From the NCBI RefSeq assembly GCF_021028995.1, contig NZ_JAJJZG010000008.1:1-64000 (forward strand): a DNA stretch of 64,000 bases, given 5' to 3'. Position 1 is the stretch's first letter, and every line of letters begins with the position of its first letter. The notes beneath the pieces were generated by a model. It was not told the DNA's origin. It made no database searches and saw nothing but the letters and a program-made list of their open reading frames with translations. The translations under genes and the position numbers were made by a program. This document shows, in pieces, positions 1-64,000 of this stretch. Source of the DNA: Halobacterium sp. KA-4 (GTDB lineage: Archaea; Halobacteriota; Halobacteria; Halobacteriales; Halobacteriaceae).

Positions 1-989
1 TCCTCCCGGAAGCCACAGTCGCCACGCCGAACGTCCCCGAGGCCGAACTCCTCGCGGACGTCACAATCGAGGACGACGCCGACCTCCGCGAGGCCGCCGA
101 CGCCGTCCGCGACCTCGGCCCGGATGCGGTCCTGCTGACCGGCGGCCACCTCGACGGCGACCCCGTGGACGTCTACGCCGGCGAGACGACCCGTGCGTTC
201 TCCCGCGAGCGCGTCGACACCGAGGACACACACGGCTCCGGCTGCACGCTCTCCGCAGCCATCGCCGCGTACCTCGCCAGCGGCGACGAGCCCGAAGTTG
301 CCGTCGAGCGCGGCGTCGATGCCACCGCACGCGCCATCGCGTCGGACCTCTCGCTCGGGTCGGGCGCTGGCCCTGTCGACCACGCCGCAATCGCAGACCG
401 ACGCGTCGTCGCCGACGGCGCACGTGCGGGCGTGAGCCCCAACACGACCGACGCCATCGACGCGGTCCGCGATGTCGTCGCTGCGCTCGAACGTGAGTGG
501 CCGCCCGAACTCGTGCCCGAAGTCGGGACGAACGTCGCCGTCGCGCCGGCTGACGCCACAGAACCCGAGGACGTGGTCGCCGTCGACGGCCGACTGCACG
601 CGACGAGCCGCGGTGTGCGTGCCACGGGCGGCGTCGCGCCGGGCGCGTCCAGCCACATCGCGCGCTTCCTGCTCGGCGTCCGCGAGCACGACCCGCGGAT
701 TTCCGCCGCCGGGAACGTCCGCTGGAGCCGGGCGCGCGAGTCGGCACTGCGCGAGCGCTGGGACGTCGAACTCACCGACCGCACCGAGGAGCCCGCGGAC
801 GCCGACGGGACGATGGACTGGGCCGCTCGCGACGCGATGGCCGACCGGGAGCGCGCGCCCGACGCCGTCGTCGACCGCGGCGCAATCGGGAAGGAAGCGA
901 TGATTCGCCTGGTCGCGGAAGATGCGGACGCGCTGCTGGAGAAATTCAGAACCGCCGCGTCACTCGAACGTGACGCCGACGTCGTGTAG
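1..989 (+). CDS. thiD: Bifunctional hydroxymethylpyrimidine kinase / thiamine-phosphate synthase (ThiD-ThiN), 5' end cut by window
   Basis: The reading frame is open from the first bases of the window, so the start lies upstream. The visible N-terminal part is the end of a ribokinase-fold ThiD domain: the TPNVPEAELL segment, LLTGGH, and the anion-hole and catalytic motif THGSGCTLSAAIAAYLA. After a linker comes a ThiN domain (from about VVAALEREWPPELVPE to the end, with GVAPGASSHIARFLL), which in archaea replaces ThiE as thiamine-phosphate synthase. The protein therefore supplies HMP-pyrophosphate and couples it to the thiazole moiety in the cytoplasm. Its 3' end overlaps the convergent F420 reductase by about 30 bp. 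An internal GTG at 165 is not the real start because homology continues upstream of it. Confidence 0.93.
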   Translation, partial: LPEATVATPNVPEAELLADVTIEDDADLREAADAVRDLGPDAVLLTGGHLDGDPVDVYAGETTRAFSRERVDTEDTHGSGCTLSAAIAAYLASGDEPEVAVERGVDATARAIASDLSLGSGAGPVDHAAIADRRVVADGARAGVSPNTTDAIDAVRDVVAALEREWPPELVPEVGTNVAVAPADATEPEDVVAVDGRLHATSRGVRATGGVAPGASSHIARFLLGVREHDPRISAAGNVRWSRARESALRERWDVELTDRTEEPADADGTMDWAARDAMADRERAPDAVVDRGAIGKEAMIRLVAEDADALLEKFRTAASLERDADVV

Positions 990-1628
990 ACCCTCGTTGT
1001 GGAGTGCGAGGTCGACGAGCAGCGGCGTCAGCGACTCCACCTCGGCGGCGTTCGACAGCGGGCCCGCGTCGAGCGCGCGGATGCCCTCGATGCCCGCGGC
1101 GAGGTCGACGACGTTCTGCTTGGCGTCGCCGTCGTCGCCGACGACGAGCGTGTCGAGGTCTAACTCGACGTCGAGGTTCGCCAGCCGGTCGGCCGCGAGA
1201 TTCTGGAACGCGCCCACCACGGACACCTCGTCGGGTGCGGTCTCCGCGACGAGTTCGGTGACGCTGCCCGCGCTCGGCGGGTTGTAGTCGAAGCCGCCCT
1301 CGCGCTTCTTCATGCCGACGGCGGGCGACACCAGGAGCGTGTCCTCGTCGAGGCGGTCCGCGATTTCTTCGACGAGGTCGGAGACGTGGTACGGCGGCAC
1401 CGCCAGCACCACGACGTCCGCGCGGTCGGCCGCCATCTCGTTGGCGAACCCTGTGATTTTCTCGTCGACGCCGCGGCTGTCCAACTCGGTCTCGTACTCT
1501 TCGGCCTTCCCGCGGGCCCGCTCGGGGTCCCGCGAGCCGACCACGATGTCGTGGTCGGTGTCGTACGCCCACCGCAGCGCCAGCCCTTCGCCGATGTCGC
1601 CAGTCCCGCCAAGTAACGCGATTCGCAT
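960..1628 (-). CDS. npdG: NADPH-dependent F420 reductase
   Basis: A 222-residue Rossmann protein opening with the dinucleotide-binding motif MRIALLGGTGDIGEGLALRW, followed by GSRD at the end of strand 2, which fits NADP rather than NAD. The segment DVVVLAVPPYHVSDLVEEI and the late GAFQNLAADRL block are typical of the archaeal F420H2:NADP+ oxidoreductase family. It moves hydride between NADP and coenzyme F420 in the cytoplasm. cofE and an F420-dependent reductase lie 3.3 kb away. It is convergent with thiD and its last codons overlap that gene. Confidence 0.92.
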   Translation of the reverse strand: MRIALLGGTGDIGEGLALRWAYDTDHDIVVGSRDPERARGKAEEYETELDSRGVDEKITGFANEMAADRADVVVLAVPPYHVSDLVEEIADRLDEDTLLVSPAVGMKKREGGFDYNPPSAGSVTELVAETAPDEVSVVGAFQNLAADRLANLDVELDLDTLVVGDDGDAKQNVVDLAAGIEGIRALDAGPLSNAAEVESLTPLLVDLALHNEGLHDVGVTFE

Positions 1629-1671
1629 ACCTCACTGTCTCCCGGCGCGCGGTTAAGAATTGTGTGGGCGA

Positions 1672-1956
1672 CTATCCGATGTGGGTCTCGACGTCCACGC
1701 CCGTGAGTTTCCCGAGTTCCTCCCACTCGTCGTCGCGGGCGTGGCGGCGCTCGACGGTCACGTGCTCGTCGCTGGTCTTTGGCGTCGTGAACCGGAACAG
1801 GACGTTGTCCGCCTCCAGGTCGCGGCCCTCGGCGTAGAACCCCTGTTCGCCTTCTTCGGCTTCCTCGAGTTCGACATCGTGCTCCCACTCGTCGTCGACT
1901 TCGATGTGCACTGGGCCGGCTTCCTGCTCGCGGAGAATCGTCACGAGTTCGTCCAT
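1672..1956 (-). CDS. Conserved hypothetical acidic protein
   Basis: A 94-residue, very acidic protein with no recognised catalytic motif. It opens MDELVTILREQEAGPVHIEVDDEW and continues as alternating short beta-like and charged stretches, ending VDVETHIG. It lies between the HAD hydrolase and the F420 reductase genes on the same strand, with about 40 bp to each, so it may be co-transcribed with them. Codon use matches its neighbours, which supports it as a real gene; I cannot assign a function. Confidence 0.7.
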   Translation of the reverse strand: MDELVTILREQEAGPVHIEVDDEWEHDVELEEAEEGEQGFYAEGRDLEADNVLFRFTTPKTSDEHVTVERRHARDDEWEELGKLTGVDVETHIG

Positions 1957-1999
1957 GTGGGTGGCTGCGACGGCCAGCGTGTTATGCGATGTGGCCGTG

Positions 2000-2875
2000 C
2001 TACCGCGGGTCGACGACCTCGGGGAGGTCGTTGATGGAGTCGAGCACGCCGTCCGCGCCCGCGTCCTCGTACTTCCGGCGGCCCTCCGGCCCCGTCAGCC
2101 CGCCCGTGAGCACGCCGAACGCGTAGTACGTCCGGTCCGGGTCGGCCTCTCGCGCGTTCACCACCGTCTCGATGTCGTCGAGGGTGTCCCCGACGAACGC
2201 GACTGACTCCGCGCCCGTGCGCTCCGCGAGCGCAATCAGCGCCCGCGGATTCGGCTTCCCCTCCTCCCAGTCGTCCATCGTGAACCGGTACTCGTCGGGT
2301 ACGTCCAGCCCCACGCGGTCCAGCGCGATTTCGGCCTCCGCCTCGGGGCGGCCCGTCAGCACGCAGACCGGGAACTGGCTGGTGAGTGCGTCGACTGTCT
2401 CGGGCGTCACGATGACCGGCTCGTCGTTGATGTACCCCTCCTCTGCGGGGAGGTCGGGTTCCTTCCCTTCCAGTTCCTCGTAGAGGTCGGTGCCGAGGTA
2501 GAGCTGCTGGAACACCTCGCGGAGCCGGTCGGGGCGCCAGTCCTCGCGCACGCGCTCGACGCCGCCCGGGTCGAGGTGGGACTCGACGACTTCCTCCGCG
2601 CCCGCCAGTCCACCGCCGTGTGCGGCGACCTGGTCCGTGAATTCGCCGACATCGCCCGTGTACCCCTCGCGCGAGGCGAGCACGAACAGCGCCGCCGCGT
2701 CCGTCAGCGTCCAGTCGTTGTTGAACCCGCCCGCGTCCTTGAATTGCTGGACGGCGGCCTTCTCGATGGTGTCCCCGTAGACGTACTGGACCGACTCTAC
2801 GATGGCGCGCCTGTAGGAGTCCGCGACGTCCACGAGCACGCCGTCGACGTCGAGCACGACCGCGTCCACTTCCAT
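2000..2875 (-). CDS. HAD-superfamily hydrolase, archaeal subfamily IA (TIGR01548-like)
   Basis: A 291-residue haloacid-dehalogenase-type phosphatase. Motif I is [11 protein letters not shown] at residues 6-16, with the nucleophile and acid-base aspartates D9 and D11. Motif II is VCVLTGR, the motif III lysine is in EEGKPNP, and motif IV is [10 protein letters not shown]. The ATG at 2873-2875 places motif I at the N-terminus; longer extensions would add Arg-rich sequence foreign to the family. The C-terminal [16 protein letters not shown] is typical of this archaeal subgroup. The substrate is unknown; a small phosphorylated metabolite is likely. It is on the same strand as UPF0146, whose stop is 32 bp upstream. 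Confidence 0.85.
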
Positions 2876-2907
2876 ACCACCACCGACGCGGCCCGCCGAA
2901 AAGACAG

Positions 2908-3318
2908 TTACGTCCCCGGACGCGCCGCATCGCCGCGCTCCCGTGCGACGTACAGCGTCCCCGAGGCGACGGTCCGTCGTTCGACTGGAACTGTGGGTTG
3001 GTCGCCGCCCAGCGTCGTGAACAGACACGTCGCGTCCGCTGTCTCCGCCACGGCGACGAGCGCGCTGTGGAGTTCCGGTGGACAGTTCAGCGCGTACACG
3101 GCGTCTGCATCCGCGTACACCGCGGAATCGGGGTCGGTCACGTCGTCGCGTACGAACGCGACGCCCTCGGGGCACTCGCGCTCGTGGACGTCCGTCGCGG
3201 TCACATCCCGCCCGCGCGCCGCTAATTCGGCTGCCACGTCCGGCCGCTGGCCCACGCCGACCTCGACGAGTCGCTCGTAGCCGGCGAGCGCGTCCACGAC
3301 CGCGGGTGGGTTACCCAT
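2908..3318 (-). CDS. UPF0146 family protein (methyltransferase-fold remnant)
   Basis: A 136-residue protein from the ATG at 3316-3318. The N-terminal block [23 protein letters not shown] followed by VTATDV resembles motif I and the acidic loop of SAM-binding Rossmann proteins; [12 protein letters not shown] follows later. This matches the archaeal UPF0146 family, whose activity is not established. An upstream in-frame start would add 29 residues that lie inside the divergent amzA promoter, so the shorter start is preferred. It precedes the HAD gene on the same strand and is divergent from amzA. Confidence 0.82.
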
Positions 3319-3324
3319 GCCGGG

Positions 3325-3332
3325 ATGTTTAT
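3325..3332 (+). promoter_or_regulatory. TATA box of amzA
   Basis: The A/T-rich octamer GTTTATGC lies about 28-30 nt before the ATG of the archaemetzincin gene at 3359. That is the spacing expected for an archaeal TATA box driving a leaderless transcript. Confidence 0.6.
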
Positions 3333-3358
3333 GCCTCACGCCGCTTAACTTCGTCTTG

Positions 3359-3880
3359 ATGCGGGTCGACATCGTGCCCGTCGGCGACGTTCCCGCGAAC
3401 GTCAAACGCGAGGCCTCCGCCAGCCTTCGGAGTATCTACGACTGCGACGTCGTCGTCGCGACAGAACAACCCGTCCCCGAGAGCGCGTACGACGACGCCC
3501 GCGGCCAGTACCGCGCCGCCGAATTCATCGACGTCGCCACCCGCGCCGGCAGCGGCGACAAGACCATCGCCATCACCCCCGAAGACCTCTACTACCGCCG
3601 CCGCAACTACGTCTTCGGGCTCGCGTACCTCGACGGCCGCGGCTGCGTCGTCTCCACGTACCGCCTCCAGACGTCCAGCGACGGCGGCTTCTCCGAACGC
3701 CCCGCCAGCGACGTCTTCGCGGACCGCGTCCGCAAGGAAGTCGTCCACGAACTCGGGCACACGCTCGGCCTCGAACACTGCGACAACAACCGCTGCGCGA
3801 TGAACTTCTCCCCCACCGTTCAGGAAGTCGACCGGAAAGAACAGCACCTCTGTGGGAGCTGCCAGCGCACTGTTTTCTAG
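3359..3880 (+). CDS. amzA: Archaemetzincin (zinc metallopeptidase, family M54)
   Basis: A 173-residue protein with the hallmark zinc motif HELGHTLGLEHC followed by the cysteine pattern C-x4-C-x-M and a C-terminal CGSC. This combination (HExxHxxGxxH plus four cysteines for a second zinc) defines the archaemetzincin family. The N-terminus MRVDIVPVGDVP is also typical. It is presumed to be a cytoplasmic peptidase of unknown substrate. The ATG at 3359 was chosen over an upstream one at 3317 because it matches the family N-terminus and sits at the right distance from the TATA box. Confidence 0.95.
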   Translation: MRVDIVPVGDVPANVKREASASLRSIYDCDVVVATEQPVPESAYDDARGQYRAAEFIDVATRAGSGDKTIAITPEDLYYRRRNYVFGLAYLDGRGCVVSTYRLQTSSDGGFSERPASDVFADRVRKEVVHELGHTLGLEHCDNNRCAMNFSPTVQEVDRKEQHLCGSCQRTVF

Positions 3881-3974
3881 AACGCACTTTTTGCTGTGGG
3901 AGGGCGCCTGCGGCCGCTCGCTGGCAAAAACTTGCGGAAAAAGCACTCCTCGCTTCCTATGGTCGCTCGTCGGC

Positions 3975-4022
3975 CTCGCGGCTTCGCCGCGAGTGAACCG
4001 CGAGCGCCATATGGCGCTCGCG
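3975..4022. repeat. Two perfect hairpins, including a 24-bp palindrome
   Basis: Positions 3975-3993 form an 8-bp inverted repeat (CTCGCGGC / GCCGCGAG) with a 3-nt loop. Positions 3999-4022 are a perfect 24-bp palindrome centred on CATATG. Both share the CGCGAG core. They lie in a non-coding stretch downstream of amzA and could be a terminator or a dispersed palindromic element. Confidence 0.7.
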
Positions 4023-4039
4023 GATGCTTGCTCGTCGGC

Positions 4040-4310
4040 TACGTAGGTTCAAGTAGGAGAGCGGAGCCAACCCGGCCTGTGACCTGACAGTCGCCGCGGG
4101 CCGGCGGACGCGGAACGGCGGCGGACCGGCTCGCGGACTCGAACGCCGCCTGCAAGCCACAGCCGTCGCTGGTGCGTTCTGAGACGGGCGACTCGGGAGA
4201 AAGGCCTCGTCACAAGGGGCTCGGAGGGGGTAACTCCTCGTCACCGTCGCCCGGGAGTACGGTAGGGGCTCCCGGGAGAAGAGCCTTTCACTCCCGTCCA
4301 GCGGCTTCAA
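4040..4310. ncRNA. Candidate structured RNA region, function and strand unknown
   Basis: The 460-bp gap between amzA and the phosphoesterase gene has no convincing ORF but is rich in nested complementary segments. Visible stems are 4072-4077 with 4099-4104, 4117-4123 with 4144-4150 (7 bp), 4186-4192 with 4246-4252 (7 bp), 4253-4257 with 4269-4273, and 4274-4278 with 4291-4295. The octamer CTCGTCAC is repeated inside the third stem. It lacks the GGAA/AGCAG helix-8 motif of SRP RNA and the RNase P core, so it is neither. High G+C inflates chance stems, so this is tentative. Confidence 0.3.
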
Positions 4311-4342
4311 CGTATTTCTTGCTGGCCGTCGAAGCCCGGGGT

Positions 4343-4843
4343 ATGCGCCGTCTCGCAGTCGTCAGCGACACGCACGTGCCGTCCCGCGAACCCGAGATTC
4401 CGGGGTTCGTCGAACAGGAACTGGAGGACGCGGACGTCGTCGTCCACGCCGGCGACTTCGACAGCGAAGCCGCCTACGAAACTGTCGAGTCGCTGGCCGG
4501 CGGCGACCTCGTGGCCGTCCGCGGGAACATGGACCCCGTCTCGCTGGGGCTGCCCGCAGTGGAGACGCTGTGGGTCGAAGACCGGCAGTTCGTCGTCGTG
4601 CACGGCAGCGGTCCGCTGTCCGGCTACGAGGACCGCGTCCTAGAAACCGTTCGCGAAGAGCGCGACGACGAGGACGCTATCGGTATCTCCGGGCATACGC
4701 ACGAGGTCACCGACGAGACCGTCGACGGCGTCCGCCTCCTGAACCCGGGGAGCGCGACCGGTGCCGAGCCAGCCGAGGAGGCGACGATGCTGACCGTGGA
4801 CGTCGACGGTAGCGACGTCGACGTCTCCGTGGTGCGAGCGTAG
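4343..4843 (+). CDS. Metallophosphoesterase, YfcE/MJ0936-like
   Basis: A 166-residue calcineurin-like phosphoesterase with the metal-binding motif series in order: VVSDTHVP (D8, H10), VHAGDFD, VRGNMD, GISGHTHEV, then LLNPGSATG. Its length matches the minimal archaeal MJ0936/YfcE family, which hydrolyses phosphodiesters using two metal ions. The ATG at 4343 places the DxH motif at residue 8; upstream in-frame sequence would be non-homologous. It stands alone, followed 57 bp later by cofE on the same strand. Confidence 0.9.
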   Translation: MRRLAVVSDTHVPSREPEIPGFVEQELEDADVVVHAGDFDSEAAYETVESLAGGDLVAVRGNMDPVSLGLPAVETLWVEDRQFVVVHGSGPLSGYEDRVLETVREERDDEDAIGISGHTHEVTDETVDGVRLLNPGSATGAEPAEEATMLTVDVDGSDVDVSVVRA

Positions 4844-4900
4844 AGTGGCCGTCGTGTCCGGTACCGCCGGGGCTTTTGTGAGGGGCGCCGAAGGCCGAGT

Positions 4901-5662
4901 ATGCACGCGTTCGCGGTGCCGGAGTTTCCGGAGGTGCGTTCGGGCGACAGTCTCGCCGACCTCGTCGCCGAGCGCACCGACCTGCAGGACGGCGACGTCG
5001 TCTGCGTCGCCAGCACGGTCGTCTCGAAGGCCGAAGGACGGACGGCGTCGCTGTCGGACTACCCAGCGGGGCCGCGCGCCCGTGAAATCGCCGACCGCCT
5101 GAGCGAGATTACGGGCGAACAGAAGGACCCCCGGTTCGCGCAGGCCGTCCTCGAGGAGTCCGTGGACCTGCTGATGGAGGCGCCGTTCCTGTTGACGGAG
5201 ACGACGTTCGGTCACGTCGGCGTGAACGCCGGCATCGACCGGTCGAATACGGGCGGCGCCGACTTACTGTTGCTCCCCGAAAATCCGACGGAGAGCGCCG
5301 AGCACATCCGTGAGGGCTTGGATGCGGACGTCGCGGTGGTCGTGACCGACACGTCCGGGCGGCCGTTCCGGCACGGCCAGCGCGGCGTCGCGCTCGGCTG
5401 GGCGGGGATGCCAGCATCCCGGGACTGGCGCGGTGAGACGGACCGCGACGGCCACGAACTCGAAGTCACCGTCGAGAGCGTGGTGGACGAACTCGCGGCG
5501 ACCGCGAACCTCGTCTCCGGCGAGGGCGACGGCGGCACGCCCGTCGTCGTCGTGCGGGAGTTCGATTTCGGCAACCACGACGGCAGCGAGGAGTTGTACC
5601 GCGAGGTCGACGGTGATTTCGTGCGGCAGGCGCTCCGGGGGTGGGAGTATGCGCGGGATTGA
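4901..5662 (+). CDS. cofE: Coenzyme F420:L-glutamate ligase
   Basis: A 253-residue protein matching CofE, which adds gamma-linked glutamates to F420-0 using GTP. Recognisable elements are the N-terminal PEFPEVRSGDSLADLV, DGDVVCVASTVVSKAEGR, the GHVGVNAGIDRSN nucleotide and metal region, VVVTDTSGRPFRHGQRGVALG, and the C-terminal ELAATANLVSGEGD. It overlaps the next gene, an F420-dependent reductase, by 14 bp, so the two are translationally coupled: one makes the cofactor and the other uses it. Confidence 0.95.
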   Translation: MHAFAVPEFPEVRSGDSLADLVAERTDLQDGDVVCVASTVVSKAEGRTASLSDYPAGPRAREIADRLSEITGEQKDPRFAQAVLEESVDLLMEAPFLLTETTFGHVGVNAGIDRSNTGGADLLLLPENPTESAEHIREGLDADVAVVVTDTSGRPFRHGQRGVALGWAGMPASRDWRGETDRDGHELEVTVESVVDELAATANLVSGEGDGGTPVVVVREFDFGNHDGSEELYREVDGDFVRQALRGWEYARD

Positions 5663-6623
5663 GCTGGCCCCCGAGATTCCCGTCAGCGAGGTCGCCGACC
5701 TCGCCTCGCAGGCGGAGGCGGCCGGATTCGACGCGGTGTTCGCGTCGTGCCACTACAACAACCGCGACCCGTTCGTCGCGCTCGACCGCATCGCCGCCAG
5801 CACCGAGGACGTGCAACTCGGCCCGGGAGTGGCGAACCCCTACGACACGCACCCTGTGAAACTCGCGTCGCAGGTCGCGACCGTCGACGAAGTGAGCGAC
5901 GGGCGCGCAGTGCTGGGGCTGGGCGCGGGCGACGCGTCGACGCTGCGCAACCTCGGCGTGGAGCGCGACCGGCCGTTGCGCCGGGTGCTGGAGGCGATGA
6001 AAGTCTTGCAGGACCTGTGGGCGGGCGAGCGCGTCGACCATGACGGGACGTTCGTCGCGCGGGACGCCGGCCTGAACTACGAGGTCGGCGAGGTCCCGGT
6101 GTACGTGGGCGCGCAGGGCCCGCACATGCTCCGGATGGCGGGCAAGCACGCGGACGGCGTGCTGGTGAACGCGAGCCACGAGAAGGACCTCGCGTGGTCG
6201 GCCGACCGCGTCGCGGAGGGCGAAGCCGACCGGGTGGTGGACGGAGACCCGGACGTCGCGGCGTTCGCGTCGGTCTCCATCGCGGAGGACGCCGACGCTG
6301 CGCTGGAGGCGGCGCGGCCGCCGGTCGCGTTCATCGCGGCGGGCGCAGCACCGCCCGTGCTGGAGCGCCACGGTATCGACGCCGAGCGCGCGAGCGACAT
6401 CGGCGACGCCATCGAAGCCGGCGAGTTCTCGGCGGCGTTCGAGAAGGTATCCGAGCAGATGCTGGCAGCGTTCTGCATCGCGGGCGACCCCGAGGACGTC
6501 GCCGAGCAGTTGGCGGCGGTGGGGGAGCACGTCGACAGCGTGGTAGCGGCGTCGCCGCTCGGACCGGACCGGGAGAAAGCAGTGTCGTTGCTCGCGGACG
6601 CGTTCGACGCTGCGGACGTGTAA
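5649..6623 (+). CDS. mer: F420-dependent methylenetetrahydromethanopterin reductase-like protein (LLM class)
   Basis: A 324-residue luciferase-like TIM-barrel protein starting at the ATG inside the 3' end of cofE (MRGIELAPEIPVSEVADLA). It has the LLM signatures LGPGVANPYDTHPVKLASQVATVDE and GLGAGDASTLRNLG, and VYVGAQGPHMLRMAGKHADGVLVNA. These match 5,10-methylenetetrahydromethanopterin reductase homologues. Haloarchaea do not make methane and use folates, so the natural C1 substrate is uncertain (tetrahydrofolate is plausible). A longer reading frame from 5433 is an artefact running through cofE. Confidence 0.87.
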   Translation: MRGIELAPEIPVSEVADLASQAEAAGFDAVFASCHYNNRDPFVALDRIAASTEDVQLGPGVANPYDTHPVKLASQVATVDEVSDGRAVLGLGAGDASTLRNLGVERDRPLRRVLEAMKVLQDLWAGERVDHDGTFVARDAGLNYEVGEVPVYVGAQGPHMLRMAGKHADGVLVNASHEKDLAWSADRVAEGEADRVVDGDPDVAAFASVSIAEDADAALEAARPPVAFIAAGAAPPVLERHGIDAERASDIGDAIEAGEFSAAFEKVSEQMLAAFCIAGDPEDVAEQLAAVGEHVDSVVAASPLGPDREKAVSLLADAFDAADV

Positions 6624-6830
6624 CTACTGGGCGCGGCGCTGGCGCTGCGTGGCGGTGTCGGGAACGAGCGATTCGGCGAGCGCGCCGAGGGTGAGCGCGC
6701 CGAAGCCGCCGGCGGCGAGCGTGACGAGGGCACCGCCGACGAGGACGAGCGCGGCCGAAATCGGGTCCGTGCTGGCGGCGGTGACGATGTTCTCGGCGAG
6801 CGAGACGGCGTTGTCGATGAACCAGACCAT
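6624..6830 (-). CDS. Small membrane protein
   Basis: A 68-residue protein with a hydrophobic central segment (about residues 25-52, rich in A, L, V and G, from AALVLVGGALVTLAAGG onward) and a basic C-terminus QRQRRAQ. It is most likely a one- or two-pass membrane protein of unknown function. The ATG at 6828-6830 was chosen; longer frames upstream run antisense through the neighbouring gene. It is convergent with the preceding mer-like gene, with stops immediately adjacent. Confidence 0.65.
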   Translation of the reverse strand: MVWFIDNAVSLAENIVTAASTDPISAALVLVGGALVTLAAGGFGALTLGALAESLVPDTATQRQRRAQ

Positions 6831-6875
6831 GTGCGGCCGTGTGTGAGCCGGTGCCTTAGATGCTCCGGGACGGTT

Positions 6876-7115
6876 ATGTCGGTCGCCGCCGAATCTGGGG
6901 GTGTGTCCGACGACGCCACGCTCGACGCGTTCGCGCCCGAGGAGACCGAGAGCGAGCAGGAGGAGGAGCGCGACAGTGCCGACGCGACCGACGCCGCGCC
7001 CGTGACGAGTTCGTGGAGCGACGCATCGGTCTGCGAGGCCTGCGGCGAGGCCGCGGGCCGTCGCTGGCTGGACGACGGCGAGCGCGTATGTGCGGCCTGC
7101 AAGCGCTGGTCGTGA
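6876..7115 (+). CDS. Small zinc-ribbon protein
   Basis: A 79-residue protein with an acidic, disordered N-terminal half and a C-terminal treble-clef or ribbon: CEACGEAAGRRW, then VCAACKRW. The two CxxC pairs are 19 residues apart and can bind one zinc. Such small acidic zinc-finger proteins are common in haloarchaea and mostly uncharacterised. It is divergent from the small membrane protein and lies 91 bp upstream of the MoxR gene. Confidence 0.7.
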   Translation: MSVAAESGGVSDDATLDAFAPEETESEQEEERDSADATDAAPVTSSWSDASVCEACGEAAGRRWLDDGERVCAACKRWS

Positions 7116-7206
7116 ACCGGCACTGTCGTGTGTGACCGAGAAACATACAAGTGACTGCTCTCCTACCGTTCGACAACTGACGACCGCCGCCCGGCGCTCG
7201 CATACC

Positions 7207-8199
7207 ATGACAGACGCACACGATACCCACACCGTCGCCGATTCGCGGGGCGGCGCGACGACCGCGATGTCGATACCGGACGCCGGCGACCTCGCGGGCC
7301 GCGTCGTCGAGAACATCGAGACCGTCGTCGTGGACCAGCACGACACCATCGAGCACGTCCTGACGGCCGTCCTCGGCGGCGGCCACGTCCTCCTCGAAGA
7401 CGTCCCGGGCGTCGGGAAGACGATGCTCGCGCGGTCGGTCGCGCGCTCGTTCGACGGCGACTTCCGGCGCGTCCAATTCACGCCCGATCTGCTGCCGACG
7501 GACGTCACGGGCGTGAACGTGTTCAACGAGAAGACCCGCGAGTTCGAGTTCCAGCCCGGGCCGGTGTTCGCGAACGTGCTGCTGGCGGACGAAATCAATC
7601 GCGCGCCGCCGAAGACCCAGTCGTCGCTGCTGGAGGCGATGGAGGAGGCGCAGGTGACTGCGGACGGCGAGACGCGCGCACTCCCGGACCCGTTCGTCGT
7701 GGTCGCGACCCAGAACGCCGTCGAGCGCGACCGCGCGTACGAACTCCCGGTCGCGGAACTGGACCGCTTCATGAAGAAACTCCGACTCGGCTACCCGGGC
7801 CGCGAGCAGGAAATCGACGTGCTCGACCGCGCGGTCGGCGGCCACCCAATCGACGACATCGAGGCCGTGGCGTCCGTCGAGGACCTCCGGCGCGCTCGCG
7901 CCGCAACCGCGGGCGTGGAGGTCGCCCGTCCCGTCAAGGAGTACGTCACGGAGCTGGCGCGGTACACCCGCGACCATGCCGCGCTCGGCGTCAGCCCCCG
8001 TGGCTCGATTTCGCTCCTCCGGGCGTCGCAGGGCCGCGCGGTCCTCGACGGCCGCGACTACGTGGTGCCCGACGACGTGCAGGCCGAAGCCGAGCCAGTA
8101 CTCGCGCACCGCATCCGCGCGGAGGCCGGCGGGACGCTCGGCGGGGAGCCGGCGCGGACGCTCGTGCAGCGAGCGCTCCAGCGGGTCGCCGTGGAGTAG
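7207..8199 (+). CDS. MoxR-family AAA+ ATPase
   Basis: A 330-residue AAA+ protein. Walker A is DVPGVGKTML (about residues 62-71), followed by the MoxR signature QFTPDLLPTDVTG, Walker B LLADEINRAPPKTQSSLLEAMEE, and sensor 1 VVATQN. The lid domain carries SPRGSISLLRASQ with sensor 2. MoxR ATPases act as chaperones for proteins with metal-binding or VWA domains. Here the next two genes are DUF58 and a transglutaminase-like protein, the standard MoxR-DUF58-TgpA set. The ATG at 7207 follows a non-coding stretch; an upstream GTG/ATG extension is unlikely. Confidence 0.93.
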   Translation: MTDAHDTHTVADSRGGATTAMSIPDAGDLAGRVVENIETVVVDQHDTIEHVLTAVLGGGHVLLEDVPGVGKTMLARSVARSFDGDFRRVQFTPDLLPTDVTGVNVFNEKTREFEFQPGPVFANVLLADEINRAPPKTQSSLLEAMEEAQVTADGETRALPDPFVVVATQNAVERDRAYELPVAELDRFMKKLRLGYPGREQEIDVLDRAVGGHPIDDIEAVASVEDLRRARAATAGVEVARPVKEYVTELARYTRDHAALGVSPRGSISLLRASQGRAVLDGRDYVVPDDVQAEAEPVLAHRIRAEAGGTLGGEPARTLVQRALQRVAVE

Positions 8200-8200
8200 C

Positions 8201-9235
8201 ATGGCGACGACGAAGCTCACGCGCCGCGGGAAGGCGGTGCTCGCGGTCGCCGTGCTCGGCGTCGTGCTCGGGTACGCGTTCGGCGGCCGCAGCCTGAACG
8301 CCGTCGTCGTGCCAGCGGCCGCGCTTCTGGGGGTGACGCGGCTCTACGTCCACACGTTCCCGGAACCCAGCGTCGAACGAACCGCGCCGAGCGAGGGCTA
8401 TCAGGGCGACCGGCGGACCGTCGAACTGGTCGTCGACGCGGCGCAGCCGTACCCGGCGACGATTCGGGACCGGCTCTCCGACGGGCTGCGCGGCGACAGC
8501 GAGCGAGACGCCGAGGCGGACGGGCGCACGCTGACCTACGACGTCGAGTTAGCCGAGCGCGGCGTCGGCTCCGTCGGCCCGTGCTCGGTGCGCGCGACCG
8601 ACCCGTTCGGGCTGTGGAACGTGGGGTTCGTCGCCGGCACGCAGGAGCGCGTGACGGTGTTCCCGCGCGTCCACGAACTCCGTGACACGGCGGCGCTCCT
8701 GTCGGGGTACGTGGGCGTGACCGACGACCGGGAGCAGTTCGCGGGCGTCCGCGAGTACGAGCGCGGCGACCCCCTGCGCGACATCAACTGGAAGGCGTCG
8801 GCGAAGCGCCCGAACGACTTCGCCGTCACCAAGTACGCCGGCGAGGGCGCGACCAACCGCGTGACCGTCGCGGCGGAGGCGGTCGGGCCGCGAGCGGACT
8901 CCGTCGCGGAGGCCGCCGCGAGCGTCGCCGTCCACCTCCTCGACGCGGGCGTCGCCGTCGGCGTGGCAACCGCGTCCGGGAACGTCGAACCGGCGCACGG
9001 CGACCCGCACCGCCGCCGGCTGCTCGGCGCGCTCGCGACGTTCGAGCGCGGCCGGCTCCCCCAACACCGCAGAGACAACGCCGACGTCGTCGTGCACGCG
9101 CCGGAGAGCGGCGAGCACGTCACCGTGACCGTCGGCGGGACGGACTACCGGTACACGGAGTTCGTCGGCCGCGGCGCCGGACCGGAGCGAGCGAGTAACG
9201 AGCGTCCCGCGAACCGCGGGGAGGTGTCGGCGTGA
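8201..9235 (+). CDS. DUF58 domain protein
   Basis: A 344-residue protein beginning 1 nt after the MoxR stop codon. The N-terminus has a basic start and two hydrophobic segments (about residues 12-45), followed by an extracytoplasmic-like beta region. It then has the DUF58 signature FAGVREYERGDPLRDINWKASAKRPNDFAV, in which the paired R/D and WKA residues are conserved. DUF58 proteins carry a VWA-like fold and work with MoxR ATPases. The stop overlaps the start of the transglutaminase gene by 4 bp, indicating one operon. Confidence 0.9.
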   Translation: MATTKLTRRGKAVLAVAVLGVVLGYAFGGRSLNAVVVPAAALLGVTRLYVHTFPEPSVERTAPSEGYQGDRRTVELVVDAAQPYPATIRDRLSDGLRGDSERDAEADGRTLTYDVELAERGVGSVGPCSVRATDPFGLWNVGFVAGTQERVTVFPRVHELRDTAALLSGYVGVTDDREQFAGVREYERGDPLRDINWKASAKRPNDFAVTKYAGEGATNRVTVAAEAVGPRADSVAEAAASVAVHLLDAGVAVGVATASGNVEPAHGDPHRRRLLGALATFERGRLPQHRRDNADVVVHAPESGEHVTVTVGGTDYRYTEFVGRGAGPERASNERPANRGEVSA

Positions 9236-11421
9236 GCACCGCGCGCGTTCGAGACGCCGCGAGCGACTGGTCGGTTTCGTGGCGGAGCGTCGCAGCGGGC
9301 GGCTGCGTCGCCGTCGTCGTCGCGGCGTACCTCTCGGTGTTGTACGACGTCGTCACGGTCGTCGACGACCCGACGCTGTTCGTCGGGGCGGTGGTCGGCG
9401 CGGTCGTCCTGGCGGGCGTGCTGCGGGCACTCCCGTGGACGCACGCGCTCGGACTGGCGTCGGCAATACTGGTGGGCGGCCTCGCGCTCTACCTGTCGGC
9501 GGTTCCGCCGGCGTACTTCGACGCGCTGTCGCCGCTGCGCGTCCTGCAGGACACGGTCGCGCTGCTGACCGGCTACTCCGTGCTGCGGATGCCCGCCGCG
9601 GGCGCGTGGGCGACCGCGGTCGCGCCCGCACCGACGTTCCTCGCGGCGTACCTCGCGTTCCGCGGGCAGTACACGCGAGCAGCGGGGGTCGCGGCGGCGA
9701 CGCTCGGGTTCTTCGTGTTGACTGGGGACAGCACGACGACCACGACGCTCGTCGGCGTGCTCGCGGCGGCGGGCGCGGTCGGGTTCGGCACGCTCGCCGC
9801 ACACGCCGCGAGCGCGCGACAGACGCAGGTGTTGACGGTCGTGCTCGCGGTGATGGTAGTCGGGTCGGCGACGGTGACCGCGGTGCCGGGCGGACAGTCG
9901 CCGCTCGTGCCGGCGTCGTCGTCGAACCCGAGCGCGGGCAGCCTCGTGAGCGCGGACGGCTACGTCGGCGTGGGCGGCAGCCTCGACCTCGACCCGCGCG
10001 TCCAGTTCGTCGTCGGGTCCGAGCGCGCATCCTACTACCGGGCGGGCGTCTACGACCGCTACACGGGCGACGGCTGGGTGCGGACCGCGGACGTCGGCTC
10101 GGGGACGACGCCATCGCCGACCGGGGAGCGCGTGCGCCAGCGCATCACCGCCGAGCGCACGCTGGACGTGCTGCCGTCCGCGCCCGTTCCGCAGTCCGTG
10201 AGCGGCATCGACGCCGAAGTGGTCGACGGTGGCCTGCTCGTGAATGGGCCGACGCTGCGGTCCGGGGACACCTACGTCGTCGAGAGCCAGCGCCCGGTCA
10301 ACGATTCCGTCGACCTCTCGCGGGAGACGGGTGCAGTCCCCGACCGCGTCGCGGCGACGTACCTCCAGTTGCCGGACAGCACGGACGACCGTGTGGTCGA
10401 CCTCGCGGCGTCGCTGACCGAGGGTGCAGAGTCGAACTCCGAGCGCGCGGCCGCCGTCGAGCGCTGGCTGGAGGCGAACAAGCAGTACTCGCTGGACGCG
10501 CCGAAGCCCGACGACGACCTCGTCACCGAGTTCGTGCTCGGGGACGCGCCCGGCTACTGCACGTACTTCGCCAGCGCGATGACCGTCATGTTGCGCTCGC
10601 AGGGCGTGCCCGCGCGGTTCGTCACCGGCTTCACGCCCGGCCAGCAGGTCGCCGAGGACGAGTGGGTAGTGCGGGGACTGGACTCGCACGCGTGGGTCGA
10701 GGTGTACGTGCCGGACCGCGGCTGGGTGCGCTTCGACCCGACGCCGAGCGGCGAGCGCACGACCGTCGAACAGCAGCGCATCACAGAGGCGCGCGCGAGC
10801 GGGACCGAGGGCGTCGACGCGGCGGGCAGCGAGGATGGCACGTGGACGCCGACGAACGAGACGACCACGATGACGAGAACCGAGACGACGAGCGCCGGCG
10901 TCGGCGAGTCGGACGCGCCGACTGAACAGGCCGCGTACGGCGTCGGCAACCTCGAAGGCGAGGGTTCGGACCCGGCGAACGTGACTCCGCCGACTGGTCC
11001 GAATGGAGCGACGGGGAGCAGTGGTGGGCCGACGCTGCCGCCGGCGTCGACGCTGCTGGTCTGGGGCGTGCTCGTCGGCGGTGCGGTCGCGGGGGCACGG
11101 TACTCCGGACTCACCGCGCGTGCCTACCGGGCGGTGTGGCTGCGGTGGCTACCCCGCGGCGACCCCCGCGAGGAAGTCGAGGGGGCCTTCGAGCGCGTGG
11201 AGTACGTCCTCGAACGCCAGCACCGCGAGCGCGAACCCGGAGAGACGGTCCGCGACTTCGTCGCCGACGTCCGCGCTGACGACCGAGCGCGCCGGGTTGC
11301 GGCCCTCAGAGAGCGCGCGCGGTACGCGGGTCGCGTCGACAGAGCCGACGCCGCCGAAGCGAGACGGCTCGCGCGGTCGCTGGCCGCCGAAAACAGCCGC
11401 CTGCCCGACCCTCGGCGATAG
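9232..11421 (+). CDS. Transglutaminase-like membrane protein (TgpA type: DUF3488, transglutaminase core, DUF4129)
   Basis: A 729-residue protein starting at the GTG that overlaps the DUF58 stop. The N-terminal third has about six transmembrane segments (DUF3488-like), then an extracellular region. The transglutaminase core carries Cys in APGYCTYFASAMTVMLRSQG, His in LDSHAWVEVYV and Asp in WVRFDPTP. A Thr/Ser/Gly-rich stalk follows (about residues 520-600), then another membrane helix near 605-625, and a C-terminal cytoplasmic DUF4129-like domain. It is the third gene of the MoxR operon, probably acting on cell-surface proteins. Confidence 0.9.
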   Translation: MSTARVRDAASDWSVSWRSVAAGGCVAVVVAAYLSVLYDVVTVVDDPTLFVGAVVGAVVLAGVLRALPWTHALGLASAILVGGLALYLSAVPPAYFDALSPLRVLQDTVALLTGYSVLRMPAAGAWATAVAPAPTFLAAYLAFRGQYTRAAGVAAATLGFFVLTGDSTTTTTLVGVLAAAGAVGFGTLAAHAASARQTQVLTVVLAVMVVGSATVTAVPGGQSPLVPASSSNPSAGSLVSADGYVGVGGSLDLDPRVQFVVGSERASYYRAGVYDRYTGDGWVRTADVGSGTTPSPTGERVRQRITAERTLDVLPSAPVPQSVSGIDAEVVDGGLLVNGPTLRSGDTYVVESQRPVNDSVDLSRETGAVPDRVAATYLQLPDSTDDRVVDLAASLTEGAESNSERAAAVERWLEANKQYSLDAPKPDDDLVTEFVLGDAPGYCTYFASAMTVMLRSQGVPARFVTGFTPGQQVAEDEWVVRGLDSHAWVEVYVPDRGWVRFDPTPSGERTTVEQQRITEARASGTEGVDAAGSEDGTWTPTNETTTMTRTETTSAGVGESDAPTEQAAYGVGNLEGEGSDPANVTPPTGPNGATGSSGGPTLPPASTLLVWGVLVGGAVAGARYSGLTARAYRAVWLRWLPRGDPREEVEGAFERVEYVLERQHREREPGETVRDFVADVRADDRARRVAALRERARYAGRVDRADAAEARRLARSLAAENSRLPDPRR

Positions 11422-11423
11422 TG

Positions 11424-11430
11424 TTTAATA
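11424..11430 (+). promoter_or_regulatory. TATA box of sui1
   Basis: TTTAATA lies 26-32 nt upstream of the ATG at 11456, right after the transglutaminase stop codon. This spacing fits a leaderless transcript for the translation factor gene. Confidence 0.65.
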
Positions 11431-11431
11431 G

Positions 11432-11749
<318 letters not shown>

Positions 11750-11844
11750 CCCGCGCGTCGACGTCCACCACTTCTCTCTCAGTATTCGCGCTGCCGAGCC
11801 GCACGGTTCCCCAGTTTAGTTATTCCAGAAGACCAGCGCAGCGT

Positions 11845-12213
11845 TCAGAACGGGGATTCGGTCGCGGATTCGGTGTCGGGGCCTTCGTCGCTCTCGTTAG
11901 CGGCGACCTCGCCGTCCCAGCCGGTGATGCCGCTGGCGAGGCTCTCGACGCGCGCGTCCTCGTCGAGGCCCTCGTAGGACTTGACGAGTCGCGCGGCTTG
12001 CTGGCTGGCCTGCCCGTGGGGGCAGACGGTGACGACGCGGTCCGCGCCCTCGAGTTGGTCGACGGACTGGGGGAGGTCGGAGAACGGGATGTTCTCGCTG
12101 TTCGGGATGTGACCGCGCTCGAAGGCCGCCCGCGGGCGGATGTCGACGATGCGGACGTCCTCGCCATCGTCGAGGAGTGCTTCGAGTTCGTCGGCGGAAA
12201 TCTCGCCGTCCAT
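11845..12213 (-). CDS. Rhodanese domain protein
   Basis: A 122-residue single-domain rhodanese. It has IVDIRPRAAFERGHIPNSENIPF at the start of the domain and the active-site loop VTVCPHGQAS, where the Cys would carry the persulfide. The GITGWDG segment after the active site is also typical. An acidic tail of about 20 residues follows. It probably acts in cytoplasmic sulfur transfer; no sulfur genes are adjacent. Confidence 0.9.
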   Translation of the reverse strand: MDGEISADELEALLDDGEDVRIVDIRPRAAFERGHIPNSENIPFSDLPQSVDQLEGADRVVTVCPHGQASQQAARLVKSYEGLDEDARVESLASGITGWDGEVAANESDEGPDTESATESPF

Positions 12214-12410
12214 GTGCCGTACCTGGGTCTACGCGGAGTTACGGCTTGCGGTCGGGGAAGGAACGCGACTGCCACAACGACGAAGGGGCTGGTCATGTTA
12301 TGTTTTACCATGCCACGTAGAAACGTCAACGTTCCGATGCGAGACCCGCGACGGGAGGAGCGCGAGGACGACCACGAGCACCGCCACCCGGTGCTCGCCG
12401 TCGCTGCGGT

Positions 12411-12983
12411 TCACAGGTAGCCGTCGGCCTGCGCCAGCAGCAAGCCCTCGATGGTGGCGTCGTTCGCTGGTGGCGCGCGAGCCACCGAGAGCGCCTCCTC
12501 GACGGGCACGCGCTCGACGGAGAGGAACTCGTTGTCGTCGAGGTCGCGGCCGACTTCTGTGAGTCCCTCCGCGAAGACGATGCCGCGCTGGTGGCGGAGC
12601 ACGCCCGTCGCCGTCCAGAACGACTCGAGGAAGTGGACGTCGTCGGCCTCGTAGCCCGTCTCCTCGCGGAGTTCGCGGCGGCCCGCCGAGACGTACGACT
12701 CGCGGTTCGGGGTGGGCGCGACGTCCGCTGTTTCTTCACTCGATTCCTCTACGATTCCTGCAACCAATTCCATGCACTGCTCGCGAATCGTCGGTCGGTA
12801 CTGGTCGACGAACAACACGTCCCCGTCGTCGACGGCGACGACGACGACCGCCGGCGGGAGTTCGGCCCAGTAGTAGTCTTTCAGCGAGCCGTCGGGCTGC
12901 TCGACGCGGTCGTAGCCGCCGTCGTACCAGCTCGTCTCGTACTCGGTCACGGCGTCGACGACCGGCCAGTCGTGGTCGCGCAT
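12411..12983 (-). CDS. NUDIX hydrolase (ADP-ribose pyrophosphatase-like)
   Basis: A 190-residue NUDIX protein from the ATG at 12981-12983. The Nudix box runs AGRRELREETGYEADD, lacking the first canonical Gly-x5-E spacing but keeping the REx2EE core. It is preceded by LVAGIVEESSEE. The VFVDQYRPTIREQCMELVAG region is typical of ADP-sugar pyrophosphatases. It probably cleaves ADP-ribose or a related nucleotide sugar in the cytoplasm. It is divergent from the DtxR-type regulator. Confidence 0.88.
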   Translation of the reverse strand: MRDHDWPVVDAVTEYETSWYDGGYDRVEQPDGSLKDYYWAELPPAVVVVAVDDGDVLFVDQYRPTIREQCMELVAGIVEESSEETADVAPTPNRESYVSAGRRELREETGYEADDVHFLESFWTATGVLRHQRGIVFAEGLTEVGRDLDDNEFLSVERVPVEEALSVARAPPANDATIEGLLLAQADGYL

Positions 12984-13076
12984 GGCCGGCCGTACGCACC
13001 CGCCTACAAAGCCTCCCGGGGACTCGGCGTGGCCGGGAACAGCCTTTTCCCTCCGAGGGGCGGACCAACACGCGAG

Positions 13077-13514
13077 ATGAGTGGGGGAGAGCTCTCGAAG
13101 ACGGCCGGCCGCTACCTCAGCGCCATCCTGCTGGTGTCCGCCCAGGAGGGACGCCCAGCCAAGACCGGGGAGGTCGCCGACCGGCTCGACGTCGACCCCG
13201 CGACCGTCACCGAGCGCATGACCGACTTCGCGGAGCGCGGACTCGTCGACTACGAGCGCTACGAGGGCGCGACGCTCACCGGCGACGGCGAGACGGTCAC
13301 GCGCGAACTCATGTGGAAGCGGTGTCTCGTCGAGAACTTCACGACCGACGACCTCGGGCTCGACAGCGTCGACACCGACTCCATCGGCGGCGCGCTCTCC
13401 GAGGAAGCTGCTCGCGCGCTGAAACGCCACATCGACCACCCCTGCACGGGGCGGTGTTCGGCGCCCGACGCGGACTTCGCGGAGTGCTGTCCGGACTACC
13501 AGGTGTCGCGGTAG
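13077..13514 (+). CDS. DtxR-family metal-dependent transcription regulator
   Basis: A 145-residue protein with an N-terminal winged helix (SKTAGRYLSAILLVSAQEGRPAKTGEVADRLDVDPATVTERMTDF broken by the recognition helix near residues 40-55) and a dimerisation region with metal ligands (E and H in LMWKRCLVENF and LKRHIDHPC). It lacks the SH3-like third domain of long DtxR proteins and ends with a Cys-rich tail (C-x3-C, then CC). It could sense Fe or Mn. It is a candidate partner of the TTAGG-N4-CCTAA operators in this window, but haloarchaea encode several such regulators. Confidence 0.87.
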   Translation: MSGGELSKTAGRYLSAILLVSAQEGRPAKTGEVADRLDVDPATVTERMTDFAERGLVDYERYEGATLTGDGETVTRELMWKRCLVENFTTDDLGLDSVDTDSIGGALSEEAARALKRHIDHPCTGRCSAPDADFAECCPDYQVSR

Positions 13515-13934
13515 TCAGAGGACCGGCTCGTAGAAGTTGCTGAACGCGATGCGGCGCAGCGTCGCGACGGCGGCGTCGGGCTCGTTCTGAAACGTCGTCG
13601 CCACCAGCGCGTCCGCGAACGGCACGTAGTGCCACGCGGCGTTGTCCACTTCGGTGCTCCCGTTCTCGTGGACTTCCGCGTCGGGGTGGTCGACTTTCGC
13701 GGCCTCGAACTCTTCGTAGTCGCCGACCTCGACTTCGAGGAGCGAGGCGAACATGGCTTCGCGGGCGGCGCCCACGACGTCGCTGGTGACGCGCTCGTCG
13801 TACTCCTCCTTGGAGAGTTCCATCGCGCGTGCGACCTCGCGGGTGACTGTCTGTGCGGCCGGCCCCACGCCCTCGAAGCGCTCGCGGACCTCGGCTTCGG
13901 TCGTCGGCGCGAGCACGCCACGCGTCTCTGTCAT
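13515..13934 (-). CDS. DUF5809 family protein
   Basis: A 139-residue haloarchaeal protein ending in NEPDAAVATLRRIAFSNFYEPVL. It is acidic and mainly helical, with no transmembrane segments or catalytic motifs that I recognise. It resembles the haloarchaeal DUF5809 family and lies just downstream of the DUF5810-like gene, the usual pairing. Its stop codon abuts that of the convergent regulator gene. Function unknown. Confidence 0.75.
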   Translation of the reverse strand: MTETRGVLAPTTEAEVRERFEGVGPAAQTVTREVARAMELSKEEYDERVTSDVVGAAREAMFASLLEVEVGDYEEFEAAKVDHPDAEVHENGSTEVDNAAWHYVPFADALVATTFQNEPDAAVATLRRIAFSNFYEPVL

Positions 13935-13958
13935 GCGCGAACGAACAGTCTGGACGCC

Positions 13959-14336
13959 CTACTGGGTTTCGGAGTCGTCGTCGCCGTCCTCGGGGTCGGG
14001 GCTCGCCAGCGACGACTCGTGGAGCTGCTCGGTGATGTCCTGTGCTTCGTCGAGAATCGCGGCGGCCTCCCCGGAGAGGTCGGCGTCGCCGTGCTGTTCG
14101 ACGGCCGGCATCTCGTGGCCGTGCGGTTCGGTCACCGTCTCGGTGTCCGTCTCCTCGGCGTGCTCGGTCACGTCGGGGGCCAGCGACTCGGGGTCGCGGT
14201 CCTCCCAGTCCGGGACGGTGTCGTCCAGCCACGCCTCGTGGTCGCCGCCGCGGACCAGCGCCGTGAACGCGAGGTGGTTCGCGAGGTGTTCGCCGTCCGC
14301 CTCGTCGACGCCGCAGACCGGACACTCGTAGCCCAT
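13959..14336 (-). CDS. DUF5810 family zinc-finger protein
   Basis: A 125-residue protein whose N-terminus MGYECPVCGVDEADGEHLANH is a C2H2-type finger (C5, C8, H17, H21). The rest is acidic and probably disordered, ending PEDGDDDSETQ. It matches haloarchaeal DUF5810, found next to DUF5809 as here. A nucleic-acid or protein-binding role is possible but unproven. Confidence 0.75.
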   Translation of the reverse strand: MGYECPVCGVDEADGEHLANHLAFTALVRGGDHEAWLDDTVPDWEDRDPESLAPDVTEHAEETDTETVTEPHGHEMPAVEQHGDADLSGEAAAILDEAQDITEQLHESSLASPDPEDGDDDSETQ

Positions 14337-14358
14337 GCGCGGGGAGAGGGGCTACCGC

Positions 14359-14862
14359 CTAAAACGCGTCACGGTCTTCGAGGTTCGCGACGAGCACGTA
14401 GGCGTCCTCGCCGTCCGAGTAGTACTGCGGGAGCGTGCGCAGGTACTCGAAGCCGTGTTTCTCGTAGAGGTTCATCGCGGCGTCGTTGCTCCGCCGGACT
14501 TCGAGTTTCACGCTACGGACGCCCTGCCCGGCGAGCGCGGACAGCGAGCGCCGCAACAGTGCCGCACCGATGCCCTCGCCGCGGCTGTCCGGGTGAACCG
14601 CGATGTCCTTGACGTGGCCGAGGGGTTGGCGGTGGTTCGGAATCGTGTCCGCGACGACGTAGCCCGTAATCTCGCCGTTCGCGGCGACGGGGCCACCCGT
14701 CTCGCTGACGAGGAACGCGGGCGTCCCGACCTGCCGCTCGAACGCCGAGTACGGCCACGGCTGGTCGAACACCTCCTTCTCGATGCCGAACACGTCAAGC
14801 AGGTCCGCGCGGGTCGCCTGCCGGATGGCCGTGTCCGACGACGGCGGTGCGACGGTCGTCAC
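14359..14862 (-). CDS. rimI: GNAT N-acetyltransferase, RimI-like
   Basis: A 167-residue GNAT protein. The acetyl-CoA-binding motif A is VKDIAVHPDSRGEGIGAALL, followed by VKLEVRRSNDAAMNLYEKHGFEYL, the classical RimI/Naa10 block. These enzymes acetylate protein N-termini. The GTG at 14860-14862 was selected because it is preceded by a strong purine-rich ribosome-binding site (GGGGGGAG) and removes a low-complexity N-terminus that longer frames would add. Confidence 0.88.
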   Translation of the reverse strand: MTTVAPPSSDTAIRQATRADLLDVFGIEKEVFDQPWPYSAFERQVGTPAFLVSETGGPVAANGEITGYVVADTIPNHRQPLGHVKDIAVHPDSRGEGIGAALLRRSLSALAGQGVRSVKLEVRRSNDAAMNLYEKHGFEYLRTLPQYYSDGEDAYVLVANLEDRDAF

Positions 14863-14965
14863 GCTCCCCCCTATGGACACCGCGAATAAAGGCGCTGTGG
14901 CAGCCGAAGATTGCACGGCGCCGTCGCTGTCGGGCCGAGAAAGAAAGGAGAGAAAGTCGAGGCGC

Positions 14966-16951
14966 TTAGTCGTCGGCGGAGCTCGTCGCGCCACTGTCGC
15001 CGTGGCGCTGCTTCGTCAGCGAGAGCTTCCCGCCGGCCGCGAGCGTACGGCGCTCGCGGTCGGACGCGTCGAGGTAGGCGGTCGCCTCCCAGTCGTCGTT
15101 CACGCGGATGGTGAACTCCTCCTGGCCGGACTCGACGCCCGCGCGGGCGTCGTCGACGATTTCGACGTCGTCGCCCTGCTCGATGCGCTCGTAGGTCTCC
15201 TCGTCGATGGTGAGCGGAATCAGGCCGAAGTTGAACAGGTTGGCCTTGTGGATGCGCGCGAAGCTCTGTGCGAGCACCGCTTCCACGCCGAGGAACATCG
15301 GGCACATCGCCGCGTGCTCGCGGGAGGAACCCTGACCGTAGTTCTCGCCCGCGACGAGCACGCTGCTACCGGCGTTCTTCGCGCGCTCGGCGAACGTGTC
15401 GTCGATGCGCGAGAGCGTGAACTCCGAGAGCCGCTCGATGTTCGAGCGGAACTTGAGGATGTCGGAGGTCGCCGGGATGATGTGGTCCGTCGTGATGTTG
15501 TCGCCCATCTTCAGGAGCGTCTCGCCGGAGACGTCCTCGTCGATGGGGTCCTTGACGGGCACACTGGAGATGTTCGGGCCCTTGATGAGCTCGTCGTCGA
15601 TGGCCTCGTCGGGCGTGATGATGTCCGGGTCGTCCGCGCCGTAGCCCGCGGAGTACTTGTCCGCGAGCTCGAAGCCGGGCGCTTCGAGGTCGCCGAGTTC
15701 GTCGGCGAGGTCGCGCGGGTCGACGATTTCGCCGGCGATGGCCGCCGCGGTGGCGACTTCCGGCGAGCAGAGGTACACCGAGTCGTCCTCGATGCCCGAG
15801 CGGCCCTCGAAGTTCCGGTTGAACGTCCGCAGCGAGACGGAGTCGCTGGCCGGAACGTGGCCGATGCCGATACAGGCACCGCAGGTCGCCTCGGAGAAGT
15901 TGACGCCGGCCGCCATCATCTCGGCGGTCCAGCCTTCACGGGCGAGCATCTCGGAGGCCTGCTTGGAGCCGGGCGCGACGATCATCTCGGTGCCGGCGTT
16001 GATCTGACGGCCTTCCAGCATCTTCGCCGAGGGCAGGATGTCCTCGTAGGCGCCGTTCGTACAGGAGCCGACGATGACCTGTTCGACCTGTTCGCCCTCG
16101 ACCTCGCGGACGGGGACGACTTCGTCGGGCATCGACGGCTTCGCGACGAGCGGTTCGAGGTCCGAGAGGTCGACGACGATTTCGTCGGCGTACTCGGCGT
16201 CCTCGTCGGGGCTGAGGTCGACGAATTCGTCCTCGCGGTCGAACTGCGCGAGCCACTCCTCGGTCTTCTCGTCGGTCGGGAAGATGGAGGAGGTGGCGCC
16301 CAGTTCGGTGCCCATGTTCGTGATGGTGGTGCGTTCGGGCACCGAGAGCGTCTCCACGCCCGGACCCGTGTATTCGAGCACCTTGCCGACGCCGCCCTTC
16401 ACGGAGAGGCGACGGAGGAGCTCGAGGATGACGTCCTTGGCGGTGGCCCACTCGGGGAGCTCGCCTTCGAGGCGGACGTTGACGACTTCCGGCATCTCGA
16501 CGTGGTAGGCGCCGCCGCCCATCGCCACGGCGATGTCGATGCCGCCAGCGCCGATGGCGAGCTGACCGAGCCCGCCGGGGGTCGGCGTGTGGCTGTCCGA
16601 ACCGAGGAGCGTCTTGCCGGGTGCGGCGAAGTTCTCCTTGTGGACGTTGTGGCAGATGCCGTTCCCTGGTCGGGAGAAGTACGCGCCGTACGTACCGGCT
16701 GCCGAGCGCAGGAAGCGGTGGTCGTCGGTGTTCTTGAAGTCGAACTGATAGGTCTGGTGGTCGCAGTACTGAGCCGCGAGTTCCGTCTGGACTTCGTCCA
16801 TTTCGAGGGCTTCGAACTGCAGCCAGACCATCGTCCCAGTGGTGTCCTGGGAGAGCGTCTGATCGATCTCGATCCCGATTTCCTCACCGGGCTCGAGTTC
16901 GCCCTCGACGAGGTGGTCGTCGAGGATTTTCTCCGTGAGCGTCTGTCCCAT
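14966..16951 (-). CDS. acnA: Aconitate hydratase
   Basis: A 661-residue aconitase. The substrate-binding N-terminal domains include LLGSDSHTPTPGGLGQLAIGAGG. The 4Fe-4S ligands are the Cys in VGSCTNGAYEDIL and the CxxC in TCGACIGIGH. The swivel domain contains the ENYGQGSSREHAA motif. It interconverts citrate and isocitrate in the TCA cycle. The length is close to mitochondrial-type aconitases and shorter than bacterial AcnA. It is transcribed alone from its own TATA box, with Asp/Glu-rich sequence throughout as expected for a halophile. Confidence 0.96.
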   Translation of the reverse strand: MGQTLTEKILDDHLVEGELEPGEEIGIEIDQTLSQDTTGTMVWLQFEALEMDEVQTELAAQYCDHQTYQFDFKNTDDHRFLRSAAGTYGAYFSRPGNGICHNVHKENFAAPGKTLLGSDSHTPTPGGLGQLAIGAGGIDIAVAMGGGAYHVEMPEVVNVRLEGELPEWATAKDVILELLRRLSVKGGVGKVLEYTGPGVETLSVPERTTITNMGTELGATSSIFPTDEKTEEWLAQFDREDEFVDLSPDEDAEYADEIVVDLSDLEPLVAKPSMPDEVVPVREVEGEQVEQVIVGSCTNGAYEDILPSAKMLEGRQINAGTEMIVAPGSKQASEMLAREGWTAEMMAAGVNFSEATCGACIGIGHVPASDSVSLRTFNRNFEGRSGIEDDSVYLCSPEVATAAAIAGEIVDPRDLADELGDLEAPGFELADKYSAGYGADDPDIITPDEAIDDELIKGPNISSVPVKDPIDEDVSGETLLKMGDNITTDHIIPATSDILKFRSNIERLSEFTLSRIDDTFAERAKNAGSSVLVAGENYGQGSSREHAAMCPMFLGVEAVLAQSFARIHKANLFNFGLIPLTIDEETYERIEQGDDVEIVDDARAGVESGQEEFTIRVNDDWEATAYLDASDRERRTLAAGGKLSLTKQRHGDSGATSSADD

Positions 16952-16975
16952 AGCGTCCGAAGATGCCCCTTCGAA

Positions 16976-16985
16976 GATTATAAAT
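16976..16985 (-). promoter_or_regulatory. TATA box of acnA
   Basis: On the minus strand ATTTATAATC lies about 26-34 nt upstream of the aconitase ATG at 16951, predicting a leaderless or nearly leaderless transcript. Confidence 0.7.
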
Positions 16986-17116
16986 CCCGCGTGTTTCAGG
17001 ACTGGCGTATTCGCCTAATACGCGGCCTAAGACCTTATTTGCTCCATGTGAACCATCCACACATAGCGGTGGCGTCGACCGACAGAGCATAGGACTGCGA
17101 GCGCGACTCCAACGCC

Positions 17117-17587
17117 ATGTACGAGAGCGGCGCGTTCGTCGCCGACCACGTCGAGCCGGTCACGGAAGCACAGGTCCAGCCCAACGGCGTCGACCTCACC
17201 GCCGAAGCCGTCCTCGAACAGCGCGAACCCGGCCGCATCGGCACCGAGGGCAAGACCATCGGCGACCGCCAGCCGGTCGAACCCAGCGACGACGCGGAGA
17301 CGTTCACGCTCACCCCGGGCGGCTACATCCTCCAGTACGCCGAGACCATCGCCATCCCCGAGGACCACGTCGGCTTCCTCTACCCGCGGTCGTCGCTGAT
17401 GCGCAACTCCTGCATGCTCAACACCGCGGTCTGGGACGCCGGCTACACCGGGAAGGGCGAGGGATTGTTGCAGGTCCACCACGAGGTCGAACTCGAACGT
17501 GGCGCGCGCGTCGCCCAACTCGTCCTCGCCGACGCCGAGCACGCCGACACCTACGACGGCAGCTACCAGGGCGAGCGCGTCGAGTAG
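17117..17587 (+). CDS. dut: dUTPase / dCTP deaminase family protein
   Basis: A 156-residue protein of the dCTP deaminase/dUTPase fold. It shows VQPNGVDLTAEAV near the start, FTLTPGGYILQYAETIAIPEDHVGFLYPRSSLMRNS with the phosphate-binding RSS motif, and ARVAQLVLADAE near the C-terminus. Archaeal dUTPases of the MJ1102 type belong to this family. The block after RSS (AVWDAGYTGKGEGLL) differs from the deaminase signature with its catalytic Glu, favouring dUTP diphosphatase activity. It protects DNA from uracil. It is followed 43 bp later by a small membrane protein and corA. Confidence 0.82.
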   Translation: MYESGAFVADHVEPVTEAQVQPNGVDLTAEAVLEQREPGRIGTEGKTIGDRQPVEPSDDAETFTLTPGGYILQYAETIAIPEDHVGFLYPRSSLMRNSCMLNTAVWDAGYTGKGEGLLQVHHEVELERGARVAQLVLADAEHADTYDGSYQGERVE

Positions 17588-17630
17588 TCCGGGAGGGGTA
17601 CTTTTGGTGGCCGGCCGCGAGCACAAGAGC

Positions 17631-17795
17631 ATGCACTGGCTGCGAGCGGCCGGCGTCGCCGTGACTGCCGCCGGTATCGCGGGCTACGTCGTCGGCACCG
17701 CCGCCCCGTACCCGGGGCGGGCGTTCAGCATCACCGCGCTCATCGTCGGCATCACGCTGTTAAGCATCACCGCTGGCCAGGAGGTGGCGGCGTGA
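17631..17795 (+). CDS. Small two-helix membrane protein
   Basis: A 54-residue hydrophobic protein with two predicted membrane helices (about 4-24 and 30-50). It starts at the ATG at 17631 and its stop codon overlaps the GTG start of corA by 4 bp, so the two are translationally coupled. Function unknown; an accessory role for the transporter is only a guess from position. Confidence 0.65.
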   Translation: MHWLRAAGVAVTAAGIAGYVVGTAAPYPGRAFSITALIVGITLLSITAGQEVAA

Positions 17796-18760
17796 CCATC
17801 GACTGCGTCGTCTACGCGGCCGACGGCCTCGCGGAGTGGACCGACCTCGAAGCCGCGCGGGACGCCGAGGGGACGACGTGGGTGCGCGTGACCGACCCGA
17901 CCGACGAGGAACTCGACAGCGTCGCCGACGCCTACGACATCCACGCGCTGGAGGTCGAGGACGTGCGCGGGGACGTGCGCCCGAAGGTCGAGGAGTTCGA
18001 CGAACACACGTTCGTCCTCGTGAAGGCGGCGACCCTCCAGCGCGGCGACGTCGCGTTCGCCGAGGAACTCCACGTCCAACAGGTCGGGCTCTTCCTCGGC
18101 GACGACTGGCTCGTCACCGTCGAGCCCGAGCGCATCGAGGCCCTGGACGACGTCTGGGAGCGCGTCCACCGCGAGGAGCCGCGGCTCGCCTCCCGGGGCG
18201 CGGACTTCACCGCGTACCGCTGTCTCGACCGCGTCGTCGACGACTACTTCTCGATTCTTGACGACATCGAGGACGACATCGAAGTGGTCGAGGACGAGGT
18301 CGTGGACGCCGCCGGCGAGGACGTCCTCGAACGCATCAACGACCTGCGCCGCGACCTGCTGTCGGTGCGGCGGCTGCTGTGGCCGACGCGGGAGGCCGTC
18401 GGCGTGCTCGCGCGCGGCGACCCCGAGCAAATCGGCGAGGACGCCGAGAAGTACTACCGGGACGTCTACGACCACCTCGTCCAGCTCGTCGACCTCGTGG
18501 AGACGTACCGCGATTTAACCAGCGGCGCGCGCGACATCTACCTGAACGCGCTGTCGATGTCCACCAACGACGCGATGAAGAAGCTCACCGTCGTCGCCAC
18601 CGTCATCCTCCCGTTGACGTTCGTCGCGGGCGTCTACGGCATGAATTTCGAGTACATGCCCGAGTTAGCGTGGCAGTACGGCTACCCGGCGGTGATGGTC
18701 GGCATGGGGGCGATGGCACTGATACTGATGGCATATTTCCGCCGCGAGGACTGGGTCTAA
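17792..18760 (+). CDS. corA: CorA-type divalent cation transporter
   Basis: A 322-residue protein with a large acidic N-terminal cytoplasmic domain, long helices around residues 150-250, and two C-terminal membrane helices. The family-defining GMN motif is in VYGMNFEYMPEL between them. CorA forms a homopentameric Mg2+ (or Co2+/Ni2+) channel. It starts at GTG 17792, overlapping the small membrane-protein gene. The last codons overlap the convergent DUF7504-like gene by 4 bp. Confidence 0.94.
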   Translation: MTIDCVVYAADGLAEWTDLEAARDAEGTTWVRVTDPTDEELDSVADAYDIHALEVEDVRGDVRPKVEEFDEHTFVLVKAATLQRGDVAFAEELHVQQVGLFLGDDWLVTVEPERIEALDDVWERVHREEPRLASRGADFTAYRCLDRVVDDYFSILDDIEDDIEVVEDEVVDAAGEDVLERINDLRRDLLSVRRLLWPTREAVGVLARGDPEQIGEDAEKYYRDVYDHLVQLVDLVETYRDLTSGARDIYLNALSMSTNDAMKKLTVVATVILPLTFVAGVYGMNFEYMPELAWQYGYPAVMVGMGAMALILMAYFRREDWV

Positions 18761-19305
18761 GCCTCGCAGACGTCGTCGAACAGTTCCGAGAACGTCGCCG
18801 CGACGTGTGCCGGCTGGTCGGCGGTGTCGAGGCCAGCGACGACGTGGGCGTCGTTCGCGGCCGCACACGACGTCAGCGCGTGCGCGAACCGGAACGCGGT
18901 CTCGGTGGACGTCTCGCCGAGTAGCACCGAGAAGTCGTCGACGTAGACGGTCGTCTCGCCGTCCCACGTCGACACGTAGTCGTTGACGAGTACGCCGACG
19001 CCCGCGACGTCCTCGACCTCGGAGACGGTCTCGACGGCACCCATCGCCGCAGCGGCGATGTCGGTGGCCGCGCTAGCGCCGGTGTCCGGCGTCGTGGCGG
19101 CGGCCGCCCGCGAGTGCTCCCCAACACTCACGACGGCGGCGCGCTCCGGACCGGTCTGGAACTCTCCGAGCCACGCTTCCGCGGCAGTCTCGTAGGTGAC
19201 GCCGAGAACGTTCGACGACGGCGGGACGCCCGCGTCGGCGGCCGTCGCGTCAGCCCCAGTGACGAGAACGTGTGTCGAATCATCGGTAGGCCCCTCCCCT
19301 CGCAT
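18757..19305 (-). CDS. Haloarchaeal protein of unknown function (DUF7504-like)
   Basis: A 182-residue protein from the ATG at 19303-19305. It is Ala-rich and has a strand-like THVLVTGAD near the start and a Walker-B-like TVYVDDFSVLL late, but no Walker A motif. It therefore resembles a degenerate RecA/KaiC-type fold as seen in haloarchaeal DUF7504 proteins. The assignment rests on pattern recognition only. An extra 28 residues upstream are possible but basic and unlike the rest. Confidence 0.6.
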   Translation of the reverse strand: MRGEGPTDDSTHVLVTGADATAADAGVPPSSNVLGVTYETAAEAWLGEFQTGPERAAVVSVGEHSRAAAATTPDTGASAATDIAAAAMGAVETVSEVEDVAGVGVLVNDYVSTWDGETTVYVDDFSVLLGETSTETAFRFAHALTSCAAANDAHVVAGLDTADQPAHVAATFSELFDDVCEA

Positions 19306-19419
19306 TCGTGTTCGGCTGATAATCTTACCCCACCGACATAAACTTTGACATGTAGTCTCTCTGGTGACACGAACGCACCCCACCGCCACACTTTTCTCCG
19401 CAGCGCGCCCGTTCGGGAT

Positions 19420-20124
19420 ATGCGGCTCAAGGAATCTCTGAAGAGCAGTTTTCTGGCGGGAGTGGTGCTGGTGGCACCGCTGGTCGCGACGCTCGTCATC
19501 CTCCGATTCGTCACGAACCTGCTGGCCGGCCAGATGCAGCCAATCGTCGAGGGAACCCGACTCGCCAGGTACACCGCCGACAACTACCTGCTCGCGCAGC
19601 TGGTCGCGCTCGCGGTGTTGCTCGTCGCAGTCACCGTGCTCGGCGCGTTCGCCAAACGACCCGTGGGGCGGCGCGTGTTCGGGCGAACCGGCCGCCTCGT
19701 CAACTTCGTCCCGGTCTTCCGCACCATCTACGGCAGCGTCAAGCAGATGGCGAACTCAGTCTCGACGCGGAGTTCGGACTTCGAGTCCGCGGTGTACGTC
19801 GAGTACGAGCGCGACGGCCTCTACCGGCTCGGCCTGAAGACCGGCGAGAGCCCGGGCGGCGTCGGCGACGTGGCCGGCGAACCCGCGCACAACGTCTTCG
19901 TGCCGGGCAGCCCCAACCCCACGCAGGGCGCGCTCCTGATGGTCCCGGAGAGCCGCGTCTACGACGCCGACCTCAGCGTCCGCGCCGCCATCCGCATCCT
20001 CATGACGACGGGCATGGCGGACGGCTCGGGGAACGACGCCATCGAACTGGACGACGACGAACTCGCCGCGATGGGCGTCGCCCCGGCCGACGACGACCGC
20101 GACGAGACCGTGGACCAGCCGTAA
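19420..20124 (+). CDS. DUF502 family membrane protein
   Basis: A 234-residue protein with a basic N-terminus (MRLKESLKSSFLAG), two membrane helices (about 12-34 and 55-78), then the DUF502 signature FVPVFRTIYGSVKQMAN and a soluble domain containing HNVFVPGSPNPTQGALLMVPESRV. The C-terminus is acidic. DUF502 proteins are widespread in archaea and bacteria; no activity is established. It begins about 40 nt after a short A/T-containing promoter-like stretch and is monocistronic. Confidence 0.88.
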   Translation: MRLKESLKSSFLAGVVLVAPLVATLVILRFVTNLLAGQMQPIVEGTRLARYTADNYLLAQLVALAVLLVAVTVLGAFAKRPVGRRVFGRTGRLVNFVPVFRTIYGSVKQMANSVSTRSSDFESAVYVEYERDGLYRLGLKTGESPGGVGDVAGEPAHNVFVPGSPNPTQGALLMVPESRVYDADLSVRAAIRILMTTGMADGSGNDAIELDDDELAAMGVAPADDDRDETVDQP

Positions 20125-20197
20125 GTCGGCGCGCCACGGCCCCGCGCTCGGCGAAACCTTCACAAGCCACCTCCCGGCAATCAGTAAACTGACCCAC

Positions 20198-20608
20198 ATG
20201 CCGGTCTCGAACGCCCCGGGGCTCACCTCGCTGGACGCCGAAGCGATGCAGCGCGCGGTCGAAGACACCGTCGACGGGACGCTACGGTCGTTCGTCGAAT
20301 TCACCGCCGACGACTTCGCGTTACTGTACGTCGACGACGTCACGCTCTCGTTCTACGACGACGAATCCCACATGCTGGACCACTTCGAGGAGATTCACTC
20401 CTACGTCCACATCGACTTCACCGAGACCGACTTCTTCACCGACCGGCTGTTCCCGCTCGCCAGCGACGTCCGCTATCACGCCACCAGCCTCGACGCCTTC
20501 ACGCTCGTCCGCGTCTACTTCGACGACGAAGGCCTGTTCGTCACGCTCGACCGCGACGAGCCAATCGAACCAGTCGTCGGCGCCGTCGAGGACGTATACG
20601 CGGGCTGA
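20198..20608 (+). CDS. Conserved haloarchaeal hypothetical protein
   Basis: A 136-residue acidic protein. It opens MPVSNAPGLTSLDAEAMQRA and is rich in F, Y and D (DDFALLYVDDVTLSFYDDE, DFFTDRLFPLASDVRYH). It has no membrane segment. The pattern suggests an alpha/beta single-domain regulator-like protein, but no family can be named with confidence. It is separated by 73 bp from the upstream DUF502 gene. Confidence 0.65.
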   Translation: MPVSNAPGLTSLDAEAMQRAVEDTVDGTLRSFVEFTADDFALLYVDDVTLSFYDDESHMLDHFEEIHSYVHIDFTETDFFTDRLFPLASDVRYHATSLDAFTLVRVYFDDEGLFVTLDRDEPIEPVVGAVEDVYAG

Positions 20609-20735
20609 CGAGGGACCAGAAACCGCCCATCGAGGGGGAGTATCAGTGCACCTCACAGTGTAGGCGTCGAACGCCGTGCGGGTCGGAATGCGTCGACGGA
20701 ACTCCCATCCCGACAGCCCTCGTAGGCGTTTTCGT

Positions 20736-21470
20736 ATGTCGACGGCAACCGACGCCAGCGTGCAGTTGATTCGCAACGCCACCGCCCTCGTGGACGTCGG
20801 TGACACGACGTTCCTCGTCGACCCGATGTTCGCGTCACCCGGTGAGAATCCGCCCGTGCCGAACACGCCGAACGACCGCCGGAACCCGCTCGTCCCGCTG
20901 CCCGACGTCGACCTGTCCTACGACGCCGTCGTCGTCACTCACCGCCACCCCGACCACTGGGGCGAGGCGGCCAGCGACGAAGTCGACGCCGATGTGCCGC
21001 TGTTCTGTCAGCCCGAAGAGGCAGACGCCTTCGCCGACGAAGGCTTCACCGACGTTCGCCCCGTCGACGACGAAACCGCCTTCGAGGGCGTCGCCATTCA
21101 CCGGACGCCCGGCCGCCACGGGCACGGTGAACTAGCCGAGGAGATGGCTCCCGTTTCCGGGTTCGTGTTCGAGGGCGACGAGACGGTGTACGTCGCTGGC
21201 GACACGGTTTGGTACGAGCCAGTCGAGAAAACGCTCGACCGGTTCAGTCCGGATATGGTCGTGCTGAACGGCGGTGAAGCACAGTTCGAACAGGGCGACC
21301 CCATCACGATGGGCGTCGCGGACGTCGCCGCCGTCCGCGAGGCGACCGACGCTACGGTCGTCGTCGTTCACATGGAAGCAATCAACCACTGCTTGCTCAC
21401 CCGTGACGAACTCCGGTCGGCGACGGAGGACGTTCACGTTCCCGAGGATGGGGAGCAGGTCAGCGCGTAA
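20736..21470 (+). CDS. MBL-fold metallo-hydrolase (UlaG-like)
   Basis: A 244-residue metallo-beta-lactamase-fold protein. Motif II is VVVTHRHPDHWGEAA (metal ligands H, H, D, H). Later ligands are in RTPGRHGHG, YVAGDTVWY and VVVVHMEAINHC. The opening LIRNATALVDVGDTTFLVDPMF is typical of the UlaG/YtnP-like branch of MBL hydrolases. The ATG at 20736 is chosen; the frame upstream is Arg-rich and unlike the family. It is the last chromosomal gene before the attL site of the integrated element. Confidence 0.87.
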   Translation: MSTATDASVQLIRNATALVDVGDTTFLVDPMFASPGENPPVPNTPNDRRNPLVPLPDVDLSYDAVVVTHRHPDHWGEAASDEVDADVPLFCQPEEADAFADEGFTDVRPVDDETAFEGVAIHRTPGRHGHGELAEEMAPVSGFVFEGDETVYVAGDTVWYEPVEKTLDRFSPDMVVLNGGEAQFEQGDPITMGVADVAAVREATDATVVVVHMEAINHCLLTRDELRSATEDVHVPEDGEQVSA

Positions 21471-21567
21471 GGCGAGAAGGTCCGGTCAAGTACGCCAGAA
21501 GTCGTCGCTATTCGTCGGTTCGTGGCCAGCGACACGCGCGTCGCTGTCCGGTGAGAGTTCTCTGAGA

Positions 21568-21582
21568 AGCGGGCGCGAAGGG
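21568..21582. repeat. attL: left 15-bp direct repeat
   Basis: AGCGGGCGCGAAGGG matches 44480-44494 exactly and in the same orientation. It corresponds to the last 12 nt of tRNA-Arg plus 3 flanking bases on the minus strand. The rest of the tRNA is absent here, so this is a duplicated attachment-site fragment. Confidence 0.85.
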
Positions 21583-21646
21583 CTATAAGGCTTAAAGCCG
21601 AAAAATTGGCGATTCACGGCCCCAAAGGGAGAAATCGCTATCGTGT

Positions 21647-21666
21647 GGTTCGCAACTGAGCGAACC
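21647..21666. repeat. Inverted repeat touching the integrase start codon
   Basis: GGTTCG (21647-21652) and CGAACC (21661-21666) are a perfect 6-bp inverted repeat with an 8-nt spacer, ending directly before the ATG at 21667. It may be an operator for the integrase or a hairpin limiting its translation. Confidence 0.5.
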
Positions 21667-22677
21667 ATGGAACTCGAACCAATCGACCCCGAAACCGCGC
21701 TCGAATTGTACATCGCGGAGAAAGAAACAGCGGTCGCGGACGCGACAGTGTACTCGCACAAGTCGCGACTGGGCTTCTTCGTCCGGTGGTGCGACGAACG
21801 CGACATCGAGAATCTCAACGAGCTGACGGGCCGGCGTCTCCAGGAGTTCCGGCTCTGGCGGCGCAACGTCGGCGACCTCACCAAGGTCAGCGAGAAAACC
21901 CAGATGGACACTATCCGCGTCTTCGTGAAATGGCTGGAATCGGTCGACGCCGTCGAGCAGGACCTTCACCTGAAGGTTCGCTCACCGGACGTCACACCCC
22001 GAGAGAACAGCCGCGACGTCATGCTGGACGTCGAGGACGCAGAATCGGTGCTCGCCCACCTCGAACGCTACGCGTACGCCTCGATCCGACACGTCACCGC
22101 AACCATCCTCTGGCACACGATGATTCGGATGGGCGCAGCCCGAGCAATTGACGTCGAAGACTACGACCCCGAGGAGCAATCACTTCGGCTCCGACACAGG
22201 CCAGAGACCGACACGCCGCTCAAGAACAAACAGCGCGGCGAACGCATCATCGCACTCTCCGGTGAGGTCTGTCTCGTGCTCGACGACTGGCTTCGGGAGC
22301 AGCGACCGACGATGACTGACGACTACGGGAGACGGCCGCTGCTCGCGACGGCATACGGTCGCGTATCGAAAAGTACGGTCCGCCGCTTTTGTTATCAGGT
22401 GACTCGGCCGTGCGAGTACGGGCAAGAATGCCCCCACGACCGCAGTCCAGATGACTGTGAAGCAACGGTCGACGCCGAGGCAGCGAAGTGTCCGTCGAGC
22501 GTCAGCCCCCACCCGTTCCGCCGCGGCGCCATCACTCACTACCTCCACAGTGACGTCCCAGAGACCGCGGTCAGCGACCGCGCAAACGTGACCACGGACG
22601 TCATCGACCAGCACTACGACCAGCGCTCACAGAAGGAGAAAATGGAGCAGCGGCGCCAGTATCTGGACAATCTCTGA
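21667..22677 (+). CDS. Tyrosine recombinase / integrase (left)
   Basis: A 336-residue phage-integrase-family protein. It has an N-terminal SAM-like core-binding domain (about 8-110) and a catalytic domain with R154 in TMIRMGAARA, H282 and R285 in SPHPFRRG, and the nucleophile Y317 in VIDQHYDQ. A Cys-rich insertion (C249, C255, C264, C275) precedes the HxxR motif and is shared with the second integrase at 26266. The location 85 bp from attL makes it the most likely enzyme for integration into tRNA-Arg. The ATG at 21667 follows the inverted repeat. Confidence 0.92.
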   Translation: MELEPIDPETALELYIAEKETAVADATVYSHKSRLGFFVRWCDERDIENLNELTGRRLQEFRLWRRNVGDLTKVSEKTQMDTIRVFVKWLESVDAVEQDLHLKVRSPDVTPRENSRDVMLDVEDAESVLAHLERYAYASIRHVTATILWHTMIRMGAARAIDVEDYDPEEQSLRLRHRPETDTPLKNKQRGERIIALSGEVCLVLDDWLREQRPTMTDDYGRRPLLATAYGRVSKSTVRRFCYQVTRPCEYGQECPHDRSPDDCEATVDAEAAKCPSSVSPHPFRRGAITHYLHSDVPETAVSDRANVTTDVIDQHYDQRSQKEKMEQRRQYLDNL

Positions 22678-22759
22678 GTGTGGGGTCAGGATTGAGAGGG
22701 TGAAAGAGCAAAATCAGACTCGTAGCTACCTCCCAGGGACATTCTGCCTAAGGGGGTCT

Positions 22760-25087
22760 CTACGATAGCGAATCTATTTTGACGTGCTCAAGTCCGTACT
22801 CGTCGACCATAGTGTCACGGACCTCCTGCTTGGCAGTGAGATAGAGAATCTGCCATCCGTTGTTGGCGAGTCGCTGGAGAGTTTTGAAACCCTGGTCGAG
22901 CCGATCTGGGTCTGCCGCGAGGAAGGGATCATCGAGCAGAAGAAATCCAGGTTCGTTGCCGAGGAGCTGTTGAGCCAGCGACACGCGGGTGGAGAAGTAC
23001 AGCTGGTCCTTCGTACCGTGGCTCAACACATCGGGCGTGAGCGTTCGGCCGTCACTGCTCTCTACAACGATTTCGTGTGAGTCTGCGTCGTATGCAACAC
23101 CGGTATAACGACCGCCAGTTAGTGTTTCGAACGTTTGAGAGGCCAGGCCGTCAGGGTCGAACAAGTCTTCCAGTTTCTGCTCCTCTTGAGCCTTGACCTT
23201 GTTGAATATCTCTAGCGCTTTGCGTGATAATTCAGCGTCTCTTTCGATTTGGTTGACGACCGTCTTTAACTCGGCTGCAAGCGATTTTAGGCCTTCTTTG
23301 GAGTGAGTGCCCAGTTCGAGGGGCCCGTCGATAAACGGCTGAGTCGTCAGGTTCCGAGCACGCTGGTCAAAACCGTCCAACTTGCGGTCGTGTTCCGCAA
23401 GCCGGGCCTCGAGATCTTCAATTTCACCCGTCAGACGGTCGGCCTCAGCTTCGAGATTTTGTAAGTCAGTCTCATCATAGATTTCAGCATCTATCTCAGC
23501 TTCGTCGACATCAGCTACCAAACTCTCCAGTTCTTGCTCCCACGCGGCCGCCTTCTCGGAAGGATTGTCCACATCGAGTTCACCGAAACGATCCACGAGA
23601 CTTTGCCAGGCGGCTTGACGGTCTGGCTCTAGATCTTCCCGGGTTTCGACGCGTTCTTCGTACTCGTCAATCGTAGCCACGGCAGTAGCCTCTAACAGTT
23701 CCTCGAGTCTGCTCTCTTGCTCGTCAATCTGCGACTGCAATTCGGATTGATCGCTACGGAGATTCTCAAGATCTTGCTCGGCATTCTCGCGCTGTTGGTC
23801 CGTTCTAGTTGCTCGCTCCTGGACTTGTGAGAGCTTGCTGTCGTAGGACTCGATAGCCGGTGCAACCTCCTCGACGCTCTCGACGCCGAAACCCGCATCT
23901 CGAGCCGACTGAAGCACCGACTCACGTGCGGTTTCGACGGCCGTGAGACGATTATTTGAACGGTTGTAGGCGACACCACTTGCGATAGCTGTGACGAGGA
24001 GGAGGACGCCGAACCCTAACACGGGGAGCGATCCCGTAATTGCTCCAGCAATACCTACACCGCCTGCGGCAAGCATCCCAGTCCCTGTAGCATATTTCGT
24101 TAGTGTGAGTTTCCGCTCAGCACTGGCTGCGTCGTCATTTCGATTTCGGTATGTCTCAATAGCGGAACGTACGTCATCAACCGCCGACTCCCGTCGTTCT
24201 AATTCCGTCTTTCGGGTTTCGAGGTCTTCCAGCGTCTCTACCGCTTCCTCAACTTCCGTTTCCTTCGCTTGGATGTCAGAGGTGAGGTCCTGCAGAGTAC
24301 CGCGGTCACGAGCAATATCGTTTCGTAACTCACGGAGGTCCTCTAGGGTGTCCCGGTCGAATGCCTCGAGGTCGGTGAGCTTGCTACTAGTAACTCGGTA
24401 CGTCTCGAGCTGGTCCGAGAGACGATCGTATTCGGCAACGGTCTTCGCTTCTTCCTGTGTGGCGAGTTGTTCCTCCGTCTCTCGAAGTTCCCGCTTGAGC
24501 CGTAGTCGGCTGGCATCCAATTCGTCCAGACTTTCCTCGTCGATTTTCAGCGTGTAGTCCCGAATGTCGTCGGCTAGGTCTTCGGCCGAATCACGGACAC
24601 CCCCTGCGTTGTTATAAGATTGGTCGCTGGAGATGTTGAGGCGTGTCTCAGTGAGCCGCCCCCTGTCTATCAATTCCGACTGAATCGCATTAATCTCCGT
24701 CGTGTGGATGTCCCCGAGTTTCTCGATGAGAGACGTGTAGTACCCCTGGTAGCTGGGGAGTTTGAGGTCGCTATCTCGAACGACGAACACGCTCTGCAGG
24801 TGCGACGGTTCGATCGCGGAGATATCACAGAGTGACGTGGTTCCATCGCATTCGTACTGGTCACCACCGTTTTCGACGACGACACGGCCAGTAGGCGGTT
24901 CGCTCACGCGGGGAGAGGGATCCATTATGTCCGCTATGTCATGTTCAAGAAGTTGGAGTAACGCTTCGAGATACAGTGTCTTCCCCGCCTCGTTCGGCCC
25001 CGAGAGGACAGTGATTCCGTCATTACACGGTGGCCGACAGTCGTACAACGGTCCGTAGCGGTCGATTTCCGCAGTTTTGAGGCGCAT
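22760..25087 (-). CDS. SbcC/Rad50-like AAA ATPase with membrane segments (YhaN-like)
   Basis: A 775-residue SMC-type ATPase. Walker A is SGPNEAGKTLYLEALL (about 29-44). Two long coiled-coil arms (about 180-330 and 385-630) flank a hydrophobic pair of helices (about 335-375, MLAAGGVGIAGAITGS then VLGFGVLLLVTAIASG) in place of the Cys hook of Rad50. The signature and Walker B are at the C-terminus: LSHGTKDQLYFSTRVSLAQQLL and FLLLDDPFLAADPDR. This layout matches bacterial YhaN. It starts 1 nt after the stop of the Mre11-like gene, so both form one operon. The pair probably binds and trims DNA ends, possibly at the membrane. Confidence 0.88.
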   Translation of the reverse strand: MRLKTAEIDRYGPLYDCRPPCNDGITVLSGPNEAGKTLYLEALLQLLEHDIADIMDPSPRVSEPPTGRVVVENGGDQYECDGTTSLCDISAIEPSHLQSVFVVRDSDLKLPSYQGYYTSLIEKLGDIHTTEINAIQSELIDRGRLTETRLNISSDQSYNNAGGVRDSAEDLADDIRDYTLKIDEESLDELDASRLRLKRELRETEEQLATQEEAKTVAEYDRLSDQLETYRVTSSKLTDLEAFDRDTLEDLRELRNDIARDRGTLQDLTSDIQAKETEVEEAVETLEDLETRKTELERRESAVDDVRSAIETYRNRNDDAASAERKLTLTKYATGTGMLAAGGVGIAGAITGSLPVLGFGVLLLVTAIASGVAYNRSNNRLTAVETARESVLQSARDAGFGVESVEEVAPAIESYDSKLSQVQERATRTDQQRENAEQDLENLRSDQSELQSQIDEQESRLEELLEATAVATIDEYEERVETREDLEPDRQAAWQSLVDRFGELDVDNPSEKAAAWEQELESLVADVDEAEIDAEIYDETDLQNLEAEADRLTGEIEDLEARLAEHDRKLDGFDQRARNLTTQPFIDGPLELGTHSKEGLKSLAAELKTVVNQIERDAELSRKALEIFNKVKAQEEQKLEDLFDPDGLASQTFETLTGGRYTGVAYDADSHEIVVESSDGRTLTPDVLSHGTKDQLYFSTRVSLAQQLLGNEPGFLLLDDPFLAADPDRLDQGFKTLQRLANNGWQILYLTAKQEVRDTMVDEYGLEHVKIDSLS

Positions 25088-25088
25088 C

Positions 25089-26144
25089 TCAGATCTCCCC
25101 TCGAGCCGATAACTGGCTGAATACTTCGAGTGTCCGATTGGTAACGTTCTCTCTTGTCTCGTCGTCCCAGTCTGTCTTTTCTATCTCGTCCTCGAACGAC
25201 CGGAACAACGGATGTGATAGGACGTGGTCGACGCTCCGCGTCTCGTTCGTCACCGTTGCTGGCTCAGCTGCCGCGGTCAGTTCTTCGTGGAACTCTTCTT
25301 CCCCCATTTCGACGAAACCGTCGACGTGGATCGAAGCGTCCGCGCATTCAATCGCGTGTTGCTCAGACCACTCTCGAACGTCATCTAGTAGAGACAATTC
25401 ATCACCGGGCACAGCTGTAAACCGTCGTGAGGCATAGTGATGGGTCTCCAGCGTCTCGAACCCGATTCCATCAGTAGGGTCGAGAATGCTCACGCGCCGT
25501 TGACCGGTTTCTGAAGTGCTCGTAGACGCTGGTGTTCCCGAATAGGTGAACTCGGCGCCTGTGGAGAACGATACTTTGTGTGGACTGTGATAGTGGCCGG
25601 CCAGATAGTAGTCGAACCCTAGTTCTGCGAGTAGTTTTTCCGTGACAGGGAAGTATCGTCTTGTTCCTTCCTCACCAGTTTCGTAGTCATCGAAGGGGGC
25701 ATTCAAACTACAGTGAAGGAGGAGGACCTCCGTTCCCTCGAACTGTTCCCTGTCCTGTAGCGACAGTAAGAGTTCGTCGTCCGGCTGCTCCCTGTAGGGG
25801 AGTCCAGTAATGCGCATGTCCCCATCCGGTGCGGTCCAGTGGCCAAAGGGTTCCTCAGTGAAGACAGTACACGCATCGCCGAAGAAGACGTCACCACGGT
25901 ACGCCTCGACGTCGTGGTTCCCAGGTATCAGAACGATCTCGAACGAACGTTCGGAGAACAGGTCGTTCCGTAGGTCGGTCCGGAGCTGTTCCATGTCCTC
26001 CGGGTTGTCGAAAAGGTCCCCGCCGATAGTGACGACATCAATGTCATTAGTTCCGGCTCTCCGAAGGAGTGTTTTGAGCGCCTCCTGACGTTCCGGGGCG
26101 TCCGGTGTCAAGTGGACGTCAGCGGTGTGGAGAACTCGTGTCAT
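25089..26144 (-). CDS. Mre11/SbcD-like metallophosphoesterase (YhaO-like)
   Basis: A 351-residue DNA-repair-type nuclease. Phosphoesterase motifs in order are HTADVHLTPDAP, TIGGDLFDN, LIPGNHDVEAY, LLLHCSLN and YLAGHYHSPH, followed by a C-terminal capping domain. It is the first gene of the two-gene SbcCD-like operon. The operon sits between two divergently placed integrases, separate from normal chromosomal rad50/mre11 contexts, which suggests a defence or element-maintenance role. An A/T-rich promoter region lies upstream (26145-26200). Confidence 0.9.
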   Translation of the reverse strand: MTRVLHTADVHLTPDAPERQEALKTLLRRAGTNDIDVVTIGGDLFDNPEDMEQLRTDLRNDLFSERSFEIVLIPGNHDVEAYRGDVFFGDACTVFTEEPFGHWTAPDGDMRITGLPYREQPDDELLLSLQDREQFEGTEVLLLHCSLNAPFDDYETGEEGTRRYFPVTEKLLAELGFDYYLAGHYHSPHKVSFSTGAEFTYSGTPASTSTSETGQRRVSILDPTDGIGFETLETHHYASRRFTAVPGDELSLLDDVREWSEQHAIECADASIHVDGFVEMGEEEFHEELTAAAEPATVTNETRSVDHVLSHPLFRSFEDEIEKTDWDDETRENVTNRTLEVFSQLSARGEI

Positions 26145-26265
26145 TATAGTCCAGAAACACAGTATATTGTCATAAATATGATGGAGTGGTTTTGCAAATT
26201 CTCCTAGACGAAGACAGTATTGCGGCGGTAGTTTCTGTAATCGGCCTCCAAGGCGCTACAGAACT

Positions 26266-27384
26266 TCAGGTGTAGGATGAACCCCGACCAGTGATGTCGT
26301 CAAGCACTTCCTGGCGTTGCCGCATCTTGTCCTCCTCCGACCGGACATCGTAGTGCTGGTCGATAATCGTGGGCGTGACGTTACACCGGTCGCTGACTAC
26401 TTCGACCGGTACACCAGCGCGGAGCAGTTGGGTGATGTAACCCCGACGAATCGGATGGGGCGTCACGCTCGACGGACACCTGGCCATCCGATCGTCGTTC
26501 GTGACCGCTTCGCAGTTCTCTGGATCCCGATCATGTGGGCACTCCGCCCCGATCGCACAGGGACGGGACCACCGGTAGACGTAGGACCGAATCGTCGACG
26601 TGCCCGGCCGGCCGTGAGTAGTCGCGAGCAGTGGCTGTCGACCGTAGTTATCGGTGATATCCGGTCGCCGCTCCCGGAGGTAGTCGTCGATGACGTCACA
26701 CGCCTCCGAACTGACGGCCACGCGACGCTCACCAGGGGCCTTGTTCTTGATTGGGGTGTCAGTCTCCGGACGGTGGCAGATCTCTATGTGCGCCGTCTCA
26801 GCGTTAGGTCGGAAGTCTTTGACGTCGAGAGCTCGGGCAGCTCCGAGGCGCATCCCTGTCTCAGTCAACACTACCCAGGCGACGTGCTCAGTCGTGGCAT
26901 ACTCGTAGCGCCCGAGGTAGTCTAACACGTCTCGGGCGCGGTCCGCGTGGAGCACCGTGTCTCGCGCGTTCTCTCCGTCGTTCAGACTCGGGGAGTCGAC
27001 GTTCTTGAACAGGCCCGGTTGGACAGCATCGATCGTCTCGCACCACTGAATGAATACCCGCAGGGAGTCCATCTGTGTCTTCTCGCTCACCGTATTCAAG
27101 TCTTGGCGACGCCACACGCGGAACTCGTGGAGGTCCCGCGCGCTGAGGTCGTTCAGGTTATCGATGTCCTGGGTCTCACACCAGTCAACGAAGAAGCCGA
27201 GCCGAGACCGGTGTGCGTCGACGGTCGCCTGCTGACAGTCCCGGGACTTGTCGTCGAGATATAGTTCCAGCGCTCGCTCGGGAGTGGTCGGTTCGAGCGA
27301 TTCGGTGGTCTGGTCTAGAAGGTCGGCGAGTCGGTCCTCCAAGTTGTCAGTGTCGTCGATTGCGGGGACATCGTTGGACACCAC
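26266..27384 (-). CDS. Tyrosine recombinase / integrase (second)
   Basis: A 372-residue integrase related to the one at 21667: it shares RSRLGFF, SEKTQMDSLRVF, MRLGAARALD (catalytic Arg), HRPETDTPIKNK, a Cys-rich insert (RPCAIGAECPHD), TPHPIRRG (HxxR) and IIDQHYDVR (Tyr). The start is assigned to the GTG at 27382-27384, which shares its G with the stop codon of the upstream RHH gene; an ATG far upstream would overlap that gene by 180 bp. All catalytic residues are present. It may be a remnant of an earlier insertion or part of a two-recombinase element. Confidence 0.87.
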   Translation of the reverse strand: MVSNDVPAIDDTDNLEDRLADLLDQTTESLEPTTPERALELYLDDKSRDCQQATVDAHRSRLGFFVDWCETQDIDNLNDLSARDLHEFRVWRRQDLNTVSEKTQMDSLRVFIQWCETIDAVQPGLFKNVDSPSLNDGENARDTVLHADRARDVLDYLGRYEYATTEHVAWVVLTETGMRLGAARALDVKDFRPNAETAHIEICHRPETDTPIKNKAPGERRVAVSSEACDVIDDYLRERRPDITDNYGRQPLLATTHGRPGTSTIRSYVYRWSRPCAIGAECPHDRDPENCEAVTNDDRMARCPSSVTPHPIRRGYITQLLRAGVPVEVVSDRCNVTPTIIDQHYDVRSEEDKMRQRQEVLDDITGRGSSYT

Positions 27385-27641
27385 TATTCCAAGTCCCCCA
27401 GCAATTGCTCGATGAAGTTCGACTTCGGCTCGTCCTGCTGGGAACAATCCGTCTCGGTGAGGCCGCTTGACGAATTTGAGGCCAGCGCTCGAAGATCCCA
27501 CGGGTTCCGCTCGATGTGGTCCTCGATGGCCAATTCCAGGTATGCGGACATCGAGGTACCACACTCTTCGGCAGCGAGTGCTAACTGGGCCTTCGAATCG
27601 GCGTCGATGCGGGAGGCGACGGTTTCTGTGTTGGGGCTCAC
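27384..27641 (-). CDS. Ribbon-helix-helix-like DNA-binding protein
   Basis: An 85-residue protein starting at the GTG 27639-27641. The core NTETVASRIDADSKAQLALAA then EECGTSMSAYLELAIEDHI has the beta-strand/helix/helix pattern of MetJ/CopG-type regulators; the C-terminus is disordered. On the minus strand a TATA box (CTATATACG, about 27667-27675) lies about 28 nt upstream, supporting this start and a leaderless mRNA. It is coupled to the integrase through a TAG/GTG overlap, like an excisionase or regulator gene. Confidence 0.68.
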   Translation of the reverse strand: MSPNTETVASRIDADSKAQLALAAEECGTSMSAYLELAIEDHIERNPWDLRALASNSSSGLTETDCSQQDEPKSNFIEQLLGDLE

Positions 27642-27711
27642 GTCAAACAGCCCCAGGCCGATCCCACGTATATAGATTGGAGAGAAATTGGAGTTGGTCC
27701 CCAAAACACCA

Positions 27712-27896
27712 CCAATTCAAGCGATATATTCGGTTGGCATTGGTTTAGAACCACATAGATTGAAGTTATATCACCAATTCGATGCTTGTTTTCGAATAAG
27801 GTACCTAATTCCTGTGCCCGGAACGTAGATACGCCGCCAATTCACGTCGACGAACGTCTGGTTTTCCCGAATCGCAGTACAGCAGTACAGAATTGG
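27712..27896. repeat. Four RCCAATTC heptamer repeats between divergent genes
   Basis: CCAATTC occurs at 27712-27718, 27774-27780 and 27837-27843, and as GAATTGG at 27890-27896, with spacings of 62, 63 and 53 bp. Each is preceded by A or G on its own strand. The surrounding 230 bp are A/T-rich and gene-free. They may be regulator-binding iterons for the RHH protein or for the divergent nuclease gene. Confidence 0.45.
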
Positions 27897-27936
27897 CCAC
27901 CCACAGGTTGACGAAGGCGTTGTCACAATCGCGAAT

Positions 27937-29184
27937 ATGGCATCGGCGGCTGACGAGCTCGCAGAACCACAAGTCCTCGCGCACGCCAAGCGACGCCTCT
28001 TCCCCGAGGAGCGCGAAGCGGGCACGTACGCCGTCGTAGACACGCAGTTCTCAACGACAGAGTGGTTATCGGGCGAACGGATCGACCCGGCTATCCAGGA
28101 TCGGCTTGCGCCGTTCAATCACGTTCAGGTCGGCGGCGGGTATCCCGACCTCGTCGGGGTTCGTAACCTTGAATCGGAGCTGCTGGCAGTCGAACGATTC
28201 GGCGACGACCCACCGCTGATTGCGGTCGAAGCGAAGGGCCACACCGGGGACGGAACCGTCGACACACAGCGCGGCATCCTGGAGGCGTACGACCGACTCC
28301 ACGAGGCGAACGCGGCGTATCTCGCAGCACCGCGGGCAGTCGTTACACAGACGGACCGGACACTCGCCCGGGAGCTGAACGTTGGAATTCTCGGGGTCGA
28401 GCGTGGCGGGGGCGTCACACCACTAGAAGTCCCGCGAATCGTCGGCAACCGGACGTCAGACGAGGTAACAGCGATCCGCTTCCAAGCGAGCGCGCAGGGC
28501 GTCGTCGACAAGTCCTTCGGCCTGAATCATCCAAAGAACTACCTCGGCTACCCGCTCGCACACTACGCAGACGGCGATACCGCCCAACTCCTCCAAGACT
28601 ACAAGGTCGTCGGCGCTGTCGAGGACGCACGTCGCGGGGCGGTCTTCCTCGGGCTCGTCGAGGAGAAACCGAATCGTGTGGAACTGACGCCGCTCGGCCG
28701 CGAGGTGATTCGGTACGTTACGAGTCGTTACGGTTCAGTCGAGGCCGGGATCGCCGAATTCGAGAACTGGTACCGGAAATCCCAGCGATTCTATGATCTC
28801 GCTCCGGAATGGGGGCAGCTCGCCCGCCGTGTCGTCTTCGCCTATCCGGCCACCCAGTTGCTCGTCGAGGAGTTACAGCAGATGCACGACGACCGGATTC
28901 GGGAGCCGTCGTTGGTGGAATTGGTCGAGTGGCTGCACGTACAGCATCCGTCGTTCACCGTGGAACTGTTCATCCGGGGTGACCAAGACGTCCGCAGTCG
29001 AGTATTGACGCCAGACGGGGAGTTACGTGAAAAGCCGTTACACGACGGTGACGTCTATCACTCACCGACTGTCTTCCAGTTGAAGGCGATGCTGTTCCAC
29101 GCAGGGATTCTGACCGGGCGTGGGGCGGAACCGTGCAATTTGGGCCCGGAAACCGACACCTGGGCACTTCGGGACCCAGTTTAA
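27937..29184 (+). CDS. PD-(D/E)XK nuclease-like protein
   Basis: A 415-residue protein with a restriction-endonuclease-like core near the N-terminus: D71 in GGGYPDLVGV and the E98-x-K100 pair in LIAVEAKG, the classic PD-...-ExK arrangement. The middle region (about 170-270) resembles winged helices (ELTPLGREVIRYV), and the C-terminal third is helical and unassigned. It opens the rightward defence block and precedes the BREX-like helicase by 110 bp. It may be an effector that cuts unmodified DNA, but no family name can be given. Confidence 0.72.
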   Translation: MASAADELAEPQVLAHAKRRLFPEEREAGTYAVVDTQFSTTEWLSGERIDPAIQDRLAPFNHVQVGGGYPDLVGVRNLESELLAVERFGDDPPLIAVEAKGHTGDGTVDTQRGILEAYDRLHEANAAYLAAPRAVVTQTDRTLARELNVGILGVERGGGVTPLEVPRIVGNRTSDEVTAIRFQASAQGVVDKSFGLNHPKNYLGYPLAHYADGDTAQLLQDYKVVGAVEDARRGAVFLGLVEEKPNRVELTPLGREVIRYVTSRYGSVEAGIAEFENWYRKSQRFYDLAPEWGQLARRVVFAYPATQLLVEELQQMHDDRIREPSLVELVEWLHVQHPSFTVELFIRGDQDVRSRVLTPDGELREKPLHDGDVYHSPTVFQLKAMLFHAGILTGRGAEPCNLGPETDTWALRDPV

Positions 29185-29294
29185 GAAAAGGAGAGTGACA
29201 GTGGCCTGCCGACCAAATCAGCGGACACGATAGCGGGGAGCCCTGGTGTGTTTCGGCGGAAGAAATATGCACCTGCTAACAGTTCCTTCCTGCA

Positions 29295-32048
29295 ATGGAG
29301 CCGATAGGTCCGGATTACCGGGACTTCGAGGAGTACCAGACGGACCGCCTCGCTGGCAAGTCCCCCCTGGAACAGCTCCTGTTAATGGACAGCGAGTTGG
29401 CGAACTACGTTCACCTATCGTCGCGATACGTGGGACCCCTACACCCAGTAGATTTGCCCCAAATGCGGGACGCTTACGACCGACGCTTCTCCGAGTTCAT
29501 CGAACAACGGTTAGACGAAGATACGCGTCGAAACGGACGTGCAGATCACACTGAATTTGCCGCGTTTCGAGAAGATATTGCCGAACTAAACAAGACCCTC
29601 AAAAGTAGAGGCGACAACGAGCTCGCCGTTCTCTCGGAGTCTGCTGAACGCCTGCTCACAAAGCGACTACGACGTGAAGGATTGGACCCGAGCCAAATGG
29701 AACTCGACCACATGAGCAGGGACGGGACCCTGTATCTCCTGGAGCTCTACGCGACTGCGGTTCAACAGGAACTATACGAGGATGCGGAGCTGCTTACCGA
29801 GTTGCAAGACGCGCTCGAGGAGTACAACGACTTCGACCACGAAGCCCTGGTCGATTCCCTGCAATATCCAGTTTTGATGGTCTCGCTGTGGCGAAACCAA
29901 CGCGAGGGACTCCATCAATGGCTCGATGCCGGTAGAGAGGGGACGCTCGAGATGGCGACAGCAACCGGGAAAACTGTGGCCGGAATCGCAGCAATCGCTC
30001 ACCTGTGTGGCGTTCTTCCCAACCACGACTTCGACGAGTGGGGAAGCGACGTCCGAACAGAGGACGCATCGATTGCTATCGTCGCTCACTCGAATGCAAT
30101 CCTCAGCCAGTGGGAGCGCGAAATTCGGGATCTACTTGGGCTGAACGTAGCCGGTGCAGACCGATCCGGACAGCCCGAGAATCTCAACTTCTCGACCGGT
30201 ACCGTCGAGTTCCACACTATCCACTCACTCCAGCCACGGTACGGAGGACCACCGGACAAGACCTACGACCTCGTCATCTGTGACGAAGCCCACCACTACT
30301 CGAACACGAGCGAGGGCGGATTTGGTGCCGCACTGAACGACATCCGAACTGACGCGATGCTCGGCCTGTCCGCTACGCTCGGACGGGAAGGTGGGAAGAA
30401 ACGCGAGGAGCTAGAATCACTCCTCGGTGACGTCGTCTACCAGTATTCTGTAGAGGACGCACAAAGAGACGGCATTATTCCCGAGTTCGAGTGGACAGTT
30501 CACCCCACACCTCTCGAGGCGTCCGAGGCTGACGAATGGGAACAGAAGACGAACCGAATCACGAATCTATTCAAGCGAATCCGGTACGAAGACCGATCGA
30601 AGCGGGTGTTGCGAAGCCTGGACGTGCCGTTCAACGAATTCGAAGACCTCGGGGATTTCATCCGAGCCCATAAAGCGGCCTCCATCGAACGGGATGAAGT
30701 ACCAGACTCCTGGGGAGACCTGCACGCGGCAATCATGAGCCGGAATATGATCCGGCATCGGTCTCGGCCGAAACTCGACGCAGCAATCGAACTCGCCGAA
30801 GAGTACCTCACGGCGGACGGCAGCGGCATCAAGCTCGTGATGTTCACCATGAACATCGACATGGTGGAGGAGATAGAGACGCAGCTTTCGGGAGTCTGTG
30901 AAAACGTGTACGCTGTTCACAGCAAGGTCGCAGCGTCGAACAAGAAGAAAGACGAGATCGTGCGCAGACGGATCGACGAGTTCAAAGACACGGACAACGG
31001 CGTTCTCATCGCGCCGAAGCTTCTCGATGAGGGCATCGACGTGCCGGACGCGGAGGTCGGCATCAACGTCGCCGGGACGAAGACCGAACTCCAGCTCATT
31101 CAGCGAATGGGGCGCATTCTGCGACGTCACGCCGACCAGAAGCCGCACTTTCACCATTACGTCGCGGTACCTGAGGAACAACATTTGGACGGCGTCGACA
31201 GCAAGGAGTTCGCGCAGGAACTCCACTGGGTCCGGGAGCTCGGAGAGCGCATCGCACAACAGCCAACGTTCGAACCGGCTGGCATCGATCCAGACATCGT
31301 CGAGAAGGCAAAGCAACGGGGCAACGAACTCTGGGCAGAGGAACTGGCTGCCGACGAGGAAGTCGAGACGATCGACGGTCCGCTCAAACTCGAGGAAATC
31401 GTCAAAACAATCACGCCCACCGTCGCCGACGCACTCCTCGGTGAGCTCTCGTTGACTGCCAACCAGTTCTCGGAGCAGGCCTGGGAACGCGGTATGCAGA
31501 CGGTCCGAGAGCGATCGATTCTCTCCCCGAGTGACTTGCAACAGCTCTGGTGGCTCTACCCGCTCTACCAGGACGATCCCACGACCCTGAAACAGCTGCT
31601 CACTGCCGCCCGTGAAAAAGAGGCTGGACTACCGGGCATGAACGCAGAAGGGAGCGGTTCGAAGGGGAGTGACGCAAGTCAATCGGACTCGGGTGATCCC
31701 GAACCCAAAGAGACCGAGACGAACAACCCAGTAACCCCAGATTCAACAACGTTAGATCCAACTGAGTCGTCGAACTCCACTGGTTCCGGAGCTGAGTCTA
31801 GGGAATCCACTACCACTCAATACCACGACCTCTCCGAGAAAGCGGTCCGTCGGCTCCACGATATCGCCGATACCCAACCGACGAAGAACGCCGAACTTTG
31901 TTCACTTTGGGAGTACGAGTCCGGGTCAGAACTATACTCGTACCTTCGGGGAACACTAACGGATTACTTCGAGCGGAACTCCAACGGGCTGATCGTGCTG
32001 AATGAGGCAGGCGAGAAATTGGTCAAGGTGACGGAACGCCCGAAATAA
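29295..32048 (+). CDS. SF2 DEAD/DEAH helicase of BREX-like operon (BrxH-like)
   Basis: A 917-residue helicase. An N-terminal domain of about 200 residues precedes motif I (MATATGKTVAGIAAI, near 220), motif II DEAH in LVICDEAHHYS (near 330), motif III GLSATLG, and the RecA2 motifs LIAPKLLDEGIDVPDAE and QRMGRILRR (near 604). A Ser/Thr/Pro-rich linker (about 780-840) leads to a C-terminal winged-helix-like domain. BREX types 3 and 5 carry comparable large helicases. It is 211 bp upstream of the BrxC-like gene on the same strand. Confidence 0.85.
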   Translation: MEPIGPDYRDFEEYQTDRLAGKSPLEQLLLMDSELANYVHLSSRYVGPLHPVDLPQMRDAYDRRFSEFIEQRLDEDTRRNGRADHTEFAAFREDIAELNKTLKSRGDNELAVLSESAERLLTKRLRREGLDPSQMELDHMSRDGTLYLLELYATAVQQELYEDAELLTELQDALEEYNDFDHEALVDSLQYPVLMVSLWRNQREGLHQWLDAGREGTLEMATATGKTVAGIAAIAHLCGVLPNHDFDEWGSDVRTEDASIAIVAHSNAILSQWEREIRDLLGLNVAGADRSGQPENLNFSTGTVEFHTIHSLQPRYGGPPDKTYDLVICDEAHHYSNTSEGGFGAALNDIRTDAMLGLSATLGREGGKKREELESLLGDVVYQYSVEDAQRDGIIPEFEWTVHPTPLEASEADEWEQKTNRITNLFKRIRYEDRSKRVLRSLDVPFNEFEDLGDFIRAHKAASIERDEVPDSWGDLHAAIMSRNMIRHRSRPKLDAAIELAEEYLTADGSGIKLVMFTMNIDMVEEIETQLSGVCENVYAVHSKVAASNKKKDEIVRRRIDEFKDTDNGVLIAPKLLDEGIDVPDAEVGINVAGTKTELQLIQRMGRILRRHADQKPHFHHYVAVPEEQHLDGVDSKEFAQELHWVRELGERIAQQPTFEPAGIDPDIVEKAKQRGNELWAEELAADEEVETIDGPLKLEEIVKTITPTVADALLGELSLTANQFSEQAWERGMQTVRERSILSPSDLQQLWWLYPLYQDDPTTLKQLLTAAREKEAGLPGMNAEGSGSKGSDASQSDSGDPEPKETETNNPVTPDSTTLDPTESSNSTGSGAESRESTTTQYHDLSEKAVRRLHDIADTQPTKNAELCSLWEYESGSELYSYLRGTLTDYFERNSNGLIVLNEAGEKLVKVTERPK

Positions 32049-32259
32049 TCGATCCCAACGATACGCGCAGATCGCGAGACTCAGTTTTCAATTCGAGGCA
32101 GTGAAATGGAGAGATGGCCGAATTATTCCTATACGATCAAGTGGTCAAGAAGGACAATGGTTTAGACGCATGAATCTCCGACAACAACTACTATGAAGCC
32201 GCCGAAGAAGGTGGCTCATATGCTTGGAGACTTGCTGCCCTGGACTACAGGAGGATACT

Positions 32260-35049
32260 ATGGCTAGCAAAGTGATCGCGGACTATATTTCACCAAGTGA
32301 AGAAATCCAGGGGAAAGGAGGATCTATCAACCCGACGGGGCTCTTGGACGAAGTAAGCCTATACAATCTCTACGACGATCGCGAGTCCCCTGAGCAAGAC
32401 GCTGAGCGTATCCTCGAGATTACTTACCCCACGGATACGCTCACCTCAATAATCGAGAATAGCACGAGGAAATTAGACCCGACCGAAGATTTCTCCGAGG
32501 GGGGTCAGGTAATTGGCGGAGAATATGGTAGCGGGAAAAGCCACATCGAACTTGTCGTTTACCACCTGTTCAATTCACCAGAACTTGGCGAACAATGGCT
32601 CAATTCTCAAGGAATCGACGCGAGCCTGCCCGACGAGACTCGGTCAGCAGCTCTCCAGATGTTCAATCTGGATCAGGAATACAACCGTCTCTCAGAGGCA
32701 GTCCGCGATTACCTGGGAATTGACCAGTGGAAGGGGGACAGCGAGTCACCTACCGTTCACCAGATCCGTGACACGCTCGAAGGCAAGCCTAGCATTATTC
32801 TGATCGACGAATTCGAGCGGTGGTTCGGGATGGCGGATCGGTCAGCGTACCGTGACGACAATCTGGCCTTCCTCCAGAACCTTCTGGAAGCTGCTGGTCG
32901 GGATGACACGCAGATCTCTGTTCTCATCTCGCTGTTATACGAAGATGATGACGTTCAGGCAATCACGCAGCGGACGAATCCCTTCACGCACGACTTATCA
33001 TCGCGGCGGGACGAGAAGATAGACTTCATTCTTCATCGCCTAGTCGGTGAAGTGAACGACCCGGAAGGACTGGAATCACTCGCAAAAGAGTACACGGACG
33101 TCTACCGACAGAACGACCAGATCCAACTGCAGGACTACCAGGACCTACAGGACCAAATCGAGCGGTACTATCCATTCCATCCCGCGTTACTGAAGCTGCT
33201 GATGGAGAAGTACTCCGAGCAGCGTATTAGCTCGGACGCACGCGGCCTGCTCAGATTCCTCACCGAGATATTCAGTGACAACTACCAGAACGTCGATCTC
33301 ATTTTGACTGGCGACGTCGACGTTTTCGAGTACACGGACCGGTTCCAGTATATCGACAACGAACTGGTCGGGAAGTACGTTAACGACTATCATCGACTCC
33401 AGAAGCCCGATGAAACCTTCGACGAATTCATCGAAGAGCTCCTGAACATCGTCCTCCTGCACAGTCTCGCGAGGGCAGGAGAGGAAGGGGCGAACAAGCG
33501 CCAGATGCTGATGGGCACGATGCGGAAAGGAGTAAACGCCCACCGGCTCATTCAAACGTTCACCGAGGAGGTCTACGGGCACGCCTGGCACATCCACCGG
33601 ATCAACGGGGAGTACGCTTTCGACGTGGACGAGAACCCCGCGGCCCGGATCGAGAAGAAAGCCGAGGACATACACAAGCACGACGCGGTGCACCGGGTCG
33701 AGTCACTCGTAACCGAGGACCTGTTCGGGGGCCACAACAACGTCCACATCCTCGACCCGGTGAATACTGAACAGGACATTCCGGACAACAAGGCCCTGAA
33801 AATCGCGGTGACTCTCGGAGCGAGTCGGAGCTACGACGAGGAGTTCGAGGAACTCACGACCGGGCAGGAACGAGAGTTTAATAACACGATTGTCCTGGTC
33901 ACGCCGCAGAAACGGTCCAGCGTAGACACGAATACAGGCATCATAGAACTCGCACGAAAGGTAGTCGCAGGCGAACAACTCGACCGCGAAGAAGAAGTGC
34001 TCCCAGATGGGTTCGCGGAGATTCACGACCAGAACTTCCAGAACCTCCGGGACCGCGTGCGGGACAAGTTCGGCACGGTCCACACGTCCACCGAACGCGG
34101 TCTCTTCCCACAGGATCTGCCGACCGGGGGGAACATGGACTTCTACGCTGCGACTATCGAGGTCGTCAAGCCGGATAGCAGCCAGCTACGGTCTGAAGTA
34201 GAGGACGCCGTCAAGAATGCGGGTGGGAGCGGCATTCAGTACGAGCACCTCAAAAACGACTTCTACCGGAATCCGTCATATACGACTCTGACGAGTGAGG
34301 ATGAACTGGAGGAAGCAATAGATACGCTCTGCCGTGATGGGGTTCTCAAGGTCGGAAACTACCACGAAGAGCGGGTCGGGAGCCTCGGCAACGATACGAA
34401 TCTCGTTCACGAACAGTACATCGAGGAAGAAGACGACGAAGACGAAAAGAAGACCATCACAATCGATGCCCGAGGGACTGGGGATGGAGATGACGACGAA
34501 GGAGGAAAGTCGGTAGCTGGAGATGATGACGAAGGTGGACAGGGAACCGCAGCCAGTGCCTTCGAATGTCCCGAGTGTGGCCGTGAGCTCGAGGGCAACT
34601 CCTGCGAGTGCGGCTTCGAGTTCGACGTTACCGACATCGAGGAAGGAAAAGTGGAGATCGAGGGAGAATCTGAGAAGATGGTCGGGAAGTTCATCGAAGA
34701 TCTGGGGCTGGAGGAACCCGAAAAGCGAATCCAGTCGTATCCGTTGATGGGGGACATCGAGGCCGACAACAAGCCGGACCTCATCGACGAACTCGAGCGT
34801 GAGATCGGCATCGAGTGGGAGATCCACGAGGCAACAATCTCCGTCGAGGGCACGCTCACGGCGGACGACTTAGCCGACTACGGTATCAATGCAGACGCGC
34901 TCAGCGAGAAGGTCTCACTGAGCGAGACATTCGACATCGATGCGGACGAACCGCTTTCACGTCAGGCGTTCCTCAGCCTACTCTGGGATCTGAACGTCCC
35001 CGAGCGCGCGTCGCTATCGGTGAAGCTACAGGTGGACAAGAATGAGTAG
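32260..35049 (+). CDS. DUF499 / BrxC-PglY-like P-loop ATPase
   Basis: A 929-residue ATPase. Walker A is GEYGSGKSHIE (87-97) and Walker B is SIILIDEFERWFG (about 180-192). Long helical regions follow, with an acidic linker around 725-765, a zinc ribbon (CPECGRELEGNSCECGF, near 770) and a C-terminal acidic domain. Large ATPases of this kind (COG1483/DUF499) are the BrxC/PglY component of BREX. The ATG at 32260 was chosen over 32224 because it has a GGAGG ribosome-binding site 7 nt upstream. Its stop overlaps the next start (ATGAGTAG), coupling it to PglZ. Confidence 0.85.
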   Translation: MASKVIADYISPSEEIQGKGGSINPTGLLDEVSLYNLYDDRESPEQDAERILEITYPTDTLTSIIENSTRKLDPTEDFSEGGQVIGGEYGSGKSHIELVVYHLFNSPELGEQWLNSQGIDASLPDETRSAALQMFNLDQEYNRLSEAVRDYLGIDQWKGDSESPTVHQIRDTLEGKPSIILIDEFERWFGMADRSAYRDDNLAFLQNLLEAAGRDDTQISVLISLLYEDDDVQAITQRTNPFTHDLSSRRDEKIDFILHRLVGEVNDPEGLESLAKEYTDVYRQNDQIQLQDYQDLQDQIERYYPFHPALLKLLMEKYSEQRISSDARGLLRFLTEIFSDNYQNVDLILTGDVDVFEYTDRFQYIDNELVGKYVNDYHRLQKPDETFDEFIEELLNIVLLHSLARAGEEGANKRQMLMGTMRKGVNAHRLIQTFTEEVYGHAWHIHRINGEYAFDVDENPAARIEKKAEDIHKHDAVHRVESLVTEDLFGGHNNVHILDPVNTEQDIPDNKALKIAVTLGASRSYDEEFEELTTGQEREFNNTIVLVTPQKRSSVDTNTGIIELARKVVAGEQLDREEEVLPDGFAEIHDQNFQNLRDRVRDKFGTVHTSTERGLFPQDLPTGGNMDFYAATIEVVKPDSSQLRSEVEDAVKNAGGSGIQYEHLKNDFYRNPSYTTLTSEDELEEAIDTLCRDGVLKVGNYHEERVGSLGNDTNLVHEQYIEEEDDEDEKKTITIDARGTGDGDDDEGGKSVAGDDDEGGQGTAASAFECPECGRELEGNSCECGFEFDVTDIEEGKVEIEGESEKMVGKFIEDLGLEEPEKRIQSYPLMGDIEADNKPDLIDELEREIGIEWEIHEATISVEGTLTADDLADYGINADALSEKVSLSETFDIDADEPLSRQAFLSLLWDLNVPERASLSVKLQVDKNE

Positions 35050-35962
35050 CGGCCTATACGGGAGCGAGGAGTTCGAGAAACTCCTCCAGGAGGAGAACGT
35101 CCTCGATGGTGCCTTCGAGTGCCTGCGGCGAATCTGGACGGATACGGACGCGCTCGGTGACCGACGCCTGACGGAGTCGGAGTACCAGACCCGCTTGCTC
35201 GAGCGAGAATTGGAGAAGATCTACCCACCGCTGTACGACGACCTGCGGGAGCAGATGGGTGGGCATCCGATTACGGAGTTGGATGACGGCTGTGGCGTCA
35301 TCATGGACGCTTTGAGTCTCCGCGAGGGGTTCCGGCTCGAACAGGAACTCGCAGACGAACACGATTGGTCGGTGTCCCTGTCGTGGGCGCCAATCGAACG
35401 GCTTCCAAGCGAGACGAAATTCATCTGCCAAGAGTGGTTCGACGCACAGGGTCCCTCGGCTGTCTCTAGGGACGACTTCCGATTTATCGGCGACCTTGAC
35501 GTCCCGAAACTTCCCGGCACGAGTCCGGAGTACGTGTGGACCCGCCACCCCGACCAGCGACTTGAGGGAGCGTTGAAGGGGAACTACTCGATGGAAGAGG
35601 TCGAGGACATCTACAAGGACGTTAAGCGCCTCCTCGAGGACATCGTCCACGGGAGTGGCCACGACGAGTTCCTCGTGACGAGCGATCACGGCTATGTGAA
35701 CCACCTCGGCAATTCTCCCTACTCACTGACTGACGAGCAGGAGGAGGCCCTCTCGAGCAAATTCAGTAGCCGCTTCCGAGAGGTGGCGAACGGACAGGCA
35801 TACCAGCTCCTCGAACAGGCGAAGATTATTGAACGAGTACGGGAGCACTACATGGTACGAGGGCACTACAGGTGGACGAAACGGGGCGCGACGAAGAAGA
35901 TCATGCATGGTGGATTCAGTCTGCCGGAGTGCATGACGCCGGTCCTACGAATTACGACGTGA
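35042..35962 (+). CDS. pglZ: Compact PglZ-domain protein (alkaline phosphatase superfamily)
   Basis: A 306-residue protein with PglZ-type metallophosphatase landmarks: GVIMDALSLREGFRLEQEL (metal-binding Asp and nucleophilic Ser), LVTSDHGYVNHLGNS (metal-binding D and H) and the C-terminal HGGFSLPECMTPVL block that closes PglZ domains. Canonical PglZ proteins in BREX are much longer (roughly 700-900 residues), so this is little more than the catalytic domain. It overlaps the BrxC-like gene by 8 bp and is 7 bp from the methyltransferase gene. PglZ is a core BREX component of unresolved enzymatic target. Confidence 0.85.
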   Translation: MSSGLYGSEEFEKLLQEENVLDGAFECLRRIWTDTDALGDRRLTESEYQTRLLERELEKIYPPLYDDLREQMGGHPITELDDGCGVIMDALSLREGFRLEQELADEHDWSVSLSWAPIERLPSETKFICQEWFDAQGPSAVSRDDFRFIGDLDVPKLPGTSPEYVWTRHPDQRLEGALKGNYSMEEVEDIYKDVKRLLEDIVHGSGHDEFLVTSDHGYVNHLGNSPYSLTDEQEEALSSKFSSRFREVANGQAYQLLEQAKIIERVREHYMVRGHYRWTKRGATKKIMHGGFSLPECMTPVLRITT

Positions 35963-35969
35963 GGAAATT

Positions 35970-38612
35970 ATGGAATCCTGGGAAAAACTACCGCTGAACC
36001 TGATGGACGAACTGGCCGAAAAAGAGACCTATCGCCGGGACATTTATCGCCCGATCTACTCGCTGCACAAATGGTGGGCTCGTCGACCTGGTTCGACCTT
36101 CCGGTGTCTCGGACTCGCTGCATTCTCGGATGAAACCATTACGAAAAATGATATCCTCACCGAGCGAAACAGTGGATCACACGATGGACTGTATCTTGAC
36201 TCGTATCACGATGAGTTCAATCCGAACGACGAACACCTTGACCGGGATGTGACGGTCCTCGACCCCTTCGCGGGCGGGGGTACGACGCTGGTCGAGAGCA
36301 ATAGGTTGGGTGCGGACGTCCTCGGCTACGAGCTCAACCCGGTCGCGTGGTGGATTGAGAAGAAGTCGATGGATGACGTAAATCTTGATGCCCTCGAACA
36401 TGAGTTTGACCGGATTCTAGAGGAAACCCGCGACGAACTCGGTGACTATTACACCACGACCGATCAGGCGACGGGTCAGGAGTGTGAGGTACTCTACTAT
36501 CTGCAATCGCAGCGAATTCCCTGCTTGACGTGCAACGAGGAGGTTCAGTTGTTCCCGCGATATCAGTTGGCGAAGACGAAGGCAACCCGACCGGGCGTCC
36601 TCTATTGTCCGAATACGGACTGTGACGACCGCATCATCGAGCTGGATGGTCGTGATAAAGGCCTCGAAGCGGGTACTACGGTGTCTACCGATAGGGGGCG
36701 TTCAGCGACAGTCTCCGAAGACGGGAACGAAATCTGCCAGAACTGTGGCCACGAGTTCGATCCAAACGACGGGACCTACGGATACGGGAAGTACACCTGC
36801 TCAAATGGTCACAAGCACGACGTCAAGGAGACGCTCCAGCGTCTCGATGAACGCCCGACGTTTGAACGATTCGCCCTCCAGTACGTCGATCCGCATGGAG
36901 ACAAGCGGATCAAGGAGTTCGGGGAAGAGGACGCTGAACGTGTACGAGAAGCGGGGGAAAAATTCGAGGCCCTCCGTGAACAACTCCCACTCCCAAGCCA
37001 AAATATTCCAACTGGTGACAAGACTGGAGCACTCCTAAATTACAACTATGAACGGTTTACCGACCTATTTACAGACCGGCATTTGCTGACGCTCGGGCTT
37101 CTGCTCAACAAAGCATGGGATGTCCGAAATAAAGATATCGACAATGCGGATGCCCAGAACATCGCCGAATTCTTGGTCACAGCCATCTCTGGTGCGATTG
37201 AGCGAAACAACCAGCTAAGTAAGTGGGATTACGGGGCGACGCGGGCCAACAGTATTTTCGTCAGACATGCGTACGTACCTCGGGTCCAAACAGTAGAAGC
37301 GAATCCCCTCACAGATCATCTTGCCAGCCTCTCCGCTTCGTTCGGCAAGGTGAAAAGAGCAAAAGAGTACTGTCAGCGCCCTTTCGAGAAGATCAAGAAC
37401 CGCAAGAAGGGGCACGTCGAGCAGTTCTACGTCGATAGCGAGGACGTCAGTGAAGACCGCGTAGTTGATCTGCACTGCAAGACGGCCGAGCGAATGGACG
37501 AGGATGACGAGTCCGTTGATTACGTCATTACGGATCCACCGTACTATGATAACGTCCAATACTCGGAGCTCTCCGATTACTTCTATGTATGGCTGCGGGA
37601 GTGTCTTCAGGACGAACACGAGGAGTTCCAGCCCGACCTGGTACCGAAGGCCCGTGAGATCGTCGCGAACAACAGCGCCAATAAGGGCGAAGAGTTCTTC
37701 GTGGAGTCGCTGGCTAACGTCTTCTCGGAGTGCCATCGTGTGCTGAAACAGGACGGTGAGATGGTGTTCACATACCACCACAATGAGAACGAAGCGTGGT
37801 CCGTCATCCTTGAGGCCCTCGTGCGGAGTGGATTCACGATCACCGGCGCGTATCCCGTCCAATCCGAGATGCCGAACAATCCCCACATTTCCGACCTGGA
37901 CAATGCGGAGTACGACATACTTGTGTACGCGAACAAGGAACAAGCGGACGAAGAGATTACGCTCACAGAACTCCAGCAAAACCTATTCTTCGAACTCCAA
38001 GATATGGCCGATGAGGAGCGTGAACGCCACGAAGATCTATCTAAAGCCGACCTCGGCGTAATTCTCCGCGGAAAGTGCATGTACTACTACTCCAAGCACT
38101 ACCCGAACGTCTACTCAGAAGGGGAGCAAGCTGGTATCGACGAGGCCTTAGAAACAGTCGACTCCATCATAGAGCAGGCTCTTGAGGGATCCGTCAACCT
38201 CCCCCAGAGCATCGATCCTCTGACCCAGGCCTACGCGGCATTCTACCAGCGCGGCTGGGAGGAGTACGACGAACTGAACAAGCACCTCCTTGCGAAGAAC
38301 CTCAACGTCAGCGACCTTGAGGACGAGAAGCTTGTCAAAGGACCGCGCAACAAGAAAGAACCCACCACCGCTGACGAACGAATCCACTACATCGAGAGTA
38401 AGCTCAACAAGAATGGAAAAGGCGCAGACGCGCTGCTCGATATTGACAAAGTCCAGTACCTCTACCACCTGTACAAGACGGATCAAAACACGGTTGAGTA
38501 CCTCAAGGAATGGAAGAGCGACGACCTCGAAGACCTCGCCGACTTCCTGGCCGACGTCACGAACGACGACAGGTATGAAAGCGTCATGGAGATGGGGCTG
38601 TCCCAGTTCTGA
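35970..38612 (+). CDS. DUF1156 adenine-specific DNA methyltransferase (COG1743, PglXI-like)
   Basis: An 880-residue gamma/beta-type MTase with internal zinc fingers. It has the DUF1156 opening SLHKWWARRP (31-40), SAM motif I VLDPFAGGGTTLVESN (about 96-111), GYELNP (119-124), a long insertion with CxxC pairs (CLTCNEE, CPNTDCDD, CQNCGHEF), and catalytic motif IV TDPPYYDNV at D522-P-P-Y. It should methylate adenine (N6) or cytosine (N4). COG1743 enzymes serve as PglXI in type 3 BREX. It is directly downstream of pglZ, so it would provide the self-marking function of this operon. Confidence 0.9.
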   Translation: MESWEKLPLNLMDELAEKETYRRDIYRPIYSLHKWWARRPGSTFRCLGLAAFSDETITKNDILTERNSGSHDGLYLDSYHDEFNPNDEHLDRDVTVLDPFAGGGTTLVESNRLGADVLGYELNPVAWWIEKKSMDDVNLDALEHEFDRILEETRDELGDYYTTTDQATGQECEVLYYLQSQRIPCLTCNEEVQLFPRYQLAKTKATRPGVLYCPNTDCDDRIIELDGRDKGLEAGTTVSTDRGRSATVSEDGNEICQNCGHEFDPNDGTYGYGKYTCSNGHKHDVKETLQRLDERPTFERFALQYVDPHGDKRIKEFGEEDAERVREAGEKFEALREQLPLPSQNIPTGDKTGALLNYNYERFTDLFTDRHLLTLGLLLNKAWDVRNKDIDNADAQNIAEFLVTAISGAIERNNQLSKWDYGATRANSIFVRHAYVPRVQTVEANPLTDHLASLSASFGKVKRAKEYCQRPFEKIKNRKKGHVEQFYVDSEDVSEDRVVDLHCKTAERMDEDDESVDYVITDPPYYDNVQYSELSDYFYVWLRECLQDEHEEFQPDLVPKAREIVANNSANKGEEFFVESLANVFSECHRVLKQDGEMVFTYHHNENEAWSVILEALVRSGFTITGAYPVQSEMPNNPHISDLDNAEYDILVYANKEQADEEITLTELQQNLFFELQDMADEERERHEDLSKADLGVILRGKCMYYYSKHYPNVYSEGEQAGIDEALETVDSIIEQALEGSVNLPQSIDPLTQAYAAFYQRGWEEYDELNKHLLAKNLNVSDLEDEKLVKGPRNKKEPTTADERIHYIESKLNKNGKGADALLDIDKVQYLYHLYKTDQNTVEYLKEWKSDDLEDLADFLADVTNDDRYESVMEMGLSQF

Positions 38613-38614
38613 CC

Positions 38615-39004
38615 ATGCCACTCCACCAGGGATACAACGTCGTAACGGATCGCCTAGCCGACACCGACAGCGAACTCGCCGCGCTGGAGTTCTTCCGGCT
38701 CGCTGGACGCGACGCCGACATCGAAACGCCAGTGACGGTGACCGGTATCGAGGACCTGCTCTACAACGCCGAGGAAGGCGATCGAAGTAGAGTCCTCTCG
38801 GAACTGCGGCAGACACTTCGGCAGACCAACTCGTTAAACGCCGGGGATGCGGTTCAGTTCCTAATTGATGGTCAGATCCACGATGCGGCAGAGTTTCAGG
38901 TGCGGATCGAACGAAGCGGGGAGGGGGTTTACCTGGACGTCGGACAGCTATTCGTCGAAGAGCCGAAAAGCATCAGTGCGGATCAAGCCGTAGCGAGGAA
39001 ATAA
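38615..39004 (+). CDS. Unknown protein ending the BREX-like operon
   Basis: A 129-residue protein starting 2 nt after the methyltransferase stop, so it is co-translated. It contains TVTGIEDLLYNAEEGDRSRV and an FQVRIERSGEGVYLDVG beta-hairpin-like stretch near the C-terminus. It has no recognisable catalytic motif. It could be a small BREX accessory such as a BrxA/BrxF analogue, but I see no sequence similarity to either. It is convergent with the PadR gene. Confidence 0.65.
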   Translation: MPLHQGYNVVTDRLADTDSELAALEFFRLAGRDADIETPVTVTGIEDLLYNAEEGDRSRVLSELRQTLRQTNSLNAGDAVQFLIDGQIHDAAEFQVRIERSGEGVYLDVGQLFVEEPKSISADQAVARK

Positions 39005-39035
39005 GGGGAGCAATCCAAAGTTCGTCGGGAGTATT

Positions 39036-39614
39036 TCAATTCCCGTCGGTCTCCTTGCTGCCGGCCAAGTCGTCGAAATCGCCCATCAGATCACTCACGA
39101 TATCCGACTCATTCTGTTCTTTACCACTCTCGTCTTGACCCTTGCCAGAAGTATTCCGGGATGCTGCTGAACGCGGGGACGAGCTGTTGTCAGCATCATC
39201 AGAATTTGTCCCGTCAGGAATTTGATCTGTTAGGTTCTTCGTCGGCCCTCCGTCCTCGGACAGTAGAGTTTCCTGCCACCGCCGACGCAGTATCAGTTGA
39301 AATTGCGCCTTCTCTGTTAGACGGTATCCATTGCTCCTTCCGTCGATACTGAACTTGTCAACGAACCCCTGCTCAACAAGTTCGTCGAGGTTAGGATACA
39401 ATCGCCCATGGTTAATCGAATCGTCATAGTACTGTTCTAATTCACCCATTATTTCGGTCCCCCGAGCTGAGTCCATCCCGCCAATAACAACCAACAGATC
39501 TCGCTTGAATGCAGACAATTCAGCATAATTTGTTTGGTCGATTTCAGATGCCACTAGTTCGTGCTCTTCGGAATCACCCGCAAAATCCTGGTTTTCAGAC
39601 TCGTGGTTTTCCAT
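39036..39614 (-). CDS. PadR-family transcription regulator
   Basis: A 192-residue protein. The winged-helix domain (about 30-110) reads LSAFKRDLLVVIGGMDSARGTEIM, then INHGRLYPNLDELVEQGFV and NGYRLTEKAQF, the PadR arrangement. The C-terminal half is a Ser/Asp/Gln-rich disordered tail. It lies at the 3' end of the leftward Dnd-like operon, 81 bp after the preceding gene, and faces the BREX-like operon. It may control either or both. Confidence 0.85.
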   Translation of the reverse strand: MENHESENQDFAGDSEEHELVASEIDQTNYAELSAFKRDLLVVIGGMDSARGTEIMGELEQYYDDSINHGRLYPNLDELVEQGFVDKFSIDGRSNGYRLTEKAQFQLILRRRWQETLLSEDGGPTKNLTDQIPDGTNSDDADNSSSPRSAASRNTSGKGQDESGKEQNESDIVSDLMGDFDDLAGSKETDGN

Positions 39615-39695
39615 TTTCCTGAGAGGGCGTTAGCGGTATCTATACGGCTCCATTTCGTGGCCATAGATAAGAAAATAGTACATCAATTACCCCGA

Positions 39696-40160
39696 TCATT
39701 CTGATGGACTGAGACTGCTGACCTCCTTTTCAATCTGTTCGAGGACGCCAATTCGCTCTTCAGCTCCATCTTTGTCGCGCTGGTCTTGGAGGAACGTGAC
39801 GAGATTATCCAATTCGTCCCCCGGTTTGTCGATAACTTCTCGCTTGATAATTCGAGCACCTCCCGCGCCGTAACTGGTGAGCACGTCGATCTGGAGCTCT
39901 GGGTCAAAGATAGCATCCTCATCCCCTGAGTGAGCGTAGGCGAGCGATGCAGCAATCACGGAAAGACGCTGATTCTGGTCGATGTAATTCCATCGCATCT
40001 CGCCGTCTTCATCGTGATTCTCGATCCAGCGGTCTCGATCGTAACCCACGCTTGCGGCGAAAATCAAGAACCGAGTTCTCGACTCGAAAATCGCATCTTT
40101 CCCTGCCGCGAGTTGCTCTACTGCCTCGTTCCGTTCGTAGAAGAATGTTGCTGGGGGCAT
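39696..40160 (-). CDS. Dnd-system-associated protein 4-like
   Basis: A 154-residue protein starting at the ATG 1 nt after the DndD-like stop; a GTG at 40172 is an alternative. The segment IFESRTRFLIFAASVGYDRDRW resembles the conserved opening of small proteins found with phosphorothioation gene clusters (dnd system-associated protein 4). A Gly-rich YGAGGARII lies in the middle. Molecular function unknown. It appears to be translated together with the DndD-like ATPase. Confidence 0.6.
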   Translation of the reverse strand: MPPATFFYERNEAVEQLAAGKDAIFESRTRFLIFAASVGYDRDRWIENHDEDGEMRWNYIDQNQRLSVIAASLAYAHSGDEDAIFDPELQIDVLTSYGAGGARIIKREVIDKPGDELDNLVTFLQDQRDKDGAEERIGVLEQIEKEVSSLSPSE

Positions 40161-40161
40161 G

Positions 40162-42180
40162 CTACTGTCCACCGTGTTCCGTGACGATTTCAGTGTACTC
40201 GTACTCGATACTGGGATCTTCCGAGGGATCGTGGTATTTTAAATAGTAGCGCTCGCCAGCGACAGCATCCATCTCGCCGGCGACCTCTTCTGTCCACTGG
40301 CTCTGTGTCACGAGTAGAACGACTTGTTCCGCCATCCTCGGGAGTACCGAACTCACACGTTGCTGATAGTCTGGGTCTAAGTATCCGAACGGGGAGTCCA
40401 TAATCATCGGATAGATACCCCCCGTGAAGTAGACCGCCTCCTCCTCAGAGTTGTATCGTTCTCGAGCGAGTGACACCAGAGACGCGATGAATGAGAGACT
40501 CGCCACCTGACGTTCACCGGTAGACTTGGCAACTGGGACCGTCTCTTCCGAGCCGATATCTTTCAGAATCTGCAGGGAGTAATCATCGTCAATCTGTGCG
40601 TAGAAGTCCTTCGCGATGATCTCTTGGAAAATATCGTTGACTCGGTCGTTGACGCTCGACCGCACGTCTTCCTGATATTTCTGGAAGAGATTGTCGATTC
40701 GGTCGTAGAGGTACTCAGCCATCTGCGCACGCCGCCTGGCCAGATCGGCTTTCTCGTTTTGCTCCTCGGCTTCGTTGATCTCCTCTTTGACGTCGTCGAG
40801 GTCGTCGTTGAGATCCTCGATTTGGGTTTCTAAGCCGCCAATTTTTCGCTCGTATCCTGAGACTTCCTCTTTCAGATCCTGTCTACGGTTCTCGAGCTGA
40901 TTGATATTTTCAGTGTCGAGGTCTTCCAACTGACTTCCGATTTCCGAGATTCGTTCTTCCTTTTGCTGGCAATCGTCAGCTGCCTCACTTCTTTGAGTGA
41001 GAAGTTCCTGGATGTCCTCGTATATTTGGTCTTCCTCTGCGGCGATTTCAGAGAGTCGACCAGCGATATTCATCGCCGCCTCTTCCAGTTCAGACGATCC
41101 AGCAGCGTTCCGCCACTGCTGAACGTTCTGGTGAGGGGTTGATCCAGGCTCTAGATGTCTGCCGCAGATGCACTCCTCCATCTCCAATAGGTCTTCGACG
41201 AATTGCGTTTTTATCTCGGACGGGATTTCCCCCTTATCACGTTTGTTTCGGAGCATTTTCGCCGTCTTCTCGACCGCTGGTGCTGCAAATGGAACGTATC
41301 CTGCGTCAGAAATCCTATCACCGATATCGCTATTGATCGACTTGATCTGATCTTTCAGATCGGAAACTTCGTCTTCTAACCGATCCCGTTCCTCCTGCAG
41401 TTCACGACTTTCCTCAAGTTCACTCAGACGCTGTCGAACCTCTTCGAGTTCGTCTTCGGTTTTCTTTTTTGAGTCTCGAACGTCATCAAGTTCGTTTTTC
41501 AAGGATTCCCGTCGATCCTCTAGGTCATTTCGTGTTTCGTACAGGTCAGAAAGTTCATTGCTTCCGTGTTTCGCCACCTCATCTTCGAACCGTTTTCGTA
41601 CTGCCTCCAGATGTGTCTTCGCGCGCTCCAGAATGGTGAGGCCCATGATATTCTGAATCGCAGTCTGTATCTTGTCCTGACCACCCAGTGCGGATAGTTC
41701 GTCGATGGTCTCACCGTCGAAGAAGAAGATGTCCTGTAGACGTTCTGGCATTATCTGGCGGAGCGAGTCGCTCGCATTGCCGCGTACCTTCCGGTTCCCC
41801 GAGTCGTCAATGTATTCGAGATGTAGATCGCTATCAATCTCAGTACCAGCGAAATCGCTGCTCCGTTCGCGCCGAACAGTCTTCGATCGCTTCGCAGTGT
41901 ACTCGATCCCGTCATGAACGAATTTCAGCGTTACCTCTATTTCAACAGTGCCGCCTGCTCCGGCCTCTGCCATGGCACGTTCACTGGCGATTTGATCGGA
42001 TTTCGGGAGGGATACCTCACCATAAAATAGCCAAAGAAACGCATTGAGGAGTGTCGTCTTTCCCGAGCCGTTTGCGCCGTGAATAACCGTGACGTTCTTG
42101 TCCTGATCTTTGGAGAACGCAATCGATTGCTCACCGTAGAACTGACGGAAGTTTTCTAATTCTATGTAGTCCAGTTCCAT
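40162..42180 (-). CDS. dndD: DndD-like SMC-type ATPase
   Basis: A 672-residue ATPase. Walker A is HGANGSGKTTLL (34-45) and Walker B is in MIMDSPFGYLDPDY (about 600-613). The RLQDIFFFDGETIDEL segment (near 170) is a hallmark of the DndD family. Coiled coils (about 215-300 and 380-490) flank a hook-like ICGRHLEPG. In Dnd systems DndD supplies ATPase or nicking activity for DNA sulfur insertion. Here the sulfur enzymes DndC and DndA are absent from the window, so a different job is possible. The start directly follows the stop of the 51-aa gene. Confidence 0.82.
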   Translation of the reverse strand: MELDYIELENFRQFYGEQSIAFSKDQDKNVTVIHGANGSGKTTLLNAFLWLFYGEVSLPKSDQIASERAMAEAGAGGTVEIEVTLKFVHDGIEYTAKRSKTVRRERSSDFAGTEIDSDLHLEYIDDSGNRKVRGNASDSLRQIMPERLQDIFFFDGETIDELSALGGQDKIQTAIQNIMGLTILERAKTHLEAVRKRFEDEVAKHGSNELSDLYETRNDLEDRRESLKNELDDVRDSKKKTEDELEEVRQRLSELEESRELQEERDRLEDEVSDLKDQIKSINSDIGDRISDAGYVPFAAPAVEKTAKMLRNKRDKGEIPSEIKTQFVEDLLEMEECICGRHLEPGSTPHQNVQQWRNAAGSSELEEAAMNIAGRLSEIAAEEDQIYEDIQELLTQRSEAADDCQQKEERISEIGSQLEDLDTENINQLENRRQDLKEEVSGYERKIGGLETQIEDLNDDLDDVKEEINEAEEQNEKADLARRRAQMAEYLYDRIDNLFQKYQEDVRSSVNDRVNDIFQEIIAKDFYAQIDDDYSLQILKDIGSEETVPVAKSTGERQVASLSFIASLVSLARERYNSEEEAVYFTGGIYPMIMDSPFGYLDPDYQQRVSSVLPRMAEQVVLLVTQSQWTEEVAGEMDAVAGERYYLKYHDPSEDPSIEYEYTEIVTEHGGQ

Positions 42181-42336
42181 CTACTTTATCTCGTCCTCAA
42201 TGATAGACTGGATGTCGTTGTTGATCCCGAGGGGGTTGTCCATGTGTAGTTTGTCCTCTTCCGCTTGCAGTACTCGCCGCATCGCTCTCCGAATTGTATC
42301 TTTGTCAACGCCGTCTGGCGGATCAGTCTGGTTCAT
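42181..42336 (-). CDS. 51-residue protein between the helicase and DndD-like genes
   Basis: ATG at 42334-42336, stop TAG at 42181-42183, directly abutting the DndD-like ATG (TAGATG) and 9 bp after the helicase stop. The product begins MNQTDPPDGVDKDTIRRAMRR and ends SIIEDEIK; it looks like two short helices joined by HMDNPLGINN. Gapless packing between two operon partners argues that it is translated. No family recognised. Confidence 0.65.
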   Translation of the reverse strand: MNQTDPPDGVDKDTIRRAMRRVLQAEEDKLHMDNPLGINNDIQSIIEDEIK

Positions 42337-42345
42337 TGTGCTATA

Positions 42346-43767
42346 TCATATATCCAGAAGGTTAAAGTCCTTTTTCAGAGTGGCTAACGAACCGGTCCCC
42401 GTTGGAATCGATGAGAGTTCCGCATCCGGATGATTTCTTGCCGCGGCGGCGAACGTCGATGCTCGCTGGAGTTCCTTCTGAACGAGCCGGCGCTCAAGAT
42501 TGAAAATTGAGTCAGGCTCGCCGTGTCGGATGTCCCCTGGAGGGGCGACAATGAAGTCGTGAATGACGGCGAAGTCTTTCGAGGGATGGGGTCGAAGTAT
42601 TCTACCCCTTCGTTGAACGAATTGCCGGGGATTCGACGAACTGGCGAGAATAAACGCTGTTTCGGTGGCGGGAACATCGACCCCTTCGTCCAAACACCGA
42701 ATCGCGACAAGCGCATCCAAGACACCCCTCTCAAAGTCTTCGAGAAGTTGTTCTCTTTTATCCTGATCTTCCTCGTAAGTGAATTTGTGTGTTTTCAGAC
42801 CTAAGTCATGCCCCAGCATCTCGGTAACAGCGTCTAGTTGACGCTTGGTTGCCTCTCCCTCGGCCGCGATCTTCCCATCACTACAATAGACGAGAGTGTG
42901 ATGAACGTCATCCGTTCGTTGCAGAAGCGACCTAAGTCGGGATAGTTTGTTTTGTGCAGTACCAACTAAGCGTGCTCGCTTGAATAGGAGTTGTTTCAGT
43001 TGCTCGTCGTCTTGTAGATCAGCATCACCGATGTCTCCTGAGACGTTCCCCATTCGTTTCCCGATCGCTCTGGAAATAGCGATGTAATCCTCTGATTCTT
43101 CGTCAGTCAATTCGACGATATGCGGGACATAGTAGTACTCACAGAGGTGTCCGCCTGCGATGGCTTCCTCGAGACCATATTCGAAAACGATTCCGTTAGA
43201 GAAGTATTCCATCACGCTATCCGTCCCTTCGTCATCATACCACCGCTCGGGGGTCGCCGAAAGGCCCAATCTGGCCCGAATCGACTCTGGCAGGTGTTTT
43301 CGGAAGTGAGGCGCACCAAGGTGATGGACCTCGTCGCCAATGACCATCGTTCTCGCTCCATCGACTCGGTCTAAGACGTTCTGGAAGTGATTGGAGCAAA
43401 AAGTCGCATGAGTAGTAACAATCGCAGTAAAATCTCTGGAGCCGGTTCCAAATTCCGTGAGTTGACTTACTGCTTCGTCCGTCCACGAGTTCCGAGACTG
43501 GTACGCCCGAATTGGGGATAAGCCAAAATCGTGGAGTTCAGACACCCATTGATCGACGAGGTGTTGATACGGAGCGGCAATGATCAAAGCGAGCCGATCA
43601 TTCTGAAGTTCGGCAAGCTCGGCTGCCGCGAGTAGCGACGTGATTGTTTTTCCAGTTCCCGTCGCCATGTGGAGGACCCCCTGCCCCTGGTTACTCAACC
43701 ATGCATTAACTGCAGCCGATTGGTATTCACGTGGCTCCAACCAGTCGGGAGGGGATAGTCCGGGCAT
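42346..43767 (-). CDS. SF2 helicase, phosphorothioation-restriction-like
   Basis: A 473-residue DEAD-like helicase: REYQSAAVNAWL (Q-like), motif I MATGTGKTITSLLAA, motif II DEVH in VIGDEVHHLG, motif III GLSATPERW, motif V IRCLDEGVDVP and motif VI QRRGRILRPHPSK. The size and order match the helicase annotated as DNA phosphorothioation system restriction enzyme (TIGR04095-like). It is the first gene of the leftward operon helicase - 51-aa protein - DndD-like - Dnd-associated-like. The A/T-rich divergent promoter lies at 43768-43887. Confidence 0.8.
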   Translation of the reverse strand: MPGLSPPDWLEPREYQSAAVNAWLSNQGQGVLHMATGTGKTITSLLAAAELAELQNDRLALIIAAPYQHLVDQWVSELHDFGLSPIRAYQSRNSWTDEAVSQLTEFGTGSRDFTAIVTTHATFCSNHFQNVLDRVDGARTMVIGDEVHHLGAPHFRKHLPESIRARLGLSATPERWYDDEGTDSVMEYFSNGIVFEYGLEEAIAGGHLCEYYYVPHIVELTDEESEDYIAISRAIGKRMGNVSGDIGDADLQDDEQLKQLLFKRARLVGTAQNKLSRLRSLLQRTDDVHHTLVYCSDGKIAAEGEATKRQLDAVTEMLGHDLGLKTHKFTYEEDQDKREQLLEDFERGVLDALVAIRCLDEGVDVPATETAFILASSSNPRQFVQRRGRILRPHPSKDFAVIHDFIVAPPGDIRHGEPDSIFNLERRLVQKELQRASTFAAAARNHPDAELSSIPTGTGSLATLKKDFNLLDI

Positions 43768-43887
43768 TCAATTCTAACTCTCGGTTGAGCGCCGTATTTC
43801 TTCTGGAGGAGCCACTGCAAGTGCCACTACCCAAGCGAAAGTATAAGATTGCGAATATTATGTCTTAGATTATTATAGAGTGTATTA

Positions 43888-44241
43888 ATGCCACTTGGGC
43901 ATGACATAGAGACAATGACGGGAGAGTATCCAGTCCATTCAGCCATCGACGTCATCGACGGCACCGATGTGTACAAGAACGAGGAGTGGTGGAAAGCCGT
44001 AATCGTCTACGAGCGCTACGGACGCAAAGTTGGGGTTTACCTCTGGCACAACGAAGACGGCGACTGGAAACGCAAGCAAAAATACGTAATCCGAGAACAG
44101 GAAGATTGGACAAAGGACAAAGCCGCTATTGAGAAGATGGTCCCCCTTCTCGACGAGGAAGCAGACTCTACGTCTGTGTCTGAAGCGGATGGGTCCAAAG
44201 TTGACGAGCTGACGGACGAAGCCATGGATACCAGTACGTAA
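43888..44241 (+). CDS. Unknown protein near the right end of the element
   Basis: A 117-residue protein, either from the ATG at 43888 or from one at 43915 (MTGEYPVHS). The conserved-looking core is EEWWKAVIVYERYGRKVGVYLW then RKQKYVIREQEDW, an aromatic-rich beta-sheet-like stretch; the C-terminus is acidic and disordered. It is divergent from the Dnd-like helicase across a 120-bp A/T-rich region with several TATA-like boxes. No family assigned; a Dnd-associated role is a guess from position. Confidence 0.65.
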   Translation: MPLGHDIETMTGEYPVHSAIDVIDGTDVYKNEEWWKAVIVYERYGRKVGVYLWHNEDGDWKRKQKYVIREQEDWTKDKAAIEKMVPLLDEEADSTSVSEADGSKVDELTDEAMDTST

Positions 44242-44384
44242 TTTCGATGCCTGGTCTGCGGACATCCTGAATTCTCGGCGAAGCCGACCAATTTCTCGCC
44301 TTTTCCAACCCGTAGTATCAAATTCCCGTAGCTATATACCAATTCAGCAGTTTGTATCTCACGAACCGCACGATGGCGACGACC

Positions 44385-44426
44385 CCCGTTCGCAAAGAGA
44401 ACGGGCGCAGATTCCCAACGGGGAAT
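44385..44426. repeat. Two short hairpins near attR
   Basis: CCCGTTC/GAACGGG (44385-44391 and 44399-44405, 7-nt loop) and ATTCCC/GGGAAT (44411-44416 and 44421-44426, 4-nt loop) lie 55-95 bp inside the right end. Another CCAATTC copy is at 44339-44345. They could be integrase arm sites or regulatory hairpins. The rest of 44242-44480 shows no ORF. Confidence 0.4.
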
Positions 44427-44479
44427 TGCCTTATATACGCCCCGACGCCGTCTGTTGAATTCGGGCCGCCGGAAAATTG

Positions 44480-44494
44480 AGCGGGCGCGAAGGG
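44480..44494. repeat. attR: right 15-bp direct repeat, in tRNA-Arg 3' end
   Basis: Identical to 21568-21582. It covers the last 12 nt of tRNA-Arg(CCG) plus 3 nt beyond the gene, leaving the tRNA intact after integration. Confidence 0.85.
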
Positions 44495-44554
44495 ATTTGA
44501 ACCCCTGACATCTTGGTCCGGAACCAAGTGCTCTGTCCGCTGAGCTACGCGCCC
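44483..44554 (-). tRNA. tRNA-Arg (anticodon CCG)
   Basis: A 72-nt cloverleaf on the minus strand. The acceptor stem is GGGCGCG/CGCGCCC, the D-arm is in AGCTCAGCGGACAGAGC, the anticodon stem CTTGG/CCAAG holds the loop TTCCGGA, and the T-arm is GGGGTTCAAATCCC. No intron and no encoded CCA. It reads CGG. Its 3' end is the attachment site of the integrated element. Confidence 0.96.
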
Positions 44555-44578
44555 TCGGCGTGTGGTAGCGGGGGCGAC

Positions 44579-44586
44579 GGTATAAC
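44579..44586 (-). promoter_or_regulatory. TATA box of tRNA-Arg
   Basis: GTTATACC on the minus strand lies 25-32 nt upstream of the tRNA 5' end at 44554, the expected archaeal spacing. Confidence 0.6.
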
Positions 44587-44605
44587 GGTTGTGAGTCCGA
44601 GTAGG

Positions 44606-46015
44606 TCAGGCGGCCTCGGACTCGTCGGCGTCGACGAGCGTGCGTTTCCACGTGCCGCGCGTGAACCACACGGCGGCGACGATTGCGCCAGTGATGTTCC
44701 CGAAGGCCATCCCGACCCAGATGCCGGTGGCACCCCACGCGAACACGAACGCGAACAGGTAGACCGTGAGGACGCGCCCGATCCACAGCGTCACCATCGA
44801 AATCACCATCGCGGTCTTCGTGTTGCCGGCACCGCGGAACGCACCGAGCAGGACCTGGACGACGCCGACGAAGACGAACTCGATGGCGCGGATGCGGACG
44901 TACGTCGACCCGTACTCGACGATGGCAGCGGCGTTCTCCGCGCCGGGGCTGAGGAACACCGCGACGATTGGCCGCGGGAAGATGGCGGCGACGATAGCGA
45001 CCGCGAAGAGGACGCCGGCGGCGACTTTCGCGGCGAGCCAGACGGCGCGCTCGGCGCGCTCGGGCTGTTTCGCACCGAGGTTCTGGCCGACCATCGTGTT
45101 CGTGGCGCGGCCGAGGCCCATCGCGGGCAGGAACACCAGCGAGATGAGGCGGTTACCGAGGCCGAACGCGCCGACGACGGCGGGCGCGAACGACGCCACC
45201 ATCGCGGTGAGCGTAATCATCGCGAGCGCGCTCGTGGACTGCTCGGCGGCGCTGGGCGTGCCGACGCGAACGATGCGGGAAATCATCGAGACGTCGGGCG
45301 CGAACTGCGACAGCGAGATGTCGGGGCCGGCGTTCGTGAAGAAGAGGACGTAGACGCCGATGATGGCGGCGACGAGGCGCGCGAAGATGGTGGCGACGGC
45401 GGCGCCCGCGATGCCCATCTCGGGGAACACCCACCAGCCGAAGATGAGGAACGGGTCGAGGACGACGTTGAGGGCGACGCTGACGAACATCACGCGCATC
45501 GGCGTGCGGGTGTTGCCGTAGCCGCGCATCAGCGCGGAGAACACGAAGAAGCCGAACAGCGCGGGCATCCCGAGGAAGAACACTTCCATGTAGTCGCCGG
45601 CCAGCGGCACGACGACCCGGGCGGTCTCGGCCTGCGCCGGCAGCAACGCGAGCATGTCCCGGGTTACGAAGTGGCCGATAATGCCGAGGACCGTCGAGAT
45701 GGCGACGACGAAGCCCATCGTCTGGGCGGCGACCTTCCCCGCGGAGCCTTCGCTGTCCGCTCCCGTGTACTGCGCGACGAGAATCGAGCCGGCGGTCGTG
45801 AACCCGCCGCCGACGGAGATGAGGAAGAAGACGAGCGGGAACGCGAGGCTGATGGCGGCGACGGCGTTCCCGGACAGCCGGCCGAGCCAGAACGTGTCCG
45901 CGAGGTTGTACGTCACCTGGAGGAGCTGGATGACGACCATCGGCCACGCGAGCCGAATCATCGGGCCGACGAGGTCGCCCTCGGTGATGCTGCTCGTCGA
46001 GCGGGTTTCGGGCAC
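44606..46015 (-). CDS. MATE-family multidrug/Na+ efflux transporter
   Basis: A 469-residue integral membrane protein with about 12 helices. It has the MATE N-terminal pattern PMIRLAWPMVVIQLLQVTYNLADTFWLGRLSG and the repeat-related GRATNTMVGQNLGAKQPERAERAV. These transporters export cationic compounds in exchange for Na+ or H+. It is the first chromosomal protein gene right of the element and its 3' end is near the tRNA promoter. Confidence 0.92.
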   Translation of the reverse strand: MPETRSTSSITEGDLVGPMIRLAWPMVVIQLLQVTYNLADTFWLGRLSGNAVAAISLAFPLVFFLISVGGGFTTAGSILVAQYTGADSEGSAGKVAAQTMGFVVAISTVLGIIGHFVTRDMLALLPAQAETARVVVPLAGDYMEVFFLGMPALFGFFVFSALMRGYGNTRTPMRVMFVSVALNVVLDPFLIFGWWVFPEMGIAGAAVATIFARLVAAIIGVYVLFFTNAGPDISLSQFAPDVSMISRIVRVGTPSAAEQSTSALAMITLTAMVASFAPAVVGAFGLGNRLISLVFLPAMGLGRATNTMVGQNLGAKQPERAERAVWLAAKVAAGVLFAVAIVAAIFPRPIVAVFLSPGAENAAAIVEYGSTYVRIRAIEFVFVGVVQVLLGAFRGAGNTKTAMVISMVTLWIGRVLTVYLFAFVFAWGATGIWVGMAFGNITGAIVAAVWFTRGTWKRTLVDADESEAA

Positions 46016-46125
46016 TACGGACCCTCACGAAGCGGCCCGTTTTGAAAACTCCGGCTCGAAGAAAGCCGGCAAACCGCACGAGTTGCCGGCTTACGTGGAA
46101 ACGCGAGAAGAACGGCGACCGACAG

Positions 46126-46707
46126 TTACGGCGTCTCGTCGGTCTCGATAGAGAACTCCGCGGTCGGGTAGGCGGTACACGTCAGCATGTACCCCTTCTC
46201 CATCTCGTCGTCGCTGAGCGTCTCGTTGTTCGTGTGCCGGACGAGGTCGTGGGAGTCCTCGCCACTGGCGACGCGGCCACCACACGACAGGCACTGGCCC
46301 TGACGGCAGGCGTACGGGAGGTCCCAGCCCTCCTCTTCGCCGGCGTCGAGGATGCTCTCGTTGTTCGCGACCTCGATGGTCTCGCCCTCCTTGACGAACT
46401 CGATTTCGTAGTACTCGACCTCGTCCTCCGGGATGGATTCGGGGTCGAAGCCTTCCTCTTCCTCGCCCTCCTCCTCGAGTTCGCCTTCCGCAGCGCCGCC
46501 CGCGACTGCGCCGGCGCCGCCGCCACCGCCGATGGAGCGGTTGTACGGCTCCGGGAAGTCGGTCTCCGGAACCGTCGAGGCGCGCTGTTCGAGGACCTCG
46601 CTGGCGATGTCCTCGGGGACGGGCTTCGGCGTGCCCTTCAGGAAGTGGAGCCCGACGAGCGTGAGCGCCATCCCGAGGCCGAGCAGCAGCCCCAGTGTGT
46701 TCACCAT
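46126..46707 (-). CDS. Membrane-anchored 2Fe-2S ferredoxin
   Basis: A 193-residue protein with an N-terminal membrane anchor (about residues 3-24), a Gly/Ala-rich and then Glu-rich linker (about 57-85), and a plant-type ferredoxin domain. Cluster ligands are in CRQGQCLSC (C-x4-C-x2-C) and the distal YMLTCTAYP. The anchored arrangement suggests electron delivery to a membrane partner. It differs from the soluble major haloarchaeal ferredoxin by its anchor and linker. It is monocistronic by appearance. Confidence 0.88.
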   Translation of the reverse strand: MVNTLGLLLGLGMALTLVGLHFLKGTPKPVPEDIASEVLEQRASTVPETDFPEPYNRSIGGGGGAGAVAGGAAEGELEEEGEEEEGFDPESIPEDEVEYYEIEFVKEGETIEVANNESILDAGEEEGWDLPYACRQGQCLSCGGRVASGEDSHDLVRHTNNETLSDDEMEKGYMLTCTAYPTAEFSIETDETP

Positions 46708-46800
46708 GTCCGGCGGTACGGAGAGGTCGCTTAACAGTATTGTGATTGCTCACCGCGCGGCTCCGGGCGAGTTTTGAGGGGGTGGCGCGAACGCCGCCGC

Positions 46801-47382
46801 ATGGACGTCGCGATACTGCTGTACGAGGGGTTCGACGAGCTGGACGCGGTCGCACCCTACGAAGTGTTCCGGACGGCCGCCGACTTCGGCGCGGACCTCG
46901 ACGCGAGCCTGCAGACGCTCGTCCCGAGCGACCGCGTGACTGCGAGCCACGGCCTCCGCGTCGAACCCGACGACGTGCTCATCGGTACGCCCGACCTCGT
47001 GCTCGTTCCCGGCGGCGGGTGGAACGACCGCGGCGAGCACGGCGCCTGGGCGGAAGTCCAGGACGGCACGCTCCCCGAACGCCTCGCCACGCTCCACGAG
47101 GGTAGCGCGACCATCGCCACGGTCTGCACGGGTGCGCTCGTCGCCGCGGAGGGCGGCCTGCTGGAGGGACGACCAGCGACCACCCACGAGTCGGCGAAAG
47201 ACGACCTCGCCGACTACGGCGTGGACGTCCGCGACGAGCGGTTCGTCGACGACGGCGACGTGCTCACTGCGGGTGGCGTCACCGCGGGCATCGACCTCGC
47301 GCTCCACGTCGTCGAATGCGAGTTCTCGCCCGAGATTGCCGAGCAAGTGGCAGAAGAAATCGAGTACGAGAACGACTACTGA
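46801..47382 (+). CDS. DJ-1/PfpI family protein
   Basis: A 193-residue class-I glutamine amidotransferase-like protein. It opens MDVAILLYEGFDELDAVAPYEVF, has LVPGGGWNDR, and the nucleophile elbow IATVCTGALVAAEGGLLEG with the reactive Cys, followed by the THESAKDDL histidine region. This arrangement is typical of the DJ-1/PfpI branch related to isonitrile hydratase and AraC-linked proteins. Substrate not predictable. The ATG at 46801 gives the family N-terminus. Confidence 0.87.
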   Translation: MDVAILLYEGFDELDAVAPYEVFRTAADFGADLDASLQTLVPSDRVTASHGLRVEPDDVLIGTPDLVLVPGGGWNDRGEHGAWAEVQDGTLPERLATLHEGSATIATVCTGALVAAEGGLLEGRPATTHESAKDDLADYGVDVRDERFVDDGDVLTAGGVTAGIDLALHVVECEFSPEIAEQVAEEIEYENDY

Positions 47383-47388
47383 CCGCGT

Positions 47389-48300
47389 TTATTCGTCTTT
47401 TCGAGCAACTTCATGCCTGCCAAAGCCGTACCGCAGCCGGTTCGCTAGCCGCCGCGCGAACCGCCCCTCGCCGTCGCCGCTGGCGCGGGAGTCGAAGCGC
47501 TCGGCGAGCGCCTGGTAGATAATCGGGAGCGGTACCTCCTGTTCGAGGCTCTCCTGGACGGTCCACGTGCCCGTGGAGCCGCCGGCGATGTGGTCGGCGA
47601 CGTCGCCGAGGTCGTTGCCCTCCTCGCGGAAGGCTTCCTCGCAGAGTTCGAGCAGCCACGAGCGAATGACGGCGCCGTTGTTCCACGTCTTCGAGACGGC
47701 TTCGAGGTCGAGGTCGTAGCGGCCCTCGTGGAGGAGTTCGAAGCCCTCGCCGTACGCCTGCATGAGCGCGTACTCGACGCCGTTGTGGACCATCTTCACG
47801 TAGTGACCCGAGCCCGCGGGCCCCATGCGGTCGTGGCCGTCCGGGCCCGTCGCGACGGCGTCGAAGACCGGGACGAGTTCGTCGTACGCCCACTCGGGGC
47901 CGCCGACCATCAGCGAGAAGCCGAGTTCCGCGCCCGCGGGGCCGCCCGAAGTACCGCAGTCGAGGTACGCGAAGTCGTGTTCGTCGGCGCGCCGCGTCGA
48001 GTCCTCGAAGTGGCTGTTCCCGCCGTCTACGACCACGTCGTCGCGGCCGAGTTCCGGTGCGAGTTCGTCGAGCGCGGCGTCGACGGGGTCGCCCGCGGGG
48101 ACCATCAGCCAGATGCGCTTCTCGTCGCCGAGCGCGGTCGCGAGGTCGGGAATCGATTCCGCGGGCGTCGAACCGGCGTCCGCCGCGTCCGCGCGGGCGT
48201 CCGCGTCGATGTCGAACGCGACCACGTCGTGGCCCGCGTCCAGACACCGGTCGACGACGATGCGCCCCATGCGACCGAGACCGACAACACCGAGTTCCAT
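47389..48300 (-). CDS. gnd: 6-phosphogluconate dehydrogenase (decarboxylating, NAD-type short form)
   Basis: A 303-residue protein with GLGRMGRIVVDRCLDAGHDVVAFD (NAD(P)-binding; the Asp after strand 2 fits NAD), VVDGGNSHFEDSTRRA, the CGTSGGPAGAELGFSLMVGG substrate motif and the catalytic HYVKMVHNGVEYALMQAYGEGF. It is the short GndA/YqeC-like type rather than the 470-residue form. It converts 6-phosphogluconate to ribulose-5-phosphate, a source of pentoses and NAD(P)H in haloarchaea. The ATG at 48300 is preferred. Confidence 0.92.
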   Translation of the reverse strand: MELGVVGLGRMGRIVVDRCLDAGHDVVAFDIDADARADAADAGSTPAESIPDLATALGDEKRIWLMVPAGDPVDAALDELAPELGRDDVVVDGGNSHFEDSTRRADEHDFAYLDCGTSGGPAGAELGFSLMVGGPEWAYDELVPVFDAVATGPDGHDRMGPAGSGHYVKMVHNGVEYALMQAYGEGFELLHEGRYDLDLEAVSKTWNNGAVIRSWLLELCEEAFREEGNDLGDVADHIAGGSTGTWTVQESLEQEVPLPIIYQALAERFDSRASGDGEGRFARRLANRLRYGFGRHEVARKDE

Positions 48301-48392
48301 ACGTCGACCTCCCGGCCGCGGTAGGTAGTGGTTGCGATAAGCGCGGCCGCCAGCAGCCGACAATACCACAGCGACCTGCGAGGAACGGCCGG

Positions 48393-50243
48393 CTACTCGT
48401 CCAGTGTCGTCGTCTGGACGTTCCAGAGGTCGGCGTACCGGCCGCCGCGGTCGAGGAGGTCGTCGTGGGTGCCGCGCTCGGTGATTTCACCGTCCTCGAC
48501 GACCAGAATCGCGTCGGCGTCCTGGACGGTGGAGAGCCGGTGGGCGATAACGAGCGCGGTTCGGTCCGCGGAGAGGTCGTCGAGGCTCGCCTGGATGCGG
48601 CGCTCGGTCTCGGTGTCGACGTCGCTGGTGGCCTCGTCGAGAATTAGAATTTCGGGGTCTTTGAGGATGGCGCGCGCGATGTCGATGCGCTGGCGTTGGC
48701 CGCCCGAGAGTTTCACGCCACGCTCACCGACCTCCGTGTCGTAGCCCTCCGGGAGGTCGGCGACGAATTCGTGGGCGTCGGCGGCTTTCGCAGCCTCGAC
48801 GACCGCCTCGCGGTCGGCGTCGAACTGGCCGTACGCGATGTTCTCCGCGATGGTGCCGTCGAAGAGGAAGGTGTCCTGGCTGACGTAGCCGACGTGCTCG
48901 CGGAGGCTCGCCAGCGTTAGGTCGCGGACGTCGTGGTCGTCCACACGAACCGCACCGTCGTCAACGTCGTACAGGCGCAGCAGGAGTTTGCAGAGCGTGG
49001 ACTTCCCGGCGCCCGTCGGCCCGACGAGCGCGACGGTGTCGCCGGAGTCAGCGTCGAAGGAGACGTCGTCGATGACGGTCTCCTCGGCGTCGTAGCTGAA
49101 CATCACATCGTCGTAGTCGACGCGTCCGTCGATGTCCCCGAGTTCGACGGCGTCGTCGGCGTCCGTGACCTCCGAGGGGACGTCCATGAGGCCGAACACG
49201 CGCGCGGAGGAGGCTTTCGCGTTCTCGTACTGGTCGACGATGTTCGACACCTCCGCAAGCGGCGTGACAAAGCGCTGCGTGAGGAAGATGAACGTGACGA
49301 ACGCGCCCGGCGACAGCGTCCCCGAGAGGAACAGCGGCGCGCCGTACAGCAGCCAGTAGCCGCCGACCGCGAACGTCACGGCGAAGGAGAGTCCGGCGAG
49401 CAGTTCCATGCCGGGGCGGTAGACGTAGCTCAGGCGGAGGACGTCCATCGTGTCCCGGAAGAATCGGTAGGAGGCGTCCGTGACGCGGTCGGTCTCGTGG
49501 TCCTCGGCGGCGTTAGTCTTCACGAGTTCGACGCCCGCGAGGCTGTTCTCCAGTTTCGTGTTGAGATTGCCGATGGCCGCGCGCTGGCGCTCGTAGCGGG
49601 GTTCCGCGCGCGTCATGAACCACGACGTGAGCACGACCATCAGCGGAATCGCGGACAGCGTGACGACCGCCAGCTGCCAGTTCTCGGCGACGAGGATGGC
49701 GGTGATGCCCGCGACCATTATCACGAGTCGGGCGGAGTTCTGGAGCGCGTCGTCGAGGAACACTTCGAGGTTCGAGGCGTCGTTGTTCAGCACGGACATC
49801 ACTTCGCCGGTCTGTTTGTCGTCGAAGAACGTCATGTCCAGGCCCTGCATCTTCGCGAACGAGTCCGTGCGGACGTCGTGCATCACGCGGTGCGCGAACA
49901 GGTTCGCGGTGACGCCGTACGCGTACGTGAACACCGCGGTGACGAGGAACGACCCGGCGATGAGCACCGCCGAGAGTTCGAACAGGGCGACCTCGCTCGT
50001 GGGGAACCAGGCCGCGGGCACGAGCGGCAAGTCGTAGGGCGCGTCGCCGGTGAACACACTGTCGATGGCGGCACCGAGCACGACCGGCGGCAGGAGGCTC
50101 GCGACGCGCGCGACGACGTTCGCCACCATGCCGGCTGCGAAGTACGGCCATTCGCTGGCGCCGTACTCCCGGAACAGCCGGCCGAGCGGCTGCTCGACGC
50201 GGTCGCGGTACTCGTCGAATGCGCTGTCCTCCGTCGCTGGCAT
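48393..50243 (-). CDS. ABC transporter, fused permease/ATPase (exporter type)
   Basis: A 616-residue type IV ABC half-transporter. Six transmembrane helices span about residues 35-320 with the coupling loop QGLDMTFFDDKQTGEVMSVLNND. The ATPase domain has Walker A VGPTGAGKST, Q-loop, signature LSGGQRQRIDIARAIL, Walker B EILILDEATSDVD and the H-loop IAHRLSTV. It works as a dimer, exporting lipid or drug-like substrates. The ATG at 50243 is followed directly by the acidic cytoplasmic N-terminus. Confidence 0.93.
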   Translation of the reverse strand: MPATEDSAFDEYRDRVEQPLGRLFREYGASEWPYFAAGMVANVVARVASLLPPVVLGAAIDSVFTGDAPYDLPLVPAAWFPTSEVALFELSAVLIAGSFLVTAVFTYAYGVTANLFAHRVMHDVRTDSFAKMQGLDMTFFDDKQTGEVMSVLNNDASNLEVFLDDALQNSARLVIMVAGITAILVAENWQLAVVTLSAIPLMVVLTSWFMTRAEPRYERQRAAIGNLNTKLENSLAGVELVKTNAAEDHETDRVTDASYRFFRDTMDVLRLSYVYRPGMELLAGLSFAVTFAVGGYWLLYGAPLFLSGTLSPGAFVTFIFLTQRFVTPLAEVSNIVDQYENAKASSARVFGLMDVPSEVTDADDAVELGDIDGRVDYDDVMFSYDAEETVIDDVSFDADSGDTVALVGPTGAGKSTLCKLLLRLYDVDDGAVRVDDHDVRDLTLASLREHVGYVSQDTFLFDGTIAENIAYGQFDADREAVVEAAKAADAHEFVADLPEGYDTEVGERGVKLSGGQRQRIDIARAILKDPEILILDEATSDVDTETERRIQASLDDLSADRTALVIAHRLSTVQDADAILVVEDGEITERGTHDDLLDRGGRYADLWNVQTTTLDE

Positions 50244-50337
50244 TACGGTTCGAAATACCACCGCGCCCGAAGTCGGTTACGGTCGCCACAGTCCGGCGAC
50301 CACAAGGTTTCAGTCGGCCGCGCGGCGACACGCGGAC

Positions 50338-50562
50338 ATGCGCACGCTCCCGGTGGTCCTCGCGGTCGTGCTCGTGAACGACGCCGTCCTCCTGCTGGCG
50401 CTGGACGTCGCAGTGCCGACGTGGCTGGTCGTGCTCGGCGCCGCGCTCGCGCTGACGGTGCCGATACTGGTTGCCGTCGGCGCGACCGTGGAGAACGAAG
50501 CGCCCTCGCGGGCAGAGTTACAGCGAGACGTCGAGCAGTTGCGCGAGCGCGTCGAGTCCTAG
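50338..50562 (+). CDS. Small membrane protein with C-terminal coiled coil
   Basis: A 74-residue protein. Two hydrophobic helices (about 4-24 and 28-50) are followed by a short charged amphipathic helix, SRAELQRDVEQLRERVES. It is divergent from the ABC exporter and its stop overlaps the end of the iron ABC ATPase gene by 4 bp. Function unknown. Confidence 0.65.
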   Translation: MRTLPVVLAVVLVNDAVLLLALDVAVPTWLVVLGAALALTVPILVAVGATVENEAPSRAELQRDVEQLRERVES

Positions 50563-51410
50563 TCAAGCGCGCGGCGCGGAACGATGCGGGGTTCGTCGTC
50601 GTAGGAGACGGCGGCGTCGACGTCGAAGACGTCCGCGAGCAGCTGTTCGGTGACGACGTCCTCGGGCGGGCCCCAGTCGTACACTTCGCCGTCGTCGAGC
50701 GCGACCAGATAGTCCGCGAAGCGCGCGGCCTGCTGGAGGTCGTGGAGGACGACGCAGACCGTGACGTCGCGTTCCTCGTTGAGCGTGCGGACGACCTCCA
50801 TCACGCGGAGCTGGTGGTGGAGGTCGAGGTACGTCGTCGGTTCGTCCAGCAGAAGCACGTCGGTGTCCTGGGCGAGCGTCATCGCGACGAACGCGAGCTG
50901 CTTCTGGCCGCCGGAGAGCTCCGAGAGCTGGGTGTCGCGGAGGTGGTCGACACCCGCGAGGTCGATGGCGCGCTCGACGGCGTCGCGGTCCTCGTCGGTG
51001 AGCGGGTCGAGGAAGCCGCGGTGAGGATACCGGCCGTGGGACGCGAGGTCTTCGACCGTGAGGCCGCCAGGTGCGGCGTTCTCCTGGTCGAGGAGGCCGA
51101 GTTCGCAGGCGAGGTCCTTCGCGGGGCGCTCTTGGACGTCGCTGCCGTTCAGGAGCACTGTGCCGGACTCGGGGGACAGCTCCGCTGACAGCCCCTTCAG
51201 CAGCGTGGACTTCCCGGAGCCGTTGGGGCCGACGAGCGCCGTCACTTCGCCCTCGGGGATGACGAGGTCGTCGCAGTCGACGACGATGCCCTCGCCGTAG
51301 CCGAGTTCGATGCCGGACGCGAGCAGCGCGGCGTCGTCGACCGGGTCCTCGTCGGTGACGTGGTCGGTCGTCGAGTCGGTGCCGGTCGAGACGAGTGGGA
51401 TGTCTGGCAT
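50559..51410 (-). CDS. Iron/heme-type ABC transporter ATP-binding protein
   Basis: A 283-residue ATPase of the FecE/BtuD/HmuV class: Walker A VGPNGSGKSTLLKGL, Q-loop LLDQENAAPGGLTVEDL, signature LSGGQKQLAFVAMTLAQ, Walker B VLLLDEPTTYLDL and H-loop VVLHDLQQAARFAD. An unusual acidic extension of about 28 residues precedes the domain. It lies 2 nt downstream of the permease gene, in one operon that is preceded by a palindromic iron-type operator. Confidence 0.91.
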   Translation of the reverse strand: MPDIPLVSTGTDSTTDHVTDEDPVDDAALLASGIELGYGEGIVVDCDDLVIPEGEVTALVGPNGSGKSTLLKGLSAELSPESGTVLLNGSDVQERPAKDLACELGLLDQENAAPGGLTVEDLASHGRYPHRGFLDPLTDEDRDAVERAIDLAGVDHLRDTQLSELSGGQKQLAFVAMTLAQDTDVLLLDEPTTYLDLHHQLRVMEVVRTLNEERDVTVCVVLHDLQQAARFADYLVALDDGEVYDWGPPEDVVTEQLLADVFDVDAAVSYDDEPRIVPRRALD

Positions 51411-51412
51411 GG

Positions 51413-52534
51413 TTAGAACTCCGTGAACGACTCCGTGCGGCGCAACAGCAACAGGAAGTACGGCCCGCCGAGCAGGCCGGTGACGACGCCGACCGGGACC
51501 TGCGTCCCGCCGAGCGCGAGCCGCGCGAACACGTCCGCGGTGACGACGAGCGCGGGGCCGGCGAACAGGCAGCCGGTCATCAGCCGGCGGTAGTCGCTGC
51601 CGACGAACGTGCGGACCGCGTGGGGGACGACGAGCCCGACGAAGCCGACGAGGCCCGCGACCGCGACTGCGGCGGACGCGGCGACGATGGCGAGCGTGGA
51701 CAGCAGGAAGCGGATGCGTTCGACGCTCATGCCGAGTGAGCGCGCCGCGCGCTCGCCGAGCAGGAGGACGTCGAGTTGGCGGGCGCTCGCGAGCGCCGCG
51801 GGCACGACGACGAGCGTCGGGATGGCGACGGTGCGGGCGTCGGTCCAGTCGACGCCGACGAGCGAGCCGGCGAGCCACGCGACGGCGGTGCGCATCACGC
51901 CGTTGCTCTCGATGAAGTAGAACATCCCCGTCTGGAGGCTGTTGAAGATGGTGCCGACGACGACGCCCGCCAGCACCAGGCGGACAGGGGTGGTGCCGCC
52001 GCGCCACGCGACGGCGTACACGAGCAGGAACGCGCCGGTGCCGCCGGCGACGGCGGCCAGCGGCAGGAGGTACGCGCCCAGCGAGAACACGAGCGTGAAG
52101 ACGACCGCGACGCCGGCCCCGGAGGAGACGCCGAGGATGTACGGGCTCGCGAGCTCGTTGCGCGTAATCGCCTGGAAGATGGCGCCGGAGACGGCGAGGT
52201 TGAGTCCCACGAACGCGGCGACGAGCACTCGCGGGAGCCGCACGGTCCAGACGACGATGGTGGCGTTTGAGAGCACCGAGAGGTCGGCGTAGACGCCGAG
52301 GAAGCGCGCGGCGTTCTCGCCGAGGACGAGCGTCGCGAGCACCTCGGGGTTGGTCCAGACGGCGCGGTCGAACAGCGCCCGGACGGCGATTTCGAAGGGC
52401 ATCTCGTAGGCGCCGTAGCGTATCTGGACGAGGCCGGCGATAACCATCAGGACGACGCTCGCGCCGATGATGGTGGCGAGTTGGGCGTCGACCTCGGGGA
52501 GGAGTGCGTCTCGGACGCGGCGTTGTCGTGTCAT
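51413..52534 (-). CDS. FecCD-family ABC transporter permease (iron/siderophore/cobalamin type)
   Basis: A 373-residue permease with about ten membrane helices and FecCD-family landmarks: WTVRLPRVLVAAFVGLNLAVSGAIFQAITRNELASPYILGVSSGAG near the N-terminal third (shown by its conserved RLPR and NPLA-like positions) and GLVGFVGLVVPHAVRTFVGSDYRRL near the C-terminus. Import of Fe3+-siderophore or a related chelate is likely given the operator upstream (52607-52620) and the adjacent substrate-binding protein. The ATG at 52534 follows the operator by about 70 bp. Confidence 0.9.
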   Translation of the reverse strand: MTRQRRVRDALLPEVDAQLATIIGASVVLMVIAGLVQIRYGAYEMPFEIAVRALFDRAVWTNPEVLATLVLGENAARFLGVYADLSVLSNATIVVWTVRLPRVLVAAFVGLNLAVSGAIFQAITRNELASPYILGVSSGAGVAVVFTLVFSLGAYLLPLAAVAGGTGAFLLVYAVAWRGGTTPVRLVLAGVVVGTIFNSLQTGMFYFIESNGVMRTAVAWLAGSLVGVDWTDARTVAIPTLVVVPAALASARQLDVLLLGERAARSLGMSVERIRFLLSTLAIVAASAAVAVAGLVGFVGLVVPHAVRTFVGSDYRRLMTGCLFAGPALVVTADVFARLALGGTQVPVGVVTGLLGGPYFLLLLRRTESFTEF

Positions 52535-52606
52535 CTGTTGGTCCGTGCGGCTGTTTGGAGGCCGCGGCGGTACCGGCGGAGTCACCCGCCGGAACTGCGC
52601 TTACCT

Positions 52607-52620
52607 TTAGGTCGCCCTAA
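52607..52620. promoter_or_regulatory. Iron-type palindromic operator before the permease operon
   Basis: TTAGG-TCGC-CCTAA is a perfect inverted repeat with a 4-nt spacer. It lies between the permease start and the substrate-binding protein gene. It matches the second operator at 53803-53818 in sequence and spacing and resembles sites of DtxR-family iron regulators (Idr/SirR type) of haloarchaea. Confidence 0.72.
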
Positions 52621-52639
52621 GACTTCAAAAGCGTTCCGT

Positions 52640-53797
52640 CTACGACGTGGTAATCGTCGCCAGTTCGTCGCGGTCGAACAGTTCGCCCTCGAAGCGCTCG
52701 GGGTAGAGCTCCGTGGCGAAGCGCTCGGTGAGGAAGAGGTGCTGAATCGGGCCGAGGTAGATGGGGCCGCCGCGGTAGACGGCGCCCTCCTCGACGGCGG
52801 TGATGCGGCTCGCCGTCTCGTGGTTCTGCATGAACGACACGACGGTGTTCTCGAACTCCTCGCGGGTCTTGTCCTCGTGGCCGCGCACGAACAGCGCCTC
52901 GGGGTCGAGGTCGAGCAGCGTCTCGTAGTCGATTTCCGAGCGGCTCCCCGTCGAGAGCGCTTCGACGTCGGAGTCGGCGATGGCGTCCTGGACGTTCAGG
53001 TCGTGGAAGGACTTCTTGTTCGCGCCCTCGCCGCTGAGGTGGTACGGGGAGAACGACGTGGGCTCGTTACTGCCGCCCCAGACGAGCGCGGCGCGCGGCC
53101 CCTCACTGGGCACATCCTCGCCGATGCGCGCGACGAAGTCGTCGTGGAACGTTGAGAACGCCTCGTAGCGCTCGGTCTCTTGGACCGCTTGGGCGACCTT
53201 CTCGAAGGCGCCGTACATCGTGTAGTAGTCGTAGTCGTGCCACGCGTCCGTGCGCCGGAAGATGGTGTTGCCGAGGAACGGGCCCGCGCGCTCCTCGAGG
53301 AACTGGACGTCCTCGTCGTTCATCTCGAAGACGTTCGTCAGCCAGTTGGGGTCGATGAGGTGGAGGTCGGCGTCGATGGAGAGCAACGTCTCGCGGGAGA
53401 CGCCCTGGTCGACGAGGTCGACCATCTGGGACTTGTCGACGCTGACGCCGTCGAGTTCCTCGTAGCCGCCGGTGTGGTAGCGGGCCTTCTGTCCGATGGA
53501 CGCGACGGCGTCGCCGTGGCCGAGCGCGACGAGCATATCCGCGTAGCCGGACGTGTAGACGGCGATGGTCTCGGGGACGCTGTCGAACTCGACTTCACCG
53601 ACCGGCGTCATCGTGACGCTGTACGACTGGGACTGGGCTTCGGTCGTCTCCTCGGCGCCCGACGTCGTGGCGTCGTCCTCGGTCGCGGGCGCTTCGGTCG
53701 TGTCGTTCGTGCTTCCTTCGTTCGGGCTCGCGCAGCCGGCGAGCAGGCCGGCGAGCGTGGCTGCGGTACCGGACTTGATGAACGTGCGTCGTCGCAT
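52640..53797 (-). CDS. Iron/siderophore ABC transporter substrate-binding lipoprotein
   Basis: A 385-residue secreted protein. The Tat signal MRRRTFIKSGTAATLAGLLAGC ends in a lipobox with Cys22. A Thr/Glu-rich linker (about 23-58) follows, then a type III periplasmic-binding fold (FepB/BtuF-like): VETIAVYTSGYADMLVALGHGD-like core, helix-linked lobes and DPEALFVRGHEDK. It binds the chelate outside the membrane and passes it to the FecCD permease downstream. Expression is probably controlled by the operator directly upstream. Confidence 0.9.
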   Translation of the reverse strand: MRRRTFIKSGTAATLAGLLAGCASPNEGSTNDTTEAPATEDDATTSGAEETTEAQSQSYSVTMTPVGEVEFDSVPETIAVYTSGYADMLVALGHGDAVASIGQKARYHTGGYEELDGVSVDKSQMVDLVDQGVSRETLLSIDADLHLIDPNWLTNVFEMNDEDVQFLEERAGPFLGNTIFRRTDAWHDYDYYTMYGAFEKVAQAVQETERYEAFSTFHDDFVARIGEDVPSEGPRAALVWGGSNEPTSFSPYHLSGEGANKKSFHDLNVQDAIADSDVEALSTGSRSEIDYETLLDLDPEALFVRGHEDKTREEFENTVVSFMQNHETASRITAVEEGAVYRGGPIYLGPIQHLFLTERFATELYPERFEGELFDRDELATITTS

Positions 53798-53802
53798 ACT
53801 CG

Positions 53803-53818
53803 TTTAGGTTCGCCTAAA
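53803..53818. promoter_or_regulatory. Iron-type palindromic operator before the substrate-binding protein gene
   Basis: TTTAGG-TTCG-CCTAAA is a perfect inverted repeat located 5 nt upstream of the ATG at 53797, so it would overlap the transcription start of a leaderless mRNA. Same half-sites and spacer length as 52607-52620. A lone CCTAAA half-site follows at about 53848. Confidence 0.75.
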
Positions 53819-53924
53819 GAATAAAAGAACGTCGGTTTTTCGGCGGGCCTAAACGAACGGCGTCGGCGCGTCGCGGCCCCGGCCGGAGCGGGCGTCGTGC
53901 CACGCTCCCACCCGGGACGGGAAC

Positions 53925-53931
53925 CTTTATG
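53925..53931 (+). promoter_or_regulatory. TATA box upstream of the valS leader
   Basis: CTTTATG, centred near 53928, lies 28 nt before the ATG of the 10-codon leader ORF at 53956. Transcription would therefore begin at or very close to that ATG rather than at valS itself. Confidence 0.65.
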
Positions 53932-53955
53932 GCCGCGCCACCGCTCCGCTGACGT

Positions 53956-53988
53956 ATGCGCGTCGAGCTCGCGGTAGTACGTGTGTAA
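53956..53988 (+). CDS. Putative valine-rich leader peptide of valS
   Basis: ATG at 53956, ten codons, stop TAA at 53986-53988. The product is MRVELAVVRV: four valines in ten residues, including tandem GTA codons, a codon I rarely see in the flanking genes. It begins exactly where the TATA box places the mRNA 5' end and ends 63 nt before valS. GTGTGT in its last codons (53981-53986) can pair with ACACAC at 54012-54017. This suggests that ribosome stalling on Val codons could control valS, as in bacterial attenuation. Inferred from sequence only. Confidence 0.5.
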   Translation: MRVELAVVRV

Positions 53989-54051
53989 GCCCTCTTCTCG
54001 TCACGAACCGGACACACAGACACGCGACCGCGGCCGACGACCCACCCAGCT

Positions 54052-56691
54052 ATGACGAACATTCCGGACAGCTACGACCCCGACCGCATCGAGACCGAGT
54101 GGCAAGACGACTGGCAGGACTCCGACGTCTACGAGTTCGACCCCTCCGAGTCGGACACCCAGTACGTCGTCGACACGCCGCCGCCGTACCCCACCGGGAA
54201 CCTCCACCTCGGCCACGGCCTGCAGTGGTCGTACATCGACTTCGTCGCGCGCTTCCACCGCCTGCAGGGCGACGCCGTCCTCTTCCCGCAGGGCTGGGAC
54301 TGCCACGGCCTCCCGACCGAGGTCAAAGTCGAGGAGAACCACGACATCCACCGCACGGACGTCTCCCGCGAGGAGTTCCGCGAGATGTGCGTCGAGCACA
54401 CCGAAGCCCGCATCTCGGAGATGAAACAGACGATGACCGAATTGGGCTTCTCCCAGGACTGGTCGGCGGAGTTCCGCACGATGGACCCCGAGTACTGGGG
54501 CCAGACGCAGTCGTCGTTCGTCGAGATGGCCGACGACGACATGGTCTACCGCGACGAGCACCCCGTCAACTGGTGCCCGCGCTGCGAGACCGCTATCGCG
54601 GACGCCGAAGTCGAGAATGTCGACCGCGAGGGCACGCTGTACTACGTCACGTTCGAGGGCGTCGGCAACGACGACATCGAAATCGCGACCACGCGCCCGG
54701 AACTGCTGGCGGCCTGCGTCGGGATGGCAGTCGACCCCGACGACGAGCGCTTCGAGGGCCGCGTCGGTGACACGTTCGAGGTCCCGCTGTTCGGCCAGGA
54801 GGTCGAACTGCTCGCGGACGACGACGTCGACCCCGACTTCGGGACCGGCGCCGTCATGATTTGTACGTTCGGGGACAAGCAGGACGTCGACTGGTGGGCA
54901 GAGTACGACCTCGACCTCCGGTCGGTGTTCACCGAGGACGGCCACCTCACCGAGGAGGCCGGCGACTTCGCGGGGCTGTCCATCGACGACGCGAAGGGCG
55001 AAATCGCGGACGCGCTCGACGACGAGGGCTACCTGAACGACACCGAGCCCACCGAGCAGAGCGTCGGCGCGTGCTGGCGGTGTGACACGCCCATCGAGAT
55101 TCTCTCCAAGGAGCAGTGGTTCGTGGAGGTCGACCAGGACCTCGTCCTGGAGAAGGCCGAGGAGGTCGAGTGGATTCCCGAGCACATGCACGACCGCCTC
55201 GTCGACTGGGCGGAGGGCATGGAGTGGGACTGGGTCATCTCCCGGCAGCGCGTCTTCGCGACGCCGATTCCCGCCTGGGAGTGCACGGACTGTGGCCACT
55301 GGCACATCGCGGAGCGCGCCGAGACGCCGGTCGACCCCGACGAGGAAGACCCCGCCGTCGGCGCGTGCCCCGAGTGTGGCAGCCACGACTGGCGCGGCGA
55401 GACCGACGTCATGGACACGTGGATGGACTCCTCGATTACGCCGCTGCACATCTCCGGGTGGCCCGAGGACATCGACCTCGACGAGTTCGAACCCGTCGGC
55501 CTGCGGCCGCAGGGCCACGACATCATCCGCACGTGGGCGTTCTACACGCTCCTGCGGACGGGCGCGCTCACCGACGAAGCGCCGTGGGACGACATCCTCG
55601 TTAACGGCATGGTGTTCGGCCCGGACGGCAACAAGATGTCCAAGTCCCGCGGCAATGTGGTCGCGCCCGACGAGGCCATCGAGGAGTACTCCGCGGACGC
55701 CGTCCGGCAGGCGCTCGCGCTCGGCGGCCAGCCCGGCAGCGACGTCCAGTTCCAGTGGAAGGAGGTCAAGTCCGCCTCCCGCTTCCTCACGAAACTCTGG
55801 AACATCGTGAAGTTCTCCGGCGGACACTTCGACGAGGACACGCCCGACATCAGCGACCCCGCCTACCGGGACGCCGACCGCTGGCTGCTCTCGGAACTCA
55901 CGCGGGTCGCCGACGAGGTCGAAGCCGAGATGGAGGCGTACCGGTTCGACACCGCGCTTCGTACGCTCCGCGAGTTCGCGTGGGAGGACCTCGCCGACGA
56001 CTACGTCGAACTCGTCAAGGGACGGCTGTACAACGGCCGGCCGGGCGAGCGTGCCGCCGCCGAGAAGACGCTCTACACCGCGGTTACCGCAGTTGTTCGG
56101 ATGCTGTCGCCGTTCAGCCCGCACGTCACCGAGGAAATCTGGAACCACCTCCCGGGCACCGAGGGCAGCGTCCACAACGCCGCGTGGCCCGAGGTCGACA
56201 TGTTCGACGAGGACGCGGAAGTCGCCGGCGAGTACATCGCCGAGACCGCCAGCGAGGTCCGCGCGTGGAAGTCCGAGAACCACATCCCGCTGAACGAACC
56301 CCTCGACCGCGTCGAGCTCTACTTCGAGCCCGGCCAGGAGGCGGGCCTCGACACGTACGACCTCAGCGAGACCGTCAACGCCCCCATCAAGCTCGTTGAG
56401 GGGCGCCCGGACATCGAACTGGTCCCGGTCGAGGTCGACGCCGACGAGTCCGAAATCGGTCCCGAGTTCCGCAGCGACGCGGGCGCGGTGATGCAGGCCG
56501 TCGACGCCGCCGACCCCGCCGAGATTCAGGCGCAGATGCACTCCGGCGACACCGTCACCGTCGACGCCGCCGGCGAGACGTACGAACTCGACGCCGACTG
56601 GCTGACCGTCGAGACGGAGTACCACGCCCAGTCCGGCGAGGAAGTCGCGGTCATCGAGACGTCGTTCGGCACCGTCCTCGTCTACGAGTAG
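54052..56691 (+). CDS. valS: Valyl-tRNA synthetase
   Basis: An 879-residue class I synthetase. The HIGH-type motif is [13 protein letters not shown] (about 50-56). The CP1 editing domain contains [17 protein letters not shown] and zinc-type cysteines. The KMSKS motif is present exactly in [12 protein letters not shown] (near 528). The C-terminal anticodon-binding helical domain and a beta-rich acidic tail follow. It charges tRNA-Val and edits Thr. Length agrees with archaeal ValRS. It is preceded by a valine-rich leader ORF. Confidence 0.97.
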
Positions 56692-56734
56692 GGCGGCCAC
56701 CACCTTCTACTGGCGCGCGAGAGACCTCGCGAGC

Positions 56735-57151
56735 ATGGTCGACCCAACAGCGCCACGAATCGAGGACGTCGTACGCCTCCCGGAGGACGCGTTTCTCGAC
56801 CAGGTCGCGGAGACGATGCACGCAGAAGACGTCGGCAGCGTCGTCGTCACCGGCGACACGACCGACCTCGCAGGCATCGTCACCGACCGGGACCTCGCAC
56901 TCGCACTCCGGAACGGCATCGACCCCGAGCAGACGACCGTGGACGAGGTGATGACGCCCGACCCAGTCACGGCCGAGAAAGGGGCGGAGATATTCGAGGT
57001 CGTAGAGACGATGCGCGACGAGGGCGTCCGCCGGCTTCCACTCGTGGACGAGGCGGGCGACGTCGTCCGGCTGGTGAGCCTCGACGACGCGCTCGTGTTG
57101 CTCGGCGAGGAGATGGCCGACGTCGCCGAACTCGTCGAAGCACAGGTGTAA
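56735..57151 (+). CDS. CBS-domain protein
   Basis: A 138-residue protein composed of two CBS motifs: VVTGDTTDLAGIVTDRDLALALRNG with VDEVMTPDPVTAEKGAEIF, then MRDEGVRRLPLVDEAGDVVRLVSLDDAL. Tandem CBS motifs form a Bateman module that binds adenosine nucleotides or SAM. There is no attached catalytic domain, so it presumably senses energy state for an unknown partner. It lies 43 bp after valS and 57 bp before the aminopeptidase gene. Confidence 0.92.
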   Translation: MVDPTAPRIEDVVRLPEDAFLDQVAETMHAEDVGSVVVTGDTTDLAGIVTDRDLALALRNGIDPEQTTVDEVMTPDPVTAEKGAEIFEVVETMRDEGVRRLPLVDEAGDVVRLVSLDDALVLLGEEMADVAELVEAQV

Positions 57152-57208
57152 CCCCCGGCGTCGTCCGGAACCCGGCTGCTTTTTCGCCGCCGTCCGCGAG
57201 AGCAGGGT

Positions 57209-58312
57209 ATGGACCCCCGCATCGAGGACCACGCCGAAGTGCTGGTGGACTGGAGCGCGCGCGTCGAGGAGGGCGACGACGTCGTGTTGAGCGTCGGCCC
57301 GGACGCCCACGAGCTCGCGGTCGCGGTCGCCGAGAAGGTCGGCGAGCGCGGCGCGAATCTCGTCACGACGTACTCGTCGAACGAACTCGGCCGGGCGTAC
57401 GCGCTCGCCCACGGTGACGACTTCGACCAGGACCCCGAGTACGAACTCGCACTCTACCAGAACGCCGACGTGGTTCTCTCCATCGGCGGCGGTCGCAACA
57501 CCAGCGAGGGCTCGGACATCCCCGCGGAGACGCGGCGCGCGCAGTCGAAGGCCCGGCAGGGCATTCGGGAGGCCCGGATGAACTCGGACTGGGTGTCGAC
57601 GGTCCACCCGACGCGGTCGCTCGCTCAGCAGGCGAACATGTCCTTCGCGGAGTACCAGGACTTCGCGTACGACGCCATCCTCCGCGACTGGGAGGAACTC
57701 GCTGACCAGATGGCGAACATGAAGGAGATTCTGGACGCGGGCAGCGAGGTGCGGCTCGTCAAGGAGGACACCGACCTCACCATGAGTATCGAGAACCGGA
57801 CCGCCGTGAATTCCGCGGCGTCGGTCGCGTACGACTCCCACAACCTCCCCTCCGGCGAGGTGTTCACCGCGCCCCACGCCACCGAGGGTGAGGTGTTCTT
57901 CGACGTCCCGATGACGATTCGCGGCGAGCGCGTGCAGGACGTCCACCTCACGTTCGAGGACGGCGAGGTCGTCGACTACAGTGCCGCCCAGAACGAGGAG
58001 GTCGTCGGCGAGGTTCTGGACACCGACGAGGGGTCCCGACGCCTCGGCGAATTGGGCATCGGGATGAACCGCGGCATCGACCAATTCACGGACTCCATCC
58101 TCTTCGACGAGAAGATGGGCGACACCGTCCACCTCGCGGTCGGCCGCGCGTACGAGTCGAACTTCCCCGAGGGCCACGAGGACGAGGCCAACGACTCCGC
58201 GGTCCACGTGGACATGATTACGGACGTGAGCGAGGATTCGTTCCTCGAAGTCGACGGCGAAGTGGTGCAGCGCGACGGGACGTTCCGGTGGGAAGACGGG
58301 TTCGAGGAGTAG
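57209..58312 (+). CDS. Aminopeptidase, family M29-like
   Basis: A 367-residue protein resembling thermophilic-type M29 aminopeptidases (AmpS/PepS). Landmarks are ANLVTTYSSNELGRA, the middle LTMSIENRTAVNSA and NLPSGEVFTAPHATEGEVFFDVP (metal-binding Glu), then LGELGIGMNRGI and LHLAVG-like DTVHLAVGRAYESNF with VHVDMITDV near the C-terminus (His/Asp ligands). It releases N-terminal residues from peptides in the cytoplasm. Confidence 0.87.
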   Translation: MDPRIEDHAEVLVDWSARVEEGDDVVLSVGPDAHELAVAVAEKVGERGANLVTTYSSNELGRAYALAHGDDFDQDPEYELALYQNADVVLSIGGGRNTSEGSDIPAETRRAQSKARQGIREARMNSDWVSTVHPTRSLAQQANMSFAEYQDFAYDAILRDWEELADQMANMKEILDAGSEVRLVKEDTDLTMSIENRTAVNSAASVAYDSHNLPSGEVFTAPHATEGEVFFDVPMTIRGERVQDVHLTFEDGEVVDYSAAQNEEVVGEVLDTDEGSRRLGELGIGMNRGIDQFTDSILFDEKMGDTVHLAVGRAYESNFPEGHEDEANDSAVHVDMITDVSEDSFLEVDGEVVQRDGTFRWEDGFEE

Positions 58313-58313
58313 C

Positions 58314-58374
58314 GTGGTTCGGAACGAACGAAGTGAGTGAGAACCACGGGCAGCCGAGCGGCGAACGAAGTGAG
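58314..58374. repeat. Inverted repeat and duplicated 12-mer after the aminopeptidase gene
   Basis: GTGGTTC (58314-58320) and GAACCAC (58341-58347) form a 7-bp stem with a 20-nt loop directly after the stop codon. The 12-mer GAACGAAGTGAG occurs at 58326-58337 and again at 58363-58374. It looks like a haloarchaeal intergenic repeat, possibly acting as transcript end. Confidence 0.5.
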
Positions 58375-58469
58375 CCGTGAGGACGCGGCCCGGACCTCGA
58401 AACATTCGAACGGGTGAGCAGGCCACCGTGCTTATCTGCCGTCGGCGTGTCAACGTTTAGAGAGACACA

Positions 58470-58709
58470 ATGTCCTTTCTCAACTCCGTCGGCGAACTCG
58501 TCGGCAGCGTCGTCGCGGTGGCGCTGCTGCTCGTCCTCGCGGTAATCAGCTTCTTCGTGACCATCTTCATCGTCGACGCGGGCGCGAGCCTCGCGGGGCT
58601 CGACCCGGGCGACGACTTCGTGACGCTCGCGGCAGCGGTGCTGACGGCCGGTGCCATCGTCGGCGGCGCGTCGCCGCTCACGGCGATTGCCGGCACCGAG
58701 AGCGCGTAA
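58470..58709 (+). CDS. Small two-helix membrane protein
   Basis: A 79-residue protein with a hydrophobic helix at about 12-36 (VVAVALLLVLAVISFFVTIF) and a second at about 50-72 (VTLAAAVLTAGAIVGG). It has no charged catalytic residues. Function unknown. It stands alone with its own short upstream region. Confidence 0.65.
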   Translation: MSFLNSVGELVGSVVAVALLLVLAVISFFVTIFIVDAGASLAGLDPGDDFVTLAAAVLTAGAIVGGASPLTAIAGTESA

Positions 58710-58837
58710 CGCTCCGCAGTCGTTTTCCGTGTTTTCAGCGCCGAAAACCGTTCGGAAGATACACCGGCTGTCGGACAGCGACGCTCTGGGTCGATATTTC
58801 ACACCCGGTAGCGGTTGCTGTCTTTTTTTAGCGTAGA

Positions 58838-58870
58838 TTTTTGCGGGGTCGCGCAGCGATCCCGCAAAAA
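58838..58870 (-). terminator. Probable terminator of RNase P RNA
   Basis: A perfect 10-bp inverted repeat (TTTTTGCGGG at 58838-58847, CCCGCAAAAA at 58861-58870) directly follows the RNase P RNA 3' end. On the minus strand a T5 run comes first, which suits archaeal termination. A separate T7 run at 58823-58829 may end the plus-strand transcript of the small membrane protein. Confidence 0.55.
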
Positions 58871-59312
58871 GGTACGAGCTCGAGGGGAGTAAGCCCCCTT
58901 CTGTTCGGCCTGGCATTCGGCTGAGCGTCCACACGGCCCCTTGCGGGCGTGTCGGGCTACCTTGCGCGCGTGGACTTGCACCGGCGGGGATTAGCCGTTC
59001 CATCGGTCCCCTCCCTTCAGCGAACGGGGATACCGTTCGCGTTTGACGCGGTAGAACCGCGCGGTTCGCGGCTGACGCCGCTCACCTGTAACGTGGCCTC
59101 CCGTTGGTCGGCCACGCCTCCCTCGGCGGGTTAGCTTCCTTCCCTCGCGGGTCGGGTCGCACGCCTCATCGGTGGGGGAGGGACGTGTCGTCTCTGTTCC
59201 AGTGCCGACGGTCTCCCGTCCCGGATTTGCATCCGGCCGCCTGCCCGAACGGGTGGGGGGACTTTCCTCATGCCTCTCGGCACGGGAGCCAGGCTCCCTC
59301 TGCTCGCCGGTT
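58871..59312 (-). ncRNA. rnpB: RNase P RNA (archaeal type A)
   Basis: Read on the minus strand, this block has the universal core: the 5' conserved GAGGAAAGTCC (about 59262-59272), CAGAGACGACA-like sequence downstream, and near the 3' end ACAGAAGGGGGCTTAC (complement of about 58887-58902), the two strands of helix P4. CGAGC near the 5' end pairs with GCTCG near the 3' end as P1. Length of about 440 nt fits haloarchaeal RNase P RNAs. It processes the 5' ends of tRNAs. Boundaries are estimates to within about 10 nt. The stretch 59313-59562 holds no ORF, only its promoter and that of the next gene. Confidence 0.93.
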
Positions 59313-59562
59313 CTAGGAGTGCCGCGGCGTTAAGGGGTTCGGTTGAATGGGTCGTCGAAGCGCGTGGCGACGAACCGCGTTCAGTATTCAACCTTGTGGC
59401 CGGCGGAATTATACAGAACCATTGTCAACGAACCAATCAGTGCGCGCGAATCCGACTCACGTTCCGCGATTCGGCCGTCCTACGCAGCCGAGGAAAAATC
59501 CTTCACGGTTCTCGCCCGTGAGGGGAAGAGTTCAAGTTAATCCTTGCCATAAATAGACTCGT

Positions 59563-60198
59563 ATGGCCGAGGCCCAGTCAGTAGTACTTTCCTTCGAGGA
59601 CGGCGCTCGGACGGTTGAACTAGCACGCGAATCCGTCGAGGCGTTCGTCCGGAACGGCCAGCGCGAGCAGCCCGGCAGCATGCGGGACGCCTTCTACAAC
59701 CGAACGAGCGCGTTCGTGCGATTGGAGTCGACCCACGGCCGCGGCCGGCTCCGGGGCTGTGCGGGCGCGCAGGAGTCCGCCCGCGACCTCGGGAGCCGCG
59801 ACCAACAGCTCGGGCACGCCATCGTCGAGGCGTCCATCAAGGCAGCCTCGGAGGCGTCGTGTGGCTCCGAAGTCGAGGCCGCGGAGCTACCGAACCTCCG
59901 CGTCTCCGTCTGCACCGTCTCGAACCTCGTTCTCACGGACGACCCCGTCGAGGACATCGAGCTCGGCGTGCACGGCGTCGCCATCGACGGCGACGGCAAG
60001 CACGGCTGGATGTACCCGACGCTGCCCGTCGAGAACGACTGGAGCGTCTTCGAGTACCTCGACCGGACGTGCCGGAAGGCGGGCCTCCCGAACGGCGCGT
60101 GGGAGGACGACGACGTGATGGTCACTCTCTTCGAGGGGCAGGTGTTCCGGGAGACCGGCGAGGACGCCGAGGAGCCCGTCGAAGAGCTCACCGCGTAG
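59563..60198 (+). CDS. AMMECR1-domain protein
   Basis: A 211-residue AMMECR1 (TIGR00296-type) protein. The signature is the LRGCAG segment in GRGRLRGCAGAQESARDL (LRGCIG in most homologues). Later blocks are PNLRVSVCTVSNLVLTDDPVEDIELGVHGVAI and LPVENDWSVFEYLDRTCRKAGLP. It is found across archaea and eukaryotes; function is unproven, though its archaeal neighbourhoods suggest radical-SAM/MEMO links. The C-terminal 20 residues are acidic. Confidence 0.92.
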   Translation: MAEAQSVVLSFEDGARTVELARESVEAFVRNGQREQPGSMRDAFYNRTSAFVRLESTHGRGRLRGCAGAQESARDLGSRDQQLGHAIVEASIKAASEASCGSEVEAAELPNLRVSVCTVSNLVLTDDPVEDIELGVHGVAIDGDGKHGWMYPTLPVENDWSVFEYLDRTCRKAGLPNGAWEDDDVMVTLFEGQVFRETGEDAEEPVEELTA

Positions 60199-60213
60199 AA
60201 GCGCGCGCTACTG

Positions 60214-61368
60214 TTACTCCCCTCCGTTCCCGAACCCGACACGCTCGGCGTCGTCGAGCGCTCGGTCGGCGGCGTTCTCGATGCTGAACGACCGGACGAC
60301 GTCGCCGTCCCGAATCAGCGGGTCCAGCAGCGACGTACCGTCCGTCGGGCCGGGCCGGGCGGCGAGGCCGACGTGGTGGCCGCCGTCGCGCGTGCGATAG
60401 ACGTCTTTCTTCCCGGAGAGTTTCCCGCGCTTGGCGGCGGGTTCGCCGTCCACCTCAACGATGTCGAGCGCGAAGTCCACGGGGTCGGCGTTCGAGACGT
60501 GGCTGCCGACGCCGAAGCCGTCCGCGACGTCCCGGAGATCCCGGAGTTGTGTGGGGCCGAGGCCGCCGCTGAGGAAGATGTCGACGTCGCGGCGGTCGCG
60601 GGCGTCCAGTTCCCAGCGAATCTCGCGGACGATGTGCCGGAAGTCGCCGCGGCGCGAGCCGGTGGTGTCGAGGCGGACGCTGTCGAGGTCGTCGCCGAGT
60701 TCGTCGATGGCGCGCAGGACTTCGTCTTTCTCGTCGCTGTACGTGTCACAGAGCGCGACCCGCGGAACCGACTCGTCGACGGCGTCGTCGAACGCGCGCC
60801 ACGCCGCCTCCTGGTTGCCGCGCCCGAAGCAGATGAGGAGCGCGTGGGGCATCGTCCCGCCGGCTTCGCGCCCGATGACGTCGCCGGCGGCGAGGTGAGA
60901 GAAGCCGTCGAGGCCGCCGACGAGCGCGGAGCGTTCGACCATCGCCGCAATCGAGGGGTGGACGTGGCGCGCGCCGAAGCTCAGGACTTGGGAGTCGGGC
61001 GCGGCGCGCCGCGCTTCGAGGGCGGCGGTCGCGACGCCCGAGGCGTGCGAGAGGAAGCCCAAAAGCGACGTCTCGTAGCGCGCGAAGTCGCGGTAGTTGC
61101 CCTCGATGCGGAGGACGGGGCCGCCGTCGAACAGCGTCCCCTCGGAGATCGCGTCCACGTCGACGGGGAGGCCTTCGAGGAGGTGGGCGGCGTCCTTGAC
61201 GCCCGCGAGCAGTTCGAACTCCCCGGTCGGGAACTGGTCGGCAGTCACCTCCGCGACCACGCGAGGGTTCTTCCCGGCGAAGTCCAGCGTCGTCTCGGTG
61301 CGCTCGAAGTACGCGTCGGTCGCGCGGCCGCTCTCGATGGCCTCCGGCGGCACGACGTCGAAGGTCAC
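60214..61368 (-). CDS. pncB: Nicotinate phosphoribosyltransferase
   Basis: A 384-residue type II phosphoribosyltransferase. Landmarks are YFERTETTLDFAGKNPRVVAEV, LEGLPVDVDAISEGTLFDGGPVLRIEG, SFGARHVHP (substrate His/Arg), GTMPHALLICFG, DTYSDEK and VRLDTTGSRRGDFRHIVREIRWELD, with FLSGGL at the PRPP phosphate site. It makes nicotinate mononucleotide for NAD salvage. A nicotinamidase-like gene lies 1.6 kb away, so the two would convert nicotinamide to NaMN. Confidence 0.93.
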   Translation of the reverse strand: MTFDVVPPEAIESGRATDAYFERTETTLDFAGKNPRVVAEVTADQFPTGEFELLAGVKDAAHLLEGLPVDVDAISEGTLFDGGPVLRIEGNYRDFARYETSLLGFLSHASGVATAALEARRAAPDSQVLSFGARHVHPSIAAMVERSALVGGLDGFSHLAAGDVIGREAGGTMPHALLICFGRGNQEAAWRAFDDAVDESVPRVALCDTYSDEKDEVLRAIDELGDDLDSVRLDTTGSRRGDFRHIVREIRWELDARDRRDVDIFLSGGLGPTQLRDLRDVADGFGVGSHVSNADPVDFALDIVEVDGEPAAKRGKLSGKKDVYRTRDGGHHVGLAARPGPTDGTSLLDPLIRDGDVVRSFSIENAADRALDDAERVGFGNGGE

Positions 61369-61435
61369 GCGACCACCCGGCGAGTAGCCTGCATGCCTCG
61401 GGGTAGACCCGCCCGAGCGAAAAAGCCTCGCCTCC

Positions 61436-62869
61436 CTACTGCGAGTGGACGTCGCCGAGGTCGCCGGGAGTGGGCGCGTTCACGATGGTGACCTCGTTCC
61501 CGGAGCGAGTGACGCGGAACGCGTCGGCGAACTCGCTCTCGTTCTCGGGGATGCGCCAGACGCCGTTCGAGCGCTGTTCGGCCCCCCAGTACTGGAGGAG
61601 GTGGCGGTACGTCCGCGCGAACTCGCGGGCGTCGCCGTTGGAGTCGAACGCGAGCCGCCACGTGTAGGCGGTCTCGTTGCCGTTCTCGTACACCCAGAGT
61701 TTTTCGCCGTCCCAGCCAGCGACGGGCTGGGTGGCGTAGTCGAACGGCGAGTCCTGGTCGATGTTGCCGTTCGCGCCATAGTTCAGCGGGTTCAACACGG
61801 CGTCCTGCGGGTGGCGGTCCTGCTCGTAGGCGGGGTAGCCGAACATCGCGGTGAGCCCGCCGACGCCGACTTCGCCGTAGGGCGCGCGGCCGCCGGGCGT
61901 GACGCGCTCCCAGGAGTCAGTAGAGCGGTCGGGGAGCGAGACGTCCCGGGGCTGGTCGCTGCCGTACTTCTCGGGCTGGGCGACCTGCTCGGAGGACGCC
62001 GGCGGCTGGTCGTAGACGCCCGCGACCGCGTCCCAGCCGCCGTCACTGTGGACGTGCTCGACGAACGCCGACCCCGCGCTGTACGGGAAGTACTTCATCA
62101 TGTAGACGCCGAGGTGGATGCTCCCGCCGCCCCCGCCACCACCGCCCGCGGCTTCGGGCGTGGCGCACTCCCACTCGGCACCGCAGCGCTCGCTGTACTG
62201 GCTGTCGAGGAAGCTCGCTTCGCCCTCGATGAGGCCGTTGTGGGCGTTGGCCTTGTCCCGGGTGGGCGAGGAGAAGTTCGCCTGGAAGTTCCGGAATTGG
62301 AGGGCGTGCATCAGCTCGTGGCCGAGTGTGTTCTCGTCGATGGTCGGCGTCTCGGACTCGGAGATGACGACGATTCGGTCGTCGCGGGGCGTGTAGAACC
62401 CGAGCACGTTCGACCCGCGGTTTTCGTTCTGGACGGACAGCGAGTCGTTTCGCTCGCCGACGAGGAACAGCGCCTCGAATTTTACGTTGTCGAACGTCGC
62501 CATCGCGTCGCTGGAGTTTCCGGTGCCGGTGTACTCGTCGCGGTACGTCGACCGCGAGATGACGTCGACGGGCACCGGCTTCTGGAATTCGATGCCGCGG
62601 AGCTGTTCGACCCGCGCCATCGACCGGTTGACGACTTGGTCGCGTTCGGTCTCGTTGAGGCCGTCGTCGACGGTCACGGGGAGGGACTCGTTGTGCCAGT
62701 AGCCGCCCTCCCAGCCGAGCGCGTCGCCGGCGGGGTCGGCGTAGTCGAAGTCGCTCGTCGCGGGCGCGGTCGTGGTCTCGACGGCCCCACCGCCGGTCCC
62801 GGCGGGGGACTGACAGCCGGCGAGGACGACCAGCGCGACGAACGCCACGGCCAGAATACGGCGTGTCAT
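61436..62869 (-). CDS. Hvo_1808-family surface lipoprotein with HExxH metallopeptidase motif
   Basis: A 477-residue secreted protein starting at the ATG 62867-62869. The signal peptide MTRRILAVAFVALVVLAGC ends in a lipobox (Cys19). The central region has NTLGHELMHALQF (HExxH, likely zinc-binding) and a downstream EGEASFLDS that could give the third ligand, plus a Gly-only run (GGGGGGGG, near 246-253). The family is haloarchaeal; activity is not established. An upstream extension would be Arg/Val-rich and lacks a signal peptide. Confidence 0.87.
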   Translation of the reverse strand: MTRRILAVAFVALVVLAGCQSPAGTGGGAVETTTAPATSDFDYADPAGDALGWEGGYWHNESLPVTVDDGLNETERDQVVNRSMARVEQLRGIEFQKPVPVDVISRSTYRDEYTGTGNSSDAMATFDNVKFEALFLVGERNDSLSVQNENRGSNVLGFYTPRDDRIVVISESETPTIDENTLGHELMHALQFRNFQANFSSPTRDKANAHNGLIEGEASFLDSQYSERCGAEWECATPEAAGGGGGGGGSIHLGVYMMKYFPYSAGSAFVEHVHSDGGWDAVAGVYDQPPASSEQVAQPEKYGSDQPRDVSLPDRSTDSWERVTPGGRAPYGEVGVGGLTAMFGYPAYEQDRHPQDAVLNPLNYGANGNIDQDSPFDYATQPVAGWDGEKLWVYENGNETAYTWRLAFDSNGDAREFARTYRHLLQYWGAEQRSNGVWRIPENESEFADAFRVTRSGNEVTIVNAPTPGDLGDVHSQ

Positions 62870-62968
62870 TACACGCGGTTCGGTCTCGACGGGGTAAAAC
62901 GCTACGCACAGCCACACCGCCCGAGGGCCGGCCCAACGGCTTAGTGGCTCGCCGGCGAGCACTCGCGC

Positions 62969-63541
62969 ATGGAGTTCGACCCCGACAGCACCGCGGTCGT
63001 CGTCGTGGACGTCCAGAACGGCTTCTGCCACCCCGAGGGGAGCCTGTACGCGCCCGCCAGCGAGGAAGTCGTCGACCCCGTCACCTCGCTCGTCTCCCGG
63101 GCGCGCGAGGCGGGCGCGAGCGTCGTCTACACGCGGGACGTCCACCCGCCCGAGCAGTTCGAGGGCAACCACTACTACGACGAGTTCGAGCGCTGGGGCG
63201 AGCACGTCGTCGAGGGGACATGGGACGCCCAGTTCCACGACCGCCTCGACGTGCGCAACGAGGACTACGTCGTGGAGAAACACACCTACGACGCGTTCTA
63301 CCAGACCGGCCTCGAAGGGCACCTCGACACCTACGGTATCGACGACGTGCTGGTCTGCGGGACGCTGGCGAACGTCTGCGTGCTCCACACCGCGGGGAGC
63401 GCGGGCCTGCGGGACTACCGGCCGGTGCTCGTCGAGGACGCCATCGGCTACATCGAAGAAGAGCACCGCGAGTACGCGCTCGACCACGCCGACTGGCTGT
63501 TCGGCGAAGTCCTCGACCGCGACGAGGTCGCGTTCCAGTAG
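62969..63541 (+). CDS. pncA: Isochorismatase-family cysteine hydrolase, nicotinamidase-like
   Basis: A 190-residue alpha/beta hydrolase of the isochorismatase superfamily. The catalytic triad is visible: Asp in VVVDVQNGFCHPEGSL, Lys in VVEKHTYDAFYQTGLE, and Cys in VCGTLANVCVLHTAGSA. The HPPEQFEGN segment suits the metal-binding region of nicotinamidases. Its proximity to pncB supports nicotinamide deamidation rather than isochorismate hydrolysis. It is divergent from the Hvo_1808 gene. Confidence 0.88.
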   Translation: MEFDPDSTAVVVVDVQNGFCHPEGSLYAPASEEVVDPVTSLVSRAREAGASVVYTRDVHPPEQFEGNHYYDEFERWGEHVVEGTWDAQFHDRLDVRNEDYVVEKHTYDAFYQTGLEGHLDTYGIDDVLVCGTLANVCVLHTAGSAGLRDYRPVLVEDAIGYIEEEHREYALDHADWLFGEVLDRDEVAFQ

Positions 63542-63550
63542 TCGGAGCCG

Positions 63551-63988
63551 TCAGTGGAGACTGCCGGACTCGGTGGGCGTCTTCCGAACGATGTAGAGCG
63601 CGCCGACGAGCACGGCGAGCAGGACGGCGAATCCGGCGGACGTCAGCAGCGCTTCCATCGCGGCGTGGTCATCGGGGTGGAAACTGATGACGCGACGCGT
63701 GACCGCGATGATGCCGGTGATGATGACGATGCGGACGACGCTCTCCTCGCGGGTGTACGCGACGACCGTCTGGTAGATTTCCACGATGATGAAGAGGAGG
63801 AGGACGGTGTCGATGAGCGCGATGACCTCGCTGGTCTGCGTGATGGCGCCCGTGCGGACCAACTGGAAGATGTTCAATCCGAGGTCGAAGACGCCGACAG
63901 CGAACAGCAAGACGAGCACGTACGCGGCGACGATTTCGACCGCCTGGATGAGTCGCTCGGTGATTCGTACGTGGTCGTCGACGTCCAT
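63551..63988 (-). CDS. PsiE-like membrane protein
   Basis: A 145-residue protein with four hydrophobic helices (about 15-38, 55-75, 87-103 and 115-137) resembling the phosphate-starvation-inducible PsiE family: RLIQAVEIVAAYVLVLLFAVGVFDL near the N-terminus and LLLFIIVEIYQTVVAY in the second helix. The role in haloarchaea is unknown. It is convergent with the nicotinamidase-like gene; no phosphate-regulation site is obvious. The window ends 12 bp upstream of its start. Confidence 0.8.
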   Translation of the reverse strand: MDVDDHVRITERLIQAVEIVAAYVLVLLFAVGVFDLGLNIFQLVRTGAITQTSEVIALIDTVLLLFIIVEIYQTVVAYTREESVVRIVIITGIIAVTRRVISFHPDDHAAMEALLTSAGFAVLLAVLVGALYIVRKTPTESGSLH

Positions 63989-64000
63989 GCACCGGAGTAC

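Follow-up and report, generated by a model that had tools for sequence, protein, structure and literature searches.

A conserved valine-rich leader ORF upstream of haloarchaeal valS suggests ribosome-mediated sensing of charged tRNA

Organization of the valS upstream region in Halobacterium

The window, which is the whole 64,000-nucleotide stretch of Halobacterium DNA analyzed here, carries valS (54052..56691, + strand), encoding an 879-aa valyl-tRNA synthetase (ValS by NCBIfam) and presumed to be the regulated gene. Upstream of it on the same strand lies a short leader ORF (53956..53988), identified from its sequence and the frame test described below, which encodes MRVELAVVRV and ends with a TAA stop codon at 53986-53988. 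Its codons (ATG CGC GTC GAG CTC GCG GTA GTA CGT GTG TAA) include four for valine, among them a conserved tandem of the rare codons GTA GTA (53974..53979, + strand), which are the proposed control codons. A TATA-like element, TTTATG (53926..53931, + strand), precedes the leader ATG by 30 nt, a spacing from which transcription is expected to begin at this ATG or immediately beside it. The initial annotation had described a 10-codon Val-rich ORF with tandem GTA before valS, a gap of 63 nt between its stop codon and the valS ATG, and a TATA box upstream of the leader ATG, all of which agree with the sequence at the coordinates it gave. The leader stop codon is followed by a pyrimidine- and U-rich stretch, CCCTCTTCTC (53990..53999, + strand). 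Scans of the window region for sigma-70 promoters and terminators, built for non-archaeal signals, returned no matches. Further upstream, a perfect inverted repeat (TTTAGG-TTCG-CCTAAA, 53803-53818), which may be a regulator site, lies just upstream of a divergent gene (52640-53797) whose product looks like an ABC transporter substrate-binding lipoprotein.

Conservation of the leader ORF among haloarchaea

Upstream regions of valS were read at 84 loci of haloarchaeal or related origin, comprising 13 genomes of the window's own genus, in which Halobacterium sp. CBA1126 is the nearest named relative, and 71 other genome contigs. A leader ORF of the same design is present in 75 of the 84, including H. 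salinarum DSM 3754 (L033). The shared design consists of a TATA-like box, about 30 nt of spacing, an ATG, 15 or 18 nt (once 9), the element GTAGTACG (once GCAGTACG), a few further codons, a stop codon, and then 45-157 nt to valS. Leader codons 2-6 are highly variable, while Val-Val is constant; the leader of L078 has one Val fewer, and two relatives retain GTA GTA without the following Arg (MSATQSVVGGL in L235 and VVY in L234). The leader is absent from nine loci, namely five Marine-Group-IV-like loci (L093-L097) and L071, L086, L090, and L109. In the Marine-Group-IV-like archaea (L093-L097), other short conserved ORFs, MRFMFGGHHEKK and MKKNRR.., are found upstream of valS.

The frame test presupposed no reading frame and considered ATGs located 27-32 nt after a TATA-like site at 68 distinct loci. 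The promoter-spaced ATG is in frame with GTAGTA in 65 of 66 cases, and a stop codon falls within four codons after GTAGTA in the leader frame at 67 of 68 loci, compared with 0/68 and 1/68 in the other two frames. The leaders make use of all three stop codons and differ in the wobble base of the Arg codon (CGT, CGC, CGA, CGG), indicating that a coding frame is kept rather than a mere string of bases. These comparisons point unmistakably to maintenance of the leader frame, far beyond chance, and the ORF, its Val codons, its stop codon, and its promoter spacing are kept over at least 15 genera. The initial annotation had made its proposal depend on conservation of the ORF and its Val codons in relatives, and both are conserved across genera.

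The same data bear on the quite unlikely alternative that GTAGTACG is a protein-binding site in DNA or RNA and the ORF is incidental to it. Eight bases of GTAGTACG are nearly invariant, as such a site would require, and the arm bases also pair in the long-range helix P1 described below. However, a binding site accounts neither for the outcome of the frame test (65/66 and 67/68) nor for the variable Arg wobble base, and the element itself becomes GTAGTAGG in L235 and GTAGTATA in L234 with GTA GTA still in frame. In addition, related elements retain an ORF amid different surrounding bases, and this explanation is already largely refuted.

Promoter placement is equally regular. A TATA-like box, in line with the TATA/BRE consensus for haloarchaea (PMC4983044), is found 28-31 nt upstream of the leader ATG at 73 of the 75 leader-bearing loci. 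At none of these 75 loci was a TATA-like site found 22-36 nt before valS itself, so the valS transcript should include the leader, and it is expected from this spacing to begin at or adjoining the leader ATG.

Rare valine codons in the leader

GTA is a rare codon in the genes counted, accounting for 3 of 217 Val codons (1.4%) in five window genes and, across fifteen valS ORFs, for 3 of 957, compared with 153 of 220 in the valS leaders. Among the tRNA genes scanned in the window genome, tRNA-Val genes with the anticodons UAC, GAC, and CAC occur once each. A tandem of such a rare codon could suit a sensor of tRNA charging. The 13 Halobacterium genomes were also searched for further leaders with tandem NTA codons, and no match but valS was found in all of them. 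Another recurrent match (G000 C10) was rejected as a leader because it opens an ordinary long ORF.

Codon choice also bears on a simpler possibility, that a translated upstream ORF lowers valS translation constitutively or through re-initiation, with no sensing of valyl-tRNA. The ORF is clearly maintained, as this explanation requires. However, it leaves unexplained the tandem of the rarest Val codon, which is kept in nearly all lineages, as well as the Ile and Val codons before ilvB and the Phe codons before pheS that are described below, and we consider it improbable.

Conserved RNA helices at the control codons

A conserved long-range helix, P1, is predicted between a 5' arm within leader codons 2-7 (53961..53975, + strand) and a 3' arm located 13-25 nt before the valS start codon (54027..54039, + strand). 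The helix reaches into the first GTA codon and displays compensatory changes across genera, as in the arm pairs CGTCGCTGTCG/CGACAGCGACG (L032), CCAGTCGGTAG/CTACCGGCTGG (L099), CGTCGGTTCCGC/GCGGGACCGACG (L012), and CTGACT..GTCGGT/ACCGAC..AGTCAG (L040). P1 arms pair more stably with their own partners than with arms swapped between genera (mean -20.0 vs -16.1 kcal/mol; z -9.7 over loci), and by genus the advantage holds with a Wilcoxon p of 0.004 over 18 genus groups, 5 of which show no advantage. In some lineages (Halococcus, Halocatena, and Halapricum), P1 is weak or missing altogether. At Natronomonas-type loci, two pairs are changed on both sides. A covariance model derived from nine Natronomonas-type leaders matches the valS leaders of Halorussus, Halarchaeum, Haladaptatus, Halorientalis, and others. 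In the resulting alignment, which is fitted to the structure and so leans towards it, and which includes a few chance matches, two-sided changes occur in 17 of 22 pairs (reached by 0 of 500 shuffles), and 87% is paired, compared with 28-38% on sliding. The single-sequence fold energy of the window leader is ordinary (z -0.65), and the structural claim therefore rests on covariation.

A smaller helix that contains the stop codon often starts directly after GTAGTA. In the window, its weaker counterpart runs on its 5' side from directly after GTAGTA to the stop codon (53980..53986, + strand), with predicted pairing to 54020-54026; a comparable helix varies by compensation at Natronomonas-type loci. 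The initial annotation had instead paired GTGTGT in the last leader codons with ACACAC at 54012-54017. Both strings are present, but they do not form a conserved structure, as ACACAC is lost in several Halobacterium species and the predicted fold pairs CGTGTGT with 54020-54026.

When a ribosome footprint is masked in the fold model, the probability that the P1 3' region is unpaired rises modestly, from 0.35 to 0.44, while that of the valS AUG is nearly unchanged (0.53 to 0.55). In this simple model, a ribosome at the stop codon opens the P1 3' region as much as a stalled one does, which would suit constitutive or re-initiation control by the upstream ORF. The covariation suggests that a conserved helix lies at the control codons where a ribosome could disrupt it, as in an attenuator.

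The leader also recalls T-box riboswitches in placing a cognate codon near the top of a stem, and it might be imagined to bind the tRNA anticodon directly through GUA, with no translation involved. Such a T-box-like element is very improbable here: no Rfam family matched at E <= 1, the ORF is kept from ATG to stop although a T-box does not need it, and no conserved complement of the tRNA 3' end was noticed in the leaders.

Leaders of the second ValS type, ilvB, and pheS

Among 294 Halobacteria genomes drawn, 70 encode the ValS type of the window (class 1) and 223 encode a second, diverged type (class 2; E <= 1e-60). Second matches with 42% identity in Halobacterium resembled an additional ValS, but the one tested (L014) is a bacterial-type LeuS. 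Leaders of class-2 valS occur in families f2 (in part), f3, f7, and f10, as labeled here, and end with V-F-V-G-A-x-stop, V-V-G-A-x, or V-V-V-G-A-x. Their GTA is followed immediately by a hairpin, GGGGC(N6)GCCCC, which usually spans the stop codon and has stem variants GGGCC/GGCCC and GGCCC/GGGCC. In some of these leaders, the ORF start also takes part in a covarying long-range helix; this helix lies farther from GTA, so the class-1 geometry may not apply there. A TATA-like box stands at the expected distance in many f2 class-2 leaders, but none was found for most f3 and f7 ones. A VVR leader accompanies the second ValS type in genus g70 of family f3. No leader was seen at valS in family f4, where TTTAACAG stands about 28 nt upstream of the gene's own ATG. 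Upstream of Halobacterium ileS, TTTTAG stands about 27-30 nt from the ATG, and no leader was seen there. Two other features recur upstream of valS in families f3 and f7. The last 130 nt before the gene at L198-L219 and other loci of these families contain conserved CCGTTTCGACGG (a UUCG-loop hairpin) GATGTATTG, and the same regions hold a second ORF with the C-terminal end ..RRRP..RAVRA; its TGA overlaps with an ATG at or adjoining the valS start (GCATGA).

A scan of 146 genomes for the pattern of GTA plus hairpin found it in 80, compared with a total of 7 matches for a reversed-pattern control, and exposed a second recurring site before ilvB, the gene for the acetolactate synthase large subunit. 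All ten sites of this type that were fetched (L282-L291; families f2, f3, f4, f7, and f10) precede an acetolactate synthase gene, and the three tested were identified by TIGR00118. The ilvB leaders end with ..IIVGAx, ..IVGAx, or ..VIVGAx, often preceded by Leu, carry the same GTA-GGGGC(N6)GCCCC hairpin as class-2 valS, and lie 115-202 nt before ilvB. When GTA was left out of the pattern, eight genomes yielded 11 sites, 10 of which were ilvB or valS sites already found with GTA. No GTA-hairpin site was found in the Halobacterium genomes searched.

Mapped transcripts of Hfx. volcanii include a 26-aa uORF before pheS and a 23-aa uORF before trpS (HVO_A0127, in the long 5'-UTR of tryptophan--tRNA ligase), with no separate transcription start site marked at either main gene (dRNA-seq; PMC4983044 Table 2). 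Because this table lists a pheS uORF, pheS loci were examined as well. An ORF that ends in a run rich in Phe, mostly GFGFFF followed by a few residues, precedes pheS at 34 of 44 loci (L303-L346), and nearly all of these leaders have a TATA-like box about 26-31 nt before the ATG. The window's own genome encodes the pheS leader MASEPHAGRSARRAAAAPGFGFFFA 184 nt before pheS (L333; G000:C54, ~108 kb). After the pheS leader stop codon, a stem recurs whose helix bases change and whose internal loop is of the GGAC/CGAA type.

The codons of the leaders thus follow the downstream gene: over the last eight leader positions, valS leaders have 24-33% Val and 0-1% Ile, ilvB leaders 20% Val and 19% Ile, and pheS leaders 44% Phe and 1% Val. 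This matches the prediction of a charged-tRNA sensor and is not predicted by a constitutively acting upstream ORF, a DNA site, or chance. The initial annotation's suggestion that such a leader senses charged tRNA gains support from this agreement of codon content with valS, ilvB, and pheS.

Proposed mechanism of valS control

The valS leader is probably a leader peptide through which the ribosome tests the supply of valyl-tRNA, acting through P1. The valS mRNA would open with a leaderless 10-codon ORF translated from its 5' AUG. When charged tRNA-Val(UAC) is ample, the ribosome would pass GTA GTA, stop two codons later, and leave, whereupon the 5' half of the ORF could pair with the segment before valS to form P1 and valS expression would be lowered. 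When Val-tRNA is short, the ribosome would wait on GTA GTA and cover the 5' arm, so that neither P1 nor the inner helix forms and valS expression would be raised. In class-2 valS and ilvB, the waiting ribosome would instead cover the hairpin that starts directly after GTA. We infer that the ORF is translated, that the ribosome stalls, and in which direction and at which level expression responds; that the structure lowers and a waiting ribosome raises expression follows from the logic of synthetase control.

The output may lie in translation initiation or in transcription termination, and the former is a little more likely. As a sub-version of ribosome-sensed control whose probability overlaps with that of the preferred explanation, the termination variant is a tentative one: leader translation would decide whether RNA polymerase continues or terminates prematurely at the U-rich stretch, either at a U-tract or in the manner of FttA/aCPSF1. 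Archaeal termination relies on U-rich tracts, and a pyrimidine- and U-rich stretch follows the leader stop codon at 69 of the 75 class-1 loci (by a loose pattern), in some, such as L052, directly after a small helix (TACGT...ACGTATTTTT). However, the Halobacterium stretch is short and interrupted, the hairpins of class-2 valS and ilvB are mostly not followed by a U-run, and P1 can form only once the U-rich stretch has already been transcribed.

Beyond valS, it is likely, at slightly lower confidence than for valS alone, that haloarchaea use a general leader-peptide system that tunes valS, ilvB, and pheS, perhaps also trpS, to their cognate charged tRNAs. We hold with the same confidence that this would be attenuation-type control in archaea, in which sensing begins at the first codon of leaderless mRNAs. 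The same sensing logic would then operate at three genes and over most haloarchaeal families. If so, gene expression in archaea can be subject to feedback from translation of a 5'-terminal ORF, which would bear on the question of a common or an independent origin of the bacterial and archaeal systems.

Comparison with known systems

Control of genes by charged tRNA through a leader peptide is textbook knowledge for bacteria, and to our knowledge there is no established archaeal case. In the open-access literature, no description of an archaeal leader-peptide sensor, including a haloarchaeal one, was found, in accordance with the initial annotation's remark that such control of an aminoacyl-tRNA synthetase gene is not known to be described in archaea; subscription papers and preprints lay outside this search, and a prior description elsewhere is possible.

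The uORFs of Hfx. volcanii are archaeal and located on mapped transcripts, with 2 of the 16 lying before pheS and trpS, but they are presented as small proteins rather than amino-acid sensors, and valS and ilvB are not listed (PMC4983044 Table 2). The Corynebacterium ilvBNC leader likewise places a conserved uORF, with an ilvB-II motif, before acetolactate synthase, but in a bacterium (PMC10272879). T-box riboswitches likewise adjust the expression of aminoacyl-tRNA synthetase and amino-acid genes to tRNA charging; they bind the tRNA directly and need no ORF, and the valS leader lacks an Rfam match.

The haloarchaeal leaders differ from the bacterial attenuators (pheST/pheM, ilvGMEDA, ilvBN, and trp leaders) in their archaeal host, in a leader ORF that appears to start at the first nucleotides of the transcript, and in the very rare control codon (GTA) of valS. 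In addition, no Rho-independent terminator was found, and an antiterminator/terminator pair is not among the structures seen. However, like the bacterial attenuators, they have a short 5' leader ORF, tandem codons for the amino acid of the downstream gene, RNA helices that overlap or adjoin the control codons, and a classical gene set (pheS, ilvB, and an aminoacyl-tRNA synthetase). At the level of sequence, the attenuator features matched are an ORF between promoter and gene, cognate control codons, and a disruptable helix, which suggests that the valS leader works like bacterial leader-peptide attenuation.
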